64,000 nt of DNA, taken from Ceratodon purpureus. Lineage: Eukaryota; Streptophyta; Bryopsida; Pseudoditrichales; Ditrichaceae. A model generated the notes under the pieces. That model saw nothing but the letters and a program-made list of their open reading frames with translations. It did no database searches and had not been told where the DNA came from. Made by a program: the position numbers and the translations under genes. Of the stretch, positions 1 through 64,000 are shown piece by piece. The stretch covers positions 2,042,068 through 2,106,067 of the forward strand of contig CM026427.1 of the NCBI GenBank assembly GCA_014871385.1, given 5' to 3'. Every line of letters starts with the position of its first letter. Positions within the stretch are counted from its first letter, which is position 1.

Positions 1-2691
1 ATTTCTGAGTCCTCTTTCAAGGCCTTTCGCAAATTATCTCGGCACTGTTGTACAACATCGTTCCCGTCCGCAAAGTGCTCTTTGAGCCAGCTCCCAATGT
101 AGGAATAAGAATCTGGGAAAAGTACCCAGAATCCGAGGTCTTCCAGTTCATGGCTAATCTTGCCAGTTCCCATTGCATGAGCAAGAGGTGCATAGATTTG
201 CATTGTCTCCAGCGCTAATATTTGTTGTTTATACTTAGGGAGAACTTGAACATAACGCATGGTATCTAAACGAGCAGCCACCTCCACTACTACAGCCCGT
301 ACATCGTGAAATGCAAGACAATATTGTCGCACAGCTTTTACAGAGGCATCATCAAGGGTCTCCAAGAGAGAAGGCATATGTTTGACTCGAGAGCAGTCTT
401 TCAAAAGGACGCCAACTTCGTTACCCAAAACCTTCTCAACTTCCGAGATACTAAGATACCCTATTTCGACAACCTCACGAAGAAGACCAGCTGCAATAAC
501 CTCGGCATCCATCTGGCAACACATAAAGCAAAACTATATGTCAGTGATTATCCACAAAGGTCTTTTGTGACTGCCATATCTTTGCACATAGTGGCTCAGC
601 GTTAATAGTTCGGTTGTGTAACCAAAAAGCATATTCTGGTCCTATTAGTCCCCGAAACTACAGAAGCACATTATAGAGAAAACGAAGATGCACATTACAA
701 TACTGATTTGCGTTCAAAATGAAGGGGGAAAACCTTTCGATATACACCAACAAATATGACGAAACACCTACATAAAGCTAAGCTTACATCCAGGCTACTG
801 AACTTCAAAAGTCTTACCCGAAGATCAGCAAGGATGAAAGCAACAGATAGTGCACGAGAGAGGGGTTTGCGGCCATCTTCAATAGGCGATGCGTGCTGAA
901 GGGTACCGACAGTCAACTTCAAAGCAGCCAAAAGGAGTTTAGAGCCACTTTTTGTGGCAAAATCTGGAGGCAATCTTCCTGCTAATCCGTCCCATGCGCC
1001 CACCAGCTCAGCCACCCGCTGACCACCAGGAGTGCCCAAAAGAAGCTTCGACGACTCGGATTCTATTTCAACTTCCTGCTCACTGGACCATTGTTCCTCC
1101 GCACCAAACTCCAGACCAGCACCCCTTCCAGTATCTGAACACCAGGACAACATACTTCTAGTCAGACGGCCGAACTTGTTGAAATGAATTGTATCATTGT
1201 AACGTTCTCTCAACATGCAACATCAATGTGTGCACAGATACGAAGAAATAACAATATATCATCCATTACAGTTAAATATTTCGAACAAGTACTTTTAATG
1301 TGGTGAACCAGACTGCTGCTCTTCTAAGGACTAAATGCCATAACTATCAACTATGTGAAGTGATGTGCACAATATTACACCGAACTGATGTGTGAGACAG
1401 CATTAATCATTCGAGCCCCCTCTAACAGCTCAACCTAAAAACTCATTCTTAAGATTACATTGCAGTAGTTTAACTAAATTCTTCCAGATTGAGAAAATTT
1501 CAAGGTTCTTATCGGTATCAATTTATGTGCCCTAGCTCAGGACAAACACGCATGCACATGTGTGCTTCTCCAAGAGTTCAGAGGGAGTAAAATGGATTGG
1601 CCCAGTGTGATGACAACGGAGCTGGACCAAATCACCTACCTCTTTCGGAGGCCAGGAACGTTCCAATTTCCAACGGTGTAGCTGCTTGGGCAAGACTTGG
1701 CGCATCACCTTCTTGCCGAGTCTGTAGTTCTTCGGCAGAGTAGAAGGAGCTGCTTTCAATATCCGGATCATCGACCTCTGCTCCATTAAAATCATACTCA
1801 AAATATAGCCTTCCTTCTTCATCTCTCTGAACTCTATTTCGATTTTGTTGGCTGCTTAACCGCAACTTAAGTTTCCCCTCCTTTGTCTCCTTCTTAATCC
1901 CCAACTGCTCTTCTAAATCCACGAATCCATTATTTGTAATCACCTGCACCCGCCGCCTTCTCTCGCCGCCATTATTTTGTCTCCGACTTCGGTCTCTACT
2001 TCGATTGTTCCCATCCAGCTCATTTCCATCATATGTTTCGTGCTCTACAATATCCTGTACCCGGGCCTGCACATGAATTATCTGTTTATGCTCCAACCTC
2101 CCACAGCCTTTATGCCCTTTCCGAAAATCTCCGCCTCCTCTGTTACTCCTGCCATGTCTAAAGCTACTCCGTTTCTGAGAATTGTCTAAAGACGAGGAGT
2201 GAATCAAGGTGCCCTTGCTGCCCCCATATCCCAAGCTACAAACACAATCAGCCGACAATGAAGTTACCGCACACTGCACCTGCACACCTTTCTCTGGTCG
2301 CAACTGCATCACAATTCAACACACAATCAATTATCTCACACACTCATGCCATTAGACAAACAGTGACCTCCATTCCCATACCGCAAATATTATCAAATAC
2401 CTACAATCAGTGCACTAGCAATTCCCCAAAATTTGAGCTTCAACGCCATCACCACATCTAGCATATTCCCCTGTATTCCTAATTCTGAATTACAACATAC
2501 TAGACATCCCAGATTGCGCCCGACCAATGATACCCGCAACCAAACCTAACAAAACCAACACTTTCGATCAACACTCTGCTTAAAGGGCGAAGACACCCCA
2601 CCTGAGACGACAACGAGCTGGTGACCGCGGGAGCCTTGGGCAGAAGCTGCAACAAACCCGTACTGCAAGCACATACTGCCATCCTCCGCAC
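1..2691 (-). CDS. CRSH: CRSH-type RelA/SpoT homologue, N-terminal part (runs off window)
   Basis: Exons read as 2691-2602, 2303-1636, 1157-818 and 512-1 (continuing off the left edge); all phases agree. RSH proteins make or degrade the alarmone (p)ppGpp in plastids. The first exon (start MRRMAVCACSTGLLQLLP) looks like a plastid transit peptide. A charged low-complexity linker follows. A conserved block, GRKPLSRALSVAFILADL, leads across the 818/512 junction into MDAEVIAAGLLREVVE. The HD signature of active hydrolases is replaced here (LLREVVE instead of LLHDTVED), as expected for the CRSH clade, which is regarded as a synthetase without hydrolase activity. Later the helix VVVEVAARLDTMR and the block LAHAMGTGKISHELEDLGFW match the family. 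The synthetase and EF-hand parts would lie outside the window. The alternative start at 2682 (fourth residue of the same frame) is possible. The family is sure; the CRSH subgroup is likely. Confidence 0.85.
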
Positions 2692-3590
2692 TCCTCCCCT
2701 CCAACCCTACCGCCGAATCCCGCTTCCGCTCCCACTCCGCCAATCAACTCCACCACCAACCCCAACCCCAACCCCGAACCCTTCCTCTCAAATTCCACAA
2801 CCTCCCCAAACTATACACAAAACGAATCCCAGTAAACTCGACGAATTCAATACCACTAGCTCAGCCAAGTGGCTATATACACAACCGGCAAAAGCCTACA
2901 CTACTAGCTACCCCCATGCACACGACTACTCCGTCACAAAACCTGCAACCTTCCATGCCATGGCTCCGGTACCGCCGAAACCCACCCGATACTCAAAACT
3001 AGAAAGCAAGAAAAGGCTCGTTGGAATGCGCCGGGGATCCTGAGCAGGCCCAGATAGAGTCCGCGCGATCCGATAAGGTGGAGCGTGATGATCCGGCGAG
3101 GTGAATGTTTCGGAGCCTGTCAGAGGAGGTCGCCGTGAAGCTTATCTGCTGGAAATCTAGAATTGTGCGAGACGACGGGACCGCGCGGTTGCGAGCGCGG
3201 TCTTAGGGGGGCGGTTTTGGCACGAGACGGGGCGGGACGCGCGGTTCGAAGCGCGGTTGGTTTGGGCCGGAGAGGGCCACACGGGAGTGAGAGGGGGTGG
3301 AGTTAGCCACGTGAGAGCGCGGACGTGGGTCCACGCTGGCGTGGTGTTGAGTCCACGTCGATTTGCGCGGAGTTGTGGGATTGGTGCGGGGGACCCCCCC
3401 GCGAGGTGGCCACTCCTCGCGAGGGGGCTTGCCTTGATTCTCCCCTTTGTGTCCCTGGTTGAGGTTGCGTTGTCACTTGAGGCGTTGATGATGATGATGA
3501 TGGTGGCGGGATATACCTTACCGGTGTAAGAGTAGGAATGGATGTGTGAATCTATGTGTTGGTTCTCTGCTGCTTACATGTGGAATGAAC
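2692..3590 (-). promoter_or_regulatory. GC-rich promoter and 5' leader region of the CRSH gene
   Basis: Base composition changes sharply from AT-rich to GC-rich between about 3050 and 3480, with many CpG steps, directly upstream of the CRSH first exon. A palindromic CACGTG G-box lies at 3308-3313, and two further ACGTGG-type cores follow at about 3323-3333. No clear TATA box was seen, so transcription start is not placed. The pyrimidine-rich stretch at 2690-2800 is probably 5' leader. Confidence 0.45.
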
Positions 3591-4906
3591 GGTACCGTAG
3601 TTGGGTAGTAGGTTTGTTCATAAATGATTCAAAAATATTACAATACAACTCGATTTGTCTCACTCCTTGTTCCCTTGTATTCCTAATATTGAATTATGAC
3701 CTACTAGACATATAACAAAAATAACAAAAATGTGTTCAATAGCACGGATCCCATTAATTAAAAAAATAAGATTACAAAGAAAATTAGAGGTTTTAAAAAT
3801 AGAAGATAGAAAATATGATCAATTATTTTTCAAGATATTTCTTTATGTTGAGTCATTTTAGGTTTTTTTGATAAAAAATCTTCATTTTTTTATTTTCTTT
3901 TAAGACGAACCTTATCTTTCTTCGTAAAAAAAATTAAAATTAAAAAAATCGTTTTGAGGTGAACAAATCTACTACCCAAGCAAATATAGAAAAATTCAAA
4001 GTAAAACATATTTATAAGTTATTTGGTTTATTTTGATTTATGCTTTCCTTTATTTTTATATGAATCTTAAAGTAAGAAAATATGAAGTTGAAGTAGAGAT
4101 TGAACTTCAAAGTCTTTAAATAAAAAAATAGAACTTACACGTCAATGGAGATGGAAAGGGGCTCATAAACTGAGCCTTTATTTCAGTTGAAGTTATTTTT
4201 GGAAAAATAAGCTTTGTTCCTTAAAATTTGATTTTCTTAATTTCCTTTTTCTAGCAAAAAAAATCACAAAAATAACCTCAAGTGGCTTAGATATAAAAAA
4301 ATATCACAAAAAAAAATTATTCTATTTTCATTCTTTTATCTTTGTAATTTATTTATATTTTCATTTTAAATTTTGAGAATTATTTCCGAACAAACATATT
4401 ATGGTGTTATGGTATAAGAAAATCACTTGACAATGAATAAATCCATGAATATTCATACACCTTTAAATTACCTTCACATCATAAAAACATTTGATTGTTA
4501 CCATATAATCTCAAGCCAAATGGTTTCTAAATTTGTACTCAATTGGAAAAAATATAAAAATTATACAAACAAGAATACTTTCAAATGGTTTGAGCAATTA
4601 ATATGATATTTAAGAATGATTTAATATGTATTTGGAAAAACCAAAATAATTCAACCTCTAAAATGTCTTTGGTCATATTAATGAACAATGGTGATTTGAA
4701 GTAGGTTCTTTCAATGCCAATTTTGACTTTTTCTTTTCTTTGTTTTTTTTTTTTTTTTTTTAAAAAAATTTTAACATGGAAATTTTGAAAATCCTTATAA
4801 GAATATATTGGGAAAATTTCACTCTAAAAATTATGAAAGGTTAATTCTTTAACATATTCTAAATCAACCATGTGAGATACTTGTCAAAGAAAATTCAAAT
4901 TTAGTG

Positions 4907-5302
4907 AGGTAGAACCACCTATTGGCGGGCAACATCCTACAGCCGTACCTTAAAAATGCATGCATTCACAACCAATACATCACCTATTTCTGTACAAGTA
5001 AGATTCTATTTTTTTTAAAATCCAATACAAGGCACGCATTGATTGGCACAAGTCACTCATTGATTGGCACAAGTCACCAAAAGGTGAATTGTCTTTGAGC
5101 ACGCTATCAAAGTACACAAATAGGTGTCTAGCCATACAAAACTCAAAAAATTCATAACTTATTCATATAGAATGAAAAAAATATAATTTCACTTCCATTC
5201 TCATATCCCAGTATTTACTAATCCGTGGAAAAAAATTCAGCTCATGCACAACTTTGCAACAAGGATATTTTCTTAAGTGTTCAAAAATAGGTGGTTCTAC
5301 CT
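4907..5302. mobile_element. possible small MITE bounded by a 17-bp inverted repeat
   Basis: AGGTAGAACCACCTATT at 4907-4923 recurs as its exact reverse complement at 5286-5302. The enclosed 396 bp has no coding potential. No convincing target-site duplication is visible, so it may equally be a chance or degenerate inverted repeat. Confidence 0.3.
5037..5079. repeat. 21-bp direct repeat, two copies
   Basis: CATTGATTGGCACAAGTCAC occurs twice in tandem with one intervening base. Confidence 0.8.
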
Positions 5303-6049
5303 TAAAGGGTGTAGCAAAACATTTCAAGTTGCCCCACTGTGAGGCAAAATGACTAAGAGGAAGATGACTAATTTCCGAGAGATCCAATGAAACTAAAAAA
5401 TAAAAACCAACATTCCTACAAAGATTTTGTAATCCTAGGTATATACATTTTTTTCAAAAAAACACATTTAAAATGGCATTATATCAGCCTACACAAGCTA
5501 TCAATTGTTTATCAAAATGGCCAAAAGAGTTTTAGGATTAACACAAATACTATTTTTTTAATAAAAATTATCTTATTCTATTAAAAATTCAAATATTTTG
5601 AAATAATTGAAATATATTTTAATTTCTTATATGGCTAAATATTTTGTAACCTTTTAGCCTTTAAAAAAATGCTAAATTGTCTCAATTTATTTTTTAATTT
5701 ATTTTTACTTTCAATTATTTTCTACATTGATTATTATCACATCAATTATTTTTGCTTTAGAACCATTTATCATTAAGGATCAATGAAGGTGGAAGTGGCA
5801 AGTAAAACCACACTATTATTCTTTATGTAACAATCTTGGAAAATGATTTCTTTTGTCTCAAAATTTTTTTTTTAACTGATTTATTATAAATAAAGGTAAA
5901 TTTCACTCAACGGTGGTGGGAGCGTTGTTAAGTAAAATATTATAATTCTCAATTGTAGTGGTTGAGAATATAAAAAACAACGTTAAAGAATCATTTTCTC
6001 CTAGAGACACCATTGTTGAGTATTTTCTTTTCCAATTCAACTTAGCCCC

Positions 6050-6120
6050 TTCATACGCCCTAAGCTCCTTCATATGCCTTAAGCTCCTTCATATGCCCTA
6101 AGCTCCTTCATACGCCCTGA
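6050..6120. repeat. short tandem repeat, about 19-bp unit
   Basis: The unit CCTAAGCTCCTTCATATGC repeats about three and a half times with small variations (CATATG or CATACG, CCTAAG or CTTAAG). Confidence 0.8.
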
Positions 6121-7544
6121 GTTGAACTCAATCTTAGCTAAGAAGCACTTCATCTTCAATTTAACAAAACTTGTACACACTTCCGTCTTTTCCAAAAAGT
6201 CTACATGTTCTTTTATTGGCATCTAAGGTCCAAATTTATGAATGTAATCTAAAGTTCATGGTCTAAAACTTCAAATTTTTTTGTTTATTTTTAAAAAACT
6301 CAAGTTTCATATAATATCACAAGAATAAGATTTCAATGATAAATCTTAGAGTATCTCTTAGATAAATTAAATGGTTGTAATACATATGTTTGAACTATTT
6401 ATTCCTAGTATTATACTTTGTAATAAATTCCTTGTTTGTTTAGCTTAAATGCATTTAATAAATCAAATATACAAATTTTTTTCTTTAATCTTTTTTAATG
6501 TATAACATAGAAATATTTTGATTGCAAATTATCAAGTTTTTGTTCGATAAATTTTGATGTTTTTGGATAGTTTTTATTACTTGAATTAATATAATTTAGA
6601 TATTTTTCTTTATAGTTAGTTTTAATCTTGATACAAAAGATATTTTAAAATGTTTTTCCTTAATTATCCTATAATTTAAAATAATTTAATATAATTTAAT
6701 TTAATTTTAATAGGACATTAAACCTTTAATTTGTTATAACAAAAACAAAAAGTGATGACGATGGTGTCATTTATTTGATTCATTCATTTGTCTATGTTAT
6801 TATTTTGTAGGCTTATTAAAATAAATCAAATTTCTTAAGTTGACATAATAAAAAATTATTAGTATCTATCGATGTTATTTATATTTTATCTTTAACTTCT
6901 ATCACTTGAAATAACATTTGATTCAAGTGTATGGTGTTATAATATTCTTTTATAAAATCTAGTTTATATTGGATAATAAAAAAATATACATAAATAAAAT
7001 CATCATTTATTACTTTAGCGTATTTGAAAAAGATAAATTTATATATGTTCAATTAATCAAAGTTCCAAAAAATATTTAGTTTCTATAAATCTTTTAGTTA
7101 TGTTCACTCAAACTTGTCTTTATTATCTTTATTTTATAATTCTTGAAAAACTTTGTATTACAAAAAAATGTTACATACATTAAAGTTTCTCTCATGTATC
7201 AAATTTATCATTTTAATAAGTTATGAAGCATAAAGTTTTAGCCAGAAAATCACATAGATGTAATGTGAAAGAAAAAAAATTATGAAAATGAGTTTGAAAC
7301 ACATTCAAACCAATTTGGCAATCAATCATGTTTACTTGTTCAAAAACAAACCCATTGAATATACAAATACAGTTCTCTAAATGACTAATGCATTATACTA
7401 GTTAAAAGTGCACTTGGCTTTGAAAAAACACACTTAATCATTTAGTCTTAAAAAATATTGAAAACTAAATGTTTTTTAAATTGTTTGGCTATTTATGATT
7501 ATTTTTTCAATCAAAACTTATATATACATGAAATTCAAAACTTC

Positions 7545-7726
7545 TGTTGATTTTATTAGAGAGGCCACGTTTAAAGGCCATAAGTTAAATCAAATATTTC
7601 AAAACTCTAAACCAATATATTAATAGTAAATGAATGTTGATTTTATCAAAGAAAGCATGTTTAAAGGCCATAAGTAAATCAAATATTTAAAAAATTTACA
7701 TCAGTACATTAATAATAAATAAATGT
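7545..7726. repeat. 91-bp tandem duplication
   Basis: The block beginning GTTGATTTTAT at 7545 is repeated at 7636. Both copies contain the core GTTTAAAGGCCATAAGT and end in similar AATAAATGAATG-like sequence. Divergence is modest, so the duplication is not very recent. Confidence 0.75.
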
Positions 7727-10138
7727 ACAGAAGTGTTTCCTAATTTTTTGCATCTAATCTAGATAACTAGTATCTAAAATATATATGTCATTTTAAGGTT
7801 GTTTATCATTTGTTGCTTTTGACCATTATGCCATGCTTTCAAGTATGTGAGACTTCATCGCTTTTGGAATAAATATCTTTTTTTACATTATAAAATTTTC
7901 ACTTAACACAGTAATGAATAATAAAAGAAAATATATATAATGCTAAGTTTTCAATTTCAATGATAACAAATAAAAACAGAAGCTACTAGAATGACTACAA
8001 GAAGTTTAAATTACTAGAATCAAAACTCTTAGTTGCACAATTTTATATAAAATATCCACGTATAGAAAAAATCAACAATGGATATATTCAAACTAAATAT
8101 ATATTTATTTTTTTCCAATATTATACCATATAAGGTAGAAATACATATTCTAGAAGTCCGTCAAAAGTAGTTCCATCCTATTCAATTTAACATGGTTATG
8201 GTAGAATCCAAATCTATTTTTCCTACAACCTTCAATCTTTATTTTCGACCGTTGGACGCACCAGATTATCATGTCTACTTTGGGTGTTCTTACTTTCTAC
8301 ACTCCTCCCTCTTTCCCCTTTGACTCTAACAATTTGTAATTTATTCACATCGACTTCTAAAATAATGAAGTCAGTTCTGTTAAACTCCATTTCGACATGC
8401 TAACAACACACGCAACTAATCTTCACGACAAAGGTAGAGGCACCCATAGCCGACCATGTACCGATACCTAATCAGTAGACTTCTCTATTTCCGACTAGTT
8501 TTCAAATTCAAAATCTTGAGAAATCTAGAAGAAAGTATCAAGCATGATTGGTAGAAAGGAAATCACACGGGAATATTCTTCTAGTAGCACAATGATCAAG
8601 TTTTATTGTCATGGTGGTCGGTTTTAGGTGGGCCTACATATCGGTAATATGTACACTACCACAGATTGGGAACTTTATGACTCTGCAAATGATTGCGATT
8701 ATGACTGCACAGAATAATAAAATCAGGTTTTTTAGTGCGAGTTATATTTTTTGCTGACGTGGAATGTGACGCGGAGGGTAACAGGGTGCAGTCGTTACCG
8801 ACGAGTCGCTTCAGACACTCAGTCATATGAATAAATACGCTTCCAAACGTATACTTGGGCTCCAAAGGCGTGCTACGTCAGCGTTTGGAAGTACAACTTG
8901 ACCGGCTTTGTTGACGAAGACTTTCATTGACCTGCTCGGGCAGCAAAGGCAAAAATCCTACGTGGCATGTGACTCTGTGCAGTCATATTTTTTTTTGATG
9001 ACGTGGCATCTAACGTGGCATTCGACGTGGCTCTTGAATATGTGGCCTCAAATTTTCCGCTGACGTGGAATGTAACTCTACAGAGTCATATTTATGTTGA
9101 TGAGACACTTCCACGTGGAATGTCATTGCAGTCATTTATTTGGCTCACATAGAATGTGACTGGGGGGAGTCACATATGGTGTTGTAATGTTGGTGACGAG
9201 GAAATTTAATGGTGGTTATTTTTTTGGTAGCCGTTGATGGTAGATTATGACCGTGCACCGTCATATTTTAGCTAATAATGTGACTGCTCGCAGTGATGTG
9301 AGGCCAGACATCTGATGTTGCTCTAGATTAGTTTGAAAGGTAGATGACTGGTTCTAGTCGCAGTATTGAATGATGTAACCTCCATACATGACTAGTGGTA
9401 GTGACAATGTTTGTGTCCTGTGTGGCCCTATGACAGTATGACTGCGTAGAGTGATGATTTTGCTTACTGAGAATCACATTCGACATTGGTACCAGAATCA
9501 TAAAAAAGAAGACACATTGTAGGATTCAATGGAAGACACATACAAAGTTTAGAGAAATGCAACAATATTCAGTTGCATTTAGTACAAAAAGAGTCAGTAC
9601 AAAACCAACCAACATCTAGTACCTTCAACATCCATTACCTTGTACTTCCCACTTCTTTTTTGTTGCAGTTTCCTCTTGGTGCTCTGCATTTTCCTGTATG
9701 TACAACCGCCTGTTACACCTGGGTTACCCAACTAGTGGGACTCCCTCTCAAAATCATCATATTGTGAAAAAATAATGAAAACTTATAGTGCTGAAAAATA
9801 ATGAAAGTAGAAGTACTAAAACTATTCTGATGATTGTTGAACACTAATGAAGTCAACTAGTCTAGACTCCATCAAAAGCAAATTTGATTCAAGATGGGAA
9901 GAAGATGATACATGAAGAAGTATTGGGTGGACGATTGCATTGTTGCCTTACACATTCAAAAGTACTGAACCCATTGCAAGAGACCACTAGCTGGAAACAC
10001 TATCAATCAATACAATAGTCAGTGCCAAAGCAAAATAACACATAAAACCATTCCTCCTCTGCTCCTCTCATCTTCCAAACATTCTTCAAAACGCCAATGT
10101 CCAAGTACCCATCTACACCTCTTACCTCCAACAATGTA

Positions 10139-10230
10139 GAGAGAGAGAGAGAGAGAGTGTGAAAGCCCAAAAAATGAGGGGCTGGCGGCTGGCCGCCCTT
10201 AATACCCCCAACCCTAACCCTAACCCTAAA
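10139..10230. repeat. GA microsatellite and telomere-like CCCTAA run inside the CACTA element
   Basis: A (GA)8 run lies at 10139-10157. Three consecutive CCCTAA units follow at 10211-10229, on the strand where plant telobox motifs are often found near leaders. The two together resemble a promoter or leader region, perhaps that of a lost transposon gene or of captured host DNA. Confidence 0.6.
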
Positions 10231-10428
10231 CAAAAATGACGGCAAGGTCCACCATGGCCATGTGTCAATTGTTGACTGAGTCTTTGAGAGGTTTATGACT
10301 TTGTTGAGTCATGTGCATGACAATCTAGAGTCACATAACACCTTCTAGTAATACACATGACTTCCTTTGGTCATTTGTATGACTTTGTTCGGTTGTATGA
10401 CTCTCTCCTGTAATACTTCCAGAGCATA

Positions 10429-10899
10429 GTGGTGGATCCTTCGAGTCCCAGCATTGAGGGCAAAGAAGTAAGAGAAGTAGATGTTTTACGCATGGTGGGA
10501 GAGTGCTTCAACAAGTATGAAAATATTCACTTAGAGAGGTGCAATACCAACCCTTCCATAGATTACAAAGTTGATCTTGAGTTCAATGAAATGGCATCAT
10601 TCGAGGACAATTGCTTGCCACAAAGTTACAACAAAGTGAGCGATGATAAAATGGAAGACAATAACGGCCCTATAGAGTCAAGCGGGACAACGATGAACAT
10701 CAAGGGCCCTAGTGGCATAGTCTTGGTTGCCCTTTTACTTGAAGCAAAGATTCCGCTCTATGCACTCCGCTCCTCCAACCGTCTCACCTCCATACTCATG
10801 TTACTTAATTGTTGCACCACTTTGGAGTACCCAACGACTTTGTGGACGACTTGTGGACAACCTTGGGTTTGGATCTCATATCTCGTACACCTATTTTGA
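10429..10899 (+). pseudogene. internal open stretch of the CACTA element, possible exon remnant
   Basis: An open frame of about 156 codons begins at GTG rather than ATG, just after a splice-acceptor-like sequence. Its first two thirds are acidic and hydrophilic with gene-like composition (for example EGKEVREVDVLRMVGECFNK), then it turns low quality. No transposase domain was recognised. It may be a remnant of an element-encoded protein or a fragment of a captured host gene. The telomere-like and GA tracts lie about 200 bp upstream. Confidence that it is expressed is low. Confidence 0.25.
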
Positions 10900-11806
10900 G
10901 CGATGTAGTCAAAGTAGCCCCGGAGGTGGTGGACAACGCATTAGCACGCCTCAAATAAGACGATACATTGGTAGATGATTTTGACTATTGCGACGTAGAG
11001 AAAAATTGACCTAGTCACCGTTTTGTTGACAACCAGTTGTAAACATTCAATTAAGTGGATATATATATATATATATTCACACATACTTGCTTGTATAATC
11101 AATACCTTCATCTTTTGGCCAAGCAACTTACATTCATTTAAAACTCCCAAACCATCTTCGTCACCTCTTACGTATGTTACTAACTATCTATTCATAAGAT
11201 CACCGACACAATTTAGAAACTATCACTAATTCTGTCCAATATACCTTCTTAATGTAAACCCTCATTCCTTACTCCCTCACTTAATCCAAGAAATCAATAA
11301 TTTATTCATTAATTTATGAGATAATGCACATTCCCAATTCCTAATCACTTATCAGGATTGACAAACTACTCAATTTTTATCACAAATTCTCCCTATAAAC
11401 AAATATTCTAAAGTCTCATACTATGCAGTCAATGTAATAAGAGAGGGCCACAGTACATGTCTGCTGTCTCAGGCAACATTTATATTGTTGGGCAGCCCCC
11501 CCAAAAAAAAACATGACCGAAGGAAAAATGTGACTCAAAATATGACTACGAGAAAAATATGACTGCGAATATGACTACACGTTCTCCAAGAACATTCCAA
11601 ATCGTTCCCCTACGTAGAAATACGATCCTCCCACCAACTTCATACGGTACACCTGGCAAATATGACAGCAGAATATGACTGCCAGTCACATTCTTAATTT
11701 TAACCGCCACTGACAAAAATGTAACTCGCAGCATGTGACTGCTGGTAGTCGCATGTCACCCTCAGTAATATTGTCCTAGTCATAAAGTTCCCAATCTGTG
11801 GTAGTG

Positions 11807-12520
11807 GTATTACCAAAAAAAGGTCTTTAAAAATTCATAGTAAATTAAATATTGAAGTATACATGACACTTAAAGTTGCATTCCTTAACCCCTAAAGGGC
11901 CCTGAGGCTGGAATATGGCCTCGGCTGGGATTGTAACATGAATTGAGGCACCTTGCAATGCATATTACTTGAAACAACCAAAAAGCAAAAGATGGGCCCA
12001 AAGATGAGGAAAATTGTGAAACCTTCAAAAATAAAATTGGAATCACTATGTGTATTCTATGGAGTCTTTTTTGCCCATTTATACATAATTGTAGCATATA
12101 CAGACGGTCGTAGAGTTGCTCTAAACTACTCCAAAAATTTTGGAAAAAGTATATACCATTTATAGTACTGACATTGTCTTCCACCAAAAAATTCAACATC
12201 ACAACATCATTTTCTAGTCTTCAATGCATAAATACATGTGTAAACCACTACAGCAACTACATATGCATATCCTTTTAGGAGTTGAACCTATTTCCCTTTG
12301 AAGGAAAAATCTCCCTCAACTTATACACCTCCAATCTCAATGACAAATCTCTTAACTGGTCAGTTATAGATGCCTCAACCTTACGTCTGATTTTCTAACA
12401 TGAGAATCTGCTCATTCCAGTACAACACCTCTACTTTTTCCCCTAAACTTTACTTTAATGATTTACTTTTCCCCCAAAGTAAAATAAAATGAGATGAAAA
12501 TACTTAGTCGCAGGCTCCGT
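11807..12520. other. spacer between CACTA element and WNK promoter
   Basis: AT-rich sequence without a supported gene. The overlapping short open frames on both strands around 11885-12200 have no recognisable content. Confidence 0.6.
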
Positions 12521-12524
12521 CGTC

Positions 12525-13098
12525 GCTGGCATTCGCAGGCTGCGAACTGGAAGCGCAAGCAAGTGCCAGGCTGACGAAGAAGAAGAAGAAGGAGCGTTGC
12601 GGACAGATCGCCTCGCACAGACCACAGCACAGCGAGCGAGCGAGCGAGAATTGCAAGTGCGAGGGCCGGACCAAGTCTTACCCTGCTTGTTCTCCCGGTG
12701 TCCGATCGCTAATCAGCCTCCCTTGCGCACTCACTTCACCACTCCGATCCCGATTTCGTCGCCCCCTCCGCGCGCGCTCTTCAGTTTATTCCAGGTGAGC
12801 TTGGGAGCCGTGCCCCTGGGTCTCCATCGCCTGTATTTTGTTGGGTTGTGGTGGATTTTGCTGGGTTTTGCTGGGTTTTGTTGGGTTTTGGTGGGTTTTG
12901 GGTGGGGCTGTGGACATTTGGTGAAGTGCTGGAAGTGGGAATTGTCCTTTTTTTTTTGTGTGTGTGTGTGTTTGAGTGGGGTTTTGGGTTGAGTGTTTTT
13001 AGGGTTAGGTGATCGGGGGGAAGAGAGGAGGAGGTGACAGCGGGAATTGGAATTTGACGCTTTGGTTTGTGGATTGGAGTGGTGCGGAGGAGGGGGAG
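12525..13098 (+). promoter_or_regulatory. WNK promoter and 5' leader with leader intron
   Basis: Composition becomes GC-rich at about 12510. The segment 12525-12915 is shared with the SNARE gene at 36828-37258 (opposite strand). It contains a GAAGAAGAAG run, a (GCGA)n tract at about 12630-12650, the block ACTCCGATCCCGATTTCG and a splice donor in CCAG/GTGAGCTTGGG with the exon edge at 12794. The donor lies 305 bp upstream of the ATG and implies a leader intron. Its acceptor is not certain: TTTTAG at about 13001 and GACAG at about 13039 are candidates. A 12-kb-range transcript model would settle it. Confidence 0.7.
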
Positions 13099-16000
13099 AT
13101 GCCGAACAAGCAGGAGAAGGGCTCCGAGGGTGACCTCGGAGTGGATCCGCCCAGCGATAAGGACGGCGACGACAACGAATTTGTGGAAGTTGATCCCACT
13201 GGGCGCTACGGTCGGGTAGGTTTTTGTGGTTTTTCTTCACACGGGATTTCTGGTGATTTAATGGCTGAACGACGATCGTCGCAATTGTTTGGTGGTGTGC
13301 AACTGCGAATTGGGGCTGTCAGGGGAACTGGGGTTTGTGAATAAGGAAGAGAGAGGGAGAGGGAAAATAAGAATTGGCAATTAGCGGGGTTCATGGAGTT
13401 GCATTGTTAGAGGTAGCGAATTGGTTGTTGTCGTTTGGAAATTGTCTTTTTCAGCTCTTGATTAGTGAATCCCCGGTTTGTATGTTGGAACAGTATGCGG
13501 AAGTGTTGGGCAAAGGGGCCTTCAAGACAGTGTAAGTCCAGGCTTACGATTTTGAGCACCATTTGTTGTCAATTTGGAAATTAGGGACTGTATTTGTTGC
13601 TGTTTGCATGTTTGGAAGGAAGGGATAGGTCACCAAGTTGTTTTCTTCTAAGCCTTGGTTTAAGCGTTTTTTTTTTTTTTTTTTTCAGAGTTAGGTTTGT
13701 AAGTCTGTTGGTCTATGTGTTAGGTTTGATCCAGGGTACGACAGAAGGAGCTAGGTTGTGTGTCACTGCTTGGATGAACAGAGAGCTATGTGTTGATGGT
13801 TTTATTTTGAATTTTGTTTGGATTTTTGTTTTGGTGTGTGGATCGTACAGTTACAGGGCATTCGATGAGGTTGAGGGTATTGAGGTAGCCTGGAACCAGG
13901 TGAAAGTACAAGACGTGCTGCAGAGTCCCGAGGACTTGGAGCGGCTGTACTCGGAGGTGCACCTGTTGAAGACGCTGAAGCATAAGAATATAATCAAGTT
14001 CTATAATTCATGGGTTGACACGAAGACGATCACTTTCATCACAGAGATTTTCACTTCAGGCACTTTGAGGCAGTACGTGCTCCGATCCAGTCATTTGTTG
14101 TCATGATTGTTCAACGGGCATGGACGAATTTGATTATAGTAGTTGTTTAACAAGGATTCTTGGGTGCAGACCGTAGAGATGTTGCGTTCATCTCTATGGT
14201 GCAAATACTGAACCTTTGCTGTGGGTGGCAGGTACCGCAAGAAGCACAAACATGTGGACATCAAGGCGGTGAAGAACTGGTCGAGGCAGATATTGCGGGG
14301 TCTTCTGTATCTTCATAGCCACGATCCTCCGATTATACATCGAGATTTGAAATGTGACAACGTATTTGTGAACGGCAATCAAGGGGAGGTGAAGATTGGG
14401 GATCTGGGCCTTGCAGCCATCCTTCGTCAGGCACATGCTGCCCACAGTGTTATCGGTGAGTGTGTTGCTGTAATGATACTTCATAATGTGTGTTTGATTG
14501 TGCCGTGCATGGTGATTTGATCGATTATGAAGTGTAAGACACACAACGCGTTTATAAAAGAGAGACCATCATAGAAGTGTACATATGTTGATGTTTACTG
14601 GCTGGCATGTTGCCTTGGTGCTGCTGTTAGGATCAATACAGAACTTCGTGCAGTTGATTCCTATTAATGTACTCGTTTTGTAGGAACACCTGAGTTTATG
14701 GCTCCCGAACTTTATGAAGAGGAATATAACGAGCTGGTCGATATATACTCGTTTGGGATGTGCTTGCTGGAGATGGTGACTTTCGAGTACCCGTATAGTG
14801 AATGTACAAATGCCGCTCAAATTTACAAGAAAGTCTCATCAGTAAGGCCTTCTCTACCTTTTTCTTTAGTTGCATTAAGTCTAATTAGAGGAGTTCACGC
14901 GTTTCGCATGACTGTTTGTACGAGTTTTTGCACGTCTGTTTGTACGAGTTTTTGCACATCTGTTTGTACGAGTTTTTGCACGTCTGATTTTACGACTTTT
15001 ACGACTTTTTGCACGTCTGGTTTTATTAGTTTTTGCACGTCTAAGCGCACACATTTTTACACGTTGTGCATGCTTCTCAAGTCTGATAGTGACATTGTAC
15101 ATCGTATATTTGCAGGGCAAGAAACCTGCAGCGCTCGAGAAAGTGAAGGATCCTGAAGTCCGGGCTTTTGTGGAGAAATGCCTAGCAACTGCATCGAGGA
15201 GGCTTCCTGCACGAGAGCTTCTGATGGATCCGTTTCTGCAGTGCGACGGAGATCGTGAAGCTATAGAGTCTCTTCCTACCATTACCTTGTCAAAAACTCG
15301 GGCGGATGATTTTGAGGAGCTTGGGGTGATTTGCGAGGATCGCACACCAAGCCTCAAAGCTGGAGAGTTTTATAACAGCCTGAAGGTCGATAATGACCGG
15401 AATCACAGGAATGAGAGAAAAGGTCGTGAAGATGAGAGATCACAAAGTGGTTCGAGAAGGATGCCAGCATTGTCTTCTGGAAGGCGTTCTGATGATGAAG
15501 ACGATCCTTCTGGAAGCACTCGGTACTCTAAAGACCGCGTTCGGAGGAGCAGCCGTGACTTTCGAGTGAAGGGGAAAAGGAAAGACGACGATACCATATT
15601 CCTGAGGCTGCGAATTGCTGATCACGATGGTGAGTGCTTGAAGATATGGTCGTTGGTGTATACAAAATAAGTCATATCATGATGACTGGTGTCGTGAGAT
15701 GATGATTGCATTCTTACGTTTATTTTGAAATGGTGAAACTGTCTTTACACCTCAAAATGTCACTTTTAGCTTATACTTTTTTTCTGGTTTATGCAGGTCA
15801 TAGCCGAAACATTCACTTTCCTTTCGATATAGAAGGTGACACTGCAATGTGCGTCGCTAGTGAGATGGTGGCCGAACTGGACCTGTCAGACCAAGATGTA
15901 ACGACCATTGCTGAGATGATCGACGCAGAGATATTGGCTCTAGTTCCGGAATGGCGACCTGGGGTTGCCGTTGATGACGGAGGGCTTGATCCAGACACTG

Positions 16001-17256
16001 CATACACAACAGCCGCTGATGAGTCAGAGATGGTGGGTTCAGATGATTCTGGGATTGATGAACCGCCTTCTTCTAGTTGGAAAGCTCGCTCCATTTCTCC
16101 CAGGTATGTGATATGACGCGAATACTGTTATGGTGAATTACATCTGATGGAATGGGAATTGTCGCTGCTTCGGATGACTTGCTTATTTGTACGCGACCTT
16201 TTTATTTATCCGTTGTATGATTGTCTGTGTTGATGTCCAAGCATCTGAAGTATATTTTTCAGAGGGCCAATTCTTAGTATTTTATACTTTTTGGTGCTTT
16301 GCTTACGTTATATGTTCCTGCTGTCTTGTGGCAGGATGAATCATGTTGCTGCTGCTTCCCCTCCAAGGATGGTGGAGGGCACAATGCACGGGCGGTTCGA
16401 AGAAGTAACATACCCTGCCCGAGCCAGCAATTCTCGACGTGGTTCAGAGCCCATCTTCACGAGTGAGTCGTCAGATGAGCGAGATGACACAGAAGATCAC
16501 GGGTCGAAATATGAAGGGTCACCAGAGGGAGGGTCCCCTACATCGAGCTCGAAACATGGAGGGCGGAGTCATTGGAGCGGGGGTTTCAATGAGTTAGTAG
16601 AGATTAGGAGGAATGCTGGAACTTCTGCTTATTCTCATGAGCCGTGGGAGGTTCTTCATCAAGAACAAGAGGGGCTTGATAGTAGTATTCAAGACGAACT
16701 GCCTCTTTCAGGGGTCGACGATGACGATGAAGTGATTTCTCGTGAGCTGGAGTATCTGGCGCAGAAACAAGAGCAGGAACTGCGAGAGATGCACAGACGG
16801 CATGAACAGGCCATCCTGAGACTTCAAAATAGACGAAAAGGGAAAGGTGCTTCCTATGGATCAGCTGAACTTGGGCAGCCGATTTCACCAGGGTCTCAGC
16901 AGACTGATTCCTCACAGGAATTATTTCATCAGGCACTGACAAGGAACCCTTCGATGGGTCGGTCAGGTTCAAATCTGCTTTCGAGGAGTGACTCCCAGAA
17001 GAAGGTCGGTGTAGATAGTCGCAATGGGAAGTTGCAGATGGAGGAGGCTGACGAGAATAACAACATGGAGGCGAGGTTCGTGGGTGCACCGAAAGCATAT
17101 GGGTTAGGGCACAACTTAAAAGGTCATGTAGTTTTAGAACCATCTTCTGCGAATAAGGGTTCATACCAGTCTGATGCTGAAGGGAACAGTCATGACATTC
17201 CTTACAGCTTGATTAAGTCTGGTTCTACAAATGGTGAGGGCAGCAGCGGGCGGTAA
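13099..17256 (+). CDS. WNK: WNK (with-no-lysine) serine/threonine kinase, 833 aa
   Basis: Eight coding exons join in frame: 13099-13215, 13494-13531, 13851-14072, 14232-14455, 14684-14841, 15116-15629, 15797-16103 and 16335-17256. The kinase domain occupies about residues 38-290. It has the WNK hallmark: the catalytic lysine sits in the glycine-rich loop (GKGAFKTV, Lys50), while the usual beta-3 lysine is replaced in VAWNQV. Catalytic loop HRDLKCDN, the GDLGLA magnesium motif and activation segment GTPEFMAPE are intact, and [11 protein letters not shown] is the plant WNK signature at the end of the kinase domain. An OSR1-C-like (PF2) domain runs through [14 protein letters not shown] and on to WRPGV (about residues 400-480). 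An acidic DDSGIDEP motif and a glutamate-rich coiled coil ([19 protein letters not shown]) follow. Plant WNKs act in osmotic, clock and flowering signalling. The start is the first ATG giving the acidic WNK N-terminus ([13 protein letters not shown]). Very high certainty for the family. Confidence 0.95.
14911..15043. repeat. 24-bp minisatellite in WNK intron 5
   Basis: The unit TGTTTGTACGAGTTTTTGCA plus CGTC repeats about three times almost perfectly. Degenerate copies (ACGACTTTT, GGTTTTATTAGTTTTTGC) extend it to 15043. It lies wholly between the exon edges 14841 and 15116. Because 24 is a multiple of three, the repeat does not interrupt the upstream reading frame. Confidence 0.85.
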
Positions 17257-17304
17257 GGTCATAAGTTTTGAGCGTGGTGATTGCTCCTGTAGTAATGCTA
17301 TGAA

Positions 17305-17640
17305 GCTACTTGAAAGGCATAGTCAATCGGATAGTGTTGTAACAGTATGTAATTCGTGGATGGGCAAAGGTCGGCGATCAGAGTTGGTATCTGATATGCA
17401 ATGACTGTTGAAGATTATTAGAAGCTCTCTGTAGATGCTGGTCTTAATGGGTACTGTATAAGCATGCTGCTGACCTAGTGGCTTCCTCGATGTTTATTTA
17501 GTGTTTAAAATTTGTCACGGAAAGCCTTTTGGTTTGGTTGTAATCCATTTATCATGGCCTACTTTGATGGATTCTCGAGTGGTAGTCCTTGTATTCTTCT
17601 TGAAAAGTATTTGTGTTTAGGATGTGTAATTGGTCTCGTT
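17305..17640 (+). repeat. left arm of an inverted repeat: WNK 3' flank
   Basis: This segment starts about 50 bp after the WNK stop codon and is probably mostly 3' untranslated region. Its reverse complement occurs at 19666-20010. Shared blocks include GCATGCTGCTGACCTAGTGG (about 17464), the stretch around AATTCGTGGATGGGCAAAGG (about 17352), and TACTTTGATGGATTCTC near 17560. Similarity is roughly nine bases in ten over the first 270 bp and falls off, with gaps, toward 17640. Confidence 0.9.
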
Positions 17641-19665
17641 ATCAACCGAGTGAAGGTCTTCCGTGAATGGGGGACTCTCTGGGTTTGGTGGGCTGAAGGC
17701 GGGTTCTCCACGGTCGTTGCCCGGCGGAAAGACCTCGCACCAATTTTTCTTTATCACCACTATTTTTTTCAAGCTGGAGGAGAGTGATTTGTTTGCTTAA
17801 CTCGTAATTTTCTTGGTGTTTTTTAAGCTTAAACTGCCAAAAATAAACCCTTATTGGTAGCAACAAATTGATTTCCGAAATGAAACATCACATAGAATTC
17901 GTAATCGTAGGATCCCACAAGGTGTCCTATACCAAATTGGAGCACAATTCATTGTACAAATTGAGATATTATACGGTTTAAAGTAATTGTAAACTTTGTT
18001 TTTGACTTTCCCGTTTTCTAGATCTAGGAGTGGGCTTCGCACCGTAGACTCTAGGAAAAAGTAATTTTGGAAACCTCATTTATCTTATGTGATTTCAAAA
18101 ATCATCTCCAAAGTCGTAGTGGGATAAAATGAGGTGCAACACGTACACATTTTGGGTCAAAAGAGCGGTGCGGATAGCAAGTTTCGATCTTGTAAAATGA
18201 GGCTAGTTTCTGCCTATACGAGATTGCGGTGGGAGGGTTTTCACATGTATCTTGATGAAGAGAATCTAGATATAGATACGGGATAGCCGCGGTGATGATG
18301 CTCTAAATATTCATGCTCAAAAAGAGTATACTCTACAAACACATTTACTTTAAAGAGGGTCATTAGTTCTTGCAAGTATGGAAGTTGGGTTTACGCTCAT
18401 CAAATTTGAACTCATACATGCTTAGAAAGGGCAAAAAAATCCTTGTTTTAGTCATTAGGGGTGTGATGAAAATGCCTTATATTCTTTGAATTTAAAATGA
18501 CAAAAGGATACTCTGAGCAAGTCCATTGGAAAATCCGAAAAGTAAATATATTCTAGTCGGTGAGAAAAAGAACCTCAAACAATTTCAATGAAATAAAAGT
18601 AAAATTTGAATTTCTATTAATTAATGAAGTACAAATAATATAATTTCATGTGGAACAGCTTTAGTATAGGTCATGTGGATGGACCAACTGCCACATTACA
18701 AAAATATGATGATATATTAGCGCCGCATGAAAATTAAAGGCTAGATGTAGAATTCTTTATAGATGAATGAAAAAATTGTGGAAATGAAAATAGCCCCTCT
18801 AGATGGAAACTGTTAGTTGGATGAAAAATATTTGTATGTTAAAAACTATCAACAATGTAAATGGATGAAAAAACCTTGGGCCTATTATGTTATAAGTGCC
18901 TGCTCTTTGAAATTTTATTTATGACTTTCAGCCCACGTAAATGACGTGCAACTTGGGCAAAAAATGGGAGATTGTGATTGATTACTAGGTGCTCAGATTT
19001 AGGGTAAATTCTTCTAAAATCCATATCACTTGCATAGTAACTTCAAATGTTTTTGAAAGTTGTGTCAATGGAAAATTCCTAATGAAAGCTATGTGTAGTA
19101 AAAATATTAGAAAATTCTGAAGATTTAGGAGCTCAAGATAGCCTGCCGAGAAGTGGTGCAACTACAATTTGGTCTCAAAAAGCTTTAGCAATTAATAGTG
19201 GTAATCCACAAAAATCCACAAAAATCCACATCATCTACTATATCCAATTGAAAGTCAAATCTTTTTAAGCCTTAAGCACTTGATTCATATATCAATAATT
19301 TATCAATTCTTTGGATGACACATGATATTTAGACCTACTTATCATTCAAATAGGAGAAAGTAAAACAAGGTCTCATCCAATTTTTTCCTTCTATAACTCT
19401 CTCCTCTTTCATCCCCTCTTCACTACCTACATTCCTTCCTCACCTTTTTTCTATCTAAAGCTAAAGCTAGGTTTTGAAATATCCCTCATTACCTTTTCAT
19501 CTTCTAAATATTAATGCCTCATAATTACTTTAAATCTTATAAATATTAGTGCCCCATAATTACTTTGATGGTACAAGCCGCAATCCTACACAAAGCTTGT
19601 TGATTGACCTTCCTAGAAAAAAAAATTTTGAGATAATTTTTTTTTCTAAGCTGAATAAAAGATGA
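17641..19665. other. spacer between the arms of the inverted repeat
   Basis: About 2 kb of AT-rich DNA with no gene-like open frame on either strand. A three-copy run of AAAATCCACA is at about 19208-19230. Nothing else recognisable. Confidence 0.6.
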
Positions 19666-20010
19666 TGAGACCAATTACACATTCTAATGCAAAACCACAT
19701 GGGTTCATCCATACAAAAATATCAACACAAATACAAAGACTAACACTAGAGAATCCATCAAAGTAGGCCATTTACACCCAAACCAAAAGACCTTCCCTAA
19801 TAAATTTTATAACACTAGATAAACCTCGAGGAAGCCACTAGGTCAGCAGCATGCTTATACGGTACTCATTTAGGCCAGCATCTACAAAGAGCTTCTACTA
19901 ATCTTCAACAGTCATTGCATATCAAATACCAACTCTGATCGCCGACCTTTGCCCATTCACGAATTACATACTGTTACAACACTATCCAATTGACTATGCC
20001 TTTCCAGTAC
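19666..20010 (-). repeat. right arm of the inverted repeat, downstream of DEG7
   Basis: Reverse-complement copy of the WNK 3' flank (17305-17640). Read on the minus strand it lies about 930 bp downstream of the DEG7 stop codon, in the same orientation relative to DEG7 as the original has to WNK. The copy has small indels and substitutions, so it is diverged and not an assembly artefact. Confidence 0.9.
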
Positions 20011-20338
20011 TATTCAGAATCAGAATCAGACTGAAATTCAGAGTTTTCTCCACCTTGGGTGTGTACAGGAGCACGGGGTGATCGATCATAATCTTTTGCA
20101 GTAATCCACGATGTTCCTTGCAACTCTTACGTTAGGAAATCCTCCGTATGACGAAGGCAGGTGGACTTGCGAGTTCAAAAAGACAACATGCTACAATGTT
20201 GAAGGGTCATCTCTTCTGTGACCCATCGCAATTCTCTCAATAACTCAATTCTGGAGAGCAATGTCGATACCAGGAATGCCCCGGTCCTCGTTGAATCTCT
20301 CCAATGAATCACTCTATGGTCGCTAAAACCACCACCGT

Positions 20339-20600
20339 CAGCATTTATAACAGATATCATAGATGACACTGGAGCTGGATCCTGATAACCTCAACGACTC
20401 CACTCTAGAGTCTTCGCTTGTTGCAGTGCTTGACACATAATGCACAGGTCCGAGCACAGGTCCCATGAAACAGTTTTCGGTCAATGACATAATTGCCCAC
20501 AATGGTATCTGTGACGGATCAGAGAGAATTACATAAGTCCATGGAATATCCACAACTAAGAATAATCTATCTTCTTCTATCCATAATAGAAAACGTAATA
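20339..20600 (-). other. coding-like fragment downstream of DEG7
   Basis: A minus-strand open stretch reads FLLWIEEDRLFLVVDIPWTY and continues with PLWAIMSLTENCF. The composition looks protein-coding rather than random, but the family is not recognised and no start codon or splice context makes a gene. It could be an exon remnant or part of the DEG7 3' untranslated region. Sequence from 20011 to 20942 contains nothing else that can be named. Confidence 0.2.
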
Positions 20601-20942
20601 ACGCATACTTTTTAATACCTGGTCCAACAGGACACCAGAATTATGATTTTAAATAGTGGGTCTTATAATCAATTACTTACATTATTCAAAGTAAAAAAAT
20701 CATCCAAAAAACTCTTTATGTGAGAGTTGATGTAGTTTCAAGCACCAGGTGCGCAAGTAAGAGTATATATCTACCCTATCTGAGTCACACAAGATGTCCA
20801 ACCCCACGATTTTTCCACAGCTTAATCTTGACATAATACTTTGATGCCAACCATTAACAAGATTGAGACGCCTCTTATTCTATAGCCCTGCCCTTTTATG
20901 ATCTTTGTAACAGTGAGTATTTCATCAACGAAGAGACTATAC

Positions 20943-23900
20943 CTAGTGTGCCTTGATGACGTGACGGCGCCACATTGCCGACGTTGGATCAAGACGAAGC
21001 TCCCACGTTGGCCAGTAGTGGAGATCCTGCTTCACCGTCAACACTCTAGGCTTCCCGTTCAAGTGCACTGTCTTAACACGAACAAATGCGCCATGCTCCA
21101 ATCCTTGGGTCACATCTACAAAGTCTTGAAGATTGGGTGTAGGCTTCCCATTCACCTCCACGATCCATTGGAGGGCATACAGACCATACCTGTGAACAGG
21201 ACTTCCGTGACACCACCGCGCCACGTACACTCCATGACCTTGTTGCGGCAGAAAACCCAACGCTCGCACTGCAGCATGTGGCTCTTGTAATACACATCCC
21301 GCCCAGTTCACCATTCTCGTTGTCCCAAAGCCATCACGGTCATCAATCCCGACCTCAATGTTAATCTCCCGCCCCTGACGAAACAATGTGACGTCCAGAG
21401 TCCCTGGTGTCTGTTCATTCGAATTACCTACATCTGTAGAATTCCTCTTGGTTGCTTCACACGCAATCTCAACGTCCCGGAAGCATGTCACAGGCTGGCC
21501 ACTTATAGCCAACAACATATCGCCTTGATCCAAGACACCATGCGCTCGTGATCCTGCTAAGCACCCTTTAACACGCAAAACTTGCCGTCGAACGGAGTCT
21601 TTCTCAGCTAATGCTTGAACCCACTTGTCGCTGAGGCCAAAACTTCGAGCTTTGGATAACAAGGTTGGGTAAAGTTCAGCCTCCAAGATACGCATCAGAG
21701 GCATTGACCTTTCATGACCGTTAATGACCAATGAAGGGCCACCAGACAAGCCATTCACAATGACGTCCAGAACTTCAGAGATTGCATGAATTGGAATCCC
21801 GCGCACAAACTGGTGATCTTCAGGTGAGCTGTCCCCATATTTTACTTGAGTTGAGAAGCTACCCCAGAGGGCTTGCACTTTCCCATCCTCATCAGCTAAA
21901 ACCCCTGAAAATGTGTGACCGAAGTCAGTATCTAGCTCAATGACTTCCATGTTCATAGCACGGTACCTAGGGCAATCTGCTGCCGCCACGTTTAGAGCCG
22001 CTCCAGGGTTAGTTACTGTCGACTTCCGTGACGTTGCTTGTAAGCTTCGTGACAGGCCAACGAGGTAAACAAAATCACCTCTGCGCAGTGGAGGATCCGG
22101 TAACAGAACAGCTGCCTGCACAGCAGCCATGCCCACTTCACCCAGAGCGGTTGGATTGTACGCCACCAACGCGTAGTTGTGAACAGGATGTAAGAAGACT
22201 ACTTCACCAGGAATTTCCATGGGGAACGCAGCGAAATTCAACATCACATCGGAGACCGAAATAGCAACCGTATTCTTATCAACTGCCACTAAACCAAGGT
22301 CTTTTGAATGATGCACGATCACTCCTGTGCCAAAAAAATGTTGTGCATGGACACCATCCAGCATCGCTGAAGGTGGAATATGCACTTCCATCATGACCAG
22401 AGTCGGTTCAATTACATGCTCGGCCACTGATGAGCTAGTTCCAGGAGCAATACCACTTCCTTGCCTAGAGGTACTGTCCAATGTACCCTTAATAGTAGGA
22501 GCAGGAAGATCAATACTATCAGGGAGAACTTTGTCAACTTTCTGACGCTTCGTAGCAGCTTCTACTTGAAGTTCATCATTAACGACAGTTTTACTATCAT
22601 CTCCTTCTTTGATAGCTCCGTTAACCCCATCAACCACAGGGCCTTCAACAGGTTCTGCTTCCATGGGATCGACTTTCAGAGCTATCAACGGAACTTCTGC
22701 ACTGGGGGCTGCCTGTCGGATATCCCACAACCCGGTGGCGTCATTCCGGGTATAAATCCGCGGGGGTGCGTACCATTCATGGCGGTCGATTGTGACCAGT
22801 ACTGACTTGCTCCTGTGCCTGTCAATATGGCTAACAAACTCAAGCGGAACACGAGCCCCTCGTGAAAGCTTAAAGAAAACTGAGATGAATTTGTCAAGAT
22901 TGACAATATCCTCTCCTGCCATCTTCTTAATTATGGCATGTTTCGGTACTCCTGCTCGAGACAGCATATACCCAGGTTCAGCTACATATACAATACCGCA
23001 AACAAAGTGCAAGTTGCGAGCTTGTTGATAGGAAAGGGCATGAATCACTCCACCGCTCACTTCCAGAAACATGTTGGGAGTGATGGAGTGCAAGTCCTGA
23101 ACCGGAATCGTCACGTTGATCGTTGTCCCTCCTCGTTCAAGCTCCAGGCTGACAGGATTCCCCACGTTATCATCCAGTAAAGTTTCATACTTCAAAAATT
23201 GGGTTAACACTTCGCCAGCAGCACGTATAAGTACATCCCCTGGCTCGAGCTGCTTGTGTGCAGGACCTCCTGGAACCACAGATTCCACAACAAGCATTCC
23301 TGTTTCAGAAGCTGGGCAGGCCTTCCGAACCATCTGCTCTGTATCCCTCTTCACGCCAAGTCGGCGAGTCTCATCAAACCCTTTGTGGGAGAACGTCACC
23401 TGAAATGTCCCCCGTGGAATCACTGCCGGTTCCCACCCCTTCAAACATTTATCTTTCTGTTCTTGCAGCATGTGTAGAGCCCGCACCACGCGTTCCAGAG
23501 GAAGGAAGAAAGCAGACGCACTCGCTGATTTGCTCCCTGCATTAAGTGCGACAGCGCGACCATGAATATCAATAACAGGGGAACCACTGGAACCACCCTT
23601 TGTTCCTGATGCAGCCTGCATGTAGAATGTGTTAAAATCATTGTATCCATCCTTCTTGTAATGTGGAGCATCGCGGTCAAGCCTTGCAAGTGTGCCGGCG
23701 AGGATCGACACCTTCTCTCCACTGTCATTACCAACAACACGAATCTCAAGTCCCACCGCTGCTGCATCTGGTGCAAGGGGAATCTCCTCATACTCGAGAA
23801 ACTGAACTGTATCTGGATCGAACCAAAGGAAGCCAAAGTCGTGAACTGGGTCCCGGTAAAGAGGATAGACTGAAATTTCTTCTCTATTCACGAACATAGC

Positions 23901-24191
23901 TTCAGCCACAATAGGTCCTGGCTTCACAACGTGCCGATTCGTGAGAAGAATCCCCCGTTTCTTGTCAACTACAAAGCCAGTGGCGTAGCTGGCACCAGCC
24001 ACTTCGGTATCAAACGCGCGCGTGGCGGTAGTACGGAGTACTACAACTGCAGGGACCACTCTATTAAGCGCCTTGCGCCAATCTTCTGCACTGCCTGCAC
24101 TGTCGAAGACTGGCGGTTCAAGCTCCATCGTGAGGCCTAACGACTTGAGAGCCTCCACGCTCTCCGACTTCATTGGTTGCAATCTATTCAT
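20943..24191 (-). CDS. DEG7: DEG7-type serine protease (HtrA family), 1082 aa, intronless coding region
   Basis: One uninterrupted frame encodes the whole protein, close to the length of Arabidopsis DEG7 (about 1,100 aa). The N-terminal protease domain carries the triad His87 (LLTNRHVVKPG), Asp118 (DPVHDFGFLW) and Ser202 (KGGSSGSPVID). A PDZ domain follows (about residues 290-380, GPAHKQLEPGDVLIRAAGE). A second trypsin-like unit (about 600-820) has lost the catalytic serine motif: GVLADEDGKV stands where an active enzyme has GNSGGP. Further PDZ units end the protein. This duplicated active/degenerate architecture is characteristic of DEG7, reported to assist photosystem II repair in plastids. 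The N-terminus (MNRLQPMKSESVEALKSLG) lacks an obvious transit peptide, as in other DEG7 proteins. From memory, flowering-plant DEG7 genes have many introns, so the intronless coding region is notable. Short open frames on the opposite strand are shadows. Confidence 0.95.
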   Translation of the reverse strand: MNRLQPMKSESVEALKSLGLTMELEPPVFDSAGSAEDWRKALNRVVPAVVVLRTTATRAFDTEVAGASYATGFVVDKKRGILLTNRHVVKPGPIVAEAMFVNREEISVYPLYRDPVHDFGFLWFDPDTVQFLEYEEIPLAPDAAAVGLEIRVVGNDSGEKVSILAGTLARLDRDAPHYKKDGYNDFNTFYMQAASGTKGGSSGSPVIDIHGRAVALNAGSKSASASAFFLPLERVVRALHMLQEQKDKCLKGWEPAVIPRGTFQVTFSHKGFDETRRLGVKRDTEQMVRKACPASETGMLVVESVVPGGPAHKQLEPGDVLIRAAGEVLTQFLKYETLLDDNVGNPVSLELERGGTTINVTIPVQDLHSITPNMFLEVSGGVIHALSYQQARNLHFVCGIVYVAEPGYMLSRAGVPKHAIIKKMAGEDIVNLDKFISVFFKLSRGARVPLEFVSHIDRHRSKSVLVTIDRHEWYAPPRIYTRNDATGLWDIRQAAPSAEVPLIALKVDPMEAEPVEGPVVDGVNGAIKEGDDSKTVVNDELQVEAATKRQKVDKVLPDSIDLPAPTIKGTLDSTSRQGSGIAPGTSSSVAEHVIEPTLVMMEVHIPPSAMLDGVHAQHFFGTGVIVHHSKDLGLVAVDKNTVAISVSDVMLNFAAFPMEIPGEVVFLHPVHNYALVAYNPTALGEVGMAAVQAAVLLPDPPLRRGDFVYLVGLSRSLQATSRKSTVTNPGAALNVAAADCPRYRAMNMEVIELDTDFGHTFSGVLADEDGKVQALWGSFSTQVKYGDSSPEDHQFVRGIPIHAISEVLDVIVNGLSGGPSLVINGHERSMPLMRILEAELYPTLLSKARSFGLSDKWVQALAEKDSVRRQVLRVKGCLAGSRAHGVLDQGDMLLAISGQPVTCFRDVEIACEATKRNSTDVGNSNEQTPGTLDVTLFRQGREINIEVGIDDRDGFGTTRMVNWAGCVLQEPHAAVRALGFLPQQGHGVYVARWCHGSPVHRYGLYALQWIVEVNGKPTPNLQDFVDVTQGLEHGAFVRVKTVHLNGKPRVLTVKQDLHYWPTWELRLDPTSAMWRRHVIKAH

Positions 24192-27100
24192 CTTGTCTGA
24201 TTTTGATCTTACCCAGGATATGCGATCAAATGCCCATGTGTCTCCCGAGAGACCTCTCTTGCTTTGAATTGCAACTTTCTCTCTGCAAATACATTTACTA
24301 CATAGTCAATCAACACTGGCGCTTGATCATTCCTTGTAAACTAAATGTATCGATTCAAATTGGAAAAAAACGACATTGTACCATCAGGAGTAGCGCCAAT
24401 CGCTTGAAAAACAAATAAATAGTTTCTATGACTATCACCACTCATCAAGTCCTCAATCAAGCGGAAAATACCATTGTAATTCAGGAGAATCATCACTTTT
24501 AAGGAGTTACATACGTGCTCAAATTCACCAATTTGAGTTGTCTCACCGCTAAGAGTCTGGAGTGTAGGTTGCATATAAAATGCAGAGCACGCATCTTCTA
24601 CACATTGTTGCAGCTAATAATCCAACAACCTATAAATTAAACAGAATTAACCTATATGCTTCAATTCAAATGTCTAAAGTTGTAGAACTCAAGCATAAGG
24701 CTCTCGGAAGCAGTTGTATGATACCAGCTGCAAATTGCTTCTTAGGTGCAAGTTAGATGCTTCCGTTAGGTGTTCGCCTCGAACTAATGTGGAGCAATCC
24801 ATTGCCAGTGAAGTCTCCACTTAGGGAGATTCAAATCATAGGCTACATGATAGCGTAAAATGAATAGGAAGAGGTTTCGTCCTAGGTTAAAAGGGGCAAT
24901 CAGATGTAACACAGCTGACTGATACCCTCGAAGAAAAACTCTTCGGGCTAAACCGCAAGAAAAAACCATTCAGACACCTGTTGAAATCATCCTTTACACC
25001 GCTTGAAATCATCCTTTACATCCAGATTCAAGCCTCAACTGCAAAGGCAGCCAAGCAAATCAAGAAGAAAGTGCTGTAGCCCACAAAAGTAGCTTAGTTA
25101 CCCTGGACTAAACACCCTCTTCGACCTTTCGAACACTCTAAACAAAGATTAATCTCATCTCGAAATTATCAAAAGCTCTAAATCGTGCTATTATTGTTCA
25201 AAAAAGCTGTAGTCAGCAATAAGTATCAATGGATTTGTTTGAATATCATCTTTCTGGTTAGTTCTTTATTTCCCCTCTAGTTCAAGTCATCTAGAGATAT
25301 GGTCTACCTAAGAAACCGAAATCATACAAACCTTTCGTGCAAGAACTAGACACTGAAAAGAAGAAGTAAAAATCACAAGAAGGTCAATTCAAATGACACC
25401 TTTAGCCCCAAATGCAGATTGAACAACACATGTTTCTTAGTTTGAGTGAAGGTTACTTAAGTCCCCTGTATACAGAAGTTGTTATGAATTGAGTAGACAT
25501 AGAATTTGCTTGACCGATAAGCAATCTCCTCTATGCAGCAGCTGGTGCGATTTATCCAAACTAATGTGGCCCATGCCCACAAACCTTCACTATGGAAGTC
25601 CAATTTAACTTCAGTTCGCTAATGTTAGAGTGGTCCTCAAGACATCTCGATGTGTACGCTGCATACGCAATTCTAGAAATTTAACAAAGTTGTCCTCATT
25701 GTAAGGAATCACAACTCTTTCCATGATCTGTTATGGACCTGAAGAATTGAACATAAAATCTTGCAGTAGTAGAGAAAGTGGGAAAGCACTTCCAACATCG
25801 AGGACAACTAGTAAACACGGAAGATCCACCAGTGGCAGAATGCGAAGGGAGTGAACAGAGGTGATCACACGGGCGGCGTAAGAGAGAGGAACCGATTCTA
25901 ATTAAAATGCAACCTGTGAAGGTACGAGTCTAACAAAAACCCTAAAATGACCCACGAGCGAAGTCGCACCACGTCCACAATGCACTGGACGAAGCAGAGG
26001 ACTAGCACTTGGCGTCGTGCCAACGAGCGCAACTACAATTGCGATGACTTCTAGACCAGAGTCCGAATAATCTCATCACTGTCGCACAAAATTCTACCAC
26101 AAAGTAAGCTTGTCACTCTTAATCACGTCTACCCAACAAGGAAACGCTCCTCAAAATTTGATCCCATCTAGGTTCTCTAGACTGCGGATCCCGGCACTCG
26201 CCTTAAAGTAAATACCGACTAACACTTCGAAACACGTGTTCCCGAGAAACAATCCGCGTCTTACTACCCTTGCACTCGCGTCTCGACACTTCCCACCGAC
26301 ATAACCCAAGGCGCCAGACACTCTCTAGGAACCAAATTCTGGATCTAAAACTTCAAAGTAGACCCTGCTGCCAAAGAATAGCCAGCCTACAGATGTGCGC
26401 AAGCTGCTCTTCAAACGAATTGATCAAGTTTAGATTGCACTCCCATCGCTGCCGATTCCGTTAGCACACATGGTTGGAACAATGCGGAAACTGAACCCTA
26501 CTTTGAGCCTCAAACGAAGCGTAATCTCACCTGCAGCTCGGCTTCTGTCGTTGCGGTCATTCGCCGAGGCGCCGGGTCATGTTGATAGCGTGCATTCCCG
26601 ATCGCAATCCAGGAGTGAGCTCCCTTGCGCTCAGTTCCAAACACTACGCTAACACCGCGACTCGCTTGAAGTGGATCTGAGATAACCCTCAACAGCCAAA
26701 AGAGAACAATACCCCACAAGCCCGGAAATGCTCCACAATCCTACCTGAGCCCAACAAGTAGAAGAGGCTGGCGGAGAGAGAGAGAAGGAGAGAGAGAGCG
26801 AGGCCGGCAGATCTTTCCTCTTTTGCTGGTCAAAGTCAAGCCCAGATGTGGGACCTCACGGCAACAACTTCTGCGACAACTTACGATCAATCTGAAATGG
26901 GCTCCGGAGCATGGCAACCATAAACTGCAACACAACTTACATAATCCACTCACTCAATCCTGACACAAACACTGTTGCTGCGACGGAATCTTGACGACTC
27001 TCCACCAAATTCCCAAGCTGCCGCTTGTTTATTTCCTTCCCTGAGTCGGACACGAAATCTCTATCGACCACGTGCGCCACTTTCCAAACAGAAAATTCTG
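24192..27100 (-). promoter_or_regulatory. DEG7 upstream region with probable 5' leader intron
   Basis: On the minus strand a good acceptor (TTTGCAG/AGAGAAAG) lies at about 24283, 90 bp before the DEG7 start codon. Good donors lie at about 26532 (CTGCAG/GTGAGATT) and 26749 (CTCAG/GTAGGA). This suggests a leader intron of 2.2-2.5 kb. Sequence around 26250-27300 is less AT-rich and contains a GA-rich tract (26775-26805), compatible with a promoter. The intron interior holds no recognisable gene. All of this is inference from consensus sites. Confidence 0.4.
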
Positions 27101-27626
27101 CCACAAACGTACAGCTCCTCCTTGTCCCGAAGGCAACTGCTAATCCAGACACCCTGCTGCTTTACGACCATCGCAGGATTAGATCGCCATCATCATCATG
27201 ATCGCTCGCAATTTGCTCCAGACTCACCACCTGCCAGATTTGGCCGCCCACCAACTAACTGCTCATGTGAAAGCGCCCCTTTGTAGGGCTGCCATCTCGT
27301 GTACTGGAAACATCGCCTTAACTACGACCCTCAACCGAGTTCGGATTAGCCTAACCTAGTGGTGCAAAAATCTCGTCGCCAGATTAGGTACGATTGCAGA
27401 CAAATCACTCAACTCTCAAGCTGCAGAATCATCAACGACTTACTCAACAAAAGGATTGGATATGTGGTGCGGAGGAGATCATTAGCTTTTGGGTTAACCA
27501 GCTCAAATTTGATTGATGATATGCTACACACATGTATGTCATGGCAGTTGATGGTAATTGGTGGTAGATGAACTACAATTGAATAAAAAATTATCTACAG
27601 TGATGTGGTGGTATGATGCTAAGATG
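27101..27626. other. spacer between DEG7 promoter and GALS 3' end
   Basis: About 500 bp with no supported gene. The right part is probably the 3' untranslated region of the glycosyltransferase gene. Confidence 0.5.
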
Positions 27627-29592
27627 CTACAAGATGAAAGGCTGCTTGCCGACCATGGCGAGTTCGTAACTCTTGATGGTGGGGGCGAGGGTGGCCATGG
27701 AGAAATCCAGGGTGCAGTTCCTCACGTTGAGGGAGTTGGGCTCACCGTTGGGGCTAAGCGGAAATTCTCTGCAGAGCTCCGTGCGGCCGTTGGCGGTGTT
27801 GTGGTAGTGGTAGGCGCGGAGGGTGGTGATCTCCATGTCTTCCTGCTTGCCGTCGAGCTTCATGTGCTCGGAGCGGTGGACCCCCGTGGCCCACACGCGC
27901 TGCGGCTGCACTGCGTATTTGCGTGACTCGTCTGGCTTCCACCCGTAGTCGCAGTTGGCGTATACTAGCTTCTCAAACGCCCATTTCCTGCGAGAACCAC
28001 AGCACAACGCACACCAGTTTGATGCTCTCAGCTGATTTGATTCCTCTTGTCACGCATAACAGGGGATGCATGTTCTTGACGTGCGTGACGTGCGTGACCA
28101 TGACCTCATTTCTTGCGAACCAAGCCTCACCTACCGAAGCTACACGATCTTATCACGTCTTTGCAACGACTGAAATCAACAACACCTTTGCAAGCACGCT
28201 AATGAACTTCTTCTGCATGTGATAGATTCGCGGACGAATTACCTGGAGATTTTGGGCTCATCCAACACTCGTCTGGTCGATTTCCAACACAGCCCGTCGG
28301 AGACTTTGACGTTCTGGAAGAGGATTTGGGTCACGTTGTTGCGCGCTTTCTCAGCCAGAATGGACCCGATTGTAGGTTGATACGGTTCACCGCTGGGAGG
28401 GATGTAAAGAAACTCATCGACGTCGAAGAAGAACGTCCAATTGGCAAGAGTTTGCGACATGAGCATGCAATCGTTCAGCATCGTGAACTACAGCACAGAC
28501 ATAGTACACACGTCGTTTAGCATGCTTGTCATCATCTCTGCGAGACCATGCTATCACCAACTGAAAAGAACAATATGCAGCTAGAATTGTGCAGAATTCA
28601 GTTCGATTAGGTTCTAAATTTTGAGTGAACATTGTGATGAACACCTTCTTGCGAAATCTGTCAATGGCAAATTAGGAAAACATGGCAAGCACCTAACGCA
28701 AAGCTCTACGCCATACCTGGTGATGGTAGTACCCATCATAAACCTCCGCTTGCCGCAGGTTCTGAACTCTCACTCTCCCGATGTCAATCCACGGCTTGAG
28801 CACACGATAAACCTCCTCATGTATCCCGCCCGCGTCCTGAAAGATGAAGAGCGTCTTCTCTCCGAAGAACCACGCGTGGTAGGCAATCCACTCGCGGACG
28901 CGCTGCGGGCTGATGTTGCCATAGAGCGGGGAGCCACAGAACGTGATCTCGTAAGGGTAAGGCGGCGCGTATCGGCTCGCATTGTACTCTCCTCGCATCT
29001 CCGTGAGCGCCACAAACCTCTCCGGCGAGCGGAACACCGGCTCTGCGTACCCAGCCGTCAACACCAAACGCCCGCCCTCCGCATCTGTGCCAACGTCGCG
29101 AGGAAACTCGCAGACGAGCACCATGGTGCCATACAGCCGGCCCATGTTCCAGTCGGGCTTGATGGGGCGCGCCTTCACCTTGAGAGGAGGATCATCTGAG
29201 CTCACCCACTCGCATTCGTAGAGAATCTCGTGCAAGTTGTTCAAGTGCTTGCTGGTCATCACCACGGAGGAGAATGTGCGCGGGCCATTGCGGTACGAGC
29301 CCACCTCCACGATCAACCTCGATGCGATGCCGTGAGGGTGGAAGAAGCGCACGTCTCCGCGCGAGAGGTCGATGGAGGACATGTTGAGGGGCTCGTCCAT
29401 CGTTGTTGTGGTCGCGTTCACGCACCCCATGAGCTGCGGTCTGGGTGGCCACCATCCTCGTTCGTAGATGGATGGCGCATTGGAGGAGATTTGGAAGACC
29501 AGGAACAGGCAGTTGATTACGATGAGGACAAGCGCGGTGTTCATGCTAAGGACTCCGGCATATGTGTCCAGGATCCTCTTCGACGCCTTCAT
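27627..29592 (-). CDS. GT92 (DUF23) glycosyltransferase, galactan synthase (GALS)-like, 493 aa
   Basis: Exons 29592-28717, 28487-28243 and 27987-27627 join in frame. Residues 14-36 (GVLSMNTALVLIVINCLFLV) form one membrane anchor near a short basic cytoplasmic tail, a type II Golgi layout. The GT92 domain covers about residues 190-450: YPYEITFCGSPLYG, the block RVREWIAYHAWFFGEKTLFI, YDGYYHHQ joined to FTMLNDC, and the divalent-cation DxD motif in FFFDVDEFLYIPP (Asp314 to Asp316). The tail has RKWAFEKLVY, KYAVQP and GVHRSE as in plant GALS proteins, which add beta-1,4-galactose to pectic rhamnogalacturonan I side chains. Length agrees with Arabidopsis GALS1 (about 490 aa). Family certain; galactan as product is inferred from the family. 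Confidence 0.93.
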
Positions 29593-32500
29593 GGATCAAC
29601 CTTGCAATTGACCTTGCAGAAGCTCCCTGGATCATAGAACTGCATCTGAGCGGTTGCAAGTTGGCCAAGAAATTAAGGTAGCTTCAAGTGCAGCAGAAAC
29701 TAATGCTAGAGTCGTCAATGCAATATATCCATCATTTCTCCTGCGTTGTGATGTCGAATTGCGGAGTTGTACCTCTCGATCGAGAAAGAGCAAGCGCTGG
29801 CATGAATCGAGGAAGCGGCAGGAACTGAGTTATGATATACACACATATGTCAAGGACCTTAGCAATTGTTATTTCATCATGACAACCAGTTGCTCTTGCT
29901 GCGAGTAGTGATCCCCTCGCTGACGCTCTGCAACGTAACCCTCTTTTATCATTAGTGTTTCTGTCCTGCTCCTCACAATAGACCTCAAGTAAAAGTAGAG
30001 CTACCCGAACGCACCTCACCCACTCTCAGCAAATCTGGAATGAACCATACTCTTCATGAACAACGGCATCAGACGAACAAACAAAAGAGACCGCAAAAGC
30101 AAATCTAGAAGCATAATATGAGAAGAAAGCAATCAAAGTAGTAAGAAGTGTCAGATAATGATAACTCGACCCACCAGCAAGTTGAAGGTCCACAACTCGA
30201 AGGAGCTGCCGAAGCCCAATTATATTGAACTAAAAGTTCATCCTCATAATCCTTGATTTAATATCCCCACCTCCGTGACTTCAAATATATAAAGCAGCGT
30301 TGTAATTAACCGTAAATCTCCCACTAGTTCTACTTCAACAAAAACACTAAATTTAGAATCATGTCTAAATTTAGGTCATGCCATGAACAAAATAGCACTA
30401 TAACTTCAGTTGATGTCAAGTGAGGCAGTTTGTGTCGGACTGAGAAAGAAAATCCTGCTTTCCTACTTTTGTTGAGCATTTGAAGCTTGAAGAGTACTGG
30501 AAGAGTTAATCCTATTCAATTGCAGCAGTGATAGTTAACTAATCTGCTTATTGTAACTTAATCTGTGGATTGATAATGTGACTTAATTCACAGATTAAGA
30601 CACAGATGGCACCACCGATCTGTGTCTTAATCCGTCAGTTGTGATGCTATAGCGATCGACGTCGGAGTCTCGATCGACAGGCCCCAGTCCGTGCCTTGGC
30701 AGCGGATCGGAATTGTGCAGTGGCACCAGACTCCTGATCCTCATTCTATGGAGTCTCCGACAAAGAGATGTAGACCGCCCGGAGAACAGTCTCTACCAGC
30801 GACTAACTTCCCAAGAATTTGGGACAGGCACTTCACACCACCAATTACAACAATATTGGTCCACGACGGTAGGAATATATGCTAAATCATCAACAGTGGA
30901 GGTAATTGAAACAAGCCTGACCGGGATATAAATGTTAGGTGAACTGTGAGTGCCAACCAGAGTTTGAGCCCCAGAAATCAAGTTCCGAATCTCCCTGATG
31001 GCTCCATGGCACGTCTCCACTTCCACTAGAAATTACTCTGCAGGCAAACAACAAATGAAGTGCAACCCTATAACCCCCTTTGCCATGGGCAGATTACAGA
31101 CGAGTCTTCTCTGCTAAATTGAGGGCAACTTCCGGATTCCAGATTCTATTCTTTCTCAACTACACAACCTTTACACGGGTGGTGCACTCGATCGTCACTT
31201 TCTTTTTCTTTTGCATTTATACGAATTTATCATTTCCAGGACTCAGAGACACGGCCATGTTTCAAAGAAATAAATTTCTTCATTGCTAAGAAGAATAGTA
31301 CACAGTTTCCTTGAGGTTCAACAACTGGCATTGAGTGTAGTACCGACGTGTTGCCTCTTTCTGGAGCATAATTTAACCTTAGTTTCAGTTCAAAGCCATG
31401 ATGTTCCAGGCTACAACACGCTAGTACAGCAGCCACCTGTGAAACATTTACCTTTGCTGAGATTGATGGGGTAAATGAAAGGGAGTCTTTGTTGGAGTGA
31501 CACGACACTGACATAGGAGCAGCAAGTGAATTTCGGAGAAACAATTCATATCATGGCTCGATCAGAAAGCTGTTTAAGTTATTAACAAAACGTTTCACAC
31601 AGTCGACATGAGGGTTGGGAAACAAACACATCGCTTGTCTGCTCATCAAGTATCCACATGGATTCGGTGTCCGATTCAGTGCATGGGGGCAGACTGTGGG
31701 TCCTCTATTATAAAAAACAACAGTGACGTGTAAGGTGCAAAACCTGGTGTAATGGCTTTTAGTAGTTGTCAAGTACTTGAGCATCCACCTCAGTTGGAGG
31801 GGTTGTTGCGGTTGATCCAAAGGAACTTGAGAACGACATTAAAATTTTTTCTCAGCACTCATAACCTTCTAGAGACCTTCTGCGTAGTCCATAGCTAGGT
31901 AGAAGGGATACCCAAACACATGTTTCTGCAATGAGGCTCTATCAAACAAAATGGAGGAACTAGCATTGCAGCTTGTTCTAACTGAAACGGCTGCACTGCA
32001 CCTCCTCTTCGGTAGTGTCCAACAAATACTATGCTACATCTCGGCTGCTCGTATACTGTCAACGTCCCCTCCCCATTAAGTGATAAAGACTGATAACAAT
32101 ATCCTTGTAATCGGGATCGAAGTAATCATCGAAACGTTTGTAACGGCGCATGCCTGCCACTCAGATTGTTCCGCTCAAGTAACTCACTGCTTTATATCCA
32201 CAGAGGACGTAGGGCACTCCTGCATAGTAACCTATGCAAGAGAGCAATCCATTTGACATCTGTCCTGGACGATTATTAAGAATTGCAAAAGAGATCCATC
32301 AGACGTCCCAGACATGATGTCCTGTATAATCATTTTCTGCTTTTCTTGTTCTTTGTTTTTGGCACAACCGAAAGTATGTCTACTCCGATCAAAACAAATC
32401 CCCTCGTCCCTCCTCCCGCCAGGATGTTTATCTTTTCTTGAACTGATACAAACCTTCCTTTCGCATTTTGTATGTTGCAGACATGTTAGAATGAAGTTTT

Positions 32501-34619
32501 CAAATCCAGCAGTTTTGCTTTAAATTAAGCATCAAGTTTGCTCAAAGTGATACCCCTAAGGTCATATGATTTACTGTAATATTTTCGATTATGCAGAGCT
32601 TTTCAACTCTCAATCAAGCGCATTCTGCAGTTTCACAGTCTACGGACGTGCAGGTTCCTCTCAGGAACTTGTGATTTGGGCAGTCCAAATAGAATCAATG
32701 ACTCTGTACTCAAATGCACAGATCCTGGATCTTTTTGTAGCCAACACTCCAGCGAAATATAGTTTAGCCTGCAGAAGTTCTATACCATATTGGCCAGTCG
32801 GGCGGTGCAGCACTACGAAATCATATTACGAACACCTTCACTTGCAGTTGAGGCAGGCCTTCCCAAGTTTCTCTAGACTCCCATAGCCATTCAATTTTTT
32901 CAATCATGGAAGGCAGATAGAAAGACATAGCTCAATCATACTGTCAGTGTTCTTCACATCATTGCAATCCCAAATCGTATCCGATTATGCTTCAAACTTA
33001 GATTTCTTGGCACAGTAAGTAGCACTCCTGATTGTGGTCGATCCGGGCTCGTGGACTCACAATAGTGATGGAATTACTGTCAACAAGAGCCTTTTCTATT
33101 CCAGCAGGCTATTCGGATCTCTATAGGGCAGTTTTTGTTTGTTACTAGTTCATGTTGTAAATTGTTTTATCCAGCATGGTTGGTTACAACATGAATTCAT
33201 ATAATCACCCAAAAGCGACGCTTTCGCTCTTGAAAGTGGGTATGAGACAACTAAGGAAATTAGTCGGTTGTGTGATGTCAGCCTTCTACGAAGTTGAGTA
33301 CAAAGCTGGCACATTAATGGCAGCAGACGGCGACAACTTGCTTCCCAAGTTCCAGCTTTGTCGGTGATGCAAGCTGTGGAAGTCCTCCATTATGGGGATA
33401 AGTTAATACGGCTCACCCATCTCCCTGGTGATGGAAATTATGACTTCTTTGGTACAACTTTCTTGAAGTGGCTCACTTGCTTGATCCTTGGAGTCTTGAA
33501 GGATTGTTGCAGTTGAAGATCGTGATAACCAGTACGGTTGATTTCGGACATTTGATAGTGATTCGTGAAGGCAAAAATTGCTGGACCATGGCCTGCAGAA
33601 AACTCATTGCAATTCCTGCCTGCCTGCAGTGCTTTTTGTAGGGCTATGAAACGGATACCTTTGTGGTGAGTGTCAACCCTTGAGTTTGGGTACTGCACTT
33701 TCACACAAGTTATTGAGACTGGTGATGTGCCCAAAGTAGCACTCGGCTTGTTTCTCGTTCATTGCAAATACTACTCTCATTCTTATCAGGGTTCAACTGT
33801 TCTGATTCATCTTCGTTGTTTTAACTCTCATATACCCCCTCTAAAACCCATAAATTGGGGTGACTGGAAGCAGATTTAGTATCAGAACATTTTTTTGTGA
33901 TCAATGACTTTAACGTGATGAAAAAGTTAAGTTGACAACGGGAGTGGTACAGGACATTCAACCCTCTACAGTCTCACGTAACTGTCGGGCCTCAATCTAG
34001 AAAGTTGCAGATATCATTGGGTGGTATTCGTGAACTGATGATAATCCTAACTGATTTTGTAATTCTAGTATAATGTACAGGCGGTAGTCTTTGCTTTTGA
34101 AAAAGTCATCAATAACCATTCCCTACATGCACCAAACAAGGAGCTTGAAGTTTTCAAACTACATTTCGAAAGCACACATGCACTACAGTCTAGGCTCATT
34201 AATTTACTCCCATTAACATTTCAAATCGGTACCAATTACTCACTACCAGCCGAAAAGATGTATATGCTTGTCGTTAGGAAGGCACATGCGTGTAGCTTCT
34301 TATAAAATAAAAAAGTGAAGGCTCAATTGCCCAAATGCAACATTTTCGTCACAATCATGAATTACGTACTACTTACAAACGGATATCCAAATTCTACCCA
34401 ATACACTGCTCCAGCCGAGGGTGGACATCATTTTCGCCACAATTGCCTGCTGGGCGTTCCTGTTGGTGGCATTCATGAACTGGAATCACTCGTGTATTTC
34501 CTAGAACCCAGAACGAGCGAACAGCAACACGGAGGTGCTTGGGTTTAGCCAGCAACCCGGAGTCGAATGCATTCTCTGATTACTGATGAATAAATTCCAA
34601 TTCAAATTCCTCTCAGCTT
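29593..34619. other. spacer between the GALS and SNARE genes
   Basis: About 5 kb of intermediate composition. The first few hundred bases (to about 30050) are probably the GALS promoter and leader. Several short open frames between 31080 and 33900 have partly coding-like composition on both strands but are broken by stops and match nothing I recognise; a decayed gene is possible. One pair of perfect hairpins is listed separately. Confidence 0.5.
30557..30630. repeat. two adjoining perfect hairpins
   Basis: CTTAATCTGTG (30557-30567) pairs with CACAGATTAAG (30589-30599). The overlapping TTAAGACACAGAT (30595-30607) pairs with ATCTGTGTCTTAA (30618-30630) across a 10-base loop. Because the second half of hairpin one is shared with the first half of hairpin two, the two folds exclude each other. 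Confidence 0.7.
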
Positions 34620-36401
34620 TTATCTTCGGAGCAACCTTTGTCCTCTGACATTGGCTCTCTTAACTCTGCCGTTGAGCTCCTGAATATCGTCATGAAGATG
34701 CTCGATAGCAGGGGATTGCCTGTAGTCAAGGGAGAAAAAGAGTTAAAAAAAAGTTAACAACAAAAAGTTATGCAATAAGTTCAAACAGCTCAAAAAAAAG
34801 CCTAGTCATTAAAATACTGCAAGGCCTTAAATGCAGATGCAAGGTCAGAAAAGTACCTGTCAATTTCTGTATTCATGTCCATTGACATTTCCTTCATTTG
34901 AGATAAAACAGTACTCAAATCGTCAAGCATGTCATCCTGGGTTTCCCGTTCAGCCTGTCGCCGAAGAATACAAAGTATCAGAAGCCGATCTAAGCACGAT
35001 AGCACTAAATAGTAACATTACATAACCAAGAGGAAAAAGTGAAAACGTGCACGATAAAGAAGCAGCATCCAAAAAATACACACGTCATAACTTGTTAAAG
35101 CAAGGTAAGCATTCACCCAGGCGAACACGAAAACTTGAATTCCAAATAAAATTAAATGTTATAATACTATAGTGTTGAGACTCTGATCACCTCAATTTGT
35201 CCCTGAAATGTATCTTTGTCGTGGTTAGATCCAGATTGTTTCTTCTTTCCCTGGCTGCCATCCAAGCCCAAGGCTTCACGATCCTCAGCGCTCTCCTTCT
35301 GGTTGTTGTTAACTGCAAAATGATATATTTCTCGGTTTAGAATAATCTTACAAACACAGTCAATGAAGCCCCAGATGATACAAAATTTAGGCATCCAGCT
35401 CAAGATTGGGGAACATAAACCAAATGCTCGCAACACTCGTGCATATGTAGTCTGCGGAACAACCATTGTGTATCGCCTCTAGTACAATTCAGAATTACGA
35501 TTATGGCTACAAAACATTTCAATAATTACCTCGGCCAACCATCGGTCCAGTGATCTTCTTCGTCTTCTTGGGCTTCCATGACTTGGAGAACATTCCTCCA
35601 AGACTTCCCAGAAGCTTCTCACCCTGCTCACATCAAGAATCAACCACTGTGACTCAGATGTAATTCCCCATAGATCGCTCATAATAACAAAAGAATAGAG
35701 CAGAGATATATTAAACTCTATTGAATGCAGGAACGAATTTGCGTTTTTAAGTCATTACACCTAACATGGTTGCTAGGTCATCCAGAGATTGCAATAACCT
35801 AAAATATCACTCAACAGAATAACCTGTAAAAATTTCTAGACAGTGTTTTGTGGTTTATCAGTGCAGTTTGAAGGCTGTGCTGTCACTCAGGTGGATTTCA
35901 ACAGCTATCACGACAGAAATAATAGAGGTAAACCTCACGAACTAGTTCGTGATTTCTATGTAGAGATGCGAAGCAAGCTACAAGAGTGAAATTCAAGTGG
36001 CTGCAAACTCTTACCCTGCTCAGGTGCTGGTCGAGATCAACAGCCCTCTCGTGGGTGCGCTCGATCTGCACGCCCTGTTCATGCAGGCTAATCAGAGTCT
36101 GGGCTCCGACGCCCATGGTATCCTCTGCAACTCGAAGACAATTCTTCAGAGTCGATGTAGTCTCCTGTGACTTGGACACAGCATGCTTCTCAAGGTCCAT
36201 CACCGCCTGGTTGACGAACTCCTCATCATGCTCGCCGCCATTGCCGTATCCCTGTTTAGGCTTGGAAGAACTGTAGCTGAATAGCTCATCATCATCCTGA
36301 GAGGTTGTTTTTACAACCTTCTTCCCACCGCTTCCAGCGCGAGGCGGCTTGGAGAAAGCCTCCTCGTCATCGAAAGGGTTCTTTGGAACTCGCCTTGCCA
36401 T
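34620..36401 (-). CDS. SNAP33: SNAP33-like Qb+Qc SNARE, 266 aa
   Basis: Coding exons 36401-36015, 35623-35530, 35312-35191, 34954-34857 and 34719-34620 join in frame. The N-terminal NPFDDE and asparagine-proline-phenylalanine context is typical of plant SNAP25-type proteins. The Qb helix runs over about residues 60-129 (LEKHAVSKSQETTSTLKNCL, then EQGVQIERTHERAVDLDQHL). The linker has the plant signature GEKLLGSLGGMFSKSWKPKK and ITGPMVG. The Qc helix starts at AERETQDDMLDDLSTVLSQM and ends RVKRANVRGQRLLRR at the stop. Plant SNAP33 works with syntaxins such as KNOLLE and SYP121 and with VAMP721/722 in cytokinesis and secretion at the plasma membrane, attached peripherally. The protein is shorter than Arabidopsis SNAP33 (300 aa), mostly in the N-terminus and linker. 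The start is the first ATG downstream of a leader-intron acceptor. Confidence 0.93.
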
Positions 36402-37258
36402 GATTTACACCCCGAAAATTTGCACAATCCAATACAAAAGATCGAGTGCGGGTCGGATCTTCAACAACGCAGCGGATTATATCCACGCGAATACCTTCCC
36501 TCAAAAATTCGCAAAATGTACAGAAAAATCTGCAAACAAGTAGAAAACAGTGAGAACAAACGCACCGGCACTCCCACTAACCGACCACAAAACAACCACT
36601 TCCATAAAACCTAGCTAACATAACCCCCAACATACACCCAGCGACGATCTCACAGTCCAACTGCCTCAAAATCAAAGAAACCACAAAACTCACAAAAAGA
36701 CCCACCTCCGAACTCACCGACCTCTCACTCACACCTCAGATTCACATCAAAGCACTCAACCCAAAACCCCACTCGACACAAAAAAAAGCCCAAATCTCAC
36801 TTCAAGAACTTCCTAATGTCCAGAGCCCCACCAAAAACCCAACAAAATCAAACAAACCCCATCAAAACCCAGCAAAACCCAACGAAGTCCAGGCGATAGA
36901 AACCCAGGGACGAGGCTCCCAAGCTCACCTGGAAAAAACTGAAGAGCGCGCGCGGAGAGGGCGACGAAATCGGGATCGGAGTTGAGAAGTGAGTGCGCAA
37001 GGACAGTAATAAGAGACGCTGGGATCGGACACTGCAAGGGAAGAAGTCCGGGAGTCAAAAGCGCGGGGCGCGGGGGCTAGATGCAAGGTGAGGTCTGGTC
37101 TGGTCTGGCCCACGCGCTTGCGATTCTCGCTCGCTCGCTCGCTCCCTGTGTGCAAGCGGATCCGCAACGCTTCTTCTTCGTCCGCGGTCTCCCCTCCCCG
37201 ACTGTCCCGTCCCAGGATCGTTCTGCTGCGCTTCAGCTTCGCAGCCTGGGAATGCGAG
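36402..37258 (-). promoter_or_regulatory. SNARE gene promoter and 5' leader, with leader intron 36928-36530
   Basis: On the minus strand the donor CCAG/GTGAGCTTGGG ends the first leader exon at 36929, and the acceptor TTTGCAG/ATTTTTC starts the second leader exon at 36529. The segment 37258-36828 is a copy of the WNK promoter/leader (12525-12915). Both contain the CATTC...CAGGCTGCGAA block, the GAAGAAGAAG...CGTTGCGGA block, a four-unit GCGA tract, CTCCGATCCCGATTTCG and the same splice donor with identical following bases. Confidence 0.75.
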
Positions 37259-38690
37259 CGGGCGACGAAGAAGCCGGGTCGCTGCCTGGAGTCCCCCTCA
37301 TGCGCTGCACAGTGGTCGCCGCGATGGCGTTGCCGATCGCATCGCCATCGCCTCCACCCGCAACGGCAACCCAACGCAACGAAGCAGCACACAAACGCGT
37401 CACTTGAGCAATATCTACCTGATTCCTAGACTTCATCTCTCCAAATCAACGTGTTTGTAATTGGTATCATGTCCAAGTGAGGTGACGGTCTTATGTGTGC
37501 ATACGGTAGTATGTAAACGCGTCATAATCACTTGTTTTTCTTAGATTCTTTTTTTTGAGATGAACTCCACTGGTACATGGGTTGTGGGTTAGGGGTTCGG
37601 TGACGGTTTTTGGTTTAGGGTTCGAGGAGCGCAGGCTTTGAAGGCGAATGATTGTCTGCTGCCGTTGGGGCCAGAACTCCAGGTATTTGTAGATTTTGCT
37701 TTGCAGATGATTTCCTGGGGTACATGTTGCGGGGTTGGGTAGTGAGCGCGTTGATGGCGAATGTCTGCTGCCGTTGGAGATGAAGAGTGGGGTGGATGAA
37801 TGGTTTGATTGGATTTGATTTTTCCTTGCCACGTTGGATGGCAAGTTGGAGCTTATTTATAGGAAAAGGGCCATGTTCCTTCAGAGTCCACTGCGCAGGG
37901 TTTCTGTGGATACGTTTTTCTATTTTATTTTTTATTTTTTTTAGATTTAGTTTTGGGCAAACCTACTATAATACTATGATACCATTATTCTCGGGGATAT
38001 GAAGTGAGTGATGAAAACAAAGTTAAAATATAACTATCTCGTCGGAAGAATTTGTTGGAATCTAGGTGAGATACCACATGTAAGAATGTAGAAAGTTTCT
38101 CTAAAGAATGATATGTATCAAAGATTATTTGCAATTTATTTTAAAATGCTGACAAGATCAATGTTGTGATTAAGTATCAGGTTTTTTTTCTTTAACATTT
38201 AACATTGGTGCCTGGAGAAGGCCTAGTGTACACAATATTGTGCTTGTGATTAGCAATACACCACATTCTGCAATACCAATCATTAATTTAGATTAATAGA
38301 TTACTTATGGTAAATGATCTTTATTGTAGACGTATTTATTACAATAAACAAATATCGAATGATGCATGGATACATAAAAAAAAAAAACGTTTGAAAATCA
38401 TCATTTATATTGTTTAAAATCTATTTAGAGTAAAATGATTTTTTATTCTTATTATACATTTTCAAATTGAAACATAATTTGAATCTCAAAAATATGATAT
38501 AAAATGTCACGATTTATATTCACAATTACAGGAGAAATAGTTTATTTCAGTTTATTTTGGAAATTATTCTTTGTAATTTTATAATTAAATGGATATATAA
38601 AAAAACTGTTTAACAACCTTTGAGCTATCAATCAGCAAAAAAAATAACTTCATATATTTGATTCAAAAATACATGAGAAATAATTAAATA
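37259..38690. other. spacer with a diverged 130-bp duplication
   Basis: Sequence at 37545-37665 and 37685-37790 shares GGCGAATG...TCTGCTGCCGTTGG and a preceding GGTACATG...GTTG block, so it is an old tandem duplication of roughly 120-130 bp. GGTTTAGGG-like words occur at about 37610. The rest is AT-rich with no gene. Confidence 0.5.
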
Positions 38691-38699
38691 TTCACTTAC

Positions 38700-38990
38700 T
38701 TATGCTTGGAAAAAGACCTTCAGATGCATTCAATTGCAATCCTACGGTCAATATTATTATAAGGCTTCCAATCTTTTCTCTTACATCATGCTTTTGCATA
38801 TCAATAGACGCAAAAGATTGCCAATCAAAATGTCCATTTGTAACACATTGAGTTGTTTCTTTTAAAAATACAGAAGCACTTCCAACCAACAATCCGTATC
38901 CAACAACCCTACTCCATCTATTAATCCAGAATGCATGACAAAAACTCAATATTGCGGTACCTATGTGTAAAGGAATCCATAGTGACAATT
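38700..38990 (-). CDS. candidate exon of a small multi-pass membrane protein (TMEM220-like?)
   Basis: A 291-bp open segment is bounded on the minus strand by a good acceptor (ACATGCAG at 38996-38991) and a consensus donor (AA/GTAAGTG). It encodes ELSLWIPLHIGTAILSFCHA-like sequence, a second hydrophobic segment (VVGYGLLVGSASVFL) and a third preceded by DVREKIGSLIIILTVGLQL. The spacing of a LWIP segment and a final charged R-E-x-x-G motif before the last membrane helix recalls the TMEM220 family, but that is from memory. No flanking exon could be placed with matching phase; a membrane-like open segment at about 39545-39660 does not fit. It may be a relic. Confidence 0.3.
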
Positions 38991-41900
38991 CTGCATGTTA
39001 TTTCATTCAAATTTATTAAAGATATAAATAAAAAAATCAAACATAATTCTTCATTTTTTTTAAAAATAAAATTTTTATTTCAAGTTTCAAGAAACTTGAA
39101 ATTTATTTGTATAATTATTTCAAGAATATTTATACTGTTATGTGCAAAAATGAAACACACAACTTTAAAACCCTTCAAGTATCTTTATGTAAAAAAACAT
39201 GAAATGATGACGTATTTACATGATAAAACAAAATTGCACATTGACTATCACAATTAAAAGTTCCATGAAATCCAAAGTATCACAGCATAGTGCATTCCTT
39301 CAATGAGTTCATTACAATTCTTGATCTAAAATATTAAAAATTCCATGTTGGCAATTATGTGTACACTTTTCAAACCCTAAAATTAACTACAAATAAATGT
39401 CTATTTTAACTTTATGCTTATTTATGTTCATGCAATGAAATTTTAACACATATAAATGTTTTATGCGCGAGATTTTCAAATTTCATGTGAATTTGATAAA
39501 CGTCATATGGTTATGATTTTTATTTAAAGTAGTATCAAAGTGTTTTGCTTACTTCAAAGAGATAGGTGAATGACCTTTATCAACTTTGATGCGAGTCTTG
39601 TAAATAGAAGTAAAAGCAAATATGCTAGCCATAAAGAGGCAACCTGAGCTAAACTGGCTTGAAGGCTTCCAATGGTATTTCATTGCCAAAGTGGAACCAT
39701 TATTGTGAACTCCAAACAATTACAAGTACTTTTTCTTTTTTATTCAATGTTGGCATTACTAGGTTCAAGTAAATTTTCTATGCTACACTTCAAACTTGTA
39801 CAAATCACAATACATCAAATGAAAAGGTAAATTATATATTTTAACAGAGAATGATAATTTAAAACTTCAATATTCACTGCAATATTCCTTTAAGTTGCAC
39901 CAAAATACTATTCTTCTTGAATCCAAATAATCCGTAAACAAATTATCCATGTATTTAAAAATTAAAAAAATTAAAATCCTTTTATCATTTATTTAAAAGT
40001 TTCAATATTTTTCTTTCAAATATAAAATCCACATTTTGAAAAATAAAATATTTAAATTATAATGGTTAAAACACTTATCAATCCTTGAAAAAATATAATT
40101 TAAAAAATCTTGGTCTAAAAATTTATAAATTTCTCTAAAGTTGGTTTTATGCATTGTACCCTATTAAAGGCTTGGATTATGTTGCCTCCTGATTTCTTAT
40201 ATTTTGAATTTATTACAATGGAATATGAACATTTTAAACCAAACACCTGTCATTTGATTACTTGTTAAAGATATAATTACCAAACATACAAATATCAATT
40301 TGTTGACAAAAATTCCCATCCTTAAGTTTTCCGCTTACAAATTTTATATATATCTTCAAATGGCTTACAAATTACCAAATATCATTAAAATTGTTTTATC
40401 CTTTTTTTTTAAATTTATGATCTTAGAGTTTTCCAACCTTTTTGTTTTCTTATTTAAGAATCATATTTTGTAGAAACCAACTATCCTACTATGGCAATTG
40501 AATAGTTGAAGTCATTTCCCTTAGGAAATTCAAACAAAACACATCCATTGATTAAATCAACGACAAGAAACTCAAACATTTTCATCACCCATTGGTGATA
40601 ATCTAAAGTTGAATCCTGATTTTTAAACAATTTTGATGTGAAAACAAAGCCTCTGATATCAAGAGAGAGGCAATGACACATAGAAAAAGCTGAATATGCC
40701 ATTGTAGATAGAAAATGCAAACAACTTCTAACTCTATTGATCGACAATAGCCTAAGGATTCTATAACTTTGTCTCTACTTTTTTAATGGCAATAAAGTTC
40801 TAGTCAAAATACTAATTGACTTCACATTATTTTTTCCTTAATTAAGTAAGCTCACCAATTAATCACTTCATGATGTTCATATTAGAGTACCATAGTGCTT
40901 GCTTCAATTACTATAGTAATGAAATTCTTGATGCTTCCATGATGGAGTGTTTGGATTTTATTGGTATAGTTCATATTGCACTAGAAATAGTTTTGGTGTT
41001 TTGCTTGAGAGCCCAGTGCTTGAAGGAAAGTTAAGGAGCTAGCATTACTTTTACATTTGTGATAAAGTTTTTAAGACGTTGACGCAAATTTTTATGTTTC
41101 ATACTATAGCTTCTAAAGACGCGTTGACAACTTTTGGCGAGGTTTTCAAGCGAAGGAAAATTGTTTTGAACATTTTACTCAAGAACTTTCAATTTGAGTG
41201 TGATCATCATTTTTCGGGTGTGTTGTGGAGAATTCAGCTTTTAACCCCTAAAGGACGAAGGGATATTTCCACTGTTTTTCAGTACTTATACTGCCATTCT
41301 TGCATTTTCCAAAGTGAGACAAATTTGAGAATCACCATAAGCAATTTAACCATAAGATCTTTGAAAGTAGTGGGCTACCAAAATCTGTACCATATTTTGG
41401 ATTTGGAATAGCAACGGATTGGGAGATAATAACATGTGAAGTTTGGAAGATCAGTGAATTTCTGAAATATTAACAATGAGTTTCCAAATTTGACCGAAAA
41501 TTGATACTTTAGAAATTTATAAAAACTTAGCAACCAAAGCTAATTCTCTTTTCTAGTATGTTAGGAAAATGCACAATTGTTTTTAGATTTTTCGAAGTTT
41601 CCAATTTGGAGAAAATAGATTTGACATAAGTGTCACTCTGAATTTTATTTTTTTCAATATGGCACTTTTTGGAAAATTCAAAAGGGTTTTTGATAAATCC
41701 AAAACGGTGAAGCCATAAAAGAGTTGTCATACAAGCATTCCAAAAACAAATGCTACAAAAAATCTACAAGCATATATCTTTATTTCAGTGCAAAATGTGC
41801 TCAAAATAGAGTTGAAACACTGTCACTATAGAAACACTAACTTCACTATAGAAAACACCTCACCGACCCATGTTGTTTCTTTTTTCTAAAATGAGGGTTT

Positions 41901-42479
41901 CATTTTTTCACTAAAATTTCATCATGTCCTTATTGCCAACTTGATTTTAAAGAGGTTAAGAACAAAAAACACTCAAATCCGACCCTTCTAGAGCATTTTA
42001 CTAGGTTTTCTATTTCTGGCTGAAGCCAAAAGTGGTTGCTTCGTCCTTTTACCCCTAAATGTTTGTACATGCCTTTGTGGCTAGTAGAATATGTTGTATT
42101 TTGATTGTGTTTGGAATGAATACACACCTTTAATGGATTTGAGGTCAAAAATGAAGTTGAAACTTAAATTAATGTGGTTTTAATGTGTTACTAAAATCCC
42201 AATTTATAGTTTCTTCTTGGTAGAAACTCCTAAGTATACAACACCCTATACACTATCCCCATGAAATGTTTAGAAATTAACAAGGTCTTTTGTCTTGTCC
42301 TTTAAATTCCACTCTTATACCACACTAGTCATTGGCATATTTAGGATAATTCTATTAATAAGTATAATGTTGAAGCTCAATTCAACATTAAGTAATCGTA
42401 GTCTCATAATTGTTTACAATAAAGGAGTGTCTTTTCATCATTGCAAACAGGGCGTTCTGAGACTAACGCATGCATCTAA
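38991..42479. other. AT-rich intergenic spacer
   Basis: About 3.5 kb, strongly AT-rich. Open frames at 40481-40747 (minus) and 41079-41411 (plus) reach 90-110 codons but show no recognisable motif and are probably chance. Confidence 0.6.
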
Positions 42480-43179
42480 AGGGCGGTTTAGATTGGGCCA
42501 AACTTGAGAGGAAAGCATAATTCCACTCTCCCAAACTAGGTCAAGAAGAGAAGCCTTTGGGCTGAAAAGTAATCTTAAAATAATCAACTTAGAGCCTTCG
42601 GTCGGGCATAGTGTGAAGGCCCAAAGGAGAAGGCCAAAGGCCAAGACCTATGATCCGAATATTGAGACATTTATAGAAAATCGAATCAAAATCAAATTTT
42701 TTTGAAAAAAATAGGGAAAGCGTAAAAACTAATGAAGAATGTATGGAAGCTAAATTCTACATTGTTATGAAATAGTTATGAGTGATTGAAGTTCAGTTTA
42801 TTTTTGGACAACATTGGTTTAAACCCAGTGATTGCCAAAAGGTTCATTAAATAGAATATAATAACGCGAATGGAGCATGAGCAGCTTTTAATAGCCCATG
42901 AGCCTTGTCTTATTGTGCATATTTTAATGAAAAAAACGTTTCTCCTCTTGATGGAAGTTTGGGTCGAGCATTTTGCTCGACCCAAACTTTGGTCGAGAGG
43001 AGAAACTCTTGGCGCTATATTTTCCCAAAAGTGCTCCCACCTAAGCTTTTTTGGAGGCAATGTCCTTTGGACATTGGCCTTAGTGTGAAGGCCGAGAGGA
43101 AAAACTTTGTGGTTTTCTGTAATGTCATTGGTTGGGACGCTTCTCCTCTCCAAGTTTGGCCACAGTCTGAACCGGCCCT
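42480..43179. mobile_element. inverted-repeat transposon, copy 1 (about 700 bp)
   Basis: The left end AGGGCGGTTTAGATTGGGCC and the right end (reverse complement AGGGCCGGTTCAGACTGTGG) form imperfect terminal inverted repeats followed by CCAAACTTG and GAGAGGAGAAGC-like sequence. The interior has inverted subterminal blocks (GTGAAGGCC, TTTGGGCC) and a central perfect hairpin. No coding sequence. Family assignment to a superfamily is not possible by eye, and no certain target duplication is visible. Confidence 0.75.
42938..43006. repeat. 69-bp hairpin inside copy 1
   Basis: AAGTTTGGGTCGAGCA (42955-42970), loop TTT, then TGCTCGACCCAAACTT: 16 perfect pairs. The outer part GTTTCTCCTC...GAGGAGAAAC extends the stem to about 33 pairs with a small mismatch zone. 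Confidence 0.9.
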
Positions 43180-43218
43180 AAGTACTCGCCTTTGACCTCT
43201 CGACTCTTCTTGCTTCTT

Positions 43219-43931
43219 AGGGTCGCTTCCCACTATGACCAAACTTCGAGAGGAGAAGCGTCCCAACCAATGAAAACTATGGAATGGCCAAAGTTCCTCC
43301 TCTCGGCCTTCACACTAGAGGCCGAAGTCCAAAGGACGTCACCACCAAAGGAGCCTAGGTGGTAGCACTTTTAGCTAGTTTTGGCGCCAAGAGTTTCTCC
43401 TCTCGACCAAAGTTTGGGTCGAGCAAAATGCTCGACCCAAACTTCCATCGAGAGGAGAAACTTTTCTTTCATTAAAATATGCACAATAAGACAAGGCTCA
43501 TGGGCTAATAAGAGCTGGTCATGCTCCACTAGCCTTGTCATTTACTATTTAATGAACCTTTTGACAATCATTAGGTTTAGACCAATGCTGTCCAAAAATA
43601 TGCTGAACTTCAATCGCTCATAACTTTGTCATAACAATGTAGAATTTGCTGAAATTTTTTCCACATATTCTTCATTAGTCTATACACCTTCCCTATTTTT
43701 TTCAATTTTTTTTTTATTTTTTTTAAATTTTATATAAATGTCTGAATATTCGGATCATAGTTCTTGGCCTTTGGCCTTCTCCTTTGGGCCTTCACACTAT
43801 GCCCGCCCAAAGCCACCAAGTGGATTATTTTAAGATTATTTTTCAGCCGAAAGGCTTCTCCTCTCAACCAAGTTTGGGACAGGGGACAGTCCCTCATCCT
43901 CTCGACTTCGGCCATAGTGGGAAGCGGCCCT
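43219..43931. mobile_element. inverted-repeat transposon, copy 2 (about 713 bp), opposite orientation to copy 1
   Basis: The left end AGGGTCGCTTCCCACTATGA and the right end (reverse complement AGGGCCGCTTCCCACTATGG) are near-identical terminal inverted repeats. The interior is the reverse complement of copy 1: blocks such as GCACAATAAGACAAGGCTCA, GACCAATGCTGTCCAAAAAT and TTCTTGGCCTTTGGCC match copy 1 read backwards. The same 69-bp hairpin lies at 43393-43461. Confidence 0.8.
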
Positions 43932-44966
43932 TACTCCTAAATGGTATGGTCTCATGTAACATTCATGAGTTTACTTTATGCCTTACACAAGCAAAAGATT
44001 TATAAGCCTTTGACAAACTAAAGATCTGGTTGGTGAGGTGTGGTTTTCACAGAGAGAAGGTGCATCTGTTCCTTTTTTAAAAACCAAAAAAAGATTTTTT
44101 TTTTTTTACCATCCTTTCATTGCATAACATTGAGACGCAACAGTCTGAATGTATTATTTAAATGTGTCTGAGCCCAGTTTCTTGGATAAAATTCGTGCAG
44201 TGCAGGTGTGTAAACGGCACACAAGAGCATACTTGCACACACATGTGACAAAGGAAGCAATGGGCTCTCAGCTTGTTTCTTACCATGATGTTGCCTAAAT
44301 GTTAAACGTATCGAAGGCATAAAATAAATTCCTGAATGTTTTGTGATACGATACCAAACAGGACCATGTTTAGGTCGATGATTCGTCATTTTCTATAGGA
44401 TTGCTATGTACTCTATCCATATGTGCTCTATGTCTACGATTTTTGAGAATTCTTCAATTGCTTTCAATTTGAGGGTCTTAGAAGCCTATACATTGATCAA
44501 TTTAACTTTCCTGTGTGTGCTTCATGTTAACTGACATGAGTCTGAACTTGAATTGGAACTTGCAGTTGAGTACCATTCTGCACAATTCTATCTTAGAAGA
44601 GCATTTCCCAGAGTATGTTTTCTTACCACATTCTTTTAAGAGTGATTCGAGTGTTGGATCATTTTATCATTTTATCATTTTGTACTTCTAATCGTGCTTC
44701 CCTGAGATGCCCTTAGCTGAGCACGGAGCGAGCGTATACACTGAAAGTCACCACTGTTCCTTGGCAGTTTCCCAAGGGCGATGTTCCAGTGTGGGTAAGC
44801 AATACCATGGAAGTGGCTGGCATCGACATTTCTATGTGTTGCACCCCCTTGCTTGCAGTTACTCCAGAAATATTAATCTAGTATGCACAAAATAGGGACA
44901 AGACATGGTTTACAAGATAGCGTTCATAAACAAATTTTGTTGTTGAGGTACTAGCAAAACCGTTGA
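43932..44966. other. region upstream of the SWIM gene fragment
   Basis: About 1 kb. Coding-like sequence at about 44752-44880 on the plus strand (TVPWQFPKGDVPVWVSNTME in one frame) may be an upstream exon of the SWIM protein gene, but no splice model could be closed. The rest is unremarkable. Confidence 0.35.
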
Positions 44967-46103
44967 GGAGACAATGAGTTCCAGGAGGTCTGTGTCTATC
45001 TGAACCGAAAACCTGATGTTGCCTTTGGAGATGAACGGGAGTCTCATAGGCCAGACAAGATCACCGTGTCAAGACCTCGTGTCCAGACCAGAGCTGCACG
45101 CCGGGAGAGCGACTATCCTCCGACGGTGGTAATAGCAGACTCTCCTACAAGCAGTGAAGAGGACCAAGCCGACCTTCACCCTGAGCAGTCTCTACCTCCA
45201 GTCGACTACCATCACGTCACTTCAGTTGAGGAGACCGCCTGCAACCCTTCCGAGTGGCACATTGCACGACTTCCTAAGACATCCGCTAAGGCTTGCTTCG
45301 CCCAACATGCTGTAACCAAGAAGAAATGTGTGGCACGGATTGTGCAGCAAGGGAAGAGCACGGCTGCGCCCACATACACAGGTCCCATAAAGAACTACAA
45401 GAAAGACAGAGTAGAGACTCATCAGTTCTTTTTCTGTAATGACGACATTGGTAGGTGCGTCAAGGGTAGCAAACGGAAGTGGGTCCTATCAGTGCCAAAG
45501 GTACCTGAGGTCTGGCCGGTGAAGCTTGGGACCAAGTTGACAAAGAAAGAGATCCTGTCCCTAGAGAATGCCGGCTTCAGACTCCCGCAGCAGAAGGAGA
45601 TGTCACCGAGAAGACTCTTTCAAGACCAGACAGCAGCAGTGGACTTCTCAGCCTACCCTACGCCGGCAAACCTGGATGAGTTCTCTACCCGGCGATCTGG
45701 AAAGCACATCCGACGGAACAAGAAGGCCCCGTTGACGAAGCATAGCAATAATTGTGCCTCTGCCTTAGCATTGAACGCAAAAGTCAGCAAGTTGTGCATG
45801 CTGCCTGCCCCAGCCCTGGGATGCATCGTCACATTGGACTCTGGGAAGCTTCCAAAGGTACAGCAATATTACCTGACCATTTCGCAACACCCTGCCTGCA
45901 CTTGCCCGTATTTCAAGGAGATGGCAATTACGGCACTTGGGAAGCGGGGTCAATGGGCTAATTGTAAGCATCTCTATTACCTGTTCACTGTAGTTTGCGG
46001 TCTTGAATCAGAGTCGGATACATTTATTCATGCAGCTAGTTTTAGCTTCAACGACGTCAAGCGAGTCCTGGAGAGTGGCCTTCTCAAGTACTTGGACAAC
46101 TAG
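44967..46103 (+). CDS. SWIM zinc-finger protein, 3' exon (5' part not resolved)
   Basis: The frame is open from 44967 (after a stop at 44964) to TAG at 46101-46103. It has no ATG near its start and begins with coding-like FQEVCVYLNRKPDVAFG, so it is probably a terminal exon. The protein is basic and lysine-rich. Near the C-terminus the motif CTCPYF...NCKHLYYLF (CxC, a spacer of about 20 residues, then CxH) is a SWIM zinc finger. This finger occurs in MuDR/FAR1-type transposases and in plant proteins domesticated from them, and also in unrelated DNA-binding proteins. No transposase catalytic domain is visible nearby. It is either a stand-alone host gene of unknown function or the surviving 3' end of a transposase-derived gene. 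Confidence 0.6.
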   Translation, partial: GDNEFQEVCVYLNRKPDVAFGDERESHRPDKITVSRPRVQTRAARRESDYPPTVVIADSPTSSEEDQADLHPEQSLPPVDYHHVTSVEETACNPSEWHIARLPKTSAKACFAQHAVTKKKCVARIVQQGKSTAAPTYTGPIKNYKKDRVETHQFFFCNDDIGRCVKGSKRKWVLSVPKVPEVWPVKLGTKLTKKEILSLENAGFRLPQQKEMSPRRLFQDQTAAVDFSAYPTPANLDEFSTRRSGKHIRRNKKAPLTKHSNNCASALALNAKVSKLCMLPAPALGCIVTLDSGKLPKVQQYYLTISQHPACTCPYFKEMAITALGKRGQWANCKHLYYLFTVVCGLESESDTFIHAASFSFNDVKRVLESGLLKYLDN

Positions 46104-46327
46104 TGATATCTGGTTCGTTGTTCGCACATGTGTACTCAAAATTTATTTCAATGGTGAAGTAGTGAGACTAAAAGGGCCACTACCAAAAATTTGCAGTATC
46201 ACTGGTTTCAATTTCCTCAAATTGGTGTGAACTTTGCTCGGAATATACATAAACACTGTAAAGAACTATTGAGTATGCAATGTAAAGCACTATTTCATTT
46301 CTAAGAAGGCCATGATAAAAGGGCTTA

Positions 46328-46431
46328 TGAGGGAGCCACGTAAGTGTGCTCGGGCCTGAACAAACCTTTTTCAGGGTCTAAGAGGGAGTCACGTAAGTGT
46401 GCTTGGGCCCTCCCAAACCTTTTCCAGACTC
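46328..46431. repeat. 52-bp tandem duplication downstream of the SWIM exon
   Basis: GAGGGAG(C/T)CACGTAAGTGTGCT(C/T)GGGCC followed by CAAACCTTTTTC-like sequence occurs at 46330 and 46382. Confidence 0.75.
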
Positions 46432-47995
46432 CCAAAACCCAGAGAACTGTCAATCAAAGGAAGGTATACCGTGACCCAACTTTGTCATAAGTTAATGAAT
46501 AGGGTAAAAGCTTCTGATCATATTACACCAACCAGAAGGTCTATGCACGACCTTGGAGACTCTAGACCGTTTTCATTTCAATGTCCTCTAGAGTAATTTA
46601 TATCCTCCTCCGAACTGCTCCTTCCGACGTAGATTGCTATCCTAGGGTTGTTCTGATTGCAGCCTCTTGTATCCAAAAAAATACCACTTTCATTTGCTTT
46701 CCAAGCGCAATCAATACACATCATGGGATCATCAAGGTCATCAGGAGGTATCCATAGAAAGACATCCTTGCGGAACTTGGAGGGGTTTGCACACTAGGGT
46801 ACACCTTTTTTTTTGTAGCAAGACGTCAACTAGTGTACTATCAACAATTTCAAAATTCAATAAAAAATTATTAAAAGTATTTTGAGATTCTATTTTTTTG
46901 CATGAATGATGAACACTCTAGTTACTATTTTATCATATTGGTAATTTTTAAAAAATAGCATGTGGCGAAATAGAAATACATCAAAATAAGCAAAAGTTGG
47001 TGTCCGTAGCAGGGGGGTAGCTTGTACGTGAGCGGAGAGCGGAGAGCGGTGAGCGGAGATTTGGAGAGCGGAGAGCACAGAATGGGGGACATAACCTAAA
47101 AATAGCAATTTTTTTACTAAAAATATTATATAAAATTAGAAGATTTGACTATTCTCAGTATATTTTTAGAAATAATCTTATTTTAGTAATTTTATTGACC
47201 CTATAACCGTGGACTAATTACAGTATTTTCATTGAATTTGTAGTTTGTTTTCTCATTTCTTGGTGATTAATTTTTTGACGTGCACCAATTTTTTGACTAT
47301 GCTCCAGCTCCTTCTAACTGGTTCAGGCATACATTAATTCCCCTTATCCCCTTACATTTATATGCAAATTACTACTTAAAATGTATTGGTATTGAAGCTC
47401 TTAAGAGGGATCAAGTAACATTTAATATCGTAACATTTTCTTAACATTGCTATAATTCATCCACCATAGTCTACATGCCTTTCTCCTTCTTTTATTTTTA
47501 TTTTTATAATTGTCTTATATTTTTTATTAACTTTCTTTATTCTATCTATCTTGTTAGAGGGGTCAAAAGCGTCCTTTCATTTAATTTTCTCTTTCATTTT
47601 ATTTTCACATTCATTTTATTTTCACATTCAATTTCTTAATCTCCTTCATCTAATTTTCCACCTTCATATTAAATATTGCTTTTGTTTACTTTAATCTTTT
47701 TAATTTCATTTTTTATATATATATATATATTTTTTTTTAAAAAAAATTTATAATTTTTTTTATAATTTCATTTTTTATTTTTTTTTTAAATTTTAAATGC
47801 TAAATGACCTCTGCTAAACCCTCATCTTTTTCCATTGAGTTTAGGAGGATGGCAACTTTTAAATGAATGAAAAGCCGATATTCAAGGGCGCCAAGCATCT
47901 TCTTCAGGGATATTTAAGATAGGATTATGGAATGTCTCTTCCTCTTTTCTGTTGGTGTTTTGTGAAGCTCTTTTCCGTAGTGCGGGACAGCAGTT
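46432..47995. other. AT-rich spacer with a GAGCGGA repeat tract
   Basis: Nothing gene-like. At 47030-47078 the words GAGCGGA and GAGAGCG alternate six or seven times (for example GAGCGGAGAGCGGAGAGCG). A (TA)n tract is at 47718-47731. Probable promoter or leader of the following small gene lies in 47900-47995. Confidence 0.6.
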
Positions 47996-48448
47996 ATGGA
48001 GGACGTCAGAGATATTGTTGTTTCACTTGCTGACGATGTTTGTCCATTTCAACCATATGTTGAGGTGGAGGACGAAGAAGAGGTGATGGCCAACAGCCAA
48101 GGGCGTCCTTTGACAACGGATGTTGACGTACAACCGGATGTAAGAGCTGATCCTCTACGTTCAGAAAAATCGGATGATATCATAGTGCTGGAGGAGGATG
48201 CAGATGTGCCTTTGCAACCACATGCATACTCGAAGGTTGGAAAGATCCCAAGGGGAACCTATTCCAGGGAATCAGTGAATCGGAGGCGGGGAGGTGGGCC
48301 ATTGCTGAAACGTTCATACCAAGGACACTTGCCAAGTGTGGGAACGAAAGTGAATGCGAATGAAGTTTGTCCTGTAGTACAGTCAGCGGCTGGCAGTCCT
48401 GCTGATAGTGTAGTGGGCAACCCGAAACGTGTTAGGTTCGAAGATTAA
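47996..48448 (+). CDS. small acidic protein of unknown function, 150 aa
   Basis: A single ATG-initiated frame with strongly coding-like composition in AT-rich surroundings, ending in TAA. The first half is acidic (DEEEVMA, DVDVQPDVRADP). At about residues 60-69, DDIIVLEEDAD matches a SUMO-interaction motif: a hydrophobic core of four flanked by acids. The middle is basic (SRESVNRRRGGG). The C-terminus ends PKRVRFED, which fits the RVxF consensus for docking to protein phosphatase 1. No domain or family is recognised, and no membrane segment or signal peptide is seen. It may be a complete intronless gene or the last exon of a longer one. Functional motifs are short and could be chance. Confidence 0.5.
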   Translation: MEDVRDIVVSLADDVCPFQPYVEVEDEEEVMANSQGRPLTTDVDVQPDVRADPLRSEKSDDIIVLEEDADVPLQPHAYSKVGKIPRGTYSRESVNRRRGGGPLLKRSYQGHLPSVGTKVNANEVCPVVQSAAGSPADSVVGNPKRVRFED

Positions 48449-50390
48449 GACATCTAATAACAAGTATATGTTTGCTGTAATAAAAGGTACATGTCAGGGG
48501 ATACGAAGTATATAGTGCACTTGTTCAAGATAGAGTGTTTTGAAATAGAGTGCAATCAATGTGAACGACAAAGCCTTTATAATGAAAAAGTCAATATAGC
48601 TTCTGTATTGCGGACTTAGTACATGGTATATTACTAAAATCATTCACTACTTGACAAATGGCCATTGTGGAAATGGCAGTTCTAAAGTAGGAGGCCTACC
48701 TACTTCTTCGCCAAGGGGTGACGCAAGATTCCACTCTCTAAGAGTAGCTTGACCTCGTTGAAGCTGAAGGTAGGCGCATGGATGAAAAGCTCCGCTTTGG
48801 GATCACGGTTGCAGACCTTCAAGAGTATGTAGTATTGGTGCTTACAATACGTGAACTGAGTCCTGCCTCAAAACATAGTCATCGTCTTCTTGAATGCTGG
48901 GCAACTGCAACCAGGGTAAGAACTGATGGTAATCTGGTACCGTGTGATGTGTGGAGCGACGCCCGAATCTCAGTGAACATACTTTGATCTAGGTAATAGC
49001 TCTGTCAAACAGATGATGCTGTTTAGAGGAAAACACTAATAACTAAGTTATGATATTATCATTACTTAGGTTGTATAGCAAAGCTTTCTAATTTGTTATC
49101 CACTGATCAAGTTATCATTATCAGTTTCCATCATACACATTCAGCTTGTGATTTTTACCAATTAATAGTCTATTAGTCACTGATTATGTACAAAGCATTA
49201 ACAGTTCCTCACAGCTGCTTAGCCTTTGTGACTAACACTTCATCCATAAATTTGAGATACATGTCTCAAATACAAAGTAAAAAGTAATCTTGCATAATTT
49301 TCATGCAACACTTGAATAACAACTTATCCTTAGCTTGTCCTCCAGATCTTAAGCACCACCGTTTATTTTAGCTCCTGAATCAAAAGCTCCTTGTCTTCAT
49401 CACCACCATGTTGTAATAATCAAAAACTTGCACATGAGCAGGAACCTCACGTGTCCCCGTCCCAAAAACACCACAAAATTACAACTTTGAGGGTTAGTGA
49501 GGTAGACAAGGTGTTTTAAACCCTCAAACATAATTTTAAAATATTTTACATATATTTTCTTGTACTTCACATACATACTTACAAAACATACTATAAGAAT
49601 CCCATGGTCCAAGAAAGAGTTCTTGATTCATCAAGAGATTAAATGGATAAATTTAGAGAACATACAAACATGGTGTAAAGGGTATAGATTTTAGATAAAT
49701 CTAAAATAAAATAAAATTTGAATCCATTTAAAGAATAATACGGTTTAAATAAATCTAGAGAAGTAGATTCTTTAGGAGAAAAAGTAAGTAACTTAAAAAT
49801 AAATTACCGAAGGAAAATGTTTATGTTTTATAAAAAAAGGATCAACAATATTTAATTTTTTAAAAACTCAAATAATCAATTGCCCGATGATAAGCTACCA
49901 ACACATGGTCAATCAACTAGAAATAGGACATTTTAACCTTTTCCTATAATATAATATGATAATTTTTGCTTCATAACTATTAACACTATATGCTTCATAA
50001 CCATTGAACACTTTCTTCTTCAAACATGTTAACCCCTAATTGCCTTAACAACTATTCAGTATTTTCATGTCGCCATCTGAAACCAATAAAAAATTTACAA
50101 AAAGTAAAAGAAAAATCTAGGCTAAAAAAATTTCCATGTTATGTGTGTGACTACCATGGTATCTCCTTGTGGTATCATTTTTGATTATATATACATGGGT
50201 GATTAAGGGTTAACATGTATGAAGAAATAGTTGTTAGTTGTAGGAATTGTCAAGAGTCCAGAAATAAGAAATCACCTATTTTGGACATGATAAATACGGA
50301 GCATTGACGTAAAATTGTGCGGAAAGATCCACGACGGGCTACTGTACTAGTATCTTTACATAGCAAGGACATTCAGTAAGAGCATTGTAT
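48449..50390. other. AT-rich spacer
   Basis: Short open frames (for example 48778-48987 on the plus strand) have no recognisable content. No RNA gene seen. Confidence 0.6.
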
Positions 50391-50675
50391 AAGTACATTG
50401 CGAGCGGGATACAAAAGAACAGAAGAGATGCGGGCTCAAAAGTATTCATCACGGTATCCCTCGACGTCAAACTTGACCGAGATATAAGTACATTGCGACC
50501 GAGATTCAAAAGAACAGTAGAGATGTGGGCTCCCATGTATTCATCGCGTAATCCCTCGATAGCAAACTTGATCGAGATATACGTACATTGCGAGCAAAAT
50601 ATAGGAGAATGGAAGACATGTGGGCTCACATGTATTCATCACGGGATCCCCCGACAGCAAACTCAACCGACATAT
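50391..50675. repeat. three tandem copies of a 95-bp unit
   Basis: Copies begin at 50391, 50486 and 50581, each with (A/C)GTACATTGCGA, then GAGATGTGGGCTC-like sequence, then GTATTCATC(A/G)CG and TCCC(T/C)CGA, and end near GA(C/T)(A/C)GAGATAT. A partial fourth copy (TTCATCACGGGATCTCCCGA) is at about 50825. The period is exactly 95 bp with about 10-20 percent divergence. Confidence 0.9.
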
Positions 50676-51600
50676 TAGATTTGGAAGCACATTCGAAACA
50701 CATATAGAAATAAATATTATTCACAAAAGGAAGGCCAAAATTACATGGAAGACTGAGAATGGTTAAGGCATGGATGACTTCGATGGCATTTAGAGAAGAG
50801 CAGAAACACAAGAAACTGTGACGTGTTCATCACGGGATCTCCCGATGTCATACTTAAATGGCATAGAGGATCATGTGTCAACCAAGTTAGCTCTCTCTAA
50901 GTTTGCTAACGCACATTCCATGGCTTTCTTCGGAATGGTTCTAGTCCTCGGATCCATGATTTTCGACCAACTTGCAAAAACCACTGCATCAACACTGACC
51001 CACTCCGGAGCGCGCTTCTCTACTACCCACTTTGCAGACCAACAATTACGGTATTTCAATGCAAGCTCTCTCTCCACGCTCTTGGGTTCCAAAATTGAAT
51101 TAGAAATTTTCCAAGGTTAACATGTCTTTCCTCTCTGCATACAGCACTCGCTGCTCTTCCTTGCCATACAGGACAGATGAGTGAATCTTCAGGTCTCAAA
51201 AGAATCGAGCTACCAGGCCGAATGTCACGCCAACGATTGAAAGGAGTCTCAGGAGCTTCGTTCGCTGGGCCACAATACGGCTCTGGTTCCTCGGCTTCAG
51301 GAGTCACATCCTCATATAATAAGAAGGATAAACATCTTGGGCGCGATACTTCCTCTTCAAGGACCCTCTAATCATGCCGTGGCCAGAAACCCTCCAACAA
51401 TCCAACAAGTGTCAAACACCCAAACACCCTAAATACTCTAAACCCTAAACCCCTAAATCCTAAACCCTATTGCACCATCAAAATCACGAGCATCGAAAAT
51501 GGGTTAGGTCCAATCAAAATTACCAACCCAAAAAGTGCAAATCCTCAAGGACGCTCTTGTAAACTCTAAACCTTAAACACCTAAACCATAAATCCTAAAT
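50676..51600. other. spacer with telomere-like words
   Basis: At 51427-51475 and 51567-51600 degenerate telomere-like words (CTAAACCCTAAACCCCTAAA and similar) cluster. Modest open frames on both strands at 50820-51370 have some coding-like composition but nothing recognisable. Confidence 0.5.
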
Positions 51601-53210
51601 TTGGAAGGTATATAATATTCAGAAATTTAATTATATCATTTTGCATTATGTTGATCTATTCAATGCATACTCTTAGTATTCTTGATTTGTTTAATAATTA
51701 TAGTTAGTTTTTTAAATTAAGCAGTTACATTATTAAATAGTTGCATAGCCTTATGTAATTTATATACGTAACCCTTAAACGCCCACAATGTCGAAAAACG
51801 ACATTTTGGATGTACTCTAGAAACTTTGAAGAGCCATAGCTTCTTCATCCAGACTCCGTTTTGGATGAAATCACTTGGGTTGAGTCCCAAATCAAGTCTA
51901 GTTTGTGTGATAAAAATTGCAGACCCATACAATGAAGTATGAATTAATGGCATGCATTTTAGTCAAGGCAGCTTTCATTTTTGGAATTTCAAACATGGGG
52001 CATGTTTTACCATTGCAATCCAATTAAGTAAAATCAAATATAGTTTTTCATGAATTTTTTTACATAATTATGATCTTAAGATGAAATCTAAAAACTTTCT
52101 AGTTGGAAGATTTTCGATCCAAATACTTTTGGTATTAGATTTGCAATGATGTTTCTATGACAAAAAATTGATAAAATGGATGATTTTTGAGGAGCTAGAT
52201 CTCCTTCATCCATCGTTGGATTTCGACTTTATTTTTTGGGATGGATTCCAAATCAAGTCTAGTTTTAGTAGTAGAAAACTTGACTGAATTGAAGATGTTT
52301 TGTAGATTGGGCATAGATTTTATTACAAAGGGTCTAGTTTTGGACTATTCTTCCTTTGTAAATATTTTGGCAGGATTCACCATTGCAAGGCTATTATTTG
52401 AGCAAAGAAATTTTTTTGATGAACTTTTTTGGTTCAAGGGTATTTTCAAGATATAGGTGAACAACTTTCTAGTTGGAGATTTTTTCATTGCAATAGGTCT
52501 ATTGGTAGCATTTCCACTCTAAAGTGAAAATGATGAAATTTTGTAGGCTGTTTTGAGTCCTAGAATGTTATGATCTCGCAATCTATGAGGGTTCATGACA
52601 CAAATTTGGTCCACATGACCTACAATAAGTCTACTACAAGATTGTACAGTTGAGATCTAGATAGCTTGCCTCCAATTTCATCTATAACATTGTTTTCAAA
52701 AATCTGTTTCTAGGCTTGGGACCCCCCTTGGGCGTTTAGGGTTAAGAGATGTTTAATATTTAGAACTTATTTATGAAGTTTAATCATGACATTTGCGTCT
52801 AAATTTTATGTATTCAACGCACTTAGTACTTTCAAATTGTCTAGACAGTAATTACGTTATTAAATTAAATAATTGCATCATTAATAATTTGCATGGCCTT
52901 ATATCATGAAATTGTTGCATCGGTTTATCTAATGTATATATTTGAGAGGTTTGTGATATTTAGCACTTATCCATGAAATTTAATTATAATATTTATAAAT
53001 TATTTTTATAGATTCATGCATTTGGTACAATGGTATTCTTCGCTTGATATAAAACTGTAACTAGGTCTTTAGAATATACAATTACATCATAAAATGGTTG
53101 CATGGGTTTATGTAATTTATATATTTGAGAAGTTTATGATATTTAGAACTTATCCATAAAGTTTAATTATGGCATTTACGCACTTATTTATATTTTAAAC
53201 ACACTTGATA
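51601..53210. repeat. degenerate AT-rich tandem array, unit about 180-200 bp, interrupted by another repeat
   Basis: Units starting near 51605, 52741, 52947 and 53120 share the order GATATTTAGAACTTATCCAT, AAGTTTAATTATGGCATTTA, a TTCAACGCACTTAGTA-like block, AATTACATCAT(T)AAAT and TTGCATGG(C/G)(C/T)TTATGTAAT. Divergence between units is high, so the array is old. The first unit is separated from the rest by the 975-bp insert listed next. Confidence 0.7.
51771..52743. mobile_element. possible inserted element with short terminal inverted repeats and two internal 370-bp units
   Basis: The left edge AACCCTTAAACGCCCA (51770-51785) is nearly the reverse complement of the right edge TGGGCGTTTAGGGTT (52729-52743). 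The interior is a diverged tandem duplication: TTCATCCA...GTTTTGGATG and TCCAAATCAAGTCTAGTTT at about 51852-51905 recur at about 52206-52265, and AACTTTCTAGTTGGA recurs at about 52092 and 52466. The insert interrupts the AT-rich array. No coding capacity; type not determined. Confidence 0.45.
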
Positions 53211-53651
53211 AAAGTTGATTTAGGGTATTGGATGACTTGTTGTTGCTCTCTGTTCACTCTCCTTGCTGGCTTGGGTTTTTCTTTTGCATTGCGGGTAGGG
53301 TGTTTCCGCTCGCACTGTTCTCGCATTCAGTGTTGCACGGAGGAGCCACGCGGAGCTCCAAGCCCTTGTGCCGCTGCGGTGCTCAAGGGTAACTTTTTGG
53401 AGCTGAGTGATCGAAATTTTCATTGTTGTACGCTCCCTCCGCGCTCCTGAATTGTTTGTACGATGCTGTGTATGATCTCGTTTTTTGATGTCTCTTCTGT
53501 TCAGTTGTGCTGCTCTGTGCCTTGTGCGTACTACGGGGTTGCGAGGAACTCGAGGATAGTAGTAGAATTCTGTGTTTGTACTCGATCAGAGTGACTCGAT
53601 TTGTGTTTGCGTTTTTTTGTTAATTAACTGACGCGTGTGCAGGTTTTCACA
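53211..53651 (+). promoter_or_regulatory. 5' region of the kinase-like gene
   Basis: Composition rises to near 50 percent GC at 53220-53460. An acceptor-like TGACGCGTGTGCAG/GTTTTCAC ends at 53641, ten bases before the chosen ATG, so a leader intron is likely. A donor at about 53388 (CTCAAG/GGTAAC) or elsewhere cannot be fixed. Confidence 0.4.
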
Positions 53652-56600
53652 ATGGTGGCTGCCTACTTCAGGACAGATACATCCGAACCTATTGGGTTTA
53701 TCTTTGATAAGGTTCCTTTCACTGAACTTGGTCAACATTTCCGGCTGAAACCAGAATCAATCCGGTTAAATGGATTTTCGGTTTCGGAGGATGTCGACTG
53801 GAAGAGGCTCGTAGAGCAGTTCAGACAGCGTAGACAACCTGTTGGAGCGACGGAAGCTGATCCTGTTACGGTCACTGGTGACACTGCAGTTCCTACATCG
53901 CCGACAGGTATGTTTCCCGCTCTCTGCGCAGGGCTGAATTATTAGGTGAACTCCCTCGTCCTACACTTCATGTTTTACTCTGAAAGCTTGGAGTGAACTG
54001 TTAGCAGGTTATCTCTTGCAGTGAAGTGACATCTTTGCTGCTTTGTGCACGTAGGGTTTGTTCACACCTTGATCTTTAAATCTGTGGCGATCGGTTTCCT
54101 GAAAGTGTCCGATGCTACATGGACGCAGATTAAGAAGCAACAGTGCGTGTGATGACTTGATGCTCGGGGTCTTAGGGTTTGGGGGTACGAGTGAGTTTGT
54201 CTGTAATTTTCTTTTGCTTTGTTTTGCCTACCAGAAGGTATTTAGCGTGATTCTTTCTTTTTGTCACGGTTGAATTTTGTCTACTTTAGAGTTTCTCTGG
54301 TTTCTGGTTTAGGGTTTCTGTTCTTGGATTCTGGTGTTTCTGGTTTGCAGCAAAGTGTTACCAGGTGTTAGCTTCCTGTTTTGGGATCTTTTCTGACTGA
54401 AGTGTTTCCAATCGTTTGCGTTTGACGCGACCTGCTGATTTGACGTACTTGTGGTGTATCCACTCGGTCGATCCACTTTGTTTGGATTTAAACCTACGGT
54501 CTTCGTCGGGCAGGTAAACGTTCAGCAGATGCGGCTGAGCTTCTAATAGCTCCAGAGGACTTTCAGCTCTTTGCAAGTGCTGAGGGTTTGTGTATGGTGG
54601 TGTTTGATTTAAACCCTAAACCTAGGTTATCACCAAAATAATTTAGATGCCAACTGCAGCAGAATTCGAGATCATAATCTAACAAGCATTCTGAAGTCAT
54701 GGCTAGAGTCTAAAGCAGCTAGGAGTCTTCTAAGACTGGAAAACTTGGAAACTCTAAAGTAGGCCCATAATCAAGAGCCACAGCGAGTAAGTATCCTTGG
54801 AGCTTTGGAAAGATACGAAAACCTAATTGTTCGAAACCCTAACATAAGGAAACACAATCCATACTAACTATCCGCTAACACCTGCTGACACTTTACTGCA
54901 AGAAATAAAACACCTTTATCAACCTTCGGATCTGACGCTAGACCACAGAAACCAACAGATCAGTTGACCTCGCAAAATACATACTCGCAAAAGCACAGAA
55001 GAGGATCACACACAACGTCACAAAATTCAATCAAACAACAAAGGAAACAGAAAGTAGCCAAGACACTATTGATACTGCTAAAAGACCCGGCGGCCTTTCT
55101 GAGTTTTCGCAGTACTCGTTCAAGTTGGCTCATGTGACGAGGAATGAACATTCTAGATAATCCGCCTCAACTCAGAACTGCTGCATGACGTTGATATCCA
55201 CTAAATTATTCTAGGTGTTAGAATTAACTAGTCTTGGAAATCCTTGCCATGATGCACTGAGAGTTGTTGATCTTCTGATCTGGGGTCGGCCTCACTTCCT
55301 TCACGTTACAGAGGGACCAAGGCCAGGTGGAGGTGGGGGTGTGGGAGTGGGAGGGGGGTTTTAGGTACAATTTATTCTTTTCACCTTGTGAACTTGCGAG
55401 TGGGTGAACGAGTTCCAGATGGTTTAGGGTGATCGAGTTCCAGATGGTTTAGGGTGAACGAATGGGTGAACGAGTTCCAGATGGTTTTTGTGCACTTTCG
55501 GCAGAAAGCGGTACTTGGTGCTAATCATATCTCTGTTTTCAGCAGATTTTGAAGATCGCTCTGGAGAGTGGATCCAGCATATGGTGCTCCCACCGACAAA
55601 TGGGCTCCCTCGAGACGAGGTTGAGCTTGCGAAGGTGTTGTTCCCTCAGCATCCTGGAAAGCTTCCCGTGCTGAGGTCGTCCTTCGATACAATACGTAGA
55701 AGGCAGCCTATTGTGGCAAAAGATTATCTGATCTTGGCAGATGATGCAAAGCTCTCTGTGCTTCTCTCAGAACAGCTGGATTGCTATTCCTGTGCTTCTC
55801 CTGTGAACTCGGAGGCGAATGTATCAAGTCGGCTAATTCAATCTTTTACTCGTCTGTTCGATACTTGGACTAAGTATGGCCCATGCGAGTTCACTTACAA
55901 ACTTCTGTTCAATCTCAACGAAAGGACAGGTGATAGTTTCTCCGGGTCTACCAAACGAAGATCTAGACCTGTTACGCTCGTTACAGCATCCGGATGCACC
56001 TTCCTTGTGGGTGAGGACAAGTGTGCTAACCTTACTGATGCCAAAAGTGATCTTGAAGGGAAGATGGAGCCACTGTCCGCAATGTTTTACGGGGAGGTGC
56101 GGTTCATCTTGGGGTACGTAGCGGCAGGTTTAGAATTTCAGTGGCTTTACATTAACAAGAGTGGCAAGATCACCGAAGCCGGTGCACGTCTTAACCTGTC
56201 AACTGATGTCGGTTGCTGCCGGTTTTTACTAAGCATCGGCTATGCGTACCAGTTGATTAGCAAAATGGTCGATACAGTCCCACAAGTGCCAGGGCGTTAC
56301 GCTATGTTCACGAAGGAGAAAGCACCGTGGGGGGTCCCGGGGGAGGGGGACAGGACAATAGATTTCCACGCTACCTTCGTCCGGAAGTCCATCGAGAAGT
56401 TTGATAAATTTTGTAAAATTCGGTTCACTGAATTGGCTTGGATACTGAAGGCTTACGATGCTGGAGAAAGGAAAGGATGCAGGTCCCTTCCTCGTTTGCG
56501 TTGGAGTACTGATGCCGGAAGCCATACTGGGTCAGAGCGTAGGATGATTGACAGGGGACGGGCTGTTTCTCGGAATACCTACACCGTTGAGATTTATCCT

Positions 56601-57023
56601 CTAGGATTTTCACCTATATTGAAGTCTGAGCAAGATACCAGGATGTTGGTCAAGAATGTGTGCGAAGCCTTGTCCGTCCTCCATGAAGCGGGCCTCGTTC
56701 ACAGGGATGTCCGATACCCCAATATTGTGCAGGTGTCGGAGGAGCAGTTCATGCTGATCGACCTGGAAACAGTCGCGGCTTTTCCTTTCGAAGTGCCAAG
56801 AGGATTTGAGTATTTTTCCGGGTGGAGCGAGGAGATGTTCGAGGGAGGTTCTTACACACCCATGTCAGATATGTATCAGCTTGGCAAACTTCTGGAAGAC
56901 AATGTGCCTAAGGGGACTGTTGTTAGCACACCAGCACAGCAGTTTATTAGGAGCCTCTTACGCAAGGAATACACTGCAGCAACGGCATTGTGTGATCCGT
57001 GGCTATCAGATCGAATTCCATAG
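53652..57023 (+). CDS. atypical protein-kinase-like protein, about 578-602 aa
   Basis: Exons 53652-53907 and 55543-57023 join in frame (578 aa). A 72-bp cassette exon at 54514-54585 fits the same phase on both sides and would give 602 aa (GKRSADAAELLIAPEDFQLF). The N-terminal segment (residues 1-85, starting MVAAYFRTDTSEPIGFIFDK) is compact and hydrophobic and looks like a small protein-interaction domain; it is not recognised. The middle (VLPPTNGLPRDEVELAKVLF and onward) also matches no family I know. The C-terminal 110-150 residues are a kinase C-lobe: helix EALSVLHEAGLVHRDVRYPN carries the HRD catalytic aspartate and the +5 asparagine, the magnesium aspartate is in MLIDLETV (DLE for DFG), and YTPMSDMYQLGKLLEDN corresponds to the alpha-F aspartate region. 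The N-lobe glycine loop and lysine are not evident. An unusual kinase, reminiscent of kinase domains in fungal and oomycete proteins; activity unknown. Confidence 0.75.
55401..55488. repeat. tandem repeat, about 28-bp unit, in the intron before the last exon
   Basis: CGAGTTCCAGATGGTTTAGG occurs three times (about 55409, 55434 and 55470, the last with a changed end), separated by GTGAACGA or GTGATCGA. Confidence 0.85.
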
Positions 57024-57340
57024 GTATGACTGCATTCGTGGTTGTTGCTGTGGACAATGCCGTGAAGGCAGTATTGGTTGCACTTGATGTTCTGCATGAT
57101 TGTGGAATTCTTCATGGGGACATGCAGTACTATGTTGGTCGTGAAGAGAGGGCAGGGAGGTGTTTCTGTGATAGATTTTGGGTTTTCTCGCCTCATCACC
57201 ATTGGTGAAGATTGGAAGTGCGAGCGTGCACAGCCTGAAGACATGTTGAAACAGGTCTGGATCTTACTGGAACGCTTCAAATGGAGAGGAAATCGACCAC
57301 CTTGCTCATGAAGGAGCTATTAAGGCACTGTGGAAAGGCG
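57024..57340 (+). pseudogene. frameshifted kinase relic directly downstream of the kinase-like gene
   Basis: Immediately after the stop at 57023, one frame reads FVVVAVDNAVKAVLVALDVL then HDCGILHGDMQ, a kinase catalytic helix with HGD in place of HRD. From about 57130 the continuation is in another frame: MLVVKRGQGGVSVIDFGFSR, including an intact DFG motif, then EDMLKQVWILLERFKW. The frame change and the absence of the usual asparagine after HGD show a decayed copy. The HGD...IDFGFS pattern differs from the upstream gene's HRD...IDLE, so it is a different kinase of the same broad type and not a simple tandem duplicate. Confidence 0.65.
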
Positions 57341-57687
57341 TGAACTCTGATTGAGTCCTGGATTGTGTTGTACAGGTAGGATTTTATTTCTGGTAATTGC
57401 TGACACTACGATACATGTATGTTCGGTAAACTGTTTAGTAGATGTAGATGTAAGATTTCAAACCCTTCGGTGCCTCGCTCTTGTGGAGAAACGGAAGTTT
57501 TGCAGTCACTTTCGGTGGAGAAACTACCGTTGACTTGTCTGAATTCCGTCATAGTGAGAACTGAATGCCGTGATTTGTGGGACTCTTACGAGGTTGGTTT
57601 TGGGTTGCTTGTGGAGTGCACCTTAACCCCTAAAAATCCAAGGCCTAACTGGCTTTTTGCTATTTCGGGCAGCCTAGATGAAGGGTT
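57341..57687. other. spacer
   Basis: About 350 bp without recognisable content; may hold the rest of the relic. Confidence 0.5.
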
Positions 57688-58424
57688 GGGGGGAAGCACA
57701 ATAAAGTGGACCAAAAAAGTGCTTAGCTCAAAGCCATTTTCAGCCATTCTTCTAAACACAAAGAAAAGTGCCATTCATGTTTTGGATATGTAGAAAGGGA
57801 GTTGGGATATAGAAAATAGACTTGGATATCTTGAGTCCCAAAAATTTCGGACGGAAGGTGCGGCTTCTACAATGCCCTACGGGGGCAACAAAGTGCGACA
57901 AAGTGAATGCGGTGATATGAAAAAGTGCCTAGACAAGGGTGTAAATGTTGTCAGAAATCACTTTTGATTGCGCCGTCCCCTCCGTTTCTGAATTGCACAA
58001 TCACAAATGAGGTTGACTACTTCAAGTGCAAGTTTCCTTGGACGAGAAGTACCGCAGAGACGTTTTTAAAACACTGTTTTCCGGGAAACTTTTTGTGAGG
58101 TTTTTTTCACCGAACATTGTTTTTTAAATTGGAAAAAACATCCTCTAAAGACAATAGAGGGCCCCAAATGAAGAAATTAAAACTTTGGAAAAGTTCATTT
58201 TCATGATTTAGAACTAGTGGTCAAATTAAGTTTCAATTAAAGATGTTTTTTAATGGAGATGCCTATAAGATACCTTACGACACCTTAAAAAGTGACTAAA
58301 ATGCTCAAAAACTACACCAAAATGCTCAAAATCAGCTTTGAGCTTCAAAAAACAGCACACTTCATATTCACTTTCTACTTATCACACATTGCACTTTTTG
58401 GTCCACTTTATTGTGCTTCCCCCC
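57688..58424. mobile_element. 737-bp element with 34-bp terminal inverted repeats
   Basis: The left end GGGGGGAAGCACAATAAAGT continues GGACCAAAAAAGTGC. The right end is the reverse complement (GCACTTTTTGGTCCACTTTA then TTGTGCTTCCCCCC), with one A fewer in the A-run. Both flanks show GGTT (57684-57687 and 58425-58428), a candidate 4-bp target duplication. The interior is AT-rich and non-coding, as in a MITE or deletion derivative. Superfamily not determined. Confidence 0.8.
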
Positions 58425-58428
58425 GGTT

Positions 58429-60526
58429 AAAATTAATAGTTTTGCCTAACACTTTTACTAGATGTTTCTTATGCTACAAAGTGTATGTGGTAAAAATTGC
58501 AAAGTTAAATTCTAATTTTAGAACTTTCATATTGTTTTAGTTTACAATCCCAAAACGGGCAGAAAAAAACTTTTTTTTTTGACAATTTTTTGAATCTTTT
58601 TTTTTGAAATTTGTTCATAACCAAATTCCTTCTCATATTTCCAAGTGACCCAGGTTATGCCACTTGAGCGGCAGTTTAAGTTCTGCTCTGTATTTATTTC
58701 CTTGAAACTATTTAGCCCATCCAGATGATACTGAGCTTTAGGTGGCCCTGCTTCAAACCAGAGAAGAATGTACAGTACTTCGAAATTTTTTACACACATT
58801 TCTACTTTAAACCTCGCAATGTCTTGCACCTCGCTCATCCCGTGCCGTGTGCTTCTGAGGAGCTACAATGCTTTGACTTGTTAACCCACGTCTATACGAA
58901 CTAAGTGAATCTGACTCACATCATGGACCTGAGACTTAACTATGTTCAGAAAATCTCTTCTAAGAACCTGACAGTCATTCACTGCAATGGTCAGAAATAA
59001 AATGAGATTGAACCTGTGTTTCACATTCGTACGGTTCTGTGGCCTCCTGACATCTCGAGGATGTACCACGAGTTGGCATTTCCGCAGGAACCCATCTGGA
59101 TTCTGAAATTTCTTCATTCAGAGGTATATTTCCCACGTTCCTAAAATCCGTAATCTCTTCTCTTTATCAATTACTGTTCTGCTATTAAAACCGACAACAG
59201 GACTAAAGTAGCCTACTAAGGTAGTGGATGGTATTCCCGACTGAATTTCAGGTTTGCATACTTAGACTTGTGAAAGATTTTTTTTTATATTTTTGGATCG
59301 TCCGCAAAGCTATTGCAAAGGCATCCCCCCAAAAAATTAAATTTTTGAGCATTTCTACAATTTTCTATGAATTTTTGAGTCTGAAGGCATAGAGTGACCA
59401 TTAACCGTTCACTAGAGTCCTACATTCATGAGAGGTTGGATTCTGAAAATAGAACGCTTTGGCATCAATGAGAACCAATCATAAACTTTCAGTTTTCCCA
59501 AGTATGGACGTAATTAGAACCCTCTTGGACACTTTCTCAAGTAAGGCTGGTTGGTTCCTGACACCCCTTCCCCAATCAGTAGGGGTCGGAATTGCAACCC
59601 GGTCGGAAATACATGCCTCTACCTTAAGAGTTAGGATTTGAAAAAGTCACAACGTAAGTAACTTAATGAACAGAACAAATACACAAATTGCAAATAAAAC
59701 ACCAAAAGTTTCCAAATACAGTCACAACTCTCGAACATCGAACGCTCTATCCTCAAATGGCCAATGAGGGCTGCAGGCACAGTATGGGAACCTAGCACGT
59801 GGGATGCTGATCTATTGTGACCATGAGTTGCATAAAAAATCTGATGATTGAACGGCCAAAGTTAAATAAAGCGACATGGGTTAAGCTTAACCCATGTGTC
59901 TGAAAGCTCAACCCATATGCCACGACGCAGAGTTTAGCGTAACAAACCCGACAGAATTGTAAGTCAGGCTGCTCATCAGCCGGACCTTACTGATTCCTGA
60001 CGCTAATCAGAGACCTGCGTTTCGATTGGCATTGCAGACTTCTTGACCTGTACTAACTTAGATTGGTAAGCCATTTCTAAAAAGACAGGACTATCCATAT
60101 AACAAGCCAGGACTCGACCCAATCCCGACAAAAATCCATCCATGAAATTGCTCATATTGAAAGACAGAACTAGCTGTGATCTGTAATGTGCTCTTTCTTG
60201 TTTATTGAAAAAATGATGTTCCATCTACCCGTCACCCGAGCTTCTGTCAAGGTATTACTTGACTGCAAACTCGGCTGATATACCAAATATGAAGCCTAAA
60301 AGATAGTCAGTTCTGGATGCATCTGTCAGACGGAGACAACGGGCCTCAGCAATCCCTGCAGTGAGCCCCTTCTTCATTTTATCTACTGTTGTAGCAAGAA
60401 CAATCGATCAACCGCTACAAGTCACCGTCTCAGCAACCGACCACTATCCTCTGCGTTAGCTAAATCCGAAGGCATTAAACAAAACTTGGATAAATTTAAT
60501 TTTAGTTAATTCTCTCCAGTTTTTCT
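58429..60526. other. spacer and GME 3' flank
   Basis: About 2 kb with several short open frames but no recognisable gene. The part from about 60250 is probably the 3' untranslated region of the epimerase gene. Confidence 0.6.
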
Positions 60527-62553
60527 CTACTCCTTGCCATCAGCAGCTCTCAAGGAACCCAGTTGAACTGGTGCTTGGGTGCCCACCACCTTGGAGGAGC
60601 CATACTTGGTTGCGAGATCGGCACCATCTGCCTTCTCCTTCTCGATCTGCTCCTTGATCCACTTGTACGTGATAGCCAGACCGTCCTTAAGACGCATGGA
60701 AGGGGCCCAGCCGAGCTTCTCCTTGATGAGGGTGTTGTCTGAGTTGCGGCCACGCACGCCCTCAGGACCGGGGATGTGCTTGATGGGGAGCTTCTTGTTG
60801 TCGAAGGAGAGGACGATCTCGGCCATCTCGTTCATGGAAACCATCTCATCGCTGCCAATGTTCACTGGCTCCTGGAAATCTGACTTTGTCAACCTGAATT
60901 TGTAACATCAATATCAGCATCCCTTCCACCAAACAAAATGCTGAATGACCCAGAGAGAAGTGGATCCCACTTTTTTGGAAAGAAAACAACAAATTAAACA
61001 GAGGGCAATATAACAGAGAGACATCTAACAATGTCTGAAAAGAAATCGACTTGTACGGTACACTCCTTGCAGTATCGGGTATAATCTCTTCACTTTATAA
61101 TTTGATCATTTCATGAAGTATAAATTGGGAAACAATGTCTTACCGCAAGACTCCCTCGACACACTCATCGATGAAGGTGAATGAGCGGGTCTGCTTGCCA
61201 TCGCCCCACATCTCGAAATGCTCGGTGGCTGTCAAAGCCTTCCTGCAGAAAGCAGCTGGGGCCTTCTCACGTCCACCTGAACAAACAGATAACCTCTCAC
61301 TCAGTTTTCTCAATGACAACTACTTCAACTAAATCTATGACTCAGCAGATGTGACACAAAGCTAGGTTTGTAACGCGCGGATATTCATTCAGAAACTGAA
61401 GGAAAACAAGATTATTAATTGTGCTATTTGTTCCTGCGTACCCTTCCAGGTTCCGTAAGGGCCATAGATGTTATGGAAGCGGCCGATTCTGCACTCCATG
61501 CCGAAATCCTTCGTGTAGTGCTTGCAGAGCTCCTCAGTAGCCAACTTCTCAAGACCATAAGCGTCCTGAGGCTGAAAGACAAAACAATGATTTGTCAGCG
61601 AAAATGGCTAGCCACTCTCACCCACTGACTAGTCCTCCTAAACAATAATCATCACTTCGACCTGCATATCAAATCCAGTCCCCATCACTCTAGATGACAT
61701 GAGTAATAAGTACCACACTACCACTACCTACCGACAAAACAAGAATTCACACAAAGGAACAGTCACATTGATTCATACTCCTGTACGAGCACTAGTAACG
61801 TACCAGAGCAGGCCAAGCGTCCGACTCCTTCAAACTGGCGATGTCAGTCTCCAGCTGCTTGAATTCAGGGTAGATACACGCACTCGAAGCATAGAAGAAC
61901 CTACAACAACAAAAAGTGGACATGCACAATTCAACAAACAGAAAATCCGCAAAAAGAATCACAAAAAAACTTTAACCCAGAATTGCCACTAAAACCCTCC
62001 TTCTGAAATCCGAGAAACTAAACCCACAGAAAACTACCAACGGATCAGGAGTCGTGAGAACAGGGGTTTAAAGGTACACAAAATGGGGGACAAAATGGCA
62101 ACCAAAAAAACATTGTTAAAAGCACGTGGAGGGGTAAAAGAGTACAGACCTCGTGATGCCATTGATGCGGGCGGCCTCGAGCATGTTGAAGCTGATCATG
62201 GTGTTGTTGTACATGATGACGGCGTGGTTGGACTGGATGAAGCCCATGCCGCCCATGTCGGCCGCCAGGTTGAACACATGGTGTGCGCCCTTGGTCACCT
62301 TCAAGCAATTGTCCATGACGCGCAAGTCCACGAGGTGGAACTCGTCGCAGAACATGTCCTCACTCATGTGCTCGTTCTTCTTCCAGTCCGACGCGATGAT
62401 GTAGTGCCCCTCACTCTTGAGCCGCCTCGCAATATGCGACGCGATGAACCCACCCGCCCCCGTGATCGAGATTCTCAGCTTCCCCTCCGGCCAGTACTCC
62501 TCCCGGTCCAGGTTCGTCGCCGTGTACGCCCCAAAGCTTCCATTGCTCGCCAT
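60527..62553 (-). CDS. GME: GDP-mannose 3,5-epimerase, 376 aa
   Basis: Exons 62553-62150, 61900-61804, 61571-61442, 61276-61144 and 60893-60527 join in frame to 376 residues, one less than Arabidopsis GME. The enzyme converts GDP-D-mannose to GDP-L-galactose, feeding ascorbate synthesis and cell-wall polysaccharides, in the cytosol. The Rossmann NAD-binding motif is ITGAGGFIASHIARRL (from residue 30). The active site is complete by homology: Cys143 in YASSACIYPEF, Tyr172 and Lys176 in QDAYGLEK (the YxxxK pair of short-chain dehydrogenases) and Lys215 in GGREKAPAA. GDGKQTRSFTFIDECVEG and NIGSDEMVSMNEMAE are typical of the family. The start MASNGSFGAYTATNLDREEY matches plant GMEs. Introns are short and have good consensus. 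Confidence 0.97.
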
Positions 62554-62900
62554 CGCTGCCAAACACTCACAAAAAAATCCCACACTCACAAAACCCAAAC
62601 TCCAAACCTTCCACAAACTAAAACTGCCGCCGTAGTACCCCTTTTGTTGCAGAGAAGATAGCCAAAGAAAGGTCGAGATTGCTTCTATCTGCCTTGCTCT
62701 GCTTCTATCTCCTCACCTTCCTGGTCTTAATATACGTGGAGGCGCGAACAAGACGACGCTCCCTGCGAACCCACATCACGCTTTTCCCTTTGCTCCCCTT
62801 TCTCGTGGCAGCGACCGGATAAAAGGGCCACTTTGGACGCAGCTACCGCTGGAAAACGTCGCCATCTAATGGACGGGAGCAGTGACCAGTGGACGGAAGC
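62554..62900 (-). promoter_or_regulatory. GME promoter and 5' leader
   Basis: On the minus strand TATATTAA lies at 62734-62727, about 175 bp upstream of the start codon, a plausible TATA box. An ACGTGG core (62734-62739) adjoins it. The leader between them is pyrimidine-rich on the minus strand's complement and free of upstream ATGs in good context. Confidence 0.5.
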
Positions 62901-64000
62901 TTGAGGGGACTCTTTGCGTTGGGATGGGTGAGCGCTGTTTCACACTGTGCGAGGCGGGTGCTATGGCGACGTGAAGGCGTGTAGGCGTGACGTCGTGAGG
63001 GGTGGGTACCACCGGGGATGGTAAAGAGACTTCCAGATGTAGCAACGATGTGTGGAGTGGGCATGAATTCTGACGCCTCAGAGTACAGGATCGAATAAAC
63101 TATGCATCTCTCGGGGCTTGGATTAGTGCGGGCTATGTAAAAAAAGGGTTGCAGTAAACCTGCTTGCAAACCTGCAAGTACTTTCCCGGTGCGGCTTCTG
63201 GAGCGTCCTCTGGAGCGTGGTCGGAGGAAGCACCTTGGCGAGGAGAGTTACAACAGGAGCACAGCACTGTGCAACTGTGTTGCAAAGCATGCAAATCTGC
63301 AATTCGGCGTTACATTTTCGTTGAGAGATTTGCTTGTCCTTTCATTCGGCGTTTTTCTTGAATTGGATTCACTCATTGAGTCAGTTGCATGTGCTTCCCA
63401 GCAGCACAGTGATATGAGATGGGACCTAGAAGGGTCCAAGGTTAAAAAACTAATGGGAAAGGTTAAAAAAAACATGAAGGTGGTTGGAACTGGGGAAGTG
63501 AGCGGTGTCGACGTGGAGAGGAGGTGCAAAGAGGTGCTCGATTGGAAAGAGAAAAGTGCATTTCCATGTGCTTGTGTCGCTTTTAATTGGTGATCCACCG
63601 GTATCTGATTCTTTGTGTGAGTCAAAAGGGCACTTGGAAGGGTGGATGGTTTTCGTTTCCAAAGCGGCAGAATCTGTCTTGACAAGGTTCAGGATTGATG
63701 CTCGAGTGGAGTGGGATTGCCCACTTCCTGGCCACCTCAATTCCCTCTGCAGCCTGGTCAGCCTGGGCAGTGGAACCTACACCACCAATCATTCACAACC
63801 CAATCGGGACTCTTGAGTCTTTGTCTAAGTTAGCTTGGTGACTGCTGGTTTCAAGCGTGGAATTTAGAGCCCTGAAGCGGTGCCCACTGCCCCGTGAAGC
63901 TTCTCAGGGAGGTCAGATCTGAGATGAGTTCGTTCCTTTGTCGCATGGCAAGGAATGGCAGCTCATGCATGAGGGGAATTGTGAGAGAAATCTAGTGTTC
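62901..64000. other. right-edge region upstream of GME
   Basis: About 1.1 kb. An open plus-strand frame at 63189-63593 ends with coding-like, lysine-rich sequence (KVKKLMGKVKKNMKVVGTGE) but has no recognisable family. A second overlapping frame at 63505-63816 is no better. No firm feature. Confidence 0.4.

Follow-up and report, generated by a model that had tools for sequence, protein, structure and literature searches.

Promoter-side leader DNA of a WNK kinase gene recurs in inverted orientation ahead of an unrelated SNARE gene in the moss Ceratodon purpureus

Recruitment of a promoter from an unrelated gene is already known. In primates, the promoter of NBPF1 was recruited from the unrelated gene EVI5 (PMC6920530, PMC3429928), and the promoters of LRRC37 were acquired from BPTF and DND1 (PMC6920530). 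In Drosophila, inverted duplications at the breakpoints of inversions were attributed to staggered breaks, which were inferred by using an outgroup chromosome (PMC3355041). As far as the available passages of these papers describe them, all three systems resemble the locus from the moss Ceratodon purpureus that we report here. As with NBPF1 and EVI5, an unrelated gene would carry a promoter derived from another gene; as with LRRC37, promoter elements would come from an unrelated gene and would have been gained during duplication; and as at the Drosophila breakpoints, a segment has inverted duplicates of single-copy DNA at its two ends. Unlike NBPF1, which belongs to a many-copy primate family with reported expression, the moss case has two copies, which are inverted and 24 kb apart. 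LRRC37 also differs in consisting of multi-copy core duplicons, and the available passages about it mention no nested inverted arms. Unlike the Drosophila breakpoints, the moss locus has two nested pairs. It would thus be a two-copy, inverted, and short-range case of promoter recruitment, joined in the noncoding leader and with a partner in a 3'UTR. Searching one literature collection for the gene pair or for wording that describes the phenomenon, we found nothing on this locus.

The window that we analyzed is a stretch of 64,000 nucleotides (C7:2042068-2106067). A preliminary description of it had claimed that ~390 bp before a WNK-type kinase gene recur, on the opposite strand, before a SNARE gene. 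Local alignment confirmed the recurrence: 384 of 444 aligned columns are identical (60 substitutions, with another 127–128 gap columns in 19–20 gaps), and the score was 399, as compared to a mean of 26 and a maximum of 42 for 200 dinucleotide shuffles. The homology is longer than had been described. It extends from 12513 to 13000 on the forward strand (segment X), and its inverted copy (X') occupies 36749-37276 on the reverse strand, so that 12513-13000 aligns to 37276-36749. X includes promoter-side DNA, a leader exon, the donor site of that exon, and ~200 bp past the donor. Each of the six quoted sequence blocks occurs at both loci, in matching order and on the claimed strands. The Kimura two-parameter (K2P) distance between X and X' is 0.149, or 0.155 for the part past the donor. 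Neither the outer nor the inner flanks (2 kb) showed homology above 50 shuffles, so the ends of the shared segment are sharp.

The alignment reflects more than low complexity. We chose seven sub-pieces along X and compared each to 200 mononucleotide shuffles of its own; all seven scored higher than any shuffle. The strongest sub-piece is the non-repetitive 12721-12793 (score of 126, with a shuffle maximum of 32). The narrowest margins were those of a GAAGAAG piece (34 vs. 26), the GGGTTTTG tract (79 vs. 54), and the T-rich piece that follows this tract (76 vs. 46). Conservation also varies along the segment, with 159/190 identical columns in the distal part, 71/75 in the proximal part of the leader exon (12721-12794, forward strand; the columns were counted over 12721-12795), and 154/179 past the donor. 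Identity in the proximal leader is higher than in the distal part (p = 0.016) and nominally higher than past the donor (p = 0.053), which is only a hint of constraint.

We then searched the genome for further copies of the leader. The assembly has 362,488,568 bases in 151 contigs; C1-C13 are large (C6 has 110.5 Mb and the other twelve have 16.5-29.0 Mb) and C14 has 0.15 Mb. For common words, the counts from these searches are lower bounds. Whether X or X' was the query, DNA searches returned both places (E ~ 1e-70), and each copy was the only full partner of the other. The remaining hits, of which X gave three and X' gave one, were weak and did not extend outside the GGGTTTTG tract. This tract, at 12831-12908 on the forward strand, just after the donor, is the only part of X that resembled other loci in these searches. 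For two 24-base core patterns, allowing up to three mismatches, we found exactly two genomic places each, and none for the reversed controls. A 16-base pattern around the donor, with one mismatch allowed, had 36 matches, of which three were exact, and two of these three are X and X'. We aligned six of the other 34, including the exact match on C5, and in all six cases the similarity was limited to a short match (scores of 33 or less). Many of these other matches are paired ~1.8 kb apart and resemble an unrelated repeat. We rejected the idea that X is a dispersed repeat, as the extra matches of the DNA searches are to the GGGTTTTG tract only and the searches returned two copies instead of many with common ends. 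As for the tract, it adjoins a donor-like site at one other locus (L003) and lies shortly before an ATG at another (L010); such tracts may be characteristic of leaders or first introns in this moss.

The coding regions that follow X and X' are unrelated, as had been claimed. The kinase gene has several exons and runs from the start codon to the stop codon at 13099-17256 on the forward strand. Among the 25 solved-structure relatives listed for its kinase part, 15 are WNK1 or WNK3 chains, all with E ≤ 1.7e-74; the next matches were one chain named as EGFR (5.6e-38) and NEK7 chains (from 1.1e-32). WNK kinases are distinguished by the absence of the subdomain II lysine of most kinases, and this protein has VAWNQV in place of VAxK, so it has no lysine there. 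The other gene encodes a SNARE of the SNAP-25/SNAP33 type (hereafter, SNAP). Its first coding exon (36015-36401, reverse strand) matches the Pfam family V-SNARE_C (E = 3.7e-7), and 16 of the 17 solved-structure relatives listed for it are SNAP-25 (best E = 8.7e-5). A second SNARE-like stretch is visible by eye in the translation at 34802-35017, where the raw frame had no Pfam match. So, homologous promoter-side DNA precedes unrelated coding sequences, as in the recruited promoters described above. Two more genes lie in the same block of the reverse strand as SNAP: an open frame for a glycosyltransferase of family 92 (GT92, 28693-29592), and a serine protease with PDZ domains (20943-24191), which we take to be DegP7-like and which had no second match in the genome. 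The starts of these two genes did not share the leader above 50 shuffles. Also, no Rfam family matched within the window at the gathering score.

The preliminary description had gone further and proposed that the two genes share a promoter and a spliced 5' leader. The donor is identical in X and X' (the exon ends at 12794 and at 36929, respectively), and a spliced leader is reasonable for SNAP and no more than possible for WNK; the acceptors of both genes are predictions. We judged acceptors by eye and with a crude count of pyrimidines only. The probable SNAP leader intron is 36530-36928 on the reverse strand (GTGAGC...TTTGCAG). By the pyrimidine count, its acceptor, TTTTCTACTTGTTTGCAG ending at 36530, which is outside the homology, tied with a GAG ending at 36772, which is inside. 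We prefer 36530 because it is a CAG and because, with 36772, three of the five ATGs of the stretch would precede the start codon, beside one at 36747. For WNK, the GAG ending at 12976, which matches the candidate in the SNAP copy, had the highest count, followed by sites at 13079 and 13002. A possible WNK leader intron at 12795-13002 (forward strand) would join the conserved donor to TTTTTAG ending at 13002, or else to the GAG at 12976. The SNAP acceptor probably lies outside the copied segment and so would be resident. That each gene uses its own acceptor is only probable, and it is opposed by the GAG inside the segment, which scores best in WNK and ties in SNAP. The start codon of WNK, at 13099, is the only ATG in 12513-13102. 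With no ATG in 12513-13098, translation of WNK would not need the leader to be spliced. Simple pattern searches found no TATA box in either copy. We infer that the segment is a working promoter for both genes; if active, the copied part would supply the promoter, the first exon, and the donor.

The earlier claim of promoter capture by segmental duplication is supported in part by this two-copy, inverted duplication of a gene start, but it missed a second inverted pair at the other end of the WNK gene. Segment Y (17307-17624, forward strand) begins 50 bp past the WNK stop codon, so it should be in the 3'UTR. Its inverted copy, Y' (19706-20009, reverse strand), is 2 kb away, downstream of the DegP7-like gene. 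Comparing the window to itself with BLAST, Y and Y' were 87% identical; aligned over 17301-17643, they have 299 of 327 columns identical and 28 substitutions. A search of the whole genome with Y found two places only, namely Y and Y'. Just before the stop codon, the C-terminal coding part of WNK matches a paralog on C4. To the right of Y', at 20010-20600 on the reverse strand and before the DegP7-like gene is reached, is a stretch that was single-copy in the genome search and whose short open end (...SDSDSE*) stops where Y' begins; this is perhaps the last exon of some gene.

The order along the chromosome is X Y Y' X', with the pairs nested and colinear. In other words, both noncoding ends of WNK recur, flipped, around the reverse-strand block of SNAP, GT92, and the DegP7-like gene. 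Because of the Y pair, the event resembles a rearrangement of both ends of the WNK unit and not a simple copying of a promoter. Across 164 kb of C7, we found just two other inverted matches of at least 100 bp with E ≤ 1e-8, and both of them join a single pair of regions that are ~105 kb apart. The 2-kb spacer between Y and Y' is not palindromic beyond chance (13 of 100 shuffles reached its score).

We consider it likely that a local inverted rearrangement placed the 5' end of one gene ahead of the other, whether by an inverted duplication or by an inversion with duplicated ends. Such an event would have duplicated ~280 bp up to the leader donor and ~200 bp beyond, and would have left one copy at a distance of 24 kb, in front of an unrelated gene. 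The junction would lie in noncoding DNA past the donor, so the coding sequence would be untouched. The receiving gene could then draw on all three copied elements (promoter, first exon, and donor) and would probably combine them with a resident acceptor downstream.

As to how much was duplicated, a nested order at both ends of one transcription unit is what would be expected from a tail-to-tail inverted duplication of WNK whose body was later replaced. We tentatively suggest that X/X' and Y/Y' could be the surviving ends of one such duplicate, with the SNAP-GT92-DegP7 block in place of its body; in that case, the promoter that drives SNAP would have come from a WNK duplicate that no longer exists. 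It is equally conjectural that a dead kinase duplicate left behind a shell of regulatory DNA, with its promoter, leader exon, and donor on one side and its 3'UTR on the other, and that three unrelated genes now lie inside this shell, the first of which is run by the kinase promoter. When we searched between Y' and X' for relics of WNK exons, blastn and tblastx gave only scattered short matches, the longest being 36 residues at 39% identity, and these were off the expected order. When WNK was aligned locally to three parts of the block, 10, 8, and 4 of 40 shuffles scored at least as high. Because these coding relics are not above chance, duplication of the whole gene would require that the body was physically replaced by ~16.7 kb of other DNA. 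The substitution levels of the two pairs (60/444 for X and 28/327 for Y; p = 0.039, Fisher's exact test) are similar and not clearly equal, which weakly favors two events.

The C4 paralog of WNK bears on the age of the duplication. Searching with a WNK exon, we found this one close paralog (C4:1408500-1418400; L015 and L051) and two distant matches on C5. The C7 and C4 proteins are 94% identical over four exons (244/260), and their fourfold sites are near saturation (66 of 91 differ). The surroundings of the C4 paralog are AT-rich, and we did not find segment X in its upstream region, so we rejected the idea that the leader was kept from an older duplication of WNK. X and X' are far less diverged (K2P of 0.155 past the donor) than these fourfold sites, which suggests that X was copied well after WNK was duplicated; unless X is strongly constrained, its duplication would be the younger of the two. 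The first coding exon of SNAP had no second match in the genome. We also looked for synteny around the paralog, but an exon of an epimerase gene, which we presume to be GME-like, and the DegP7-like frame each matched only themselves. Comparing ~50 kb of C4 around the paralog to the C7 region yielded the WNK exons, repeat-like pieces (at 41-42 kb and 58 kb of the window, and in L032 and L037), and the stretches L040 and L041.

Evidence as to which gene originally owned the promoter points both ways, and the models of the rearrangement can also differ on this. On the SNAP side, GC-rich DNA runs ~100 bp past the segment, while beyond the edge on the WNK side, 50-bp bins have 24-42% GC. With its longer GC-rich flank and its better acceptor (a CAG), SNAP would be a suitable source. 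The GC-rich flank fits either SNAP as the source or the remnant of a displaced promoter beside SNAP. The asymmetry in GC content and acceptors points one way, and the nested Y pair points the other.

A more specific account, which is possible but which we think is doubtful, is an inversion with staggered breaks around the promoter, so that the promoter was duplicated at both ends of an inverted segment of 24 kb. A second, nested inversion of 2 kb would have done likewise for Y, and each gene at an end would get a copy of the promoter. This is a variant of the local inverted rearrangement that we favor, and the odds of the two overlap. The mark of staggered breaks, in the available passages on Drosophila, is that the two ends of the segment carry single-copy DNA as an inverted duplicate (PMC3355041). 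X and X' have this form, with sharp ends, two copies, and inverted orientation, and Y and Y' are likewise an inverted two-copy pair; in addition, the GC-rich sequence that borders X' on its outer side could be the other gene's former promoter, now displaced. However, we reckon that one inversion, if staggered at both of its breaks, would leave the order X Y' X' Y. The observed order is X Y Y' X', so the account needs two nested events.

It is very unlikely that the segment was captured by a transposable element (of the Helitron or Pack-MULE type) or is itself a low-copy element with its own promoter. There is repeat-like DNA nearby: sequences related to 41-42 kb of the window occur on C4 and in the flank, and ~50 kb to the left of the window there is a Transposase_21 domain (L032). 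However, searches of the 362-Mb genome returned only two copies of the segment, we did not see terminal repeats at its ends (by eye), and both X and X' are directly upstream of coding starts. Other repeats in the region include ~2 kb at 47015-48969 with a direct repeat (90.7% identity) located 33 kb further along, beyond the window, and a tandem array on C7 ~24-29 kb past the end of the window (88159-93044 in window numbering), with a unit of ~200 bp and with copies that are mostly 95-98% alike.

Finally, it is scarcely credible that X and X' reflect a generic architecture of moss promoters, with GCGA, GAAGAAG, and GGGTTTTG tracts, instead of common descent: the GGGTTTTG tract is indeed present at the other loci mentioned above, but the homology is colinear over ~490 bp and includes a 73-bp non-repetitive block, the specific 24-mers match two places only, and the starts of the GT92 and DegP7-like genes did not exceed 50 shuffles, so for the segment as a whole we consider this idea to be refuted by the shuffles and the 24-mer counts.

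If both genes do start within their copies, then this locus would be a compact, natural exchange of a promoter through noncoding leader DNA, in which a copied donor can join a downstream acceptor and neither protein is touched. With the nested 3'UTR pair as a second marker, the gene order of a few outgroups would be enough to trace the rearrangement. Gene replacement is practicable in this moss. Promoter copies that face each other could let the 24-kb interval flip without either gene losing its promoter. The point of most biological interest is that a WNK kinase and a membrane-fusion SNARE may be expressed together; this shared regulation is only a prediction.
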